The translations under genes were made by a program, and so were the position numbers. A stretch of 34,333 nucleotides of DNA from Candidatus Equadaptatus faecalis (GTDB lineage Bacteria; Synergistota; Synergistia; Synergistales; Synergistaceae): positions 1 through 34,333 of the forward strand of contig JAGHTZ010000081.1 of the NCBI GenBank assembly GCA_018065065.1, written 5' to 3'. Within the stretch, counting starts at the first letter, position 1, and each line of letters starts with the position of its first letter. Shown here piece after piece: positions 1 through 34,333 of the stretch. Under the pieces are notes generated by a model, which was given only the letters and a program-made list of their open reading frames with translations, did not search any database and had not been told where the DNA came from.

Positions 1-530
1 TGCGGCTTCGGAGGAAAATGAACGGTGCTCCCAGTAAGAAGTAATCCGAAGTTTGATGAACACAGAACGAAGAACGTTGGAACTATTGAAACGCGCAATT
101 ATGCTTTTCTAAATTGTTCTTCGTTCGTCGTTCTAAGTTCGTCGTTTGTTTTAACGTACTCGCCCCGAAAGGGCTATGTTTGTTGTACCAAAATTCTGCC
201 GGCGGCTGTCATTTGGCGGCTGCCGGCAAAAGTATTCAAAAAATGGGGGACTGAAATCAGTCCCCCGCTTTTGTATTCTCATACACTACGGCACGGAAAA
301 CATATAACTTTTTTAACAATCTATCGCAAAATAATTGTTTTTTCAGAAAAACAGGTTGCCATTCAATACAGTTTTGCCGTTTTTGTATATGTAGGGGCAG
401 GAAACGTTTATATGCGTCCTGCTTGCGGGCGAACTCCTGAACGTTCGGGGACTTGCGGAAGTCTCAGACTGAAATTTCAAAATGTCAGTCAAACGAACGT
501 TTAACTCCGCGGGGTCAGTCCGCCCCAATA
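1..530. other. Intergenic leader with hairpins, no supported gene
   Basis: I see no credible protein gene here; the open frames are low-complexity and lack ribosome binding sites. It contains an 11-base inverted repeat (GAACGAAGAAC at 65-75 and its complement at 116-126), a stem of TGCCGGC at 197-203 with GCCGGCA at 222-228, the repeat copy at 241-298 (listed separately) and the palindrome CCTGAACGTTCGGG near 437-450. Confidence 0.5.
241..298. repeat. Dispersed hairpin repeat, copy 1
   Basis: A hairpin with arms GGGGGACTGA and TCAGTCCCCC is followed on the plus strand by CGCTTTTGTATTCTCATACACTACGG, here split as CGCTTTTGTATTC and TCATACACTACGG. The same arrangement recurs at 1552-1613 with only a few changes and, more degenerate, at 2648-2697. 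On the minus strand the hairpin is followed by ATTTTTT, so it could also act as a terminator in that direction. Confidence 0.6.
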
Positions 531-693
531 AAAAATAAAAATCGCATTCGCGTTTGCGTAATCCCGTTTTCAGGGCTGCGACAAATCCGCACCTGTTCGA
601 GGTACGACGATTGAAGCGCTGCAAAGCGTTAAACACATGCAGTAGTGGGCACCGCCCGGCTTCAAGTCCACACACGGCTCCCTCTCACAGCCT
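531..693 (-). ncRNA. Candidate structured small RNA (6S-like or novel)
   Basis: On the minus strand a promoter-like pair TTGTTG (726-721) and TACAAT (703-698) is spaced by 17 bases. The predicted start, about 692, falls exactly on the 5' arm of an 8-base-pair closing stem: GGCTGTGA (692-685) with TCGCAGCC (581-574). Inside, TTGAAGC pairs with GCTTCAA (extended by GAC/GTC across a 2-base bulge), and smaller hairpins ACCT/AGGT and GGGC/GCCC can form. Downstream, a CGCA/TGCG hairpin runs into a T-rich tract at about 545-527. The overall shape, with a closing stem, an asymmetric bubble with a small hairpin on its 3' side and an inner stem, recalls 6S RNA, but it is shorter than the usual 180 or so bases and I cannot confirm a family. 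It is not a recognisable SRP RNA, tmRNA, RNase P RNA or tRNA. The 3' end is uncertain. Confidence 0.45.
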
Positions 694-804
694 TGGGATT
701 GTAACAAAAGCAACACAGTGCAACAAAGAAACAAACTTTCAGAAACGAACAAACGGCACACCGTCAAATTTCGGCGGCAAAGCCGTTTGTCCGCGTACCG
801 AAAT

Positions 805-854
805 GCAAAAAACAGAAACCGCCGGAGACGCAACGATCTCCGGCGGTTTCTGTT
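805..854 (-). terminator. Rho-independent terminator of hicAB
   Basis: A perfect 18-base-pair stem (811-828 with 837-854, 8-base loop) is followed on the minus strand by TTTTTTGC. It lies just beyond the end of hicB and fits an intrinsic terminator for the toxin-antitoxin transcript. Confidence 0.85.
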
Positions 855-880
855 AAACTTTACGCAAAAGAGATAACCCG

Positions 881-1219
881 TCAGCGACCAACAACGAACT
901 GCCTGATTGAACTTTCAACCAAACTGTTCAACGAAATTTGCTCCGCCATTGCCGTTATCGCAGCCTGCTTGTGCAGTTCAGGAGAAATACGGACGTTAAA
1001 ACTTCCCTTGTATGCTTTCTCAGGCGCTTTGTTCTGCGCCTCACACAACGACAAATAATCATCTACCGCAGAGTGAAAATCTTTAATCAGACCCTTTGCG
1101 TCCTTTCCCTCATACGAAATCAGCGCGCGAATACCCAGCACCTTGCCGAAAAAAACGGCATCTTCCTGTGAAAATTCCACACTGCCGACATACCCCTTAT
1201 ATTCCATGACGCTGCTCAT
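881..1219 (-). CDS. hicB: HicB-family antitoxin
   Basis: A 112-residue HicB-type antitoxin. The N-terminal half carries the HicB signature (YKGYVGSVEFS...) that folds into a partly degraded RNase-H-like domain and binds the toxin. The C-terminus (GSFNVRISPELHKQAAITA...) is a ribbon-helix-helix DNA-binding segment of the Arc/MetJ type, expected to repress the operon. The start ATG at 1219 has GGAGGG seven bases upstream and overlaps the hicA stop codon as ATGA, so the two genes are translationally coupled with the toxin first, the usual hicAB order. Gene order, domain order and length all agree. The function is inferred from family; antitoxin activity was not shown here. Confidence 0.88.
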   Translation of the reverse strand: MSSVMEYKGYVGSVEFSQEDAVFFGKVLGIRALISYEGKDAKGLIKDFHSAVDDYLSLCEAQNKAPEKAYKGSFNVRISPELHKQAAITAMAEQISLNSLVESSIRQFVVGR

Positions 1220-1470
1220 ATCAAACCCTCCTGCTCTAAAACATCTATCAGCTGTTTCACCTGATACATCAATAATTCCTTTCTCGGGTGCGGTTTATGC
1301 AGCAAAATCGGCGGATGCTGTTCGTTTACGAATATTACACGAGATCCGCTTGTCCTGCCCTTATTTGAACGCGCATAGCCAAAACAGCCAAGCAAAGTTT
1401 CCGCTTCCGCAAAAGTAAAATCCCTCGGCTTCTGCTTCAACCGCTCAACAAGTTTATCCTCCTGCCCCAA
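1216..1470 (-). CDS. hicA: HicA-family mRNA interferase toxin
   Basis: A small HicA toxin of about 84 residues, expected to cleave mRNA until bound by HicB. It belongs to the variant with LLHKPHPRKELLMYQVKQL near the C-terminus, where the classical GSHH motif is replaced by GSRV, so the catalytic histidine seen in textbook HicA is not at its usual place. Start choice: GTG codons at 1482 and 1479 have no room for a ribosome binding site, because the predicted transcription start is about 1488. TTG at 1470 sits eight bases after AGGTGG (1484-1479) and is preferred. Either choice leaves the domain intact. The gene precedes hicB with a 4-base overlap and both share the terminator at 805-854. Confidence 0.82.
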   Translation of the reverse strand: MGQEDKLVERLKQKPRDFTFAEAETLLGCFGYARSNKGRTSGSRVIFVNEQHPPILLHKPHPRKELLMYQVKQLIDVLEQEGLI

Positions 1471-1494
1471 GATAATCACCACCTAACAACATTT

Positions 1495-1523
1495 ATTATA
1501 AACGCTGTTTGCAAATTTGCAAC
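1495..1523 (-). promoter_or_regulatory. hicAB promoter with palindromic operator
   Basis: On the minus strand TTGCAA (1522-1517) and TATAAT (1500-1495) are spaced by 16 bases. The -35 box is part of the perfect 14-base palindrome TTGCAAATTTGCAA at 1509-1522, a natural site for the ribbon-helix-helix domain of HicB. That would give negative autoregulation as in known hicAB operons. The binding assignment is an inference. Confidence 0.6.
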
Positions 1524-1551
1524 CATAATTAGTTACTGCCATTTATACAAA

Positions 1552-1613
1552 AAACAAGCGGGGGGCTGAAATCAATCTCCCGCTTGTGTATTCTCATACG
1601 CTACGGCGCGAAA
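1552..1613. repeat. Dispersed hairpin repeat, copy 2
   Basis: The stem ACAAGCGGG with CCCGCTTGT encloses GGGCTGAAATCAATCT and is followed by GTATTCTCATACGCTACGG. The last 40 or so bases match copy 1 (241-298) closely, although the stem ends differ by paired changes. It lies between hicA and the PDZ gene. Confidence 0.6.
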
Positions 1614-1654
1614 TAGCTTACAAAAGATTTGCAAAAGCGCTGTAATAACCGAAC

Positions 1655-1792
1655 CTATCTGCGGATAACCTCCGTTGCTTTTGTTTCTGTATCAGGATCC
1701 AAAATATTCAAACCTCCGCGTAAAAAACCGTGCATCTGATTGTTGTAAAACGTTGAACCAATTTTATTCGTATAACTGATTCCGTTTGTCAT
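1655..1792 (-). CDS. Possible 45-residue protein or gene remnant
   Basis: A minus-strand frame begins at ATG 1792 and encodes MTNGISYTNKIGSTF..., with a balanced composition ending ...TETKATEVIRR and a TAG stop. The frame is open a few codons upstream of the ATG, back to a stop that overlaps the end of the PDZ gene. No ribosome binding site precedes the ATG, so it may be the tail of a lost gene or non-coding. It lies directly downstream of the PDZ gene on the same strand. I do not recognise it. Confidence 0.22.
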   Translation of the reverse strand: MTNGISYTNKIGSTFYNNQMHGFLRGGLNILDPDTETKATEVIRR

Positions 1793-1818
1793 TTGAATGG
1801 CGAATGTGTATTATAACA

Positions 1819-2523
1819 TTATTTTGTCAGCACGATTATGTTTTTTTTGCCTTCGTGGTCGATAGTGAAAGTTAGAGATTTGCTGTTACCCCATTTGTTG
1901 CTGATGTAGGTTTCAAGTGATTTCGTGTCCATGTTTTCAACGGATATTCCGTCTATTTCAACTATTAAATCACCTGGGAAAATTTTATCTTGTGCGGCAC
2001 TTGCCGCAACTATTTCTGCCACTTTATTGTTTTCGGCAAGTCTTATGCCAAGCGCTTTTTCGCGTTCGTTGCCTGAACCTGGAAGTTGGTTAACTGCTTC
2101 ATTTTTTATGATATTTTTGGGTGTGCCGTCAAGTACAGATTTCACTTCGTTAATTATCGGTATGAGGTGGTCTATTGACCTACGGCGATATGCGCCGTTG
2201 TCTCCTTCTTCTTCGGTGAAAGTCATTTTGACGTTACCGTCTCTTGCAATTGTGTTGCACCTCACAAAGCATTTTCTGCTAGCTACCCAAAATCCGTCGC
2301 CAAAGGCTTTTGTCATGACTATCCGGTAGTCAGATACATCATCAAGGTTAAAGTTTTTTCCTGTGAACACTTCAATGACTGCATCCTGTACCTGTTTGAG
2401 GCTCACATTGTTAACGGTAACGGTGTACATGGATTCGGCGTGTGCTGGCAGTGTGAAGCACAGTATTATCAGCGCTGACCTGATTAGTTTTTTCGTTGTT
2501 CTTGTTAAACTTGTTGATTTCAT
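1819..2523 (-). CDS. Secreted PDZ-domain protein of unknown function
   Basis: A 234-residue protein with a Sec signal peptide (basic start, hydrophobic core around residues 14-25, AHA before a likely cut after residue 29). Residues 33-125 form an unrecognised domain that includes two cysteines (FVRCN and RKCF). Residues 157-233 form a PDZ domain (LGIRLAENNKVAEIVAAS...PGDLIVEIDGISVENM), with the usual GDLI and IDG signatures for binding C-terminal peptides. There is no protease domain, so it is not a DegP or Tsp relative; an envelope adaptor role is possible but unproven. The start ATG at 2523 follows GGGAGG by seven bases. An extended -10 promoter lies upstream. It appears to be a single-gene unit among accessory genes. 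Confidence 0.7.
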   Translation of the reverse strand: MKSTSLTRTTKKLIRSALIILCFTLPAHAESMYTVTVNNVSLKQVQDAVIEVFTGKNFNLDDVSDYRIVMTKAFGDGFWVASRKCFVRCNTIARDGNVKMTFTEEEGDNGAYRRRSIDHLIPIINEVKSVLDGTPKNIIKNEAVNQLPGSGNEREKALGIRLAENNKVAEIVAASAAQDKIFPGDLIVEIDGISVENMDTKSLETYISNKWGNSKSLTFTIDHEGKKNIIVLTK

Positions 2524-2576
2524 TCTGCTACCTCCCTGCGCCTATTTTAGGACATTTTCTATCCTTACACCCTTTA

Positions 2577-2585
2577 ATTATACCA
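2577..2585 (-). promoter_or_regulatory. Extended -10 promoter of the PDZ gene
   Basis: On the minus strand TGGTATAAT (TG one base before TATAAT at 2582-2577) lies about 54 bases upstream of the start codon. No good -35 hexamer is visible, which is usual for extended -10 promoters. Confidence 0.5.
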
Positions 2586-2647
2586 TATATCTGCCCGTAT
2601 GCACCTGTTTCATGTCTATATAAAAAATTTATTTTTTATTTTTTATT

Positions 2648-2697
2648 CGCCAAAACTGTAATCAATTCCCCGATTTTAAATTTTCATACGCTATAAA
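2648..2697. repeat. Dispersed hairpin repeat, degenerate copy 3
   Basis: The stretch CTGTAATCAATTCCCCGATT then TTAAATTTTCATACGCTA aligns with copies 1 and 2 (CTGAAATCA.TCCCCCGCTT...TATTCTCATACGCTA) but has lost the GC-rich left arm. A weaker trace is at 4421-4460. Confidence 0.4.
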
Positions 2698-2790
2698 GTA
2701 CAAGACAAATACACCTATAGACCTTTGATTCGATTCCAATAACTTCGGCTCAAATTCATTGCAGAATACCCTTCTCAAAATACACCACTC

Positions 2791-3285
2791 TCATATACGA
2801 TTTTTGCCGTAAAATATTCTACCCGCCTCTAAATTTTTACGATAACTACAAGTCAGGGAGTACAGGGCATCTGGATGAATACAACGTTTTGCATCACTAC
2901 ATTGTTCATATCTTCCACAACAACCAAATGTAGCACCTGATTCAGTAAGAACTTCCGCGGCTATTTTACAAAACTCATTTGATAAGGATACTACAGCATC
3001 CATATTAGGAAGTTCAATTCTACTCATTTTATCAGTCGTATGCTGAATATTGTAATTATTAAAGTGCGTGTCATATTTTGATTTATATTCAAGCAACACA
3101 TCATTTTTACGTTGTGTAATCTTTACTGCAATCAAACTTTTAGCCTTTACAGCCATATAACCTTTATTTTCTACTGCACATATGGCATCTGAAAGTAAAC
3201 TGCCATTTAATTGTTGCGCAATCGTGCTTTTCAACAAATCAATGCCGCTAATGTTTTCTTCAAACTGTAAAGTCATCTGTTCCAT
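2791..3285 (-). CDS. Cysteine-rich protein paired with exonuclease
   Basis: A 164-residue protein of unknown function. The first 115 residues look like a small mixed alpha/beta domain rich in polar residues. The C-terminal 45 residues are striking: C122, C123, C129, C135 and C146 in the order CCGRYEQCSDAKRC...TC, then SYRKNLEAGRIFYGKNRI. This cysteine spacing suggests a zinc or Fe-S site. The start at 3285 has GGAG eight bases upstream and overlaps the end of the exonuclease gene by 26 bases; longer upstream frames lie fully inside that gene and are rejected. The tight overlap implies one transcript and related function, perhaps a nucleic-acid-binding partner of the nuclease. Both genes are visibly AT-richer than the core genes. 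Confidence 0.6.
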   Translation of the reverse strand: MEQMTLQFEENISGIDLLKSTIAQQLNGSLLSDAICAVENKGYMAVKAKSLIAVKITQRKNDVLLEYKSKYDTHFNNYNIQHTTDKMSRIELPNMDAVVSLSNEFCKIAAEVLTESGATFGCCGRYEQCSDAKRCIHPDALYSLTCSYRKNLEAGRIFYGKNRI

Positions 3286-4282
3286 GTTGTTTACGCTCCA
3301 ATATTTCAAAAAAGGTATCTTCCATATACACAGATGTCCCATTGTTGCGAGCATCTTCAATTTTTTCATCATTTCGACTGTTGCTTCCACACAGCCCAAC
3401 AATTAAAAAATCAGTAGGTGGTTTTTTCCTTATACTTTTTTCACAGACCAACGAGAATCCATATTGGTCTATACGTTTTTTTATATCCTCTTTCCTTCCT
3501 CCTGCAAAATTACCAGTTAAATAATAAGTTTTACCCTGAAGATCTGGGTTCATATTTGACGATAAGCATTTTTCCACAGTTTCTGATATTTGCGGTGTTT
3601 TTTCTACAGACGATGAACGTTTTAAAACATCATTTTCTTTAGTAACGTTATGTATGTTATTATTCGTATTTGAATGTTGTAACTTGCAATGCATCGATTT
3701 AAGAGATGTAATGTCCATGTCCAGCTTTTGTAATCTATTTATCAGAGCTTGGTATATTTTATGTGCATCTTCCGCATCTGGTTCGGCTCTATGCATTTCT
3801 TTTTCTCTAATCCCGAAAAATCTACCTAATGTTTCTACCGTATGATTTTCGACATCATCAGGCTTACGTAAGATTGCTTGTGCTAATTCACACGTATTAA
3901 AATAGCATGGATTAAATTCTATGCCAATGGCTTCTGCCGCTTTTCTTATTTTAGGAATATCAAACAAATTTTGGCCGCTATGCTCTAAAATATAATATCC
4001 CTTAACGAAATCTATAAACTTTGGAAGAAATTCCTCTATACAAGGCGCATCTTGAAGTTCTGAATTGCCAATTCTGTTTATTTTGAATGGTGTGCTAGAT
4101 CTATCTATATCTGTCTTCGGCTTAATCAGACTAGATAAACGCCCAATCTCTGCACCATTGTGGACTTTTATTGCGGCAATTTCAATAATCTCACCTTTTT
4201 GGTTAGTTTCAATATCAATCGCACAATAATCAGTATGTATATCATAAAACGTAACGTTCGTTATGCTATTATTAGAAACCAT
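3260..4282 (-). CDS. DEDDh 3'-5' exonuclease with C-terminal BRCT domain
   Basis: A 340-residue protein. Residues 18-187 are a DnaQ-like DEDDh exonuclease: D23 and E25 (AIDIET), D108 (QNLFDI), H164 and D169 (HRAEPDAED), the complete metal-binding set. A polar linker at 188-246 follows, then a BRCT domain at 247-332 (LQGKTYYLTGNF...TDFLIVG...). Exonuclease-BRCT fusions act in DNA proofreading, repair or trimming; there is no polymerase domain. The start at 4282 is chosen because GAGGTG lies eight bases upstream, while the upstream ATG at 4300 has none. The gene overlaps its cysteine-rich partner downstream. Its AT-rich composition suggests lateral origin. The biochemical role is inferred from motifs; the biological target is unknown. 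Confidence 0.82.
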   Translation of the reverse strand: MVSNNSITNVTFYDIHTDYCAIDIETNQKGEIIEIAAIKVHNGAEIGRLSSLIKPKTDIDRSSTPFKINRIGNSELQDAPCIEEFLPKFIDFVKGYYILEHSGQNLFDIPKIRKAAEAIGIEFNPCYFNTCELAQAILRKPDDVENHTVETLGRFFGIREKEMHRAEPDAEDAHKIYQALINRLQKLDMDITSLKSMHCKLQHSNTNNNIHNVTKENDVLKRSSSVEKTPQISETVEKCLSSNMNPDLQGKTYYLTGNFAGGRKEDIKKRIDQYGFSLVCEKSIRKKPPTDFLIVGLCGSNSRNDEKIEDARNNGTSVYMEDTFFEILERKQHGTDDFTV

Positions 4283-4301
4283 ATTCTCAACACCTCGCAT
4301 A

Positions 4302-4329
4302 TCTATAGAGATTTTGCTGCATCTATCAA
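4302..4329 (-). promoter_or_regulatory. Possible promoter of exonuclease operon
   Basis: On the minus strand TTGATA (4329-4324) and TATAGA (4307-4302) are spaced by 16 bases. A start near 4295 would leave a very short leader before the ribosome binding site, so the call is tentative. Confidence 0.3.
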
Positions 4330-4471
4330 TAACATTCTTTTAGGTTAGCTAAAGATTTTTTCTCCGTCCGACTAGACAATCTCTTTCAACACTACCATTA
4401 CAAACTTCTTCGCCCTACGCTATATATTCTCTCACAATTCCCCGATTTTGTCTCGTCATTTTACAAATTGC

Positions 4472-4501
4472 AAAAAAAACCAGGCTGAAATTTGTTCAGC
4501 C
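4472..4501 (-). terminator. Terminator of the BRO-like gene
   Basis: On the minus strand GGCTGAA and TTCAGCC form a stem (4501-4495 with 4489-4483), then TGGTTTTTTTTG follows. It begins a few bases after the stop codon. Its sequence is nearly repeated at 5490-5523. Confidence 0.75.
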
Positions 4502-4509
4502 CGTTGGGA

Positions 4510-5361
4510 TTATTTCAGTTTTCCAGTTGTTTCAATTACGTTTGTGATAAGTTCTTTGAAGTCTGCTGCGTTCTGTTGTGTCAGTACAGCTTTGCCCGTG
4601 CGTTTTTCAAGTGCCTGACGCGCTATTCCCGCAACTTCCCCTCCCTGTTGCGCAGCTTTTACGCTTTCTTCAAAGTTTTCAGGCTTTTCCGCCGCCGAGA
4701 TGTCTTTTGTGGAGGTTTCGGCAAGCAGATTGAGTATCAGTTCTGTCGTTGTCATGTTGTCGCGCAGGTTTTCTTTTTTCAGTCCTTTGAAGTTTTTGTA
4801 CTGCCTCGTTGTCATTCCCGACCACGCTTTGCTGATTTCGTCCGTAAGTATCGCGTATTCTGCTCCCTGTTTTATGCCTCTTTCGCGCCATTCCGCGGTA
4901 AGCTCGTTGCGGACTCGTATCGCAAGCACGCGTTGGTGTATCCAGTCTTCGCTGTATCCTTTTTTGAGATATGTTTCAAGCGCTCTGTCTATTGCAATTT
5001 CAGGGTCTATTGTTTCGTCTATTCTTTCTTTGCCGACCTCTGCAAGCCATAATTTGAACGGTTCTGCTTTTTTTGAGGGTATTGACTGAATAATACGCAA
5101 AAGCTGTTTGGTGTCCGCAACGTCTGTAAGGCGCATTTTTCCGTCAGGTGCCATCATTTTGAAAGCGTGACAATTTGTCACGGTTTCATTTCCTTCCCGT
5201 TTTAGACGTTGTTTAAGTTTTCTCCAGTATGCCGCGGAATCTGCGCTTTCTGTTAGCACGCTGACCACGTCAACTATGGAGAAGTACCATTCTTCTTTGT
5301 TTTCGTCCCATGCAGTTCTGATTTTTCTGTTTTCAAAAAGCTGTACCGTGTTTTTCGTCAT
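4510..5361 (-). CDS. BRO-N family antirepressor-like protein
   Basis: A 283-residue protein. Residues 5-110 match the Bro-N fold of phage antirepressors and baculovirus BRO proteins (VQLFENRKIRTAWDE..., WYFSIVDVVSVLT, then MRLTDVADTKQLLRIIQSI). The C-terminal half (SKAWSGMTTRQYKNFKGLKKENLRDNMT...) resembles the C-terminal part of DinD encoded at 15067-15921. Such proteins bind DNA or repressors and are usually carried by phages or mobile elements, but this copy stands alone with its own promoter and terminator. The start at 5361 has AAGGAG eight bases upstream. A 31-base perfect palindrome overlaps its promoter. Its exact role, whether antirepressor, stress response or defence, cannot be told from sequence. 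Confidence 0.75.
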   Translation of the reverse strand: MTKNTVQLFENRKIRTAWDENKEEWYFSIVDVVSVLTESADSAAYWRKLKQRLKREGNETVTNCHAFKMMAPDGKMRLTDVADTKQLLRIIQSIPSKKAEPFKLWLAEVGKERIDETIDPEIAIDRALETYLKKGYSEDWIHQRVLAIRVRNELTAEWRERGIKQGAEYAILTDEISKAWSGMTTRQYKNFKGLKKENLRDNMTTTELILNLLAETSTKDISAAEKPENFEESVKAAQQGGEVAGIARQALEKRTGKAVLTQQNAADFKELITNVIETTGKLK

Positions 5362-5407
5362 TGCAGTATCTCCTTTGCAGTTCGGCTGCTTCGTTTCTTT
5401 CGTTTAT

Positions 5408-5455
5408 ATTATCGCAGTTCAAGCAAAAAATGTCATTTTGAAAATGACATTTTTT
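5408..5455 (-). promoter_or_regulatory. BRO-like gene promoter with 31-base palindrome
   Basis: A perfect inverted repeat with 15-base arms around a single G occupies 5425-5455; its core is TGTCATTTTGAAAATGACA. On the minus strand ATGACA (5436-5431) and GATAAT (5413-5408) are spaced by 17 bases, so the palindrome covers the -35 box. It could be an operator for the gene's own product or for another repressor. Confidence 0.55.
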
Positions 5456-5489
5456 GAAAATTTTGTGGTATGCTGCCCAGCCCCAGCAC

Positions 5490-5523
5490 AAAAAAACGGG
5501 CTGAAATTGTCATTCAGCCCGTT
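5490..5523 (-). terminator. Terminator downstream of the MATE gene
   Basis: An 11-base-pair stem (AACGGGCTGAA 5495-5505 with TTCAGCCCGTT 5513-5523) is followed on the minus strand by TTTTTTTG. A second hairpin, GGTGGCA with TGCCGCC near 5550-5566, lies between it and the stop codon. The element is nearly identical to the terminator at 4472-4501. Confidence 0.75.
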
Positions 5524-5592
5524 GGATTTTATTGGGTAATTTCAGCCGGTGGCATTTTGCCGCCAACTCATTATTTGTCATGCGCTTTCAAA

Positions 5593-6954
5593 TTACAGTC
5601 TGATTGAGTGCCATTCGTCGCCTTTGAAGCGGCGGATAAAGCAGACGCTGCGGAATATCCAGTCAAGCTGCATTGCAATCCATACGCCTATGACTCCCAT
5701 GCCAAACCAGCGCGCAAGCACGTAGCTGCCTCCGACTCTCGCAAGCCACATGGAAACTGAGGATATTATCAGGCAGTATTTGACGTCGTTTGCGGAACGG
5801 AGCGCGTTCGGCAGTACAAAGGAGGGCGTGTAGGTGAAGAATGTGCCTATGCCGTGTATCGCCGTTATTATCAATGCGAGTTTGTTTGCTTCGGCGGAGA
5901 CGTTGTATATTTTAAGCACCGGCCAGCTCAGCGCAAAGACAAGCAGCGTGGCAAGGCTGCAGTACACCGTGCTCATTTTCATCAGCCGTTTCGTGTAGAA
6001 ACGCACCTGCTCAATGTCAGCCGCGCCTGCACAGCGCGAAACAACCGTTACCATTGCGAGGCTGAGCGCTATTCCGGGCAGCACCTGATACAGTCCGAAG
6101 TTGTTGCCTATCGCGTTTGCGGCTATGGATGCCGTTCCGAATTCCGCGACGAGCGAGAGCAGGATAATTTTGCCGAAGTTGAACATAAAGCTTTCAAAAC
6201 CGTTCGGCACCCCTATGTAAAGAATGTTGTAGAGCATTTTTCTTTCTATTACGAAGCGGAACGGCAGAGAGATGTGCAGCGTTCTGTGCTGTCTGAGCAG
6301 GTAACGCAGGCATATAACGGCGCCTGCCATGCGTGAAACGAGCGTCGGAATCGCAACTCCGGCTGTTCCCATTTTAAAGCCGTAGACAAGCAGCGCATTG
6401 CCGAAGAGGTTTATGACGTTCATTACTACCGAAATCCTGAGCGACAGTTTCGAGTCGCTCTGGGCGCGGAAAACGGCAAATGCCGTGAGGAAGCAGGTCA
6501 TAAAGGGTACCGATGCGGAGGTTATAAGCAGGTACACGTCCGCCGACGAGCGGACGGCAGGCGTTATTTTTCCGAAGACGGAGTCAAGCAGGAAACTTCG
6601 CGAGGCGTACAGGAAGAGCGTAACCGCAAGCCCTGCCAAAGCTGTGACGATAAGCAGCTGGTTGACCGAGCGGCAGGCTTTCTGTTTGTTGTCCATGCCG
6701 AGATACTGACCGGCGACAACCGCCCCGCCCGCCGCCAAAGCGGCAAACATCTGCTGAATAAGTATAAATATGCTGTCTACAAGCGAAACGCCCGAAACCG
6801 CCGCTTCACCGGCATAGGAGACCATGATGGAGTCCAGCATGCCTACGGTTACGCCGAGCAGCTGTTCTAAAATAAGCGGAATGACAAGATTCCGTATGTC
6901 ACGTTTTGAAAAAAGGTAGCCCTGCGGGATTGAGTCTTCCAAAAACAGCGTCAT
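5593..6954 (-). CDS. MATE-family multidrug/Na+ efflux transporter
   Basis: A 453-residue inner-membrane protein with about 12 hydrophobic segments arranged as two six-helix halves, the length and pattern of MATE (NorM/DinF-like) antiporters that export drugs or metabolites using Na+ or H+ gradients. Family features include the early IPLILEQLLGVTVGMLDSIMVS segment (here shown only in part: LEQLLGVTVGMLD) and GQYLGM after the second helix. The start ATG at 6954 lies nine to ten bases after an AGGGGGGA ribosome binding site; a GTG at 6963 is in frame but touches that site. The gene stands alone on the minus strand, divergent from carD. The substrate cannot be predicted. Confidence 0.9.
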   Translation of the reverse strand: MTLFLEDSIPQGYLFSKRDIRNLVIPLILEQLLGVTVGMLDSIMVSYAGEAAVSGVSLVDSIFILIQQMFAALAAGGAVVAGQYLGMDNKQKACRSVNQLLIVTALAGLAVTLFLYASRSFLLDSVFGKITPAVRSSADVYLLITSASVPFMTCFLTAFAVFRAQSDSKLSLRISVVMNVINLFGNALLVYGFKMGTAGVAIPTLVSRMAGAVICLRYLLRQHRTLHISLPFRFVIERKMLYNILYIGVPNGFESFMFNFGKIILLSLVAEFGTASIAANAIGNNFGLYQVLPGIALSLAMVTVVSRCAGAADIEQVRFYTKRLMKMSTVYCSLATLLVFALSWPVLKIYNVSAEANKLALIITAIHGIGTFFTYTPSFVLPNALRSANDVKYCLIISSVSMWLARVGGSYVLARWFGMGVIGVWIAMQLDWIFRSVCFIRRFKGDEWHSIRL

Positions 6955-7066
6955 CTGTGCCACTCCCCCCTTCGTCTGTTTTTCTCAATGTCTGCATTAT
7001 AGTCCAAAAACTTTGCCGCGAAATCGTATTTTTTACTTATTTTTTGGGAAAATTCTGCCTCCGCGT

Positions 7067-7095
7067 TTGAAAATTTTACCGAAATGGGTTAATAT
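7067..7095 (+). promoter_or_regulatory. Promoter of carD-like gene
   Basis: TTGAAA at 7067-7072 and TAATAT at 7090-7095 are spaced by exactly 17 bases, giving a strong sigma70-type promoter and a leader of about 65 bases before the start codon at 7167. Confidence 0.7.
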
Positions 7096-7166
7096 ATCAT
7101 TGTACGGACTGTTGCCATCCGCGCCGCACAGCGTGTCCGCAAAACCAGAACAGCCAGGGTGAAATT

Positions 7167-7685
7167 ATGTCAGATACCGAAACATCAGAAATCAAGTTCT
7201 CCGCCGGCGAAATCGTTTTATACCGCCGTTACGGAGTGTGCAGAGTCAGTTCCACAGAAGAACGGACTTTCGGGGATTCGCAGAAGCTTTACTATACGCT
7301 TGAACCTGTTTTCGTTGCCAAGACAACAAAGTTTTACGTCCCTGCAGACGCAGACGGTCTGGATCTGCTGATACGCAGGATTTTTGACGAAAAACAGCTC
7401 ACAGCTGCCGTGAACTGCGCAAAAGATGAACCGCTGCAGTGGATAGACAGCGCCAAGGAGCGGCTTGCCAGCTTTGAAGAGCTGATGAAGACAGGCACTC
7501 TTGCCGATATGGTGCGTCTTGCACGGGCGCTCAGGGAACATAAGCTGCGTCAGAAAAAATTGGGCAGACACTTTATTGACTGTGACAGAAGAATTCTTGC
7601 CGCGGCTGAGAAGCTTGCTTCCGACGAACTGGTTTATGTTCTCGGAATAGACAGGGACGAAGCGTTTGACAGGATATACGATTAG
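7167..7685 (+). CDS. CarD/CdnL-family RNA polymerase-binding regulator
   Basis: A 172-residue CarD-family protein. Residues 10-70 form the Tudor-like RNA polymerase interaction domain (FSAGEIVLYRRYGVCRV..., KLYYTLEPVF..., KFYVPADADG), which binds the beta subunit. Residues 75-170 form the helical DNA-contacting domain. Members such as mycobacterial CarD and myxobacterial CdnL stabilise open promoter complexes, often at rRNA and housekeeping genes. The start at 7167 follows AGGGTGA with short spacing; an out-of-frame ATG at 7159 gives no conserved protein. The gene is a single transcription unit with its own promoter (7067-7095) and a strong terminator. It differs from Mfd or UvrB, which share only the first domain. 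Confidence 0.88.
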   Translation: MSDTETSEIKFSAGEIVLYRRYGVCRVSSTEERTFGDSQKLYYTLEPVFVAKTTKFYVPADADGLDLLIRRIFDEKQLTAAVNCAKDEPLQWIDSAKERLASFEELMKTGTLADMVRLARALREHKLRQKKLGRHFIDCDRRILAAAEKLASDELVYVLGIDRDEAFDRIYD

Positions 7686-7697
7686 AAAAAAGACAGC

Positions 7698-7732
7698 AAA
7701 ATATCCCCCGTTTCGGGGGATATTTTTATTTT
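7698..7732. terminator. Bidirectional terminator between convergent genes
   Basis: ATATCCCCCG and CGGGGGATAT pair perfectly across TTT, with an A-rich 5' flank and T-rich 3' flank. It can end carD on the plus strand and the thioredoxin-like gene on the minus strand. Confidence 0.88.
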
Positions 7733-7741
7733 AGGGCAGTT

Positions 7742-8095
7742 TTATTCCGTTATATTTCCAAATATTTTGATTATATCCTGTGTTTTTAGCAGTCTGCCGG
7801 CAGAAACAAGTTTTTCGTTGATTACAAGCCCCGGCATTGACATTGCACCGTAGCCGACTATCTTTTTCATGTCTGTTTCAAAGCCGGGCTGAATTTCAAG
7901 TCCGAGGGCTGAAACTGCTTCTTTCACGCGTTCAAGCAGCGTGTGGCAGTTTGTGCAGCCGTCAGCACCGAGTACGGTGATGCTTTTAATTTTTCCCGAC
8001 ACCGCCTCGGATACCGTTTCCGCTGCTTTTTCGCATGAACAGCAGCACGACGGCTCATTTTTCTTTCCAAGTTTAAATCCGAACATATCAGTCAC
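7742..8095 (-). CDS. Thioredoxin-like redox-active disulfide protein
   Basis: A 117-residue small thioredoxin-fold protein of the glutaredoxin-like type often encoded beside ArsP-type permeases. After a cysteine cluster near the N-terminus (SCCCSCEK, C17, C18, C19, C21) the fold begins at residue 36 (KSITVLGADGCTNCHTL) with the redox pair C47 and C50. The cis-proline loop is seen in MSMPGLVIN. There is no signal peptide, so it acts in the cytosol. AAAGGAG lies nine bases upstream of the ATG at 8095. In related operons this gene adjoins the permease and CcdA; here an AraC-cupin pair separates it from them. The extra cysteines could bind a metal ion or metalloid. Redox function is well supported, partners are inferred. 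Confidence 0.82.
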   Translation of the reverse strand: MTDMFGFKLGKKNEPSCCCSCEKAAETVSEAVSGKIKSITVLGADGCTNCHTLLERVKEAVSALGLEIQPGFETDMKKIVGYGAMSMPGLVINEKLVSAGRLLKTQDIIKIFGNITE

Positions 8096-8135
8096 TCCTT
8101 TTGTATGAATTTATAGTTCTGTCTTTTTCAAAGCG

Positions 8136-8525
8136 TTAGCATAAAGAGGGTATGAACTTTGCAAATAAAAACAAACCTTCTTTTCCGGCCTTTACTTCAT
8201 GTGGTACCTTTTCAGGCATTATAGAAATCACTCCCATTTCATACTTAATTTCCACACCATTGTTTATACAAATCCCATCTCCAGCAATAACTTCATGTGT
8301 CTCAAGCTGTGTCTCATGAGTATGGTTGTCAATTGCCTTGCCTGGTGCAATTCTTACAAGGTGATAACTAAATTTTCCATTGGTATCCTTAGCTGTAACA
8401 ATATGCTTAAGTTCAACACCTTCGAATGTGGGATGCTTTGACCAATTAATATGATCAAAAGCTGCTTCACCCCCAACAAGTACCAATCTTCCTTTGTTAA
8501 ATGCCTCAAACACTTCACTACTCAT
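8136..8525 (-). CDS. Single-domain cupin protein
   Basis: A 129-residue cupin. Motif 1 is complete: HTHETQLETHEVIAGDG has the two histidines, the glutamate and the glycine of G(X)5HXH(X)3-4E(X)6G. Motif 2 is PEKVPHEVKAG with the third histidine. These residues bind a divalent metal in a small beta-barrel. Stand-alone cupins of this size act as isomerases, dioxygenases or small-molecule sensors, and the substrate cannot be read from sequence. GGGAGG precedes the ATG at 8525 by eight bases. It lies 47 bases downstream of the AraC-family regulator in the same direction and is probably its target. Both genes are far AT-richer than the thiol operon around them, pointing to later insertion. Confidence 0.8.
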   Translation of the reverse strand: MSSEVFEAFNKGRLVLVGGEAAFDHINWSKHPTFEGVELKHIVTAKDTNGKFSYHLVRIAPGKAIDNHTHETQLETHEVIAGDGICINNGVEIKYEMGVISIMPEKVPHEVKAGKEGLFLFAKFIPSLC

Positions 8526-8572
8526 AATATTGTCCTCCCTTTATTTGAGTGTAGACCAACTTTACGATGGTT

Positions 8573-9181
8573 CTAATTATTTGCCTTGGATATAATTGCG
8601 GAATTAATATATTCTTTAGGAGAAATTCCTACTTGTCTCTTAAACACTCGGCAGAGATGGCTTTGATCGTAAAATCCAAGTGCCGTTGCAACATCAACTA
8701 CTTTCATTCCGTAAAGTAATAATTCTTGCGCTTTTCTAATTCGGCACTGTAACTGAAATTTATGCGGAGTCAAGCCATTTTCTTCTGAAAATTTTCTAAT
8801 CATATGATACTTGCTTATATGAACTTTTTCAGACATTTGTGCAATATTTATGTCAACTTCTGGATTTCCAATAATATGCTTTCTTATTATGTCCAAATCT
8901 CTTTCAATATCATCCTCTCGAGGAACACAAATGCTTATCATAGAATATCTATCTGAAATAGGTTCTATAGAATGAGGTAAATTCAGTGCTACAGAAAACA
9001 CTTCACCTTCACAACAAATAAAATCTTCATGGTCAATAATAATCTTTACTGTTCCTTTTGTGACAATACCTAGTATGTAATGTCCGGTATGTGTATGTTC
9101 TGGATATGAAATGTTTACCTCTTCAAAACTTACTGTTTCCATTGTTGTCGATATATCTTTTATGAATTCTAGTTTATTCAT
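8573..9181 (-). CDS. AraC-family regulator with N-terminal cupin sensor
   Basis: A 202-residue AraC/XylS-type activator. Residues 15-90 are a compact cupin ligand-binding domain (ISYPEHTHTGHYILGIV..., then LPHSIEPIS). Residues 105-197 hold the two helix-turn-helix motifs: INIAQMSEKVHISKYHMIRK and VVDVATALGFYDQSHLCRVF, followed by the conserved VGISPKEY. It is shorter than the usual 260-300 residues because the sensor domain is reduced, not because the end is cut. AAGGGA precedes the ATG at 9181. The neighbouring cupin gene downstream suggests a two-gene regulator-enzyme unit. Low G+C content compared with the flanking thiol-redox genes suggests acquisition by transfer. Confidence 0.85.
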   Translation of the reverse strand: MNKLEFIKDISTTMETVSFEEVNISYPEHTHTGHYILGIVTKGTVKIIIDHEDFICCEGEVFSVALNLPHSIEPISDRYSMISICVPREDDIERDLDIIRKHIIGNPEVDINIAQMSEKVHISKYHMIRKFSEENGLTPHKFQLQCRIRKAQELLLYGMKVVDVATALGFYDQSHLCRVFKRQVGISPKEYINSAIISKANN

Positions 9182-9228
9182 TTATGTTTCCCTTACTTGT
9201 AAAATTGGATTTGTCAAAAAAAGTGCAG

Positions 9229-9918
9229 TTAAAATGCGAGGTAAAGCATGTATATTCCGGTTATCAAAATTGCAAAACCGGCAGCACAGTTGAACAGCTT
9301 TGAAAACGTTTTGTAACGGCTGCTTGCGCTGAGCTTCTGTGCAAAACCGAGCGAGGTGCCTGCAAGCACCGCCAGAAAGCCGTGTCCCAGCGCGTAAAAC
9401 AGCATAAGCACCGTTCCGCGCACAATACTGCCTTCCGCCGCAATTACCGACAAAAGCGCTATCAGCACTGGCGTAGAGCAGGGTGAGGAGAATATTCCGG
9501 CAAGAATTCCGGCGGCAAACGCCCCCGCACAGCCCGTCAGCCTGCTTTTTGAAACCAGGTTGAGCGAGGGGATAAAATTTGCAATTCCCCAGATCTGAAA
9601 CGCCATCGCAAACATGAGCAGCGCAAGAAATATCAGCCAGCCGCGCGAATAAATGCCGAGCAGTTTTCCGGCAGACACGGCTATTAACGCCATAATGACA
9701 AAGGAAACGGCGCTTCCGAGCGCGAAAACGAGCGAAAGCAGCAGTGCTTTTCTGCCGTTTCTTTCCGCAGTGCCGCCGACGTACGCGATTATAAGCGGAA
9801 TTGAGGGCAGCGAGCACGGCATAAGCGAGGCAAGCACCCCGGCAAAAAGCGCCGAGACCGGAGCAAGCCACGCATTTGCCGAAACAGTTTCCGCAAGCCG
9901 TTCAAGCAGGGCTTCCAT
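9229..9918 (-). CDS. CcdA/DsbD-type transmembrane electron carrier
   Basis: A 229-residue membrane protein with six hydrophobic segments and the two paired cysteines of the CcdA/DsbD core: MPCSLPSIPLI in the first helix and SSPCSTPVLIALL in the fourth. Each is followed by prolines, as in the family. It would take electrons from a cytosolic thioredoxin and pass them to an exported thiol protein, very likely the signal-peptide thioredoxin just upstream. The start ATG shares one base with that gene's stop (TAATG at 9920-9916), so translation is coupled. A second long frame overlaps on the same strand but lacks family motifs and is rejected. Downstream genes (AraC, cupin) are probably later additions. 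Confidence 0.88.
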   Translation of the reverse strand: MEALLERLAETVSANAWLAPVSALFAGVLASLMPCSLPSIPLIIAYVGGTAERNGRKALLLSLVFALGSAVSFVIMALIAVSAGKLLGIYSRGWLIFLALLMFAMAFQIWGIANFIPSLNLVSKSRLTGCAGAFAAGILAGIFSSPCSTPVLIALLSVIAAEGSIVRGTVLMLFYALGHGFLAVLAGTSLGFAQKLSASSRYKTFSKLFNCAAGFAILITGIYMLYLAF

Positions 9919-10409
9919 TATTTCACGCCAAGCTCCTTAAGAATTTCATCAAAGTCCGCTTCGGAAAGTCCTCCCTGGTGCGCGGTAAGCGCATGCTTTC
10001 CGTCTTTGCCTTCGTACATGAGAAATTTGAATTTCTTTGCCAGTTTTTCGGACGGTACAAAGGGCTTTCCTTCCGCAGTGAAGAAGAACTGCGTGGGTAT
10101 GACCTGAAGCGGCATATCGCCCGCCGCTTTGCGGTGTTTCCAGACATCGGCAAATTTGATGAACGCCCTGCCTTTGTATTTTGCGTTCGTTTTCTCAAGC
10201 GCAGGGTACATTTTTCTGCAGGGTCCGCAGCCTTCAGAGCCGTAATCGGCAATAACGGGCAGTCCCGTTTTCAGCAGTTTTTCAAAGTTCAGCGCTTCTT
10301 TCGTTTCAAGCGAGAAATCGTAAGCCGGTTTCTCTGCCGCAAAGATGCTTCCGCAGAAATATCCGGCCATAAGCGCAGTTAAAATTATCGCGTAAAACGT
10401 TTTCTTCAT
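9918..10409 (-). CDS. Exported thioredoxin-family protein
   Basis: A 163-residue protein with a signal peptide (MKKTFYAIILTALMAGYF..., likely cut after FAA at residue 25) and a thioredoxin fold with the CGPC active site at C61-C64 (SEGCGPCRKMYP). The cis-proline segment is VIPTQFFF. It is expected to work outside the inner membrane, reduced by the CcdA-like protein encoded next. The start at 10409 is favoured: AGGAG lies eight bases upstream and the signal peptide begins here, whereas longer frames run into the permease gene. Spacing to the permease stop is about 12 bases and to ccdA a one-base overlap, so the four genes from arsR form one operon. Substrates may be heme-protein apocysteines or metalloid-damaged thiols. 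Confidence 0.88.
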   Translation of the reverse strand: MKKTFYAIILTALMAGYFCGSIFAAEKPAYDFSLETKEALNFEKLLKTGLPVIADYGSEGCGPCRKMYPALEKTNAKYKGRAFIKFADVWKHRKAAGDMPLQVIPTQFFFTAEGKPFVPSEKLAKKFKFLMYEGKDGKHALTAHQGGLSEADFDEILKELGVK

Positions 10410-10420
10410 TCTCTCATCTC

Positions 10421-11413
10421 CTATAAAAGTTTTTGAACAGCGTTGAAAATGTATCCGGAGGCAATAATTCCGATTGTGCATATCGCAACGAAAACAGCCA
10501 GCAGCTTGGGCTTTACAGCCTTGCGCAGCATAATGAGCGAAGGCAGGGAAAGCGTCGTAACCGCCATCATAAAGGAAAGCACAACACCGAGCAATGCCCC
10601 TTTGGCAAGCAGGGCTTCGGCAATCGGAATTGTGCCGAATACGTCGGCATACATCGGAATACCGACAAGCGCCGCCAGAATTACGCCGAACGGATTTCTG
10701 CTGCCGAGAAGCCGTACTACAAATTCTTCCGGAATCCAGTTGTGGATAAAGGCGCCGATCGCAACCCCCGCCAGAACGTACGGCAAAAGTCTTTTTGCCG
10801 TTGCGGACGTCTGCTCCGCGGCGAAATCAAGCCTGTCCGAAAAACGCAGCTCTGCCTGAGCAGTTTCAAAGATTTTTGCGTTGCGTATGCAGTCCTCCAC
10901 TTCGTTTTCAAGCTTCAGAAATCCCATAAGGGCACCTCCGCAGACTGCGATGACAAGCCCTGAAAGCACGTACAGAAGCGAGATTTTCCAGCCGAAAACC
11001 GAGGCAAGCAGAACCAGCGAGCCCAAATCAACCATCGGCGAAGAAATCAGGAACGAAAAGGTGACGGACAACGGCAGTCCGGCGCTTGTAAAGCCTATGA
11101 AAATCGGGATGGACGAGCAGGAGCAGAACGGCGTAACCGTGCCGAGCAGAGCCGCGCAGAGGCTTGCCGTAAAACCGCCGAAACGGCTTAATATCCGTCT
11201 GCTTCTTTCAGGCGGAAAATAGCTCTGTATGAGCGAGATAACGAAAATCAGCGTGCAGAGAAGAAGCAGAATTTTTATGCTGTCGTAAACAAAAAAGCGC
11301 AGACTGCCGCCAAGCCGTCCGCTTACGTCAATCCCGCAGACGGCAAGCAGACGCGCGGCAAGCGCGTCCAGCCACTCCATTTTAAGCAGCTGATTTTGGA
11401 TAAAAAGCCACAT
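10421..11413 (-). CDS. ArsP/DUF318-type permease
   Basis: A 330-residue membrane protein with about eight hydrophobic segments in two repeats joined by a charged loop (about residues 170-200). The hallmark TPFCSCSSIP segment carries C97 and C99, followed by FTSAGLPLSVTFSFL and SSPMVD, typical of the permease family that includes ArsP, an exporter of trivalent organoarsenicals. Uncharacterised relatives are also often next to ArsR and thioredoxin-like genes, as here. It starts two bases after the arsR stop. The cysteine pair could bind arsenic, mercury or another thiophilic substrate. The family is clear; the substrate is inferred from neighbours and not fixed. Confidence 0.87.
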   Translation of the reverse strand: MWLFIQNQLLKMEWLDALAARLLAVCGIDVSGRLGGSLRFFVYDSIKILLLLCTLIFVISLIQSYFPPERSRRILSRFGGFTASLCAALLGTVTPFCSCSSIPIFIGFTSAGLPLSVTFSFLISSPMVDLGSLVLLASVFGWKISLLYVLSGLVIAVCGGALMGFLKLENEVEDCIRNAKIFETAQAELRFSDRLDFAAEQTSATAKRLLPYVLAGVAIGAFIHNWIPEEFVVRLLGSRNPFGVILAALVGIPMYADVFGTIPIAEALLAKGALLGVVLSFMMAVTTLSLPSLIMLRKAVKPKLLAVFVAICTIGIIASGYIFNAVQKLL

Positions 11414-11415
11414 AT

Positions 11416-11691
11416 TTATTCCCCCTCAAACGTATCGAGTATTGCGCGCGCCGCTTCAAATCCTTCGCGCGCCAGCGAATAGTGCATCCATTTGCCCTTC
11501 TTGCATCCGTTCACAACACCTGAATCGCAAAGGATTTTCATGTGGTGCGAAAGCGTAGGCTGAGATATCTGAAGCTCTTCAAGCAGTTTGCAGGCGCACT
11601 TTTCGCCGTCTGTCAGCTGCCGTAAAATTTTTACCCTGTTTTCGTCACAGAAAGCCTTGAATACCTCTGCCATCCTTTTGTCGTCTGTCAT
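11416..11691 (-). CDS. ArsR/SmtB-family metal-responsive repressor
   Basis: A 91-residue winged-helix repressor. The helix-turn-helix is at about residues 37-56 (EELQISQPTLSHHMKIL), and just before the recognition helices EKCACKLL (C32, C34) matches the ELCVCDL metal-sensing box of ArsR. Extra cysteines C15, C55 and C63 could complete a thiolate site. The start at 11691 follows AAAGGA by nine bases. An in-frame ATG at 11745 lies upstream of the -10 box and of the predicted transcription start, so it cannot be used. The gene heads the permease-thioredoxin-CcdA operon and its product probably binds the palindrome over the promoter, falling off when As(III) or another soft metal binds. Confidence 0.9.
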   Translation of the reverse strand: MTDDKRMAEVFKAFCDENRVKILRQLTDGEKCACKLLEELQISQPTLSHHMKILCDSGVVNGCKKGKWMHYSLAREGFEAARAILDTFEGE

Positions 11692-11724
11692 CTCTTTCAG
11701 TCCTTTCAAATTATCGTATGGTTT

Positions 11725-11756
11725 ATTATATTGATATATTGCCATTTGTCAATATA
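11725..11756 (-). promoter_or_regulatory. arsR operon promoter and probable ArsR operator
   Basis: On the minus strand a consensus TTGACA (11752-11747) and TATAAT (11730-11725) are spaced by 16 bases. An inverted repeat TATATTGA (11727-11734) and TCAATATA (11749-11756), 14 bases apart, overlays both boxes. Its TTGA/TCAA arms resemble ArsR/SmtB operators. This arrangement predicts tight autorepression. Confidence 0.75.
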
Positions 11757-11797
11757 TTATTTTACTGATCTTTCTCTCTGTCTTTTATCTTATAAGC

Positions 11798-11823
11798 TAT
11801 AATTGAACACGGAAAACCGGAGG
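11798..11823 (+). promoter_or_regulatory. -10 box and ribosome binding site of 5'-nucleotidase gene
   Basis: TATAAT at 11798-11803 is followed by GGAGG at 11819-11823, eight bases before the ATG at 11832. No convincing -35 is seen. The promoter is back to back with that of arsR. Confidence 0.5.
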
Positions 11824-11831
11824 CGGTTTAA

Positions 11832-13502
11832 ATGAAAATCATAAGACGCTTTGCCGCGGCACTCATATTACTTATTATTCTATGCACAGCTGCTTTCAGC
11901 GGCGAAAAAAGCAAAGATATTGTTATACTGTACACAAACGACGTTCACAGCGCCGTTGACACCAACATAGGCTATGCCGGAATTACGGCAATGAAAAAAG
12001 AGCTCAGGGAGCAGAACAAGTACGTCCTTCTCGTGGACAGCGGCGACATCATACAGGGCGATCCTCTCTGCACCCTTTCAAAAGGCACGGACATTGTCGA
12101 TATATTCAATCGTGCAGGTTACGATTACATGACGCTCGGCAATCATGAATTTGACTACGGACTCGAACAGCTTTCAAATTTTCTGGACAGGCTGAACGTG
12201 CAGTGCCTAAACTGCAACATAACGTACTCCGGAACAAAAACAAACGCGCTGGCAAAAACAAAGCCGTACGCAATAAAACAGCTCGGCGGCAAAAAGCTTG
12301 CCTTTATCGGCGTTACGACGCCGGATACGTACACTTCAACAAGACCCGTTTTCTTCAAAGAAAACGGCAAAACCGTCTACAGCTTCTTCGGCGGAAGACG
12401 CGCGTCGGTCGAAGGGCTTGCAAAAACCGTTCAGGAATACGTCAACGAATGCCGGCGGAAGGGCGCGGATTACGTTATAGTGCTTTCCCATCTCGGCGAC
12501 AGCGAAAGCAAATTCAACTCACGCCTGCTGATTCGGAACAGTTACGGCATAGACGTTGTGCTTGACGGACACGACCACCACGTTATTCCGCATGAAATCT
12601 GCAAAAACAGGGACAACAAAGACGTGCTGCTGACCTCGACAGGAACACGTTTTGCAAACGCCGGAAAACTCACGTTAACGCCGGAAGGAAAATTCAGTTC
12701 GGAGCTTGTCAGCAGTTACGCAGGCAAAGACAGTGGCGTTGCTGGTTATATCGCCGCGCTGCGCAAAAAGCTGGAAGAACGTCTTTCAAAAAAGATCGGA
12801 CATACTGCCTTTGAACTTTCCGACAAAGACGACGGCGGAATAAGACTTGTAAGAAACCGCGAAACAGGGCTCGGCAATCTCTGCGCCGACGCTCTGAGAG
12901 CCGCCGGCAACACGGACATGGCAGTTGTGAACGGCGGAGGCATACGAAATCCAATTCCCGCCGGAGACGTAACGCTCAATACGTTGTTTCGCGTTTTTCC
13001 GTTTGACGGCCGAGTCTGCGCGGTAAAAATCAGCGGAAAAACCCTGCTTGACGTGCTTGAGTTTTCCTGCAGCCAAATGAAAAAGGAATACAAAAAAGAC
13101 GGCAGTGCTGCCGGTGAATTCGGCGGCTTTCTGAGCGTTTCGGGAGTCAGTTTTTGCGTTGACCTTTCTGTTCCATCACCTGTTATCGCAGACGAGGACA
13201 GAACTTTCAGGGAAATATCGGGCAAAAGACGCGTGTACAACGTATGGCTCACAGACAAAAGCGGCAGAAAAATCAGAAAACTGGACGAAAACGGCGAATA
13301 CAGCATGGCTGGCACCGACTATCTGCTGTCAGGCGGAGGAAACGGCTACTCAATGCTTGCAAACTGCACACCTCTCCCCTGTGAGATCATGAGCGACTGC
13401 GATGCTTTGAAAAAATACATGACAGAAACTCTCGGCGGCGAAATTCCTAAACGCTATAAGACTCCCGAAGACAGAATTAAGATAACGTACGGCAGGGAAT
13501 AA
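11832..13502 (+). CDS. Secreted 5'-nucleotidase / UDP-sugar hydrolase
   Basis: A 556-residue exported phosphoesterase. A signal peptide spans residues 1-24. The metallophosphatase domain (about 28-290) has all metal motifs: LYTNDVHS (D37, H39), DSGDIIQGD, LGNHEFDYG, SHLGD and DGHDHH. The C-terminal substrate domain (about 320-545) has NGGGIRNPIPAGDVT and GGNGYSML. The family removes phosphate from extracellular nucleotides and splits UDP-sugars, for nucleoside salvage in the periplasm or outside the cell. The GGAGG ribosome binding site and signal peptide fix the start. There is no lipobox or C-terminal anchor, so it is likely soluble. It is a single gene with its own promoter and terminator, divergent from arsR. 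Confidence 0.92.
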   Translation: MKIIRRFAAALILLIILCTAAFSGEKSKDIVILYTNDVHSAVDTNIGYAGITAMKKELREQNKYVLLVDSGDIIQGDPLCTLSKGTDIVDIFNRAGYDYMTLGNHEFDYGLEQLSNFLDRLNVQCLNCNITYSGTKTNALAKTKPYAIKQLGGKKLAFIGVTTPDTYTSTRPVFFKENGKTVYSFFGGRRASVEGLAKTVQEYVNECRRKGADYVIVLSHLGDSESKFNSRLLIRNSYGIDVVLDGHDHHVIPHEICKNRDNKDVLLTSTGTRFANAGKLTLTPEGKFSSELVSSYAGKDSGVAGYIAALRKKLEERLSKKIGHTAFELSDKDDGGIRLVRNRETGLGNLCADALRAAGNTDMAVVNGGGIRNPIPAGDVTLNTLFRVFPFDGRVCAVKISGKTLLDVLEFSCSQMKKEYKKDGSAAGEFGGFLSVSGVSFCVDLSVPSPVIADEDRTFREISGKRRVYNVWLTDKSGRKIRKLDENGEYSMAGTDYLLSGGGNGYSMLANCTPLPCEIMSDCDALKKYMTETLGGEIPKRYKTPEDRIKITYGRE

Positions 13503-13545
13503 ATCTCAGACGTACTGTTATACCGAAAATACAGAATTTTTTACA

Positions 13546-13570
13546 CGCCGCCTATGCGGCGCTTTTTATT
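13546..13570 (+). terminator. Terminator of 5'-nucleotidase gene
   Basis: CGCCGC (13546-13551) and GCGGCG (13556-13561) form a stem with a CTAT loop, followed by CTTTTTATTT. It lies about 45 bases after the stop codon. Confidence 0.85.
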
Positions 13571-13712
13571 TCCCCCAAAAAAAGAACAGGCAATTCTGCG
13601 CTGCAAAAACAGGTAAAAATACTGAGGTGCAAAAATAAAAACTTTGTACAATTGTTCACAGACAGAGAGAAAGTTACCAGCATCTCTCCTTGACATATAT
13701 CCCCCTTAATGG

Positions 13713-13747
13713 ACAGACAGCGGCTTGCACCGCTGTCTGTTTTGTCT
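13713..13747 (+). terminator. Second strong hairpin with T-rich end
   Basis: A perfect 11-base-pair stem (ACAGACAGCGG 13713-13723 with CCGCTGTCTGT 13730-13740) is followed by TTTGTCTT on the plus strand. No gene precedes it after the first terminator, so it may be a backup terminator or the 3' end of a small RNA from 13571-13740. Confidence 0.6.
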
Positions 13748-13770
13748 TATATTAAATGTTCCGTATAAAT

Positions 13771-13792
13771 AATTTGGGCAGTTTTGTATACT
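13771..13792. repeat. TTGGGCAGTTTT-TATA motif, copy A
   Basis: AATTTGGGCAGTTTTGTATA lies just downstream of the M20 gene stop. The core recurs at 16058-16080 and 16275-16295 near dinD. Function unknown. Confidence 0.4.
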
Positions 13793-13793
13793 A

Positions 13794-14957
13794 TTAATTC
13801 TTTAATAGCTGTAATATTGCTTTTGTTTGCACCTCTATGCCGAGAGGTATGCAGCTTTCATTTGCGTTAAATTTTGCGTTGTGTATCGGGGCATTGTATT
13901 TCCCTTCATACCCGCATCCAAGATGCCAGAAACAGCTCGGCCTTGCCTGAGCGAAGTAGGCAAAATCTTCTGTGCCTAGGCTCGGAGTCTTTTCCTGCGT
14001 AACCTTGTCTGCTCCGAATACCTCTTTGGCAGCGCCGTGCACCACACTGACAACCGTATCGTCATTTGTAAGCGCCGTGTAGCTCGGGCGCAGTTCAAGC
14101 TCGGCTTCCCCGCCGTATGCCTGCGCAACACCTTCCGCAACTGCTTTGACACGCTCACGCAGTCTCATTCTCGTTTCTTCAGAAAGCGAGCGAAGTATTC
14201 CAACAAGCTCAGCTTCTGCCGGAATGACGTTGCCTGCGGTTCCGGCGGTAAATTTGCCTACCGTTACCACCCCTGCCTCGTAAGGCGCAAGGTTTCTGCT
14301 GGAAATGCTCTGCAGCGCCGTAACAATCTGCGAGGCCAGAACTATCGTATCCACCCCGCTGTCAGGGTGTGCTCCGTGGCAGCCTTTCCCACGTACGCGA
14401 AGTGTAAATTCGTCAGACGCCGCCATCATCTGTCCGTATTTAAAGCCGGCTTCACCGGCAAGATATCCGGGCTCAACATGCAGCCCTACAATCTGTTTCA
14501 CGTACGGGTTTTCAAGCACACCTGCTTTTATCATTCTGTCAGCTCCGCCTGTCGTCTCTTCCGCAGGCTGGAAGAAGAATTTGACTGTTCCGCCGAGTTC
14601 GTTTTCGTGCTGTTTCAGGAGCATGGCTATACCAAGTACAATTGACGCGTGCATATCGTGCCCGCAGGCATGCATGCAGCCTTTGTTTTCCGATGCAAAA
14701 TCCACCCCGCTGTCCTCCGTTACCGGCAGCGCGTCTATGTCAGCGCGTACACCGACACAGGGTTCGCCGCCTGTACCCACCTGTGCGCAGACTGCGGTGC
14801 CGTCAAGCAAAACGTCATATTTGACGCCGTATTTGTCAAGCTGCTTCGTAATGCGCAGAACCGTTTCCTGTTCGCTTCCGCTCTGCGACGGATGACGGTG
14901 CACGTCTCTGCGGAAAGCAATAATTTCAGGCAAAAGTTTCTGTATTTCTTCTCTCAT
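13794..14957 (-). CDS. M20-family amidohydrolase (IAA-amino acid/hippurate hydrolase-like)
   Basis: A 387-residue cytosolic metallopeptidase of the M20D branch (hippurate hydrolase, N-acyl-amino-acid amidohydrolase, or N-acetyldiaminopimelate deacetylase). Metal and catalytic motifs are present: GVRADIDALPV, MHACGHDMH with the catalytic Cys/His set, QPAEETTGGA, and near the end SLGTEDFAYF and NAPIHNAKFN. A dimerisation domain lies at about residues 180-290. It removes acyl groups from acylated amino acids or short peptides. The ATG at 14957 follows GGGAG by nine bases; a TTG three codons upstream touches that site. The gene is alone between 5'-nucleotidase and dinD. The precise acyl substrate cannot be read from sequence. 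Confidence 0.9.
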   Translation of the reverse strand: MREEIQKLLPEIIAFRRDVHRHPSQSGSEQETVLRITKQLDKYGVKYDVLLDGTAVCAQVGTGGEPCVGVRADIDALPVTEDSGVDFASENKGCMHACGHDMHASIVLGIAMLLKQHENELGGTVKFFFQPAEETTGGADRMIKAGVLENPYVKQIVGLHVEPGYLAGEAGFKYGQMMAASDEFTLRVRGKGCHGAHPDSGVDTIVLASQIVTALQSISSRNLAPYEAGVVTVGKFTAGTAGNVIPAEAELVGILRSLSEETRMRLRERVKAVAEGVAQAYGGEAELELRPSYTALTNDDTVVSVVHGAAKEVFGADKVTQEKTPSLGTEDFAYFAQARPSCFWHLGCGYEGKYNAPIHNAKFNANESCIPLGIEVQTKAILQLLKN

Positions 14958-15066
14958 TTTTAACAACTCCCTGTTTAGCAGCCGACCATTGTCTGCCGGC
15001 CGTCAGCTTTAATTCTTTTTATTTTTCCGGCTAATTGCTGACGGCGTACAGCCAAAAGCTGCATGT

Positions 15067-15921
15067 CTATTCGTCCAGCATAAGCTCTTCCGGATGCTCC
15101 GAAAGTTTTTCTATTCTTTCCCTTTCTATTTCGCTGATGGTTTTCTTAGGAACACTCATGTTTTCGGGCATTGTACCGCCAACCTTTTCTATCGCAGCGC
15201 GCACCTCTTTGCCGACAATATAATGTATCTCGTTCGCCAGCTGCAAATCCGACACGTTTTCCTTTTTCAGCTTCTCTTCCGTCTGCGTTATGCGGAAAAG
15301 ATTTGCCGCAAGCTCGGCGCTTTCCATGAAATCAAGGATTTTTTCGTCCTCTTTCAGTCCTTTTTTCTCATGTATCTGGTCAACGGTCATGCCGCCGTAA
15401 AGCCCCATGTATCCTGAGTTCTGGAATATTTTGTAGTCGTCTCCGGAAAGAACTCCCGCCTTGTGTGCGGCTTCCGCAAGCATCCTGTTCCAGACGCGTA
15501 TATCGCCGCGCACTGCGAGCCTCTTTTTGTCCTCGTCCAGCTGGTTAAAGATTTCGGCAACCTCCGTGCGGCGCGTCTGAATGGCAAAATAGGTCTGTCC
15601 GCAGGCAATAACTTCCTTTTTCGGGTCGCCGTTCTGGACGATAAGATAACAGGCGTAGCGAGACAGCTCGTAATCGTTGATTTCCTTAGTTGCCACGCCG
15701 GTTTTTACAATTTTGTTGACCTCAACAAAATTGTCGGAAAGCGGGCTTTTGCTGTTTATGCAGGCTATCATGGCACGGTCAATAACCTTGGAAAAATTGC
15801 GCCATTCCTTATATTCAAGCGCTGCGGAAAGCTCGCGCGCCGACCAGAATTCGCTCCCGTCTTCCCTTGTATGTTTTATTCCGTCAAAGGTGACGTATTC
15901 TTTTGCCTGAAGATTTGCCAT
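15067..15921 (-). CDS. dinD: DNA-damage-inducible protein D (DinD)
   Basis: A 284-residue DinD homologue. The N-terminal BRO-N-like part (EYVTFDGIKHTREDGSEFWSAREL...) is followed by the typical DYELSRYACYLIVQNGDP motif and IACGQTYFAIQTRRTE, then a conserved C-terminal half (SGYMGLYGGMTVDQIHEKKGL...). In E. coli DinD is SOS-induced and inhibits RecA filament activities; whether that applies here is unknown. GGGGGTG lies six bases upstream of the ATG at 15921; longer frames include a cysteine-rich non-conserved stretch and are rejected. I see no clear LexA box, but palindromes lie upstream. Its C-terminal module resembles that of the BRO-like protein at 4510-5361. It stands between unrelated genes. 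Confidence 0.88.
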   Translation of the reverse strand: MANLQAKEYVTFDGIKHTREDGSEFWSARELSAALEYKEWRNFSKVIDRAMIACINSKSPLSDNFVEVNKIVKTGVATKEINDYELSRYACYLIVQNGDPKKEVIACGQTYFAIQTRRTEVAEIFNQLDEDKKRLAVRGDIRVWNRMLAEAAHKAGVLSGDDYKIFQNSGYMGLYGGMTVDQIHEKKGLKEDEKILDFMESAELAANLFRITQTEEKLKKENVSDLQLANEIHYIVGKEVRAAIEKVGGTMPENMSVPKKTISEIERERIEKLSEHPEELMLDE

Positions 15922-15949
15922 AAACACACCCCCGAATCTTTTCACGGAC

Positions 15950-15955
15950 ATTATA
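15950..15955 (-). promoter_or_regulatory. -10 box of dinD
   Basis: TATAAT on the minus strand (15955-15950), 28 bases upstream of the start codon. The -35 region is poor (GTTTTT), which would suit a regulated promoter. Confidence 0.45.
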
Positions 15956-16057
15956 CAACATATCGGGGCAGGAAAAACAGCAGGATATTCAATGCAAAAG
16001 CAGAGGCAAAATGCAAAACAGTTTTTTCTCCAATATATACATTTCATTGGATCTATA

Positions 16058-16080
16058 ATCATTTGGGCAGTTTATATATA
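16058..16080. repeat. TTGGGCAGTTT-TATA motif, copy B
   Basis: ATTTGGGCAGTTTATATATA, upstream of dinD; matches copies A (13771-13792) and C (16275-16295). Confidence 0.4.
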
Positions 16081-16082
16081 GC

Positions 16083-16105
16083 AATATTATATATTATATA
16101 ATATT
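16083..16105. repeat. AT-rich 23-base perfect palindrome
   Basis: Arms AATATTATATA and TATATAATATT flank a single T. It lies in the 600-base gene-free stretch between dinD and the AsmA-like gene, next to repeat copy B. Confidence 0.5.
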
Positions 16106-16200
16106 TACATAAACATTGCCCCTCATTTGCAACACTCGTTTTCGTCTGCGGAACAAATCGCTGTGCGGCGCATCGCGCGCACGTTTATTCATTATATGCC

Positions 16201-16238
16201 CGCAAATCAAGAAACAGCACTGTTTCCAGCGGTTTGCG
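16201..16238. promoter_or_regulatory. Nested inverted repeat, possible operator
   Basis: An inner perfect palindrome GAAACAGCACTGTTTC (16211-16226) is enclosed by CGCAAA (16201-16206) and TTTGCG (16233-16238). The spacing and symmetry suit a dimeric repressor. It is about 280 bases from both flanking genes, so its target is unclear. Besides this, repeat copies B and C and the AT palindrome, I see nothing in 15956-16471. Confidence 0.35.
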
Positions 16239-16274
16239 CATTATCATCCCCGTCCGCGTTTCTTTGTATATTGT

Positions 16275-16295
16275 TAATTGGGCAGTTTTATATAT
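16275..16295. repeat. TTGGGCAGTTTT-TATA motif, copy C
   Basis: AATTGGGCAGTTTTATATAT; third copy of the motif seen at 13771 and 16058, in the same orientation. Confidence 0.4.
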
Positions 16296-16471
16296 GTAAC
16301 AACATACATAAAACTTGATGTTTGTATATTTTATGTTTGCTTCAAAAACACGTGGATTTTCTTCCGGCTCCTGATTTGAAAACCCTACAAGTCCCCCTTT
16401 TCTTCACGCTCTCTTTTCGCAAAAAACGCTAAAACGTTAATTTTTCCGTTAAATTCAGCATTTTTCCTGTT

Positions 16472-16501
16472 TTGTGGTAGAATTTACTGTGTCTGTATAC
16501 T
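16472..16501 (+). promoter_or_regulatory. Putative promoter of AsmA-like gene
   Basis: TTGTGG (16472-16477) and TATACT (16496-16501) are spaced by 18 bases, shortly before an AAGGAGGGG ribosome binding site. It could drive the long plus-strand run that begins with the AsmA-like gene. Confidence 0.4.
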
Positions 16502-16521
16502 ATAGATAAGGAGGGGCTTCC

Positions 16522-19500
16522 ATGAACATGCCGAAGTTGCTGTCAACGCGCACCGCTGCTGTGTTTGTGCTTGTTCTGGCAGTCTGCTCAGCCTCAGTTT
16601 TTGCCCTGTCCAAAGTTAATTTTCTTGAAAAAACTGCCATGAACTATGCCAAGCCTATGCTTGAAAAAAAACTCAACGCAGATATGGCGTCTTCTCCGTT
16701 CTCCGGCAACCCCGTTACCGGTTTCCGCGCTGCAGACGTAGTACTGAGCCGCAGCGGCGAAGAGCTTGTAACCATAAAGAACCTTAAAATCACTCTTTCT
16801 GTCAGCGATTCAATATACAAACACACGCCGAAACTGAAGCTTGAAGCAAGCGGCATACAGACCAGCGTTGACAAATTCAACAGGCTTATACCGCATAGTG
16901 ATTCTCCGGAACCAAGCAGCATAATCATCAGCGAAGCCGTTATTAACGACTCCAGGCTTGATACCGAATTCGGCGTGCTGCAGTTTGACAACAGTTCAGT
17001 CCGCATAGGAAACAGTCAGACGTATAGTCTGGATATTAACGCAAAAATAGAAGATATTGCTGTATTTTCCCTGAAAGGCGGCGTCGAAAAACGCAAAGGA
17101 AACTGGACTGCAGATTCTCTCAAACTGAGACTGGACGACGGCTCCGCCTTTGTTGACGGCGCAGTTTATCCTGTTCCAGATGCAAAAATTTCAGCGGAAA
17201 AGCTTAATCTGAGCAAAATTGCCGCTGTATTTCCCGAAGTGCGCCGTTTCGGCGTCCGCGGAATTCTGACTTCCGACCTTACGTTCAAGGGCACAGGCAG
17301 ACAGCTCGAAACTGCAGGCAGTATGTCGCTGACAAACGCTCTGATACACGGCATTCCTCTTGAAGCGCTTACTGCACGCTGGACGTACGGGAATGAAATG
17401 CTTGACGCAGTTTTCAACGAAGAAAAGCTTGCAAATTCAGCTCTGACCGGAATGCTTAAATTTGACGGCAGGAAAGGAAAACAGTCTCTTGAGGCAGACC
17501 TTTTCACACAAAAGCTGCACCTCGCTACGCTGACGGAACAGTTTAAAGACCAGCTTGGCGGCATAAAAACGCTGCCGCAGGGAACAATTTCGGGAGCCAA
17601 AGTAAAACTCAAAGGACCTCTTACGGCACTCACGGGCAGCATTGAACTGCTGCCGTCCGACATAAATTACGGCGGGTTTGCTTTTAAAAACCTGAAAGGC
17701 TCTGCCGTATTTGACGGAAAAGCTCGCGGCAAAGTCGACTTTTCAACTCTGCACAACGGCAGGCCGCTGACGCTGACTGGAGTCCTCGCTTTTGCGGACA
17801 ACGTCCAGAACGATCTCAAATTTTCTACCGCCGGCTTCCGTCTGGAAGAATTGTACAACATCATTCCCGCTTTGAAAAAAGCGAACGTCAAAGGCACTGT
17901 TTCCACAGACGCCTCTTTGACAGGCACCATCAGCAAGCTGAAACTCAACGCAAAGCTTTCCTCGGAACGGCTTACCGCTGACAAGCTTGGCACAATCTCC
18001 GCTGTAAGGCTGGACGGAAACTATCTTCCAGGCAGCGGAAACTTTGAACTGAGCAGTTTTTCTGCCGTCTGGAACGGGGCAAAACTGAACACTTCAGGCA
18101 CACTGGACAACACTAAACAGAAACCCGTGCTGAATTTTTCCGGCCGTATCAGCGATTTTCAGACAGAACGCTTCTATCCGCTGCTCAGCTTCATGGACAA
18201 CATCAACCTGAAAACAAGCTTAAACGCAGACTTCAAAGCAGGCGGTTCTCTTTCCGACATTCAGGCGGACGCGCGGCTGACATCCGGTGCCGGTACTCTC
18301 ATGAAAGGGCTTGAGCTGCATTCTGCCTCAGCAGAACTGCATTACAAAGACAATAAAATCATCGTTGACCCTCTTACGCTGGTCACTTCGTGCGGCATTC
18401 TGAAGTCACGCGCAGAGTCAATTGTCAAAGGCGGTACTAACTGGAGCTGGGAGGCTGACGTCGACCGTCTGAGAATGCGCGTTATAAACGGGCTTTTCGG
18501 CATGCATGAAGACATTAAAGGAATTATGTCAGGCAAAATAAAGCTTTACAGCATAGGCCAGGGGATGCACTGGACAGGAGATTTTAAAGATTCGGCATTC
18601 CTCTGGAGAACGTTCCGCTTCGACTCATTTACAGGAACCGCAAACGGCACCAAAGACCTCGTCAATCTGGATGACATAAAGTTTGAAATATGCGGCGGCA
18701 AAGGTATCGCAAAGGGTCAGGTTACCATAGGCAAAACGCTTTCCACATCTATGCTCGACGTAAATCTGAAAACTGACGGAATAAACATTTACGAAGTCAC
18801 CCGCAGACACCTGCCGAAAGTACATAATATCCAGGGCCTTGTAGCCGGCAGCTGCAAAGTGACAGGAAGCATTGCGGAGCCTGTCTTCAAAGGTGTTGTC
18901 AAGCTTTCGCCGCTGCGCGTCAGCACAGCTTACATTCCGGAACTGACGGCAGCCGGTGAAGGCAGTCTGTCGCATATTTTCTGTAAAAAAATCCGTATTT
19001 CTCTGCCGGAAGGAAGCGCAAAAGGTAGCGCTTCGCTGCAGAAGACGGAAAATAACTGGCACTGCAAAGCAAAACTTGACGGCAGCGGAATAGACGTAAA
19101 GAAACTGCTCCGCTTTACCTCTGACAGCGTAAAATCAATGCTTGACGGCAAAATTGACGCAAACGTCGAATTTGACTGTCCGCTGAACGAATTTATGGCA
19201 AAAGGCACTCTGACAACAGACATGTTCCGCATTAAGGGTCTGCAGTTTGAGAAAGTTAAGGCCCCCTTCTACTTTGCAGACGGTTATTTTGTAGTTGAAG
19301 ATCTGGCATGCGCGACAAACAGCGGCACTGTTTCAGGAGGTCTGGCTTACAATACGGCAACAAACCGCTGGGGTGCAACCTGCGACGTCAGCAACCTGGA
19401 CATTGAAAAAGCATGCAAAGACATTTTCAAAAATTCCAAGGGCAAAATTACAGGCAAAGGTGCAATGAAAATACGCATCGGCGGCTATGCGTTCAATTTG

Positions 19501-20202
19501 GGAAGCCTTATGGCAGCGGGAACCATTCAGGCAACAGACGGGGAAATCGCCGGCTTCAAATTTGTTGACGCCGCAAAGAAATTTACAAAGAACAAACCTC
19601 TGCGCTACAAAAAACTGCAGACAACTTTCCGCTACGACAACGAAACCTTGATTTTCCTGCCGGGAACTCAGGCTATAGCGCCGGACGGAGATCCTGTCTA
19701 CAGAGTGGCAATGGCGGACGGATATATTACGCGCAAAGGCGACATGTCCGTTACCTGCCTGGGAAAATTCAACATCCGCGCACTGAATTCCCTGCTCGGA
19801 GGAATCAGCGGACTTATGGACATGAGCCGCACAATAACCACTCAGGGCATAAACAACATCGACACGAAAGAACTGCTGCAGAGTGTTCTCGGCGGGGTCT
19901 TGGGCGGCGCCACACGTTCGTCATTCCGCTTCGTTTCTCTCGGCTTAGGCGGAAACATCAGCTCTCCGAAACTGACAAAACTGGTTGTTGAATCCGACGC
20001 CAGAAAAAAACACCAGGGCTCAACAATACCAACGTCAAACAGCGACCCTGACGAAAGAAGAATACGGCAGGACGGCGACTTTACTTTTAAGCTTCATTTT
20101 GAAATACCGGTAGGCTACGGCAAAAGCTCCGAATCGGCAGATTTGCCGGGGCAGTTTATGCAGGACACGCTGAAAAGCCTTATTTCAAACATAACCTTCT
20201 AA
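16522..20202 (+). CDS. Large AsmA/TamB-like envelope protein
   Basis: A 1226-residue protein anchored by one N-terminal transmembrane segment (about residues 11-30) with the rest in the periplasm. The body is a long series of beta-rich repeats with alternating polar and hydrophobic residues, as in AsmA, YhdP and TamB, which form hydrophobic grooves spanning the periplasm to move phospholipids to the outer membrane. The C-terminal part (about 1000-1130: GKITGKGAMKIRIGGY, DGEIAGFKF, then YRVAMADGYITRKGDMSV) is the AsmA-like C-terminal region. Its presence shows a diderm envelope. AAGGAGGGG precedes the ATG by six to seven bases. cobU follows after 13 bases, so it probably heads the same transcript although its function differs. 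Lipid transport here is a family inference. Confidence 0.82.
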   Translation: MNMPKLLSTRTAAVFVLVLAVCSASVFALSKVNFLEKTAMNYAKPMLEKKLNADMASSPFSGNPVTGFRAADVVLSRSGEELVTIKNLKITLSVSDSIYKHTPKLKLEASGIQTSVDKFNRLIPHSDSPEPSSIIISEAVINDSRLDTEFGVLQFDNSSVRIGNSQTYSLDINAKIEDIAVFSLKGGVEKRKGNWTADSLKLRLDDGSAFVDGAVYPVPDAKISAEKLNLSKIAAVFPEVRRFGVRGILTSDLTFKGTGRQLETAGSMSLTNALIHGIPLEALTARWTYGNEMLDAVFNEEKLANSALTGMLKFDGRKGKQSLEADLFTQKLHLATLTEQFKDQLGGIKTLPQGTISGAKVKLKGPLTALTGSIELLPSDINYGGFAFKNLKGSAVFDGKARGKVDFSTLHNGRPLTLTGVLAFADNVQNDLKFSTAGFRLEELYNIIPALKKANVKGTVSTDASLTGTISKLKLNAKLSSERLTADKLGTISAVRLDGNYLPGSGNFELSSFSAVWNGAKLNTSGTLDNTKQKPVLNFSGRISDFQTERFYPLLSFMDNINLKTSLNADFKAGGSLSDIQADARLTSGAGTLMKGLELHSASAELHYKDNKIIVDPLTLVTSCGILKSRAESIVKGGTNWSWEADVDRLRMRVINGLFGMHEDIKGIMSGKIKLYSIGQGMHWTGDFKDSAFLWRTFRFDSFTGTANGTKDLVNLDDIKFEICGGKGIAKGQVTIGKTLSTSMLDVNLKTDGINIYEVTRRHLPKVHNIQGLVAGSCKVTGSIAEPVFKGVVKLSPLRVSTAYIPELTAAGEGSLSHIFCKKIRISLPEGSAKGSASLQKTENNWHCKAKLDGSGIDVKKLLRFTSDSVKSMLDGKIDANVEFDCPLNEFMAKGTLTTDMFRIKGLQFEKVKAPFYFADGYFVVEDLACATNSGTVSGGLAYNTATNRWGATCDVSNLDIEKACKDIFKNSKGKITGKGAMKIRIGGYAFNLGSLMAAGTIQATDGEIAGFKFVDAAKKFTKNKPLRYKKLQTTFRYDNETLIFLPGTQAIAPDGDPVYRVAMADGYITRKGDMSVTCLGKFNIRALNSLLGGISGLMDMSRTITTQGINNIDTKELLQSVLGGVLGGATRSSFRFVSLGLGGNISSPKLTKLVVESDARKKHQGSTIPTSNSDPDERRIRQDGDFTFKLHFEIPVGYGKSSESADLPGQFMQDTLKSLISNITF

Positions 20203-20215
20203 GCAGGTGGAAATT

Positions 20216-20773
20216 ATGGATACAGGAATTACTCTGATACTGGGCGGCGCAAGAAGCGGAAAATCAACCTTTGCGGAACAGCTCGCCAGAAATTCGGGCA
20301 CTGCGGTTACCTATCTGGCAACTGCCGACGTCTGCGACAAAGAAATGGAAGAACGCGTCCGCATGCACAGAGAGCGCAGGCCGAAAGAATGGAACACGTG
20401 GGAAGGCTCGCCTGAAGAACTTCCCGAAGCTGTTGCAAAAATGGAAGGCACACTCATTCTGGACTGCCTGACAATGTGGCTGACACGGCTTATGTTTGCC
20501 ACGAACGCAGCCGAAAACGGCACGGAAGAAGAATGGCATGCGCGCGAACAGGAAATAAGGCAGCTGACGGAAGCACTTTGCAGCTCCGCAGGAAAAAATA
20601 CACACCTTATTATCGTCAGCAACGAAGTCGGCTTTGGAATAGTGCCCGAAAACAGGCTCGCCAGACGTTTCCGCGATATGCAGGGACGCATCAACCAGCT
20701 TGTCGCAAGCCGCGCGAAAAACGCAGCACTCATCGTTGCCGGCTACCCGCTGTGGGTAAAAACCGGAAAATAA
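20216..20773 (+). CDS. cobU: Adenosylcobinamide kinase/guanylyltransferase CobU
   Basis: A 185-residue bifunctional enzyme that phosphorylates adenosylcobinamide and then attaches GMP, giving adenosylcobinamide-GDP in the nucleotide-loop branch of B12 synthesis. The P-loop GGARSGKS is at residues 10-17, followed by TYLATADVCDKEME and RMHRERRPKEWNTWE, which includes the histidine that carries GMP. Later come LILDCLTMWLTRLM and SNEVGFGIVPENRLARRFRD, both CobU signatures. The ATG at 20216 follows AGGTGG by five bases; an upstream GTG lies inside that site. Length matches the family (about 180). cobS follows, so salvage of cobinamide is likely; corrin-ring synthesis genes are not in this window. 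Confidence 0.93.
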   Translation: MDTGITLILGGARSGKSTFAEQLARNSGTAVTYLATADVCDKEMEERVRMHRERRPKEWNTWEGSPEELPEAVAKMEGTLILDCLTMWLTRLMFATNAAENGTEEEWHAREQEIRQLTEALCSSAGKNTHLIIVSNEVGFGIVPENRLARRFRDMQGRINQLVASRAKNAALIVAGYPLWVKTGK

Positions 20774-20811
20774 AGCAGACACTCGGCTTACTTTTGAAAG
20801 GACAAACGGGC

Positions 20812-21573
20812 ATGGAAGAAACGAAAGACAAAAAACGCTGCGGTTTTAAAGACAGATTTGCGCTGATTTGGGCGCTGGAAACGCGTTTTCCTCTGCCGGA
20901 AAGCTGGTGGCCGAAAGAAACTGTCCCAGGCAGCAAATATGTTGCCCTGATTCCGCTTGCCGGAGGAATTCTCGGAGTTCTGACAGCACTTCTTGTCTGT
21001 ATTTTGTCCCACTATATCAGCCCGTATGCAGCGGCATGGCTCGGAGCAATGTTTTACGCGCTTGTCGGCTGGGGAATTCATCTGGACGGCTGGGCAGACG
21101 TGTGGGACGGAATAGGCTCCGGCAAAAGCGGCGAAGAGCTGCACGCTGTGATAAAAGACACGAAAACAGGCGCTTTTGCCATTATCGGAATTGTTCTTGC
21201 GCTCGGCACATGGACATCGCTTGCGGCTTACATACCGATTGAAAAACGCTTCTCCGCCATCGTTCTGGCGGCAGTCTGCGGACGCTTTGCTGAAGCATCC
21301 GCCTGCTATTTCGGGAAATATCCGTGGGAAAACGGACTTGTTGACTGCGTTGCGGCTTTTGACGGCGGAGATTTTGCACTGGCACTGCTCTGCATAGTTC
21401 CTTTCGCGTTCTTTGCGCTTGATTACTGCGCAATGTCCGCAATGCTCTGTTTTGTCATCGGGGCAATGGGCGCCTCGTACATGAACAAAAAAATGGGCGG
21501 CACCAACGGAGACGTACTCGGCGCCGTTGAAATTCTCGGCGAACTTGCAACGCTTCTGGTGTTTGCCGCATGA
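20812..21573 (+). CDS. cobS: Adenosylcobinamide-GDP ribazoletransferase CobS
   Basis: A 253-residue inner-membrane enzyme joining adenosylcobinamide-GDP to alpha-ribazole (or its phosphate), the last step of cobalamin assembly. It has about six hydrophobic segments. The acidic motif HLDGWADVWDGIGSG (H90, D92, D96, D100) and KDTKTGAFAIIG are the Mg-binding signatures, and GGTNGDVLGA is near the C-terminus. The N-terminal TRFPLPE segment is also typical. The ATG at 20812 follows AAAGGAC; the frame is open further upstream only because it runs through cobU out of phase. The end overlaps the next gene by four bases (ATGA). It shares its transcript with cobU and the methionine genes that use the cofactor. 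Confidence 0.93.
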   Translation: MEETKDKKRCGFKDRFALIWALETRFPLPESWWPKETVPGSKYVALIPLAGGILGVLTALLVCILSHYISPYAAAWLGAMFYALVGWGIHLDGWADVWDGIGSGKSGEELHAVIKDTKTGAFAIIGIVLALGTWTSLAAYIPIEKRFSAIVLAAVCGRFAEASACYFGKYPWENGLVDCVAAFDGGDFALALLCIVPFAFFALDYCAMSAMLCFVIGAMGASYMNKKMGGTNGDVLGAVEILGELATLLVFAA

Positions 21574-22370
21574 AGCCGAAACTTATTGCCGCAGACGTTG
21601 ACGGCACCCTGCTGAACAGCGCCGGAGAGCTTACGGAACGCACCGTCTCTGCGCTGCGCGAAGCCGAAAAACAGGGCATCAGAACGATGCTGGCAACAGG
21701 ACGCATGTGCTGTTCAGGGCTTGTCTTAGCAAGAAAATTAGGCATGACGGCACCCTGCGTCTTTTACAATGGTTCCATAATTATGAACCCTGTTACGGAA
21801 GAAATATACTTCAGGCAGGAGCTTGATGCCGGTCTTGTATCCCGTGTTTTGGCATATTACAGAAAAAAAGGCTGGTATATTCAGAAATACGTGAACGACA
21901 CTCTCTGCGTTGTTGACAGCAGCGACGAACGAACGCAGTATTACACTGCAATCACCAAAGTAACCGCGGTTTCGCTCGGGGAAAAATTCTGGACGGAACC
22001 TTCTGTGTCAACCAAACTGCTGGTATGCGCCAAAGAAACAGAAGACTGCGCGCCCATGTTTGAAGAAACAAAACGGGTTTTCGGCAGCGAGCTTTACGTT
22101 GTAGGTTCGTGGAAACGCATATTTGAACTGGTGCATCCGAACGTCAACAAGGCGCGTGCAGTGGCACAGGCTGCTGAAATTCTCGGCATCACACAGGAAG
22201 ATACCATATGTTTCGGCGATTCAGGAAACGACAACGAAATGCTCCGCTGGGCAGGACTGGGAGTCGCAATGGGAAATTCGGGCGAAGAGACAAAACGCGC
22301 CGCAGACGCTGTTGCGGACACAAACGACAGAGACGGACTCGCAAAATTTGTCGAGAGTCTGTTAGCGTAA
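21570..22370 (+). CDS. Cof-type HAD-IIB phosphatase
   Basis: A 266-residue haloacid dehalogenase-superfamily phosphatase of the Cof/YidA type. Motif I is DVDGTLL (D9 and D11), motif II is the threonine in MLATGRM, the conserved lysine of motif III is in PNVNKARAV, and motif IV is CFGDSGNDNEMLRW. A type IIB cap lies between (about residues 85-190). Such enzymes hydrolyse sugar phosphates, flavin or pyridoxal phosphates and other small phosphates with broad specificity. It starts inside the cobS stop (ATGA overlap), so it is coupled to cobalamin genes. It might supply the missing alpha-ribazole-phosphate phosphatase (CobC) step, since no cobC is seen here, but that is only a positional guess. 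Confidence 0.88.
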   Translation: MKPKLIAADVDGTLLNSAGELTERTVSALREAEKQGIRTMLATGRMCCSGLVLARKLGMTAPCVFYNGSIIMNPVTEEIYFRQELDAGLVSRVLAYYRKKGWYIQKYVNDTLCVVDSSDERTQYYTAITKVTAVSLGEKFWTEPSVSTKLLVCAKETEDCAPMFEETKRVFGSELYVVGSWKRIFELVHPNVNKARAVAQAAEILGITQEDTICFGDSGNDNEMLRWAGLGVAMGNSGEETKRAADAVADTNDRDGLAKFVESLLA

Positions 22371-22392
22371 AATAAAATACGAGGTGGACAGT

Positions 22393-23265
22393 ATGAACAA
22401 TTACTTTAATTCTCCGAAACCGGCATACAGTTTTGAAATTTTTCCGCCGAAAGGAACCGGCAGCCTTGCTTCCGTATTCGCCACCATTGACGAACTCGCA
22501 AGTCTCTCCCCCGACCTTATAAGCGTCACCTACGGCGCAGGAGGCACAAGCCGCGAAAATACCGTTGAAATAGCGTCAAAGATACAAAACAGCTACAACA
22601 TCCCCGCCGTAGCGCATTTAACCTGCGTAGGGGCAACAAAAGCCTCTCTGGACACAATTTTGGACAAACTGCAGGCAAACGGAGTCAGCAACATCCTTGC
22701 TCTCCGCGGCGACCTTGTAGAGGGAGAACCGCTCGGGGAATTCAGATATGCGTCTGACCTGACAGAATACGTGAAAAAACATTACAATTTTACTGTTTTC
22801 GCAGCCTGCTATCCGGAGAAACATCCGGAAGCGCCAAGCCTCGAAGCAGACATAGACAATCTGAAAAAAAAGGTGGACGCAGGCGCAGACGTTCTGATTA
22901 CCCAGCTTTTTTTCAGCAATGACGACTTCTTCCGCTTCCGTGACAAGGTACGCGCCGCAGGAATAAACACTCCGATAGAAACGGGCATAATGCCGATAAC
23001 CTCTGCTTCCCAGGTAACGCGCATGGTAAATCTGTGCGGAGCAACTCTGCCCGAAACAATAAAAAGAAAACTCGCCGCATACGGACACAACAGCATGGCA
23101 ATGAAAGAAGCCGGTATAGCTTACGCAGTTGAACAGATATCAGACCTGCTCGCCTCGGAAACCGATGGAATTCACTTGTACACAATGAATCAGCCGTCCA
23201 TTGCAAAACGCATTTCCGAAAGCCTTCGCGGCATACTCTATTCAAGGAGAGTAAAGTGTGAATAA
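22393..23265 (+). CDS. metF: Methylenetetrahydrofolate reductase MetF
   Basis: A 290-residue FAD enzyme that reduces 5,10-methylene-THF to 5-methyl-THF, the methyl donor for MetH. The TIM-barrel signatures are present: YSFEIFPPKG near the N-terminus, SVTYGAGGTSR, AHLTCVGAT, ILALRGD, and later ACYPEKHPEAPS and ITQLFFSNDDFFRF. Length fits the bacterial form without a regulatory domain. The ATG at 22393 follows GAGGTGG by five to six bases; an upstream GTG lies in that site. Its 3' end overlaps the activation-domain gene by eight bases, and metH follows. The electron donor (NADH, or ferredoxin with a partner) cannot be told from sequence; no MetV-like partner is adjacent. Confidence 0.94.
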   Translation: MNNYFNSPKPAYSFEIFPPKGTGSLASVFATIDELASLSPDLISVTYGAGGTSRENTVEIASKIQNSYNIPAVAHLTCVGATKASLDTILDKLQANGVSNILALRGDLVEGEPLGEFRYASDLTEYVKKHYNFTVFAACYPEKHPEAPSLEADIDNLKKKVDAGADVLITQLFFSNDDFFRFRDKVRAAGINTPIETGIMPITSASQVTRMVNLCGATLPETIKRKLAAYGHNSMAMKEAGIAYAVEQISDLLASETDGIHLYTMNQPSIAKRISESLRGILYSRRVKCE

Positions 23266-23923
23266 AATTCCGCCCTCTGTTTTGAAAGAAGCACTGCGAC
23301 TGCTCGGTGCAGATACAGAAGCTGACAGCGGGCTGCTTGACGACCTTAAGCGTGCATACGCGCAGCTGCTGGAAGTATCGAAACCGAGAACGGTGTACAA
23401 AAAAACTGCAGTCAGACAGACAGAAAATGGGGTGCTCCTTGACGGCACAGAATTTGTGAGCAAAGATTTGAAAAAGCTTTTTTCAAACTCCTCTCACGCC
23501 TTTATACTCGCGGCAACCTTAGGCGCAGAAACCGACGCGCTTTTAAGAAGAAAAATGACTGAAAATATGGCTGACGCGGCATTGTTTGATGCATGTGCAA
23601 ATGCAGAGACAGAGCGGGTTTGCGACACTTTGGAACAGCAGCTTTCTGCTGAAATCAGCAAGGGGGAATACCTGACAAAACGGTTCTCTCCGGGGTACGG
23701 TGACGTGGATTTAGAATATTCATCAGTATTAGTCAATATCCTTAATGCCCAAAAGGCAATAGGATTGGCTTGCACGGCATCGAAAATGCTGGTGCCGTCT
23801 AAATCGGTAACGGCTTTTATAGGAATTTCAGCCATTAAAGAAGACCGGCGCAGACGCTGTGACGAATGCGCGGCAAACACGGACTGCGTCTGGAAAAAAC
23901 GGGGTGAGCGCTGTGGCGTTTAA
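23258..23923 (+). CDS. Stand-alone methionine synthase activation-domain protein
   Basis: A 221-residue protein equal to the C-terminal reactivation domain of full-length MetH, encoded separately. The signature RFSPGYGDVDLEYSSVLVNI and PSKSVTAFIGIS, which bind S-adenosylmethionine, is at about residues 143-190. The C-terminus holds four cysteines (CDECAANTDC... and GERCGV), seen in separate versions and possibly an Fe-S site. It would let MetH recover from cob(II)alamin by reductive methylation. The start is GTG at 23258, eight bases after AAGGAG and overlapping the end of metF. metH begins inside its last codons. Split MetH plus activation protein is known in Thermotoga and several anaerobes. 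Confidence 0.85.
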   Translation: MNKIPPSVLKEALRLLGADTEADSGLLDDLKRAYAQLLEVSKPRTVYKKTAVRQTENGVLLDGTEFVSKDLKKLFSNSSHAFILAATLGAETDALLRRKMTENMADAALFDACANAETERVCDTLEQQLSAEISKGEYLTKRFSPGYGDVDLEYSSVLVNILNAQKAIGLACTASKMLVPSKSVTAFIGISAIKEDRRRRCDECAANTDCVWKKRGERCGV

Positions 23924-25880
23924 TTTTAACACGGACAAAATCATACTCTTTGACGGAGCAATGGGCACCATGCTCCAAAAACTTGGCCTGAAAGCAGGCG
24001 AACTGCCTGAAATGCTCAATCTGACCGCAGGCGAAAAGATCACCGCAATCCACAGGACCTACCTCGAAGCAGGTGCAGACGCCGTTTACACCAATACCTT
24101 CGGCATTAACCGTTTTAAAACGCAGACTGCCGGCGTGTCTGTTGAAACAATCGTAAAAGCCGCCGTACAAAACGCAAGAAACGCCTGCAAAGACTTTCAG
24201 GACAAGGCCGTTGCTCTTGACATAGGCCCCTGCGGCAAAATACTCAAACCTGCGGGAGACCTTGAATTTGAAGATGCCGTAAAAGTCTTCGCAGAGGTTG
24301 TGCGCGCCGGAAGAGACGCGGACTTCATTATACTTGAAACCTTTACGGATCTCTACGAACTGAAAGCGGCGGTGCTTGCGGCAAAAGAAAATTCAGAACT
24401 GCCGATAGCAGCAACAATGAGCTTTGAAGCTGACGGCACATCGTTCTTCGGAGCAACGATAGAAACAATGACGGCAACGCTTGAAGGGCTCGGAGTTTCC
24501 GCGCTTGGCTTAAACTGTTCTCTTGGACCAAAACAGCTGGAACCGCTTGTTGACAGATTTCTTGCCTGCAGTCCACTGCCGGTAATCATAAAACCTAACG
24601 CGGGGCTCCCTGTCATAAAAGACGGGCAGACCTGCTACGACGTAACAAAAGAAGAATTTGCAAAAACTGTGGCAGGCTTTGCGAAAAAAGGCACCGCAAT
24701 AGTCGGAGGCTGCTGCGGAACAACACCGGAATACATTGCACTGCTTAAAAAAGAGCTGGACGGCGTCACACGCAAAAGCTGCAAAGCTGAAGAAAAAACC
24801 GTTCTCTGCAGTGCGTCTAAGCTTGCAGAGGTAGGCGGAAGGCTGAACATTATAGGCGAAAGAATAAATCCCACGGGCAAAAAACGTTTGCAGCAGGCTC
24901 TTCGCGAAAAAGACTATTCATATCTGCTGCGCGAAGCGGTAAAACAGCAGGAACAGGGCGCCGACGTGCTTGACGTAAACGTTGGTCTGCCTGAACTGGA
25001 CGAAACCGAAATGCTTGTAAAAGCCGTGAAAGAGATACAATCCGTAACAGATCTGCCGCTTCAGCTTGACTCGTCAAACAGCGAAGCGCTTGAACGCGCG
25101 GCACGCATTTACAACGGCAAACCGCTGATAAACTCCGTCAACGGCAAACACGAATCTCTGGAAAGCATTCTTCCTATTGTAAAAAAATACGGCTGCGCCG
25201 TGCTTGGGCTTACGCTTGACGAAAAAGGCATACCGCAGACTGCGGAAGAACGCGCTGAAATTGCCGGCAGAATTATAGAAGCAGCAGAAAAATACGGCAT
25301 ACCGCGCAGGAACGTACTGATTGACTGTCTTGTGATGACAGTCTCGGCACAGCAGAAACAGGCGCTTGAAACACTGAAAGCGGTAAAGCTGGTCAAAGAA
25401 AAATACGGCGTAAAAACCGTTCTCGGAATAAGCAACATCTCCTTCGGGCTGCCTGCAAGAAGCCTTGTCAACGAAACAATGCTCTCTCTTGCTGTCAAAA
25501 ACGGACTCGACATGGCAATCTACAACCCGTTGGAAGTCAGGCTTGAAGAAAACGAAAAAGCCGTGCGCGTGCTTCTTGGGGAAGATAAAGATTGCGAACA
25601 ATTTATTTCGGAATACACAGGCTGGACAAACGAAAAAACCGAAATAAAAACGCAATGCGGCGGAATGGAATACTCCGTACTGCACGGTTTAAAAGAAGAA
25701 GCAAAAAACGATGCTGATCTGCTGCTTGAAAAGTTTTCACCGCTTGACGTTATTGAAAAACATATTGTTCCGGCACTCGACAAAGTGGGAACACTTTACG
25801 AAGAGGGGAAACTGTTCCTTCCGCAGCTTATCAAAGCGGCAGAAGCGGCAAAAAGCGCCTGCGACACGGTTAAAAACTGA
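23913..25880 (+). CDS. metH: Methionine synthase MetH, Hcy-, folate- and cap-domain part
   Basis: Cobalamin-dependent methionine synthase transfers a methyl group from 5-methyl-THF through cobalamin to homocysteine. This 655-residue part has the homocysteine-binding barrel (about 1-285; FDGAMGTMLQ, GLNCSLGP and GGCCGTTPE with the zinc cysteines), the folate-binding barrel (about 310-570; NIIGERINPTG, VLDVNVGLPE, PLQLDSSN, GISNISFGLP) and the helical cap of the cobalamin domain (about 590-650; FSPLDVIEKHIVPAL, LFLPQLIKAAEAAKSA). It then meets TGA at 25878-25880, while the same frame continues as the cobalamin domain up to 26282. Without that domain the enzyme could not hold cobalamin. The start GTG 23913 follows GGGGTGA by five bases and overlaps the preceding gene by 11 bases. 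The activation domain is separate, as in Thermotoga. Confidence 0.9.
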   Translation: MAFNFNTDKIILFDGAMGTMLQKLGLKAGELPEMLNLTAGEKITAIHRTYLEAGADAVYTNTFGINRFKTQTAGVSVETIVKAAVQNARNACKDFQDKAVALDIGPCGKILKPAGDLEFEDAVKVFAEVVRAGRDADFIILETFTDLYELKAAVLAAKENSELPIAATMSFEADGTSFFGATIETMTATLEGLGVSALGLNCSLGPKQLEPLVDRFLACSPLPVIIKPNAGLPVIKDGQTCYDVTKEEFAKTVAGFAKKGTAIVGGCCGTTPEYIALLKKELDGVTRKSCKAEEKTVLCSASKLAEVGGRLNIIGERINPTGKKRLQQALREKDYSYLLREAVKQQEQGADVLDVNVGLPELDETEMLVKAVKEIQSVTDLPLQLDSSNSEALERAARIYNGKPLINSVNGKHESLESILPIVKKYGCAVLGLTLDEKGIPQTAEERAEIAGRIIEAAEKYGIPRRNVLIDCLVMTVSAQQKQALETLKAVKLVKEKYGVKTVLGISNISFGLPARSLVNETMLSLAVKNGLDMAIYNPLEVRLEENEKAVRVLLGEDKDCEQFISEYTGWTNEKTEIKTQCGGMEYSVLHGLKEEAKNDADLLLEKFSPLDVIEKHIVPALDKVGTLYEEGKLFLPQLIKAAEAAKSACDTVKN

Positions 25881-26282
25881 CTGTCGGCAGGAGACGGCGA
25901 AGCCTCTGATAAAAAAATCGTGCTTGCGACCGTACACGGCGACATACACGACATAGGCAAAAACATTGCAAAAGTTATTCTTGAAAACTACAACTATAAA
26001 ATAACAGACCTGGGACGCGACGTTCCCGCGGAAGAAATATGCGCTGCAGTCAAAGAGCAGGGGGCAAAACTTGCCGGCCTGAGCGCACTCATGACAACCA
26101 CCGTGGGCAGTATGAAACAAAGCATCGAACTGCTGCGCCGCGACTGTCCTGACGTAAAAATAATGGTCGGAGGTGCCGTACTCTCCGAAGCTCTGGCAAA
26201 ACAGCTCGGCGCAGACTTTTACGTTGCGGACGCTCTTGCGGACGTGCGTGCGGCTGAACAGGTGTTTGACAGTGCAGATTAA
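25881..26282 (+). pseudogene. metH: MetH cobalamin-binding domain after in-frame TGA
   Basis: The frame of metH continues without further stops from 25881 to TAA at 26282. It encodes LSAGDGEASDKK as linker, then KIVLATVHGDIHDIGKN with the DXHXXG cobalamin-ligand motif at 25941-25958, and the rest of the Rossmann-like domain (LSALMTTTVGSM and VMVGGAVLS-like segments). Together with the upstream part it gives about 789 codons, matching MetH enzymes without activation domain. The first usable start codon in frame is GTG at 25920, which would begin inside the first beta strand and has no ribosome binding site at proper spacing (AGGAG at 25889-25893 is 26 bases away). So it is either a broken metH, a readthrough product (TGA followed by C is leaky), or a sequencing error. 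Sequence conservation shows no decay. Confidence 0.7.
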
Positions 26283-26344
26283 AAAGACAGCTATACAAGC
26301 TGTAAGCAGAAAATAACGTGCTAAAATTTATCAGACATAAGACA

Positions 26345-26350
26345 TATAAT
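26345..26350 (+). promoter_or_regulatory. -10 box upstream of TPR gene
   Basis: A consensus TATAAT 33 bases before the start codon at 26383; the -35 region is weak. It suggests that the TPR-radical SAM pair can be transcribed apart from the methionine operon. Confidence 0.4.
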
Positions 26351-26382
26351 AACAGCAGACTGCAGTGAAAGGATTGACCGCA

Positions 26383-27633
26383 ATGGCAGACGAAATCAAA
26401 AAAATGCCCGATGAAGTATCAGCCGACAAAATGGGTTTAACACAGGCAGAAGAAGACTGGAGAAACCTTCCTGATCCCCGTCCGCCTGTATCCCGCTGGG
26501 TATTCTTCTTCGCAGGCATGGTAATAATCATAGCCTGCGCGCTCAGCGGAATTTGGTATTATCAGACAAGCATAGTACCTGAAAAAATCTTCGCCCGTGC
26601 GGAAAATTACCTGTTGGACGGCGACTACACAGGTGCTTATAGACTCTTTGAAGAAGTCTACGAGACGCGCCCGAAAAGAAAAGACGTTATCTTCAACCTC
26701 GGGCTTTGCCTTGAAAAAATGGGGCGCTTTGAAGCAGCGGCAAACCGCTACACCGAACATCTCAAAAAACTGCCTGACGACGGCAAGGCGCTCATACAGC
26801 TTGGAAATCTTAACTTTCAGCAACTCGGCAAAAAAGATGAAGGCTATGCTCTGCTGAAACAGGGCGCCGCCGAACTTGACACCGCCGAAGCGTGGGAAAA
26901 CGTCGTTCAGGCAGCAAAGAGTTTCAAGCCGGAAGAGCTGGCGGAAGCTCTTGAAAAACAACTGAAACTTGCCAAAAAAACCGATGAAATCCTTGCCGTG
27001 TCCAAACGCCTCGCCGGCACAGGCGCATACAGAGAAGCTCTCGGCGGCTACGAAAAAGCGCTTGATAAAGACAAAACCAGCGAAGGGGCGCAGAACGGCG
27101 TAAAAGCAATGCGCGAAAAACTCGGACTGCCTGACAGCAAAGAGCACACGGTAATTCCCGGCAAAGCGCTCGGCCTTGTTAAAATCGGCGAAAGCAAACA
27201 GAAAGTAAAAGAAATAATGGGCGGCAAATCACCGGACAAAAAGCTCTTTATTCAGCTGCCGGAAGAAACGGAAGAACTCGGCAAAGCGTTGGAGATATGG
27301 GATTACAACGCTGAACAGCCTGACCGCTTCCGCATAATCTTCATCAAAGATAAAGCCGCAGAGCTTGAAACAGCCTCCGCCGTCTACAAAACGGAAGACG
27401 GACTCAGTATTGACAATTGCTGCACGGACGAGCAGTGCAAAGCACAGCGGAATGAAACGCAGAAGAATGTATTGATTTTCTCTGACCAAACCAAAGGACT
27501 TTCTTTCTATGTACCGGTCAACCGCAAAGGCGTACCCTCAAAAACAGCACGGAAATTGAGAGTACACAAAGGCGAAAAGTCAGTACTGGACGATATTCCT
27601 GAGCTTGCTTTGGCAGACCGGCGCAAAAAATAG
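26383..27633 (+). CDS. Membrane-anchored TPR protein of unknown function
   Basis: A 416-residue protein. Residues 1-38 are cytosolic and acidic, 39-60 are a transmembrane helix (WVFFFAGMVIIIACALSGIWYY, quoted only in part: VFFFAGMVIIIA), and the rest should be periplasmic. Residues 65-245 hold tetratricopeptide repeats (AENYLLDGDYTGAYRLFEEV, GLCLEKMGRFEAAANRY, ALIQLGNLNFQQLGKKDEG). A C-terminal domain from about 250 onward (GKALGLVKIGESKQKVKEIM...) is unrecognised and includes a CCTDEQC cysteine group. The ATG at 26383 follows AAGGA by nine bases. TPR anchors usually scaffold envelope complexes. The radical SAM gene begins four bases after its stop, so the pair is co-transcribed, yet no functional link is obvious. 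Confidence 0.7.
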   Translation: MADEIKKMPDEVSADKMGLTQAEEDWRNLPDPRPPVSRWVFFFAGMVIIIACALSGIWYYQTSIVPEKIFARAENYLLDGDYTGAYRLFEEVYETRPKRKDVIFNLGLCLEKMGRFEAAANRYTEHLKKLPDDGKALIQLGNLNFQQLGKKDEGYALLKQGAAELDTAEAWENVVQAAKSFKPEELAEALEKQLKLAKKTDEILAVSKRLAGTGAYREALGGYEKALDKDKTSEGAQNGVKAMREKLGLPDSKEHTVIPGKALGLVKIGESKQKVKEIMGGKSPDKKLFIQLPEETEELGKALEIWDYNAEQPDRFRIIFIKDKAAELETASAVYKTEDGLSIDNCCTDEQCKAQRNETQKNVLIFSDQTKGLSFYVPVNRKGVPSKTARKLRVHKGEKSVLDDIPELALADRRKK

Positions 27634-27636
27634 CAG

Positions 27637-28434
27637 ATGGTCAACGTCCGCAGAGTAGAAGCAAAAAATCTGCTCTCGCCAACGCAAATCGGCGGCGATT
27701 ATGCCGTAAACCCTTACAGAGGCTGCCCTCACAAATGCGTTTACTGCTACGCGGCATGTATAAACCACACAAAAGAAGAGCGTGAAGAAGAGTGGGGCGA
27801 CTATATTGACGTCAAGGAACAGAAAAGCGCGATAAATCTGGCAAAAATATTCAGGAAACGCATACTTTTCAGCTCTATGACCGACGCCTACAATCCGTAC
27901 GAGAAAAAAGCTGAACTGACGCGGGGAATCATTAAACAGCTCATCCCTGCAGAAGTTCAGCTTTGCATTATCACCAAATCAACGCTTGTATGCCGCGATA
28001 TAGACTTGTTCAAACAGTTTCCCTACGTCAAAGTCATATTCTCTTTCTCAAGCCTGGACAACAGCTTCCGCAGGCTTGCAGAACCCTACGCGGCATCTCC
28101 GCAGAAAAAACTGGAGGCTCTGAAACTGCTCAAAAGCGAAGGCATAGCCACAGGCGTTATGTGCGCACCGATATTTCCCGAAATCACCAAGCCTGTTGAA
28201 ATAGTCAATGCCGCTGCGCCTTATATCCGACGCATAACCTTTGACACACTCAACCTGCGTCCGCAGAACAAACTCAAAGTGCTTGACTTCGTCAAACGGC
28301 TGCGCCCCGGTCTTGCACGGCTCTACGATGAAATATACCTTGAAGGCAGACGCGATTACTGGAAAGCTCTGCGAAAAGAAATCAGAAACGCCTGCGAACA
28401 GCACCCGGAATTGAAATACAGCATATTCTTTTAG
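27637..28434 (+). CDS. SplB-like radical SAM protein
   Basis: A 265-residue radical S-adenosylmethionine protein of the group related to spore photoproduct lyase (COG1533). The Fe4S4-binding motif is CPHKCVYCYA, preceded by NPYRGC, the family hallmark. Further family segments are FSSMTDAYNPYEKK, LCIITKSTLVCRDIDL and ISFSSLDNSFRRLAEPYAAS-like sequence (here FSFSSLDNSFRR). Most members, unlike true SplB, occur in non-spore-formers and have no known substrate, and this one lacks the long C-terminal part of SplB. The ATG lies four bases past the TPR gene stop without a clear ribosome binding site, so translation is probably coupled. The SAM chemistry is firm; the substrate is unknown. Confidence 0.87.
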   Translation: MVNVRRVEAKNLLSPTQIGGDYAVNPYRGCPHKCVYCYAACINHTKEEREEEWGDYIDVKEQKSAINLAKIFRKRILFSSMTDAYNPYEKKAELTRGIIKQLIPAEVQLCIITKSTLVCRDIDLFKQFPYVKVIFSFSSLDNSFRRLAEPYAASPQKKLEALKLLKSEGIATGVMCAPIFPEITKPVEIVNAAAPYIRRITFDTLNLRPQNKLKVLDFVKRLRPGLARLYDEIYLEGRRDYWKALRKEIRNACEQHPELKYSIFF

Positions 28435-28456
28435 AAAAGCTGTCTGTCGCTTTTTG
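28435..28456 (+). terminator. Weak terminator after radical SAM gene
   Basis: AAAAGC (28435-28440) and GCTTTT (28449-28454) flank TGTCTGTC and end in TTTTTG. The stem is short and AT-rich, so the call is weak. Confidence 0.35.
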
Positions 28457-28485
28457 TGCCCTGCAATTATCCGTCTGCGTACCGG

Positions 28486-29385
28486 TTAACCGCGGTTGAA
28501 ATCTATTGTAACTTTATATTTCCTTATAAAGCCTGTCGGGTGATAAGAGAGTTTTGATTCCCGAAGCCCTTCGTCGCCGAGGTCTTCCTCTCGGTTGACC
28601 GTCAGAAGCTTTGGTTTTTCTTTAAGCAGATGCTGCAGAAATTCCTGATTGATGACCTGATAACCGGCGCTGTATTCCGTCAGCGCTTTTTCAAAATGTA
28701 TCAGTACAGAGTTTCCTGTCAGCTCCCCTATTGTGTACGCAGCTATGTTTCCGCTGACTTCAATTATGCCGCCGCGCAGGTGCGGCACTTCTCCCCAGCT
28801 GTTGAGTATCCGCATTATGCAGTTGTGTTCCTGTTTGATGCCAGGAAGATAGCCTTCGCTTTCGGCAAGCCAGCGCTGCTGAAATTCCATTACCGCCTCT
28901 CTGTTTTCAAGCGTCAGAGGCAGATATTTGTAGTTATAGTTCTTCTTGAAATGGTTGACCCTGTTGCGTTTTTTTATGTACTTGCCGCCGGCAAGCTCCG
29001 CAAGCTCGTGAATGTCGTAAAGATATTCCCAGTTGTCGCGCTCTTCTTCAAGCGCTGCCGCGCTGCCGAGCTGCGCCTGCCATATCTTTGAAAGCTCCTC
29101 AGGTACAAGCCAAAATTCTGCTTTGCTGCCGAAATATCTGCAGAGGAGTTGTTTCCAGTCGTCACGCTGCCAGTTTCCTACCGGCGCAAGATTGTAGATG
29201 TCAGGAAGCGTCTGCCTGATCCAGAACAGGTCGTCCGTTTTGTCTATCGCTGTCTGGTAGCCGTAGTCTGCCGCCCAGCCCCACAGTATGGGGAAACAGT
29301 AGTCTGACGAGCGCTGCGCTGTCAGTTCCCAGTGCTTCATAAAGTTTCTTACGTCTGCAAGTTCTATTGCCTTGAAGTCAAGCAT
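28486..29385 (-). CDS. DUF2156 (LPG synthase C-terminal-like) protein
   Basis: A 299-residue cytosolic protein with the double GNAT-like fold of DUF2156, the domain that in MprF transfers lysine from Lys-tRNA to phosphatidylglycerol. Stand-alone versions such as this are widespread in anaerobes and uncharacterised. Recognisable segments are DYCFPILWGWAADYG, YLYDIHELAELAGGKYIKKRNRVN, and YQVINQEFLQHLL with VNREEDLGDEGLRESKLSYHP (quoted as NREEDLGDEGLRESK) near the end. There is no membrane domain, so it is not an MprF flippase. A weak ribosome binding site (GGGGCGG) precedes the ATG at 29385, and a TATAAT lies about 40 bases upstream. It converges with the radical SAM gene. Aminoacyl transfer is possible but unproven. 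Confidence 0.85.
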   Translation of the reverse strand: MLDFKAIELADVRNFMKHWELTAQRSSDYCFPILWGWAADYGYQTAIDKTDDLFWIRQTLPDIYNLAPVGNWQRDDWKQLLCRYFGSKAEFWLVPEELSKIWQAQLGSAAALEEERDNWEYLYDIHELAELAGGKYIKKRNRVNHFKKNYNYKYLPLTLENREAVMEFQQRWLAESEGYLPGIKQEHNCIMRILNSWGEVPHLRGGIIEVSGNIAAYTIGELTGNSVLIHFEKALTEYSAGYQVINQEFLQHLLKEKPKLLTVNREEDLGDEGLRESKLSYHPTGFIRKYKVTIDFNRG

Positions 29386-29425
29386 TGTTCCGCCCCTGTT
29401 CCGTGTCCTCTTTTTTTCTTCCTAT

Positions 29426-29431
29426 ATTATA
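29426..29431 (-). promoter_or_regulatory. -10 box of DUF2156 gene
   Basis: TATAAT on the minus strand at 29431-29426; the -35 area (AAAACA) is poor. In the rest of 29432-29673 I see only AT-rich sequence without a supported gene. Confidence 0.4.
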
Positions 29432-29673
29432 GAACAGTTTATCAAAGCTGTTTTATGAGGACAGGGTAAAAATACTTAATTTTTGCCGCGGCTTTTTGTG
29501 TATGAAGGGCAGGAGATAAAAAATTTTCAAAATATATAATCAGTAATAGTCAATATCTTAATACGCATTATGTCTGCATTATTTTCTGCGCCGGTCAGCC
29601 CGCAAAGCTGCGGATCGTTTAGTGTTTATCCGTGTCCGCACGCTTTTAACGCTGTTTTGCGCGGCTGCAAAAC

Positions 29674-29704
29674 AAATCTCCCCGACAAAACGGGGAGATT
29701 TTTG
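29674..29704 (-). terminator. Terminator of nifJ
   Basis: AAATCTCCCCG (29674-29684) and CGGGGAGATTT (29691-29701) form a perfect 11-base-pair stem with a T-rich loop on the minus strand, followed by GTTTTG. It lies about 30 bases after the nifJ stop and could also stop plus-strand transcripts. Confidence 0.8.
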
Positions 29705-29732
29705 TTCACGCCTTTGTATTCTGCCGTGTACT

Positions 29733-32700
29733 TTACTGGTTCTTTTCCATTTTCACGTATTTTTCGTATTTCTTCGCTGCGTCTTCCGCCGCTTTTTTGA
29801 AGAACTTGTCCGCGTTGTCAGGGAAGGTGCGTTTCAGGGAGTTGTAACGCACTTCGCCGTCAAGAAATTCCCCGTAGGGCAGAACAGGGGCTTTTGAATC
29901 TATCGTCAGCGGCTGTTCAAGCTGCGGGTTGTAGCGGTAGAGCGTCCAGTAGCCTGCTTCAACGGCGCGTTTCATTTCTTCCTGCGTGCTGCTCATGCCG
30001 CGCACTATGCCGTGTGCAACGCAGGGCGCATAGGAGATGATTATTGAAGGTCCGTCGTATTCTTCCGCTTCTTTTATCGCTTTCACAAGCTGCGCAGGGT
30101 CTGCGCCCATTGCAACCTGAGCAACGTAGACGCTGCCGTAGGTCATGAATATCGCGCCTAAGTCTTTTTTGCCCGTGACTTTGCCGGATTTGCAGAACTG
30201 CGCAACGGCTCCGAGAGGCGTTGCCTTTGACGACTGTCCGCCTGTGTTGGAGTAGACTTCGGTATCTACTATGAATACGTTGACGTTCTGTCCGCTTGCA
30301 AGCACGTGGTCAAGTCCGCCGAAGCCTATGTCATACGCCCAGCCGTCGCCTCCGTACATCCAGAAGGTTTTCTTTGAAAGCTGGTCTTTGTTCAGCAGTA
30401 TCTCTTCCGCAAGCTGCCTGCTTTCGCCGTCAAGCGTTTCAAGCTTCGCTTCAAGCGCTTCCGCAAGTCTGTCACCCGCCGCCTTTGACTGTTCAAATTT
30501 GTCAAAAGCGTCAAGCCATTCCTTAATTTCCTTTTCAGGCGCGTTTCCGCCGAGCTCAAGCAGTCTGCCTGCTCTCAGCTTCTGCGCGTCTCTCTGCTGG
30601 CGGACGGACAGGCTCATGCCGAGGCAGAATTCGGCGTTGTCTTCAAAAAGTGAGTTGCTCCATGCAGGGCCGCAGCCCTGTTTGTTTTTGGTGTAGGGTA
30701 TGCCGGGCATTGCGCCGCCCCATGCCTGCGAACAGCCTGTCGCGTTTGCCCAGTAGACGCGCTCGCCGAAGAGCTGCGTCAAAAGCTTGGCGTACGGCGT
30801 TTCACCGCAGCCTGCGCACGCGGCGGAGAATTCAAGCAGCGGCGTGTAGAACTGGCTGTTTTTCACCGTGTAACGGTCAGGCACGTTTTTGTCGGGCAGA
30901 TTAAGCCCGTACTGCCATTCTTCCTGAGTTGATTTTGATTCGCCGAACGGTATCATTTTCAGCGCTTTTTCTTTTGCCGGACACGAAGCGGCACAGCTTC
31001 CGCAGCCTGTGCAGTCTTCTTTGCTTATCAGCAGGGAGAACTGCATGCCGGGGAAATTGCCGAGCGCTTTTTTCTTAAGCATGCCTGCAGGCGCGTTCGC
31101 CGCCTCTTCTTCATTAAGAAGATACGGACGGATTGCGGCGTGCGGGCAAACGAGCGAGCAGCGGTTGCACTGGATACATTTTTCAGGATCCCATTCAGGC
31201 ACCTGCGTTGCAACACAGCGTTTTTCGTATGCCGTAAGCCCAAGCTCTATCGTTCCGTCTTCGTAGCCCAGGAACGTGCTGACCGGCAGTTTGTCGCCTT
31301 TCTGAACGTTGATGGGGTCGAGCATATTGCGGACTATCGGAGGAACGCTGTCTTCACTGCGCGGAGCAGGCGCGTCTTCCGCCGTTTTCCAGCTTTCGGG
31401 AATTTCAACCCTGACAAGGCATTTGCCTCCGTCTTCGATTGCGGCGATGTTTTGCGCTATAACCTTGTCGCCTTTGGCAAAGTAGGTTTTTTCTATCGCT
31501 TTTTTCATGTATTCAACCGCTTTTTCAACCGGTATTACGTCCGCAAGGTGGAAGAATGCCGACTGAAGCGGTATGTTGACGTGGTTTCCGAGTCCGTGGC
31601 GCTGCGCGATTTCCGTTGCATCGATTATGTAGAACTGCGCATTGCGCTCCGCAAGGGTGCGTTTGACTTTCGCGGGGAGCATTTTGTCAAGATCTTCAGG
31701 TTTCCAGCTGCAGTTGAGCAGGAAGGTGCCTCCGTAACGGAGCTCACCCGCAACGTCAAAGTCCTGGAGCACGTAGGCTTTGTTGTGCGCCGCAACGAAA
31801 TCTGCCTGACGAACAAGGTATGCCGAGCGTATGGGTTCATCGCTGAAGCGCAGATGTGAGATTGTTACGCCGAGCGATTTTTTGGCGTCGTATTCAAAAT
31901 AAGCCTGTCCGTATTTGTCCGTGTTGTCAGCGATTATGTCCACCGTGTTTTTGTTCGCGCCTACGGTTCCGTCCCCGCCCAGTCCCCAGAATTTGAAGCA
32001 GTGCTGCTTCGGCGCGTCGGGATATACGGCGTAATGGCTGTCAAGGGAATGTCCCGTGACGTCGTCTTCTATGCCGATTGTGAAGCCGTTTTTGGGTCTT
32101 GGCGCCGCAAGGTTGTCATAGACTGCGACTATCTGCGCCGGATCTGTATCTTTTGAGGAAAGTCCGTAGTGTCCGCCGATTATGTCCACCATAAGCCCTG
32201 TTCCGTTAAACGCGGCGCATACGTCCTGATAGAGCGGCTGGCCGGCTGCGCCCATTTCTTTGCAGCGGTCAAGAACGGCTATGCGCTGAGTGCTGTTCGG
32301 GAGCGCTTCAATGAAGTGGCGTATTGAGAACGGACGGTAAAGGTGAACCTGGAGGAATCCGACACGGCGTCCCTTTGAGTTAAGCCAGTCAACTGTTTCT
32401 TTAATTGTTGAGGAAACAGAGCCCATGGCGACGATGACGTCTTCCGCAAGCGGGTCTCCGTAGTAGTTGAAAAGGTGATATTCGCGCCCCGTGATGTCGC
32501 TTATCTGCGCAAGATAGTCTTCCACTATATCGGGAAGCTCGTCGTAGAAGCGGTTGTTTGCTTCGCGTACCTGAAAATAAACGTCAGGATTCTGGACAGT
32601 GCTGCGAAGCACGGGGTGTTCCGGATTCAGCGCGTTGCTGCGCCACAGCGCAAGCGCTTCGCGGTCAAGCAGCGGCGCAAGCTCGGAATATTCCAGTTTT

Positions 32701-33257
32701 TCGATTTTGTCTATTTCGTGAGAGGTGCGGAACCCGTCAAAGAAATGCATGAACGGTATGCGGCCTTTAACCGCCGCAAGATGGGCAACCGCCGCGAGAT
32801 CCATAACTTCCTGCACGGAGCCTGAGCAGAGCTGCGCCCAGCCTGTCTGGCGGCAGTTCATAACGTCCGAATGGTCGCCGAAAATTGACATCGCATGCGT
32901 GCCGACAGTCCGCGCGGCAACGTGGAGAACCGCAGGGTGGCGCTGTCCTGAAATGCGGTGCATGACAGGTATCATAAGCATAAGCCCCTGAGATGACGTA
33001 AAACTCGCCGCAAGCGCGCCTGTTTCAAGCGCTCCGTGAACGGCGCCTATCGCGCCTGCCTCCGATTGCATTTCGACAAGCGTTACCGGCTGTCCGAAGA
33101 TATTTTTCTTTCCGTTTGCCGACCATACGTCAGTTTTTTCCGCCATCGGCGAAGACGGCGTTATGGGGTATATGGCTGCGATTTCGGTAAATGCGTAGGC
33201 TATGTACGCCGCAGCCTCGTTTCCGTCCATTACGGCAAGTTCTCTGTTCTGTTTCAC
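29733..33257 (-). CDS. nifJ: Pyruvate:ferredoxin (flavodoxin) oxidoreductase
   Basis: A 1174-residue one-chain enzyme that oxidises pyruvate with CoA to acetyl-CoA and CO2 and reduces ferredoxin or flavodoxin, the central step of anaerobic pyruvate use. Domains in order: pyrimidine-binding domain (AYAFTEIAAIYPITPSSPMA), transketolase C-like domain, gamma domain, EKR linker region, two 2[4Fe-4S] clusters (CIQCNRCSLVCPHAA and CTGCGSCAASCPAKEKA), then the TPP domain with the proximal cluster (CAGCGE) and GGDGWAYDIGFGG plus NTGGQSSKATPLG. All cluster cysteines are present. Length is typical (about 1170-1200). The GTG at 33257 follows AGAGGTG by six bases; an upstream GTG at 33266 overlaps that site. 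It is a single-gene unit with its own promoter and terminator. The oxygen-sensitive clusters imply anaerobic life. Confidence 0.97.
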   Translation of the reverse strand: MKQNRELAVMDGNEAAAYIAYAFTEIAAIYPITPSSPMAEKTDVWSANGKKNIFGQPVTLVEMQSEAGAIGAVHGALETGALAASFTSSQGLMLMIPVMHRISGQRHPAVLHVAARTVGTHAMSIFGDHSDVMNCRQTGWAQLCSGSVQEVMDLAAVAHLAAVKGRIPFMHFFDGFRTSHEIDKIEKLEYSELAPLLDREALALWRSNALNPEHPVLRSTVQNPDVYFQVREANNRFYDELPDIVEDYLAQISDITGREYHLFNYYGDPLAEDVIVAMGSVSSTIKETVDWLNSKGRRVGFLQVHLYRPFSIRHFIEALPNSTQRIAVLDRCKEMGAAGQPLYQDVCAAFNGTGLMVDIIGGHYGLSSKDTDPAQIVAVYDNLAAPRPKNGFTIGIEDDVTGHSLDSHYAVYPDAPKQHCFKFWGLGGDGTVGANKNTVDIIADNTDKYGQAYFEYDAKKSLGVTISHLRFSDEPIRSAYLVRQADFVAAHNKAYVLQDFDVAGELRYGGTFLLNCSWKPEDLDKMLPAKVKRTLAERNAQFYIIDATEIAQRHGLGNHVNIPLQSAFFHLADVIPVEKAVEYMKKAIEKTYFAKGDKVIAQNIAAIEDGGKCLVRVEIPESWKTAEDAPAPRSEDSVPPIVRNMLDPINVQKGDKLPVSTFLGYEDGTIELGLTAYEKRCVATQVPEWDPEKCIQCNRCSLVCPHAAIRPYLLNEEEAANAPAGMLKKKALGNFPGMQFSLLISKEDCTGCGSCAASCPAKEKALKMIPFGESKSTQEEWQYGLNLPDKNVPDRYTVKNSQFYTPLLEFSAACAGCGETPYAKLLTQLFGERVYWANATGCSQAWGGAMPGIPYTKNKQGCGPAWSNSLFEDNAEFCLGMSLSVRQQRDAQKLRAGRLLELGGNAPEKEIKEWLDAFDKFEQSKAAGDRLAEALEAKLETLDGESRQLAEEILLNKDQLSKKTFWMYGGDGWAYDIGFGGLDHVLASGQNVNVFIVDTEVYSNTGGQSSKATPLGAVAQFCKSGKVTGKKDLGAIFMTYGSVYVAQVAMGADPAQLVKAIKEAEEYDGPSIIISYAPCVAHGIVRGMSSTQEEMKRAVEAGYWTLYRYNPQLEQPLTIDSKAPVLPYGEFLDGEVRYNSLKRTFPDNADKFFKKAAEDAAKKYEKYVKMEKNQ

Positions 33258-33296
33258 AACAATCACCTCTCAAGGGTGTACCTGCAAAAATCTCCC

Positions 33297-33329
33297 GCAT
33301 ATTATATATGCTTGCGGCACGGAGGTCAA
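33297..33329 (-). promoter_or_regulatory. nifJ promoter with overlapping palindrome
   Basis: On the minus strand TTGACC (33329-33324) and TATAAT (33306-33301) are spaced by 17 bases, a near-consensus promoter. The 15-base palindrome GCATATTATATATGC (33297-33311) covers the -10 box and may be an operator. Confidence 0.7.
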
Positions 33330-33363
33330 AGCTTTGCGGCATATTCCCGCAAAATTAACTGAT

Positions 33364-33395
33364 AACGGCTTGGGAAATTTTTATCCCAAGCCGTT
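33364..33395. terminator. Hairpin upstream of nifJ
   Basis: A perfect 12-base-pair stem AACGGCTTGGGA with TCCCAAGCCGTT, loop AATTTTTA. On the plus strand it is followed by a T-rich stretch (TCTGTTTTACTTTT). It insulates nifJ from upstream sequence; direction of use is unclear. Confidence 0.55.
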
Positions 33396-33432
33396 TCTGT
33401 TTTACTTTTAGCTTTTTGCTTTCAGCTTACCG

Positions 33433-33523
33433 CTTTCTTTTCCCCGCCCTTCCGGCCCATGGAACACGGAGGAGTTTTAGAACCCGCACAAGGGATTTTT
33501 CTGCGCGGAAAGGCGGGGAAAAG
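33433..33523. repeat. Long inverted repeat in gene-free stretch
   Basis: CTTTTCCCCGCC (33437-33448) is the exact complement of GGCGGGGAAAAG (33512-33523), and pairing extends with few mismatches to about 25 bases per arm. The 60-base interior has no coding potential I can support. Confidence 0.5.
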
Positions 33524-33577
33524 AGGCTCTGTGAGCCTCTTGTATCTTGTATTTGCTGCTTCTTCAGAGCGTAGGGC

Positions 33578-33620
33578 TGTGCCCGCGGCGAGCCCTCACA
33601 CGCCGCAGGCACATTTTTTG
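33578..33620 (+). terminator. Plus-strand terminator-like hairpin
   Basis: TGTGCC-C-GCGGCG (33578-33590) pairs with CGCCGC-A-GGCACA (33601-33613), one mismatch, followed by TTTTTTG. No plus-strand gene lies upstream, so it may end a non-coding transcript covering the inverted repeat at 33433-33523. Confidence 0.55.
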
Positions 33621-33633
33621 TTTATACTGCCCT

Positions 33634-34074
33634 TTATTTCTTCGGAGCTTCCGGCTGCGCTTCAGGCGCAGGCGCCGGCTGCGGAGCCGGTTTCGGCGCA
33701 GGCTGTCTCATCTGCGGTGCCGGCTGTGCCTGCTGTTTTGGAAGTTTTTTGCCGAATATGCCAAAGAGCGGGGCTTTGCGGCGCACTATAAACTCGTAGT
33801 TCCATACGCCTCTTGCGTCTGCCGCCCAACGCGCGTTTATTATTTCCCAGCCGCCCTGTTTCACTTCGTTGAGCGTTACTACCGCGTTTTCAGAGAACAT
33901 AACGGCGTAGTCATATTTTCTGCAGCAGTTTCCGAGCAGACAGCCAAGCAGCAGCACTGCGGCAATTATCAGCAGTATTGCTTTTGCTTTGTGCTTTTTG
34001 CAGCATTTCTTTGCTGCCGCGATTTTTGTTTCCTGTGTTGCTTCCTGTGTTGTTTCCTGTTTCATTTCTTCCAT
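33634..34074 (-). CDS. Small membrane-anchored protein with Pro-rich tail
   Basis: A 146-residue protein of unknown function. Residues 1-30 are charged and include a TQE repeat (ETTQEATQETK) and a Cys/Lys patch (KKCCKKHKAK). Residues 31-48 are a transmembrane helix (AILLIIAAVLLLGCLLG). Residues 53-100 form a small domain (YDYAVMFSENAVVTLNEVKQ, GGWEIINARW, WNYEFIVRRK) that resembles the DUF4177 fold in its GWE and YEFIVRRK features. The last 40 residues are rich in Pro, Ala and Gln (PKPAPQPAPAP). AAGGAG lies eight bases before the ATG at 34074. Positive charges before the helix suggest the domain is outside the cytosol. It stands alone upstream of nifJ. The DUF4177 likeness is from memory and uncertain. 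Confidence 0.6.
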   Translation of the reverse strand: MEEMKQETTQEATQETKIAAAKKCCKKHKAKAILLIIAAVLLLGCLLGNCCRKYDYAVMFSENAVVTLNEVKQGGWEIINARWAADARGVWNYEFIVRRKAPLFGIFGKKLPKQQAQPAPQMRQPAPKPAPQPAPAPEAQPEAPKK

Positions 34075-34333
34075 TTCAGTTTCTCCTTTTCTTGCTTTTC
34101 GTTTGCTGCTCGCTTTTGTCGCTTCGTTCGCTATAAGCTTTAAGCTGTAAGCGTTAAGCGTTAGAACCTTAGAACCGCCAAAATCTTCGTCTTTCTGCGG
34201 AAGTCCGCAGGACTTAGCGCAGAATCCAGCCTGTGCCCAGTATGGGTATGTCTTTGGTTTTTCTTTTCAATAACGGGCAAAGCCCGTAAAGCCGCTGGAC
34301 CTACCCCTACGGGGCACGCGAGACGGAGATTTT
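34075..34333. other. Intergenic end of window with short repeats
   Basis: No gene is supported. There is a run of TAAGC-like units at 34131-34160 (ATAAGCTTTAAGCTGTAAGC...), the hairpin CTGCGGA/TCCGCAG at 34195-34210, ACGGGC/GCCCGT near 34273-34288 and CCCC/GGGG near 34304-34314. The window cuts off before the next gene. Confidence 0.4.

Follow-up and report, generated by a model that had tools for sequence, protein, structure and literature searches.

Integron cassettes carry an accessory gene followed by attC, a conserved foldable site, and the HEARO and omega RNAs of IscB-TnpB elements are folded non-coding RNAs that belong to mobile elements but can also be encountered without the protein. 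The element described here resembles the former in that four of five copies stand, as a conserved foldable site, behind an accessory gene of the same orientation, although it is much longer and is dispersed over different contigs. With HEARO and omega RNAs it shares the character of a structured, non-coding, mobile-element-type sequence without its protein; however, it has no HEARO match, and the TnpB zinc-ribbon (PF07282) is absent from both genomes of the genus, so that a TnpB partner was rejected. The nearest described analogue in behaviour is provided by the BOX, RUP and SPRITE repeats of pneumococci, small interspersed repeats that are found almost exclusively in a few related species, have extensive secondary structure and have been interpreted as parasitic elements that proliferated extensively and of which some are expressed (PMC3049150). 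The present element is likewise a structured small interspersed repeat of narrow range, but it differs in having about four copies, a branched 355-nt fold and a position beside accessory genes, and no kinship is claimed.

The window, that is the whole stretch of 34,333 nucleotides that was analysed, is the entire contig C81 of a 1.6-Mb genome in 100 contigs (G000), and the comparison within the genus rests on this genome and that of a sister species (G001), both fragmented assemblies. A preliminary description of this DNA had placed a candidate structured small RNA at 531-693 of the minus strand. The features described are present in the sequence, but the span is too short, as conservation extends from 699 to about 345 (Table 1). 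By DNA search, three further copies were found in G000, giving four full copies with that of the window, while G001 holds one full copy and three partial ones. The copies share on average 91% pairwise identity over the 5' domain, 93% over the following 45 nt, in which the T-tract lies, and 84% over the 3' domain; outside the element the figure drops to 65% for 45 nt on the upstream side and to 58% for 80 nt on the downstream side. Judging from sequence comparison, we propose, with about an even chance of being right, that 699-345 of the minus strand is a genus-specific, non-autonomous, non-coding structured interspersed repeat that lies at the ends of accessory cassettes and is moved or recombined with them.

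Table 1. Coordinates of the conserved element and its surroundings in the window.
Feature	Position	Strand	Remarks
Whole conserved element, ~355 nt	345..699	(-)	5' domain, T-rich spacer and 3' domain; full-length in G000 C29, C64, C15 and G001 C13; fragments in G001 C151, C155, C5
5' domain	561..699	(-)	Ends are invariant ATCCC (699-695) and GGGAT (565-561); holds the structure described earlier; mean column identity 94%, 5 copies
Closing stem, 5' arm	688..692	(-)	Pairs with 574-578; 2/5 pairs doubly compensatory, G-C to C-G and U-A to C-G
Closing stem, 3' arm	574..578	(-)	Same compensatory pairs as arm 688..692
Hairpin GUACCU-CGAAC-AGGUGC	589..605	(-)	Invariant in all full copies; also in G001 C5 fragment
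T-tract preceded by a weak conserved hairpin, possible inter-domain terminator	529..558	(-)	GCGATTTTT invariant in 5/5 full copies; terminator scan gives no score
3' domain, long nested helix with three hairpins	345..525	(-)	Covarying pairs in helices 10, 12, 14; 84% mean identity
Promoter-like site TTGTTG-N17-TACAAT, extended -10 TGTTACAAT	698..726	(-)	8/12, common by chance; -10 in 3/5 copies
Large upstream hairpin, 13-bp outer arms ACAAACGGC...GCCGTTTGT	745..795	(-)	In window, C29, C64, G001 C13; unrelated hairpin in C15
Strong terminator-like hairpin, downstream of hicB	811..854	(-)	Parts hicAB from the element
HicB antitoxin gene	881..1219	(-)	PF05534, E 2e-20
HicA toxin gene	1216..1482	(-)	PF07927, E 6e-8
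Terminator-like repeat, far side of element	233..298		Second copy 1544-1613; pair flanks hicAB and element

The 8-base-pair stem of the preliminary description is borne out, with GGCUGUGA (692-685) pairing with UCGCAGCC (581-574) on the minus strand and two pairs changing in step between copies, and the nested helices inside it are present in the sequence. Its broader claim of a structured small RNA stands in part: all five full copies retain the fold, some of their pairs having changed on both sides, but the evidence from single sequences is weak, the 163-nt window fold having z = -1.37 with 17 of 200 shuffles folding equally well, and the five full copies giving z values of -1.35, -1.52, +0.35 (C64), +0.53 (C15) and -0.91. 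When relatives were aligned and checked for covariation, as had been suggested earlier, a 106-pair structure on the five full copies had 96% of cells paired, and five pairs were found to be double-changed, two in the closing stem and three in the 3' domain (A2 columns 189/265, 212/233 and 282/303), with the C151 fragment adding one more. The covariation score was matched by 1 of 500 shuffles and fell to half or less when partners were slid, whereas the number of double-changed pairs alone was equalled in 26 of 500 shuffles and is less striking; among five related sequences, the two double changes of the closing stem may represent one event. Variation is half as frequent in paired columns as in unpaired ones (33 of 212 versus 46 of 146; Fisher p = 4e-4), and this, together with the double compensatory changes, indicates that the fold is probably under selection. 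G-U cells outnumber A-C cells by 56 to 8 overall, but by only about 13 to 7 among varying pairs in a hand count, and G-U tolerance was thus not relied on as proof of strand.

The transcription signals proposed earlier are present as motifs, but they carry less weight than had been given to them. The promoter has its TTGTTG (726-721), 17-nt spacer and TACAAT (703-698), yet at 8/12 it belongs to a chance-level class, of which there are about 12 per kb and 37 on this strand of 1-3000 against a shuffled mean of 31.5, and a stricter scan omits the site. The extended -10 is kept in the window, C29 and C64 and lost in C15 and G001 C13, and no conservation of the -35 was seen across the five full copies. 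A T-tract is present at about 541-529, but the hairpin preceding it is weak and receives no score in the terminator scan. Hence the agreement of promoter, closing stem, nested helices and T-rich terminator is not more than expected by chance from this sequence alone, given the fold z and the 8/12 promoter. A large hairpin lies about 34-46 nt ahead of ATCCC in all five copies, four of these hairpins being related and that of C15 unrelated, and terminator-like hairpins stand between the upstream gene and the element in the window, G001 C13 and C64. The 5' domain and T-tract form one open frame in four of the five copies, with a stop at the first codon in G001 C13. A protein-coding reading was rejected on the spread of variable sites over codon positions (7/9/6), which has no codon pattern, and on the lack of any Pfam or PHROGs match to this frame.

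The full copies lie in a recurring type of neighbourhood. That of the window follows hicAB; that of C29 follows a FokI-type restriction gene accompanied by two D12 methylases; that of C64 has an AAA/LlaJI McrBC-like pair ahead of it and a Gp49/HigB-like gene behind it; that of C15 has a NYN nuclease (HEC-09-like) on one side and, on the other, two HigBA-like pairs plus an integrase; and that of G001 C13 follows a PLD-domain protein weakly like DrmC. All five thus adjoin accessory (defence, toxin-antitoxin or nuclease) genes, which is striking but comes as a count without a genome-wide background rate or p-value. Four of the five have an upstream gene that shares the element's strand and stops a short way ahead of it, while the gene upstream of the C15 copy faces the opposite way. 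The partial copy on G001 C155 (L073) reaches the contig edge with its 3' end, and a tmRNA with an adjacent integrase lies about 4.7 kb away; positions 1-5115 there appear to be a small integrative element with its integrase beside the tmRNA, edged by the partial copy.

Several other repeats and genes were seen in the same DNA. The interspersed terminator-like repeat AAGCGGGGGACTGAAATCAGTCCCCCGCTT...TATTCTCATACACTACGG of Table 1 has more matches in C29, C64, G001 C13, C62 and C43. At the contig edge, positions 1-52 of the window hold the 3' end of a second repeat, of which 52 bp are identical in several G001 contigs (L070:340-545, L069:1350-1551). Its frame GLSSYTRGLCDQGCGQGKQEP... and the abrupt 3' end, beyond which the sequence varies, resemble the tail of a TnpB gene with its omega RNA; this second repeat has no Rfam match, and both genus genomes lack a PF07282 gene. 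Another repeat, with many G001 matches, lies at 5424-5546, close to position 5573, from which synteny with G001 is restored, and two genes with BRO-N domains, frequent in phage-related DNA, occupy 4510-5361 and 15067-16062.

The positions of the copies differ between the two species. No orthologous copy common to both was found among the window, C64, G001 C13 and C151 sites, which were the ones compared. The G001 C13 copy lies at the edge, 65 bp from the right junction, of a 6.7-kb island (L012:948-7651) that the syntenic G000 C14 site lacks; the partial copy of G001 C151 sits in about 490 bp inserted after tRNA-Leu(gag), and G000 C54 has no such insertion. Apart from repeats, positions 1-5572 of the window have no syntenic G001 match, the backbone match starting at 5573, and the same holds for C64 beyond L010:15708 (right end), where G001 reaches a contig edge. 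These empty-site differences are larger than the element or mosaic with it, and no precise single-element insertion was seen. No partner transposase was identified, the G001 C13 island has no terminal repeats of at least 25 nt, and neither terminal inverted repeats nor clear target-site duplications were seen at the sites examined; transposition, cassette recombination or carriage within islands may each have been the route of movement.

The range of the element is narrow. A covariance model of the 5' domain (R1) matched in 2 of 185 Synergistota genomes, both of one genus, and had no match beyond it among 52 family genomes or 185 phylum genomes, with the reservation that searches across more than 40 genomes ran with stricter filters and weak relatives may have escaped. 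Plasmids and phages gave no match and viral contigs a single one, a chance 20-mer in an unrelated phage, on which grounds a phage or plasmid origin was rejected.

The preliminary description had likened the locus to a divergent 6S RNA, with which it shares size class and a closing stem joining the two ends and, superficially, the layout. The search with the Rfam 6S model (RF00013) that it suggested gives no match, either at the gathering threshold or up to E = 10, although the same model detects 6S RNA in 26 of 52 family genomes and 12 of 21 genera, never at this element. 6S RNA is one housekeeping locus at a conserved position, whereas the element has four copies per genome at non-conserved sites in accessory DNA. 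The only 6S candidate of G000 is C1:7333-7514 (L015), which scores 27.8 bits against an Rfam cut-off of 46.4 and lies directly before rarA, the start of which also adjoins 6 of 12 other family 6S loci examined; it is probably the 6S RNA of this genome, and it may be worth refining the 6S model for Synergistota. Given this separate candidate and the lack of an RF00013 match, the element is very unlikely to be the 6S RNA of the genus, and we leave that reading next to no probability. Other Rfam families were rejected as well, with no match at gathering score and only weak, mutually inconsistent ones below threshold. The alternative suggestion of a new RNA class is possible but understates what is found, an element in several copies whose place within accessory DNA shifts, as would not be the case for a single-copy housekeeping small RNA.

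The proposal of a mobile structured repeat draws on what is otherwise used to recognise small interspersed repeats, namely several intergenic non-coding copies, restriction to close relatives and a conserved secondary structure, and in addition on the non-conserved positions, the empty sites in the sister species and the compensatory changes of the fold. In this reading the repeat sits at the ends of cassettes in restriction-modification, toxin-antitoxin, nuclease and integrase neighbourhoods, and we infer that its fold, as RNA or single-stranded DNA, would be recognised by a trans-acting enzyme of the host or of a mobile element that copies or joins the repeat. The element would be transcribed from the minus strand at least sometimes, its fold would be kept because it is needed for the spread of the element, and each copy would be largely dispensable, as the truncated copies of the sister genome suggest. 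Low copy number speaks against this proposal, as do the failure to see insertion hallmarks or a partner transposase and the small basis of two fragmented genomes, and the invariant hairpin and the extended -10 in three copies fit a functional small RNA as well. A bolder version, which we regard as improbable, would make the element a new defence-linked class of structured RNA, in which each copy yields a folded RNA that acts in trans to move or regulate accessory cassettes of defence and toxin genes, perhaps as the target of a recombinase or nuclease that copies or joins cassettes.

The main rival to a mobile repeat is a functional multicopy family of trans-acting small RNAs (about 355 nt at full length, or about 160 nt if ending at the T-tract) that would have a promoter of its own and would regulate defence or toxin genes or act on incoming mobile DNA. 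We consider it unlikely, if still a serious contender: the compensated fold, the contrast between the 5' domain with its T-tract and the diverged flanks, the extended -10 in three copies, the association of all full copies with defence, toxin-antitoxin or nuclease genes and the strong terminator after hicB, which sets the element apart as a separate unit, are all consistent with it, whereas the lack of an orthologous copy found common to two species, the partial state of three of the four G001 copies (a contig edge truncates one), the loss of the -10 in C15 and G001 C13, which leaves the promoter conserved in only some copies, and the absence of thermodynamic support in C64 and C15 argue against it. 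The same-strand gene ending shortly before the element in four of five full copies would also suit a cis-acting structured 3' region or insulator that protects or terminates transcripts of the upstream accessory operons; this we find rather doubtful, as a terminator-like hairpin already intervenes in the window, G001 C13 and C64, and the adjacent upstream gene of C15 is oppositely oriented. A chance fold in a decaying repeat, with copies that are dead sequence and structure without function, would explain why single sequences fold no better than shuffles and why 26 of 500 shuffles equal the number of double-changed pairs. It is, however, hard to reconcile with the lower variability of paired columns, with a covariation score that is so rarely matched and is destroyed by sliding partners, and with the strong contrast between core and flank conservation, and we assign it a low probability.

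Conserved folding alone does not make a small RNA gene. At minimum, the present analysis corrects the 6S reading of this locus and indicates the probable 6S locus of the genome. If the element is a functional RNA, it represents a family that is absent from Rfam, and if its fold serves as an RNA or single-stranded DNA signal by which defence and toxin cassettes are moved, it would amount to a simple means, other than integrons, by which accessory islands are put together in a phylum that has received little study.

Follow-up and report, generated by a model that had tools for sequence, protein, structure and literature searches.

An in-frame TGA between the cap and cobalamin domains of metH in Candidatus Equadaptatus faecalis, probably a recent nonsense mutation

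Introduction

What does a single in-frame TGA mean in an otherwise open metH gene, at the very point where the encoded methionine synthase passes from its cap to its cobalamin (B12) domain? Such a codon stands in a 34,333-nucleotide stretch of Candidatus Equadaptatus faecalis DNA, here called the window, which is contig 81 (JAGHTZ010000081.1) of a 1.60-Mb draft genome in 100 contigs. The relatives of this genome are Synergistaceae, mainly uncultured. A preliminary description of the window offered four readings of the codon: a fresh nonsense mutation, a base-call or assembly error, programmed readthrough giving two forms of the enzyme, and a true splitting of the cap from the B12 domain. If the stop were read through or the two pieces cooperated, MetH would be parted between cap and B12 domain, an arrangement that to our knowledge occurs nowhere else.

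Results

The metH frame opens with a GTG preceded by GGGGTGA, reaches the TGA at codon 656 and continues through 133 open codons to a TAA at positions 26280 to 26282 (Table 1). In Pfam searches, the upstream part carried S-methyl_trans (residues 12 to 281), Pterin_bind (315 to 536) and the cap, B12-binding_2 (587 to 653), and the B12-binding domain began at residue 12 of the downstream piece, about codon 668. The TGA comes 3 codons after the cap profile ends and 12 before the B12 profile starts, and thus at the end of the last cap helix, bordering the linker. The B12 motifs GDIHDIGKN, LSALMTTT and VGGAVL are all retained, as are the homocysteine-domain cysteines of GLNCS and GGCCG; in alignments with 8ssc and relatives, both the DxHxxG ligand motif and the zinc cysteines are in place. 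These results bear out the preliminary description, which had placed the stop at the cap-cobalamin border, in frame and followed by C, with an open frame on both sides and the cobalamin-binding residues kept.

Table 1. Coordinates of metH, its domains and its upstream neighbors in the window
Feature	Positions	Strand	Evidence
metF, methylenetetrahydrofolate reductase, intact	22384-23265	+	Sequence; comparison with congener
Separate MetH activation-domain gene (TM0269-like, PDB 1j6r), overlapping the metH start	23258-23923	+	PF02965 and PDB match
metH, with homocysteine, folate, cap and B12 domains, without activation domain, with one in-frame TGA	23913-26282	+	Pfam; frame unbroken in congener (G001/L039)
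Homocysteine S-methyltransferase domain (PF02574), the sole one found in the genome	23946-24755	+	Pfam
B12-binding cap domain (PF02607)	25671-25871	+	Pfam, residues 587-653
In-frame TGA; AGA in congener	25878-25880	+	Sequence; comparison with congener and relatives
B12 (cobalamin) domain (PF02310) past the stop, under purifying selection	25881-26282	+	Pfam, dN/dS

Apart from the stop, the gene belongs to a kind already known. Its domains follow the order PF02574, PF00809, PF02607, PF02310, with no PF02965 on the chain, which is whole only if the TGA is passed. The nearest solved structures to its product are 1q7m, a homocysteine-folate fragment, and the bacterial MetH structures 8ssc and 8g3h. 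The activation domain (PF02965, 27 bits against a cut-off of 25) is encoded by the gene just upstream, whose sole PDB match is 1j6r (E = 4.9e-11), a 214-residue chain named methionine synthase that we take to be TM0269 of Thermotoga maritima. The gene thus encodes a B12-dependent methionine synthase of the Thermotoga TM0268 type, a single chain whose activation domain comes from a separate gene; the TM0268/TM0269 pair is described by Huang et al. (2007), as cited in PMC7857596. The activation gene is intact both in the window and in the congener compared, and it is preceded by metF; relative to the congener, the two neighbors are intact and constrained.

The preliminary description had proposed reading the interrupted codon in MetH of relatives. 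In the one congener compared (G001, contig L039), the codon is AGA (Arg) within an unbroken 819-codon frame, and the two genes differ at 170 of 2370 bases (93% nucleotide identity). Of 188 genomes scanned across the phylum, 156 yielded the region, and among the matches listed a mid-gene stop in metH occurred only in the present genome; stops flagged in G045, G049 and G052 proved to be the normal ends of those genes. The 56 distinct relatives that were aligned show E, N, A, S, V, K, R, I, L, H or Q in this column, and none of them has Cys or Trp there. Given this variety, many sense codons appear to be tolerated at the position, and nothing in the aligned sequences suggests selenocysteine or tryptophan there. 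None of the relatives examined has a separate B12-domain gene at the same break; all are single-chain at this point.

To date the stop, we compared constraint on its two sides. Relative to the congener, dN/dS was 0.085 upstream of the stop and 0.117 downstream; the B12 domain proper gave 0.09, the same value as the whole gene, in keeping with the lack of decay noted in the preliminary description. We also made a simple Poisson estimate on the assumption of equal branches. Had the part past the stop been unconstrained for 20% of the lineage's time since the split, it should show about 14 differences that change an amino acid, versus 8 seen (P = 0.05); for 30% of that time, P = 0.007. Loss of constraint over more than about 20% of the present branch is therefore unlikely. 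From the low dN/dS past the stop, it follows that the stop arose very recently, does not exist in the living cells or has no effect.

TGA is the leakiest stop codon, and here it is followed by C and by a constrained frame, which would speak for a codon decoded often enough to yield two enzyme forms. In E. coli reporters, readthrough of premature TGA codons averages 0.89% at 37°C and rises to 5.6% at 18°C (PMC11126739), and at such leakage rates a little full-length enzyme would be likely here. Release factor RF2 is present (481 bits), and in a sampled third of the genome 55 of the 307 ORFs that reach 200 amino acids (18%) terminate in TGA. Neither SelB nor tRNA-Sec reached the cut-off, and the best tRNA-Sec matches were ordinary tRNAs for Leu, Gly, Ser, Tyr and Arg; with no Cys at the column in the 56 relatives, selenocysteine at the TGA was rejected. 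The tRNA changes that let bacteria read UGA have been described (PMC13092985), and the tRNA-Trp found in this genome, with its canonical 5-bp anticodon stem, A9 and G24, has none of them. No tRNA with a UCA anticodon was found in the scanned third of the genome. Reassignment of TGA to sense was rejected on these grounds: RF2 is present, TGA serves as a normal stop, tRNA-Trp is canonical, and the scanned part holds no UCA anticodon. RNA folding 3' of the stop is also ordinary (z = −1.6, versus −1.55 in the congener, which has no stop). Programmed readthrough is not supported: even the congener lacks the stop, as does every other relative examined, no selenocysteine apparatus was found, and tRNA-Trp is canonical. 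We also know of no use for a truncated MetH that ends on its cap. Functional readthrough is, on this evidence, very unlikely.

We next considered whether the downstream piece could be made as a protein of its own. The preliminary description had found no start with a proper ribosome binding site past the TGA, and neither did we: the first in-frame ATG, GTG or TTG is a GTG at 25920, which falls within the first beta strand of the B12 domain and lacks such a site, the nearest AGGAG-like stretch being about 25 bases upstream. Internal restart at this GTG was rejected accordingly. That MetH is truly split into two co-acting proteins might be suggested by the position of the stop at a domain border and by the ability of MetH to work in pieces, as in Phaeobacter inhibens (PMC5764234); however, the three-part enzyme of that species keeps cap and B12 domain on one protein. 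A true split fails because it has no start signal, because the relatives examined are unbroken single chains here and because the upstream piece would merely end on the cap. We consider it the most unlikely of all the readings. Also very unlikely is an arrangement peculiar to this species, arising by readthrough or by cooperation of the halves, in which the cell would have both a full-length and a cap-only MetH and tune methyl transfer by them.

How much the loss of MetH would cost depends on what else in the genome can make methionine. Searches of the genome found no MetE or core methionine synthase (PF01717), no second close B12-domain protein able to complement metH, and the PF02574 homocysteine methyltransferase domain in a single copy, that of metH; rescue by any of these was accordingly rejected. 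A full-length PLP enzyme of Cys/Met metabolism, of the homocysteine-forming type, is present and intact. Judged by gene content, MetH looks like the only methionine synthase of the genome. With a sole synthase and with metF, the activation gene and the PLP enzyme all intact, loss of metH would be costly unless methionine were supplied. Either methionine synthesis has just been lost and the organism lives on supplied methionine, or the base in the assembly is wrong.

To judge whether the break is one of many, we surveyed about 536 kb of the source genome against 609 kb of the congener. Among 122 congener ORFs placed in the source genome, metH was the only clear mid-gene nonsense. The other flagged cases, two of which were inspected in detail, look like ordinary gene ends, differing choice of start site, ORFs on the antisense strand, a locus rearrangement or, for lysC-asd, a run of N in the congener; the TAG flagged close to prfA terminates the upstream gene. 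Genome-wide decay and generally poor base quality were thus rejected. Since some 120 compared ORFs show no other clear nonsense, the metH break stands alone, as a single mutation or a single wrong base would, and this speaks against recoding.

The survey also brought out two differences in gene content or assembly. In the congener (contig L139, 8342 to 10165), the assembly artificially fuses lysC and asd through a run of N, where about 410 bases are absent; in the source genome (contig L107, 1792 to 4025, minus strand), they are two normal genes. In the window (7742 to 9918), about 1.1 kb lies between a CcdA-like gene (9229 to 9918, minus strand) and a thioredoxin-like gene (7742 to 8095, minus strand). 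This stretch carries an AraC-type regulator (8573 to 9181) and a cupin-like protein (8136 to 8525) and appears to be missing at the same place in the congener (contig L209, 2736 to 3746).

Discussion

Taken together, these data suggest that the TGA is probably a very recent single nonsense substitution in an ordinary one-chain MetH. By comparison with the congener, one substitution would have turned AGA into TGA very recently. Ribosomes would then stop past the cap and release a 655-residue protein without a B12 domain, a product expected to carry out essentially no methyl transfer from methyl-folate. Ordinary leakage at the TGA would still yield about 1% of the enzyme at full length. Either the cell would have to obtain methionine from outside, or the allele would be a minority or transient one.

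The sole methionine synthase and the intact partner genes count against a nonsense mutation, and the same evidence equally fits a wrong consensus base. It is possible, rather than probable, that the assembler called the base wrongly or picked a minority allele and that living cells carry an intact metH. A single isolated base without decay, in the only methionine synthase found and beside intact partner genes, within a draft assembly of 100 contigs, is what such an error would look like. Against it, some 120 other compared ORFs show no comparable break, so that base quality is generally good, and single substitution errors are rare in short-read consensus sequences. We place the nonsense mutation first on the prior that, in short-read assemblies, genuine single-nonsense alleles are more common than single substitution errors. 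Of the four readings in the preliminary description, then, fresh mutation and base-call or assembly error both agree with everything observed, and neither programmed readthrough nor a true split is supported.

The case illustrates that one base of a draft genome can mimic a new enzyme architecture; as it stands, it matters little. If the stop is real and fixed, it predicts a need for outside methionine. A literature search for nonsense alleles of metH or for stop codons in metagenome assemblies found nothing relevant. The closest likeness is to recent single-nonsense bacterial pseudogenes, which share with metH a single substitution, an undisturbed frame to either side, too little time for decay and absence from the sister species; no feature that we tested distinguishes the metH case from them.

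Among known methionine synthases, that of P. inhibens likewise spreads its chemistry over separate proteins (PGA1_c13370, PGA1_c16040 and MtbC/PGA1_c13350; PMC5764234). There, however, cap and B12 domain share one protein and each protein has its own gene, whereas here the break would part the two domains, and the second piece lacks a start. A split between cap and B12 domain would therefore be new, and nothing that we found favors one. The nearer counterpart is the TM0268/TM0269 pair of T. maritima, whose structures (the 1q7m family and 1j6r) are the best PDB matches for the metH and activation-gene products. As in that species, a homocysteine/folate/cap/B12 chain is encoded next to an activation gene. 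Here the activation gene lies upstream of metH, whereas TM0269 is reported downstream of TM0268, and, unlike TM0268, the present gene carries one in-frame TGA between its cap and B12 domain.
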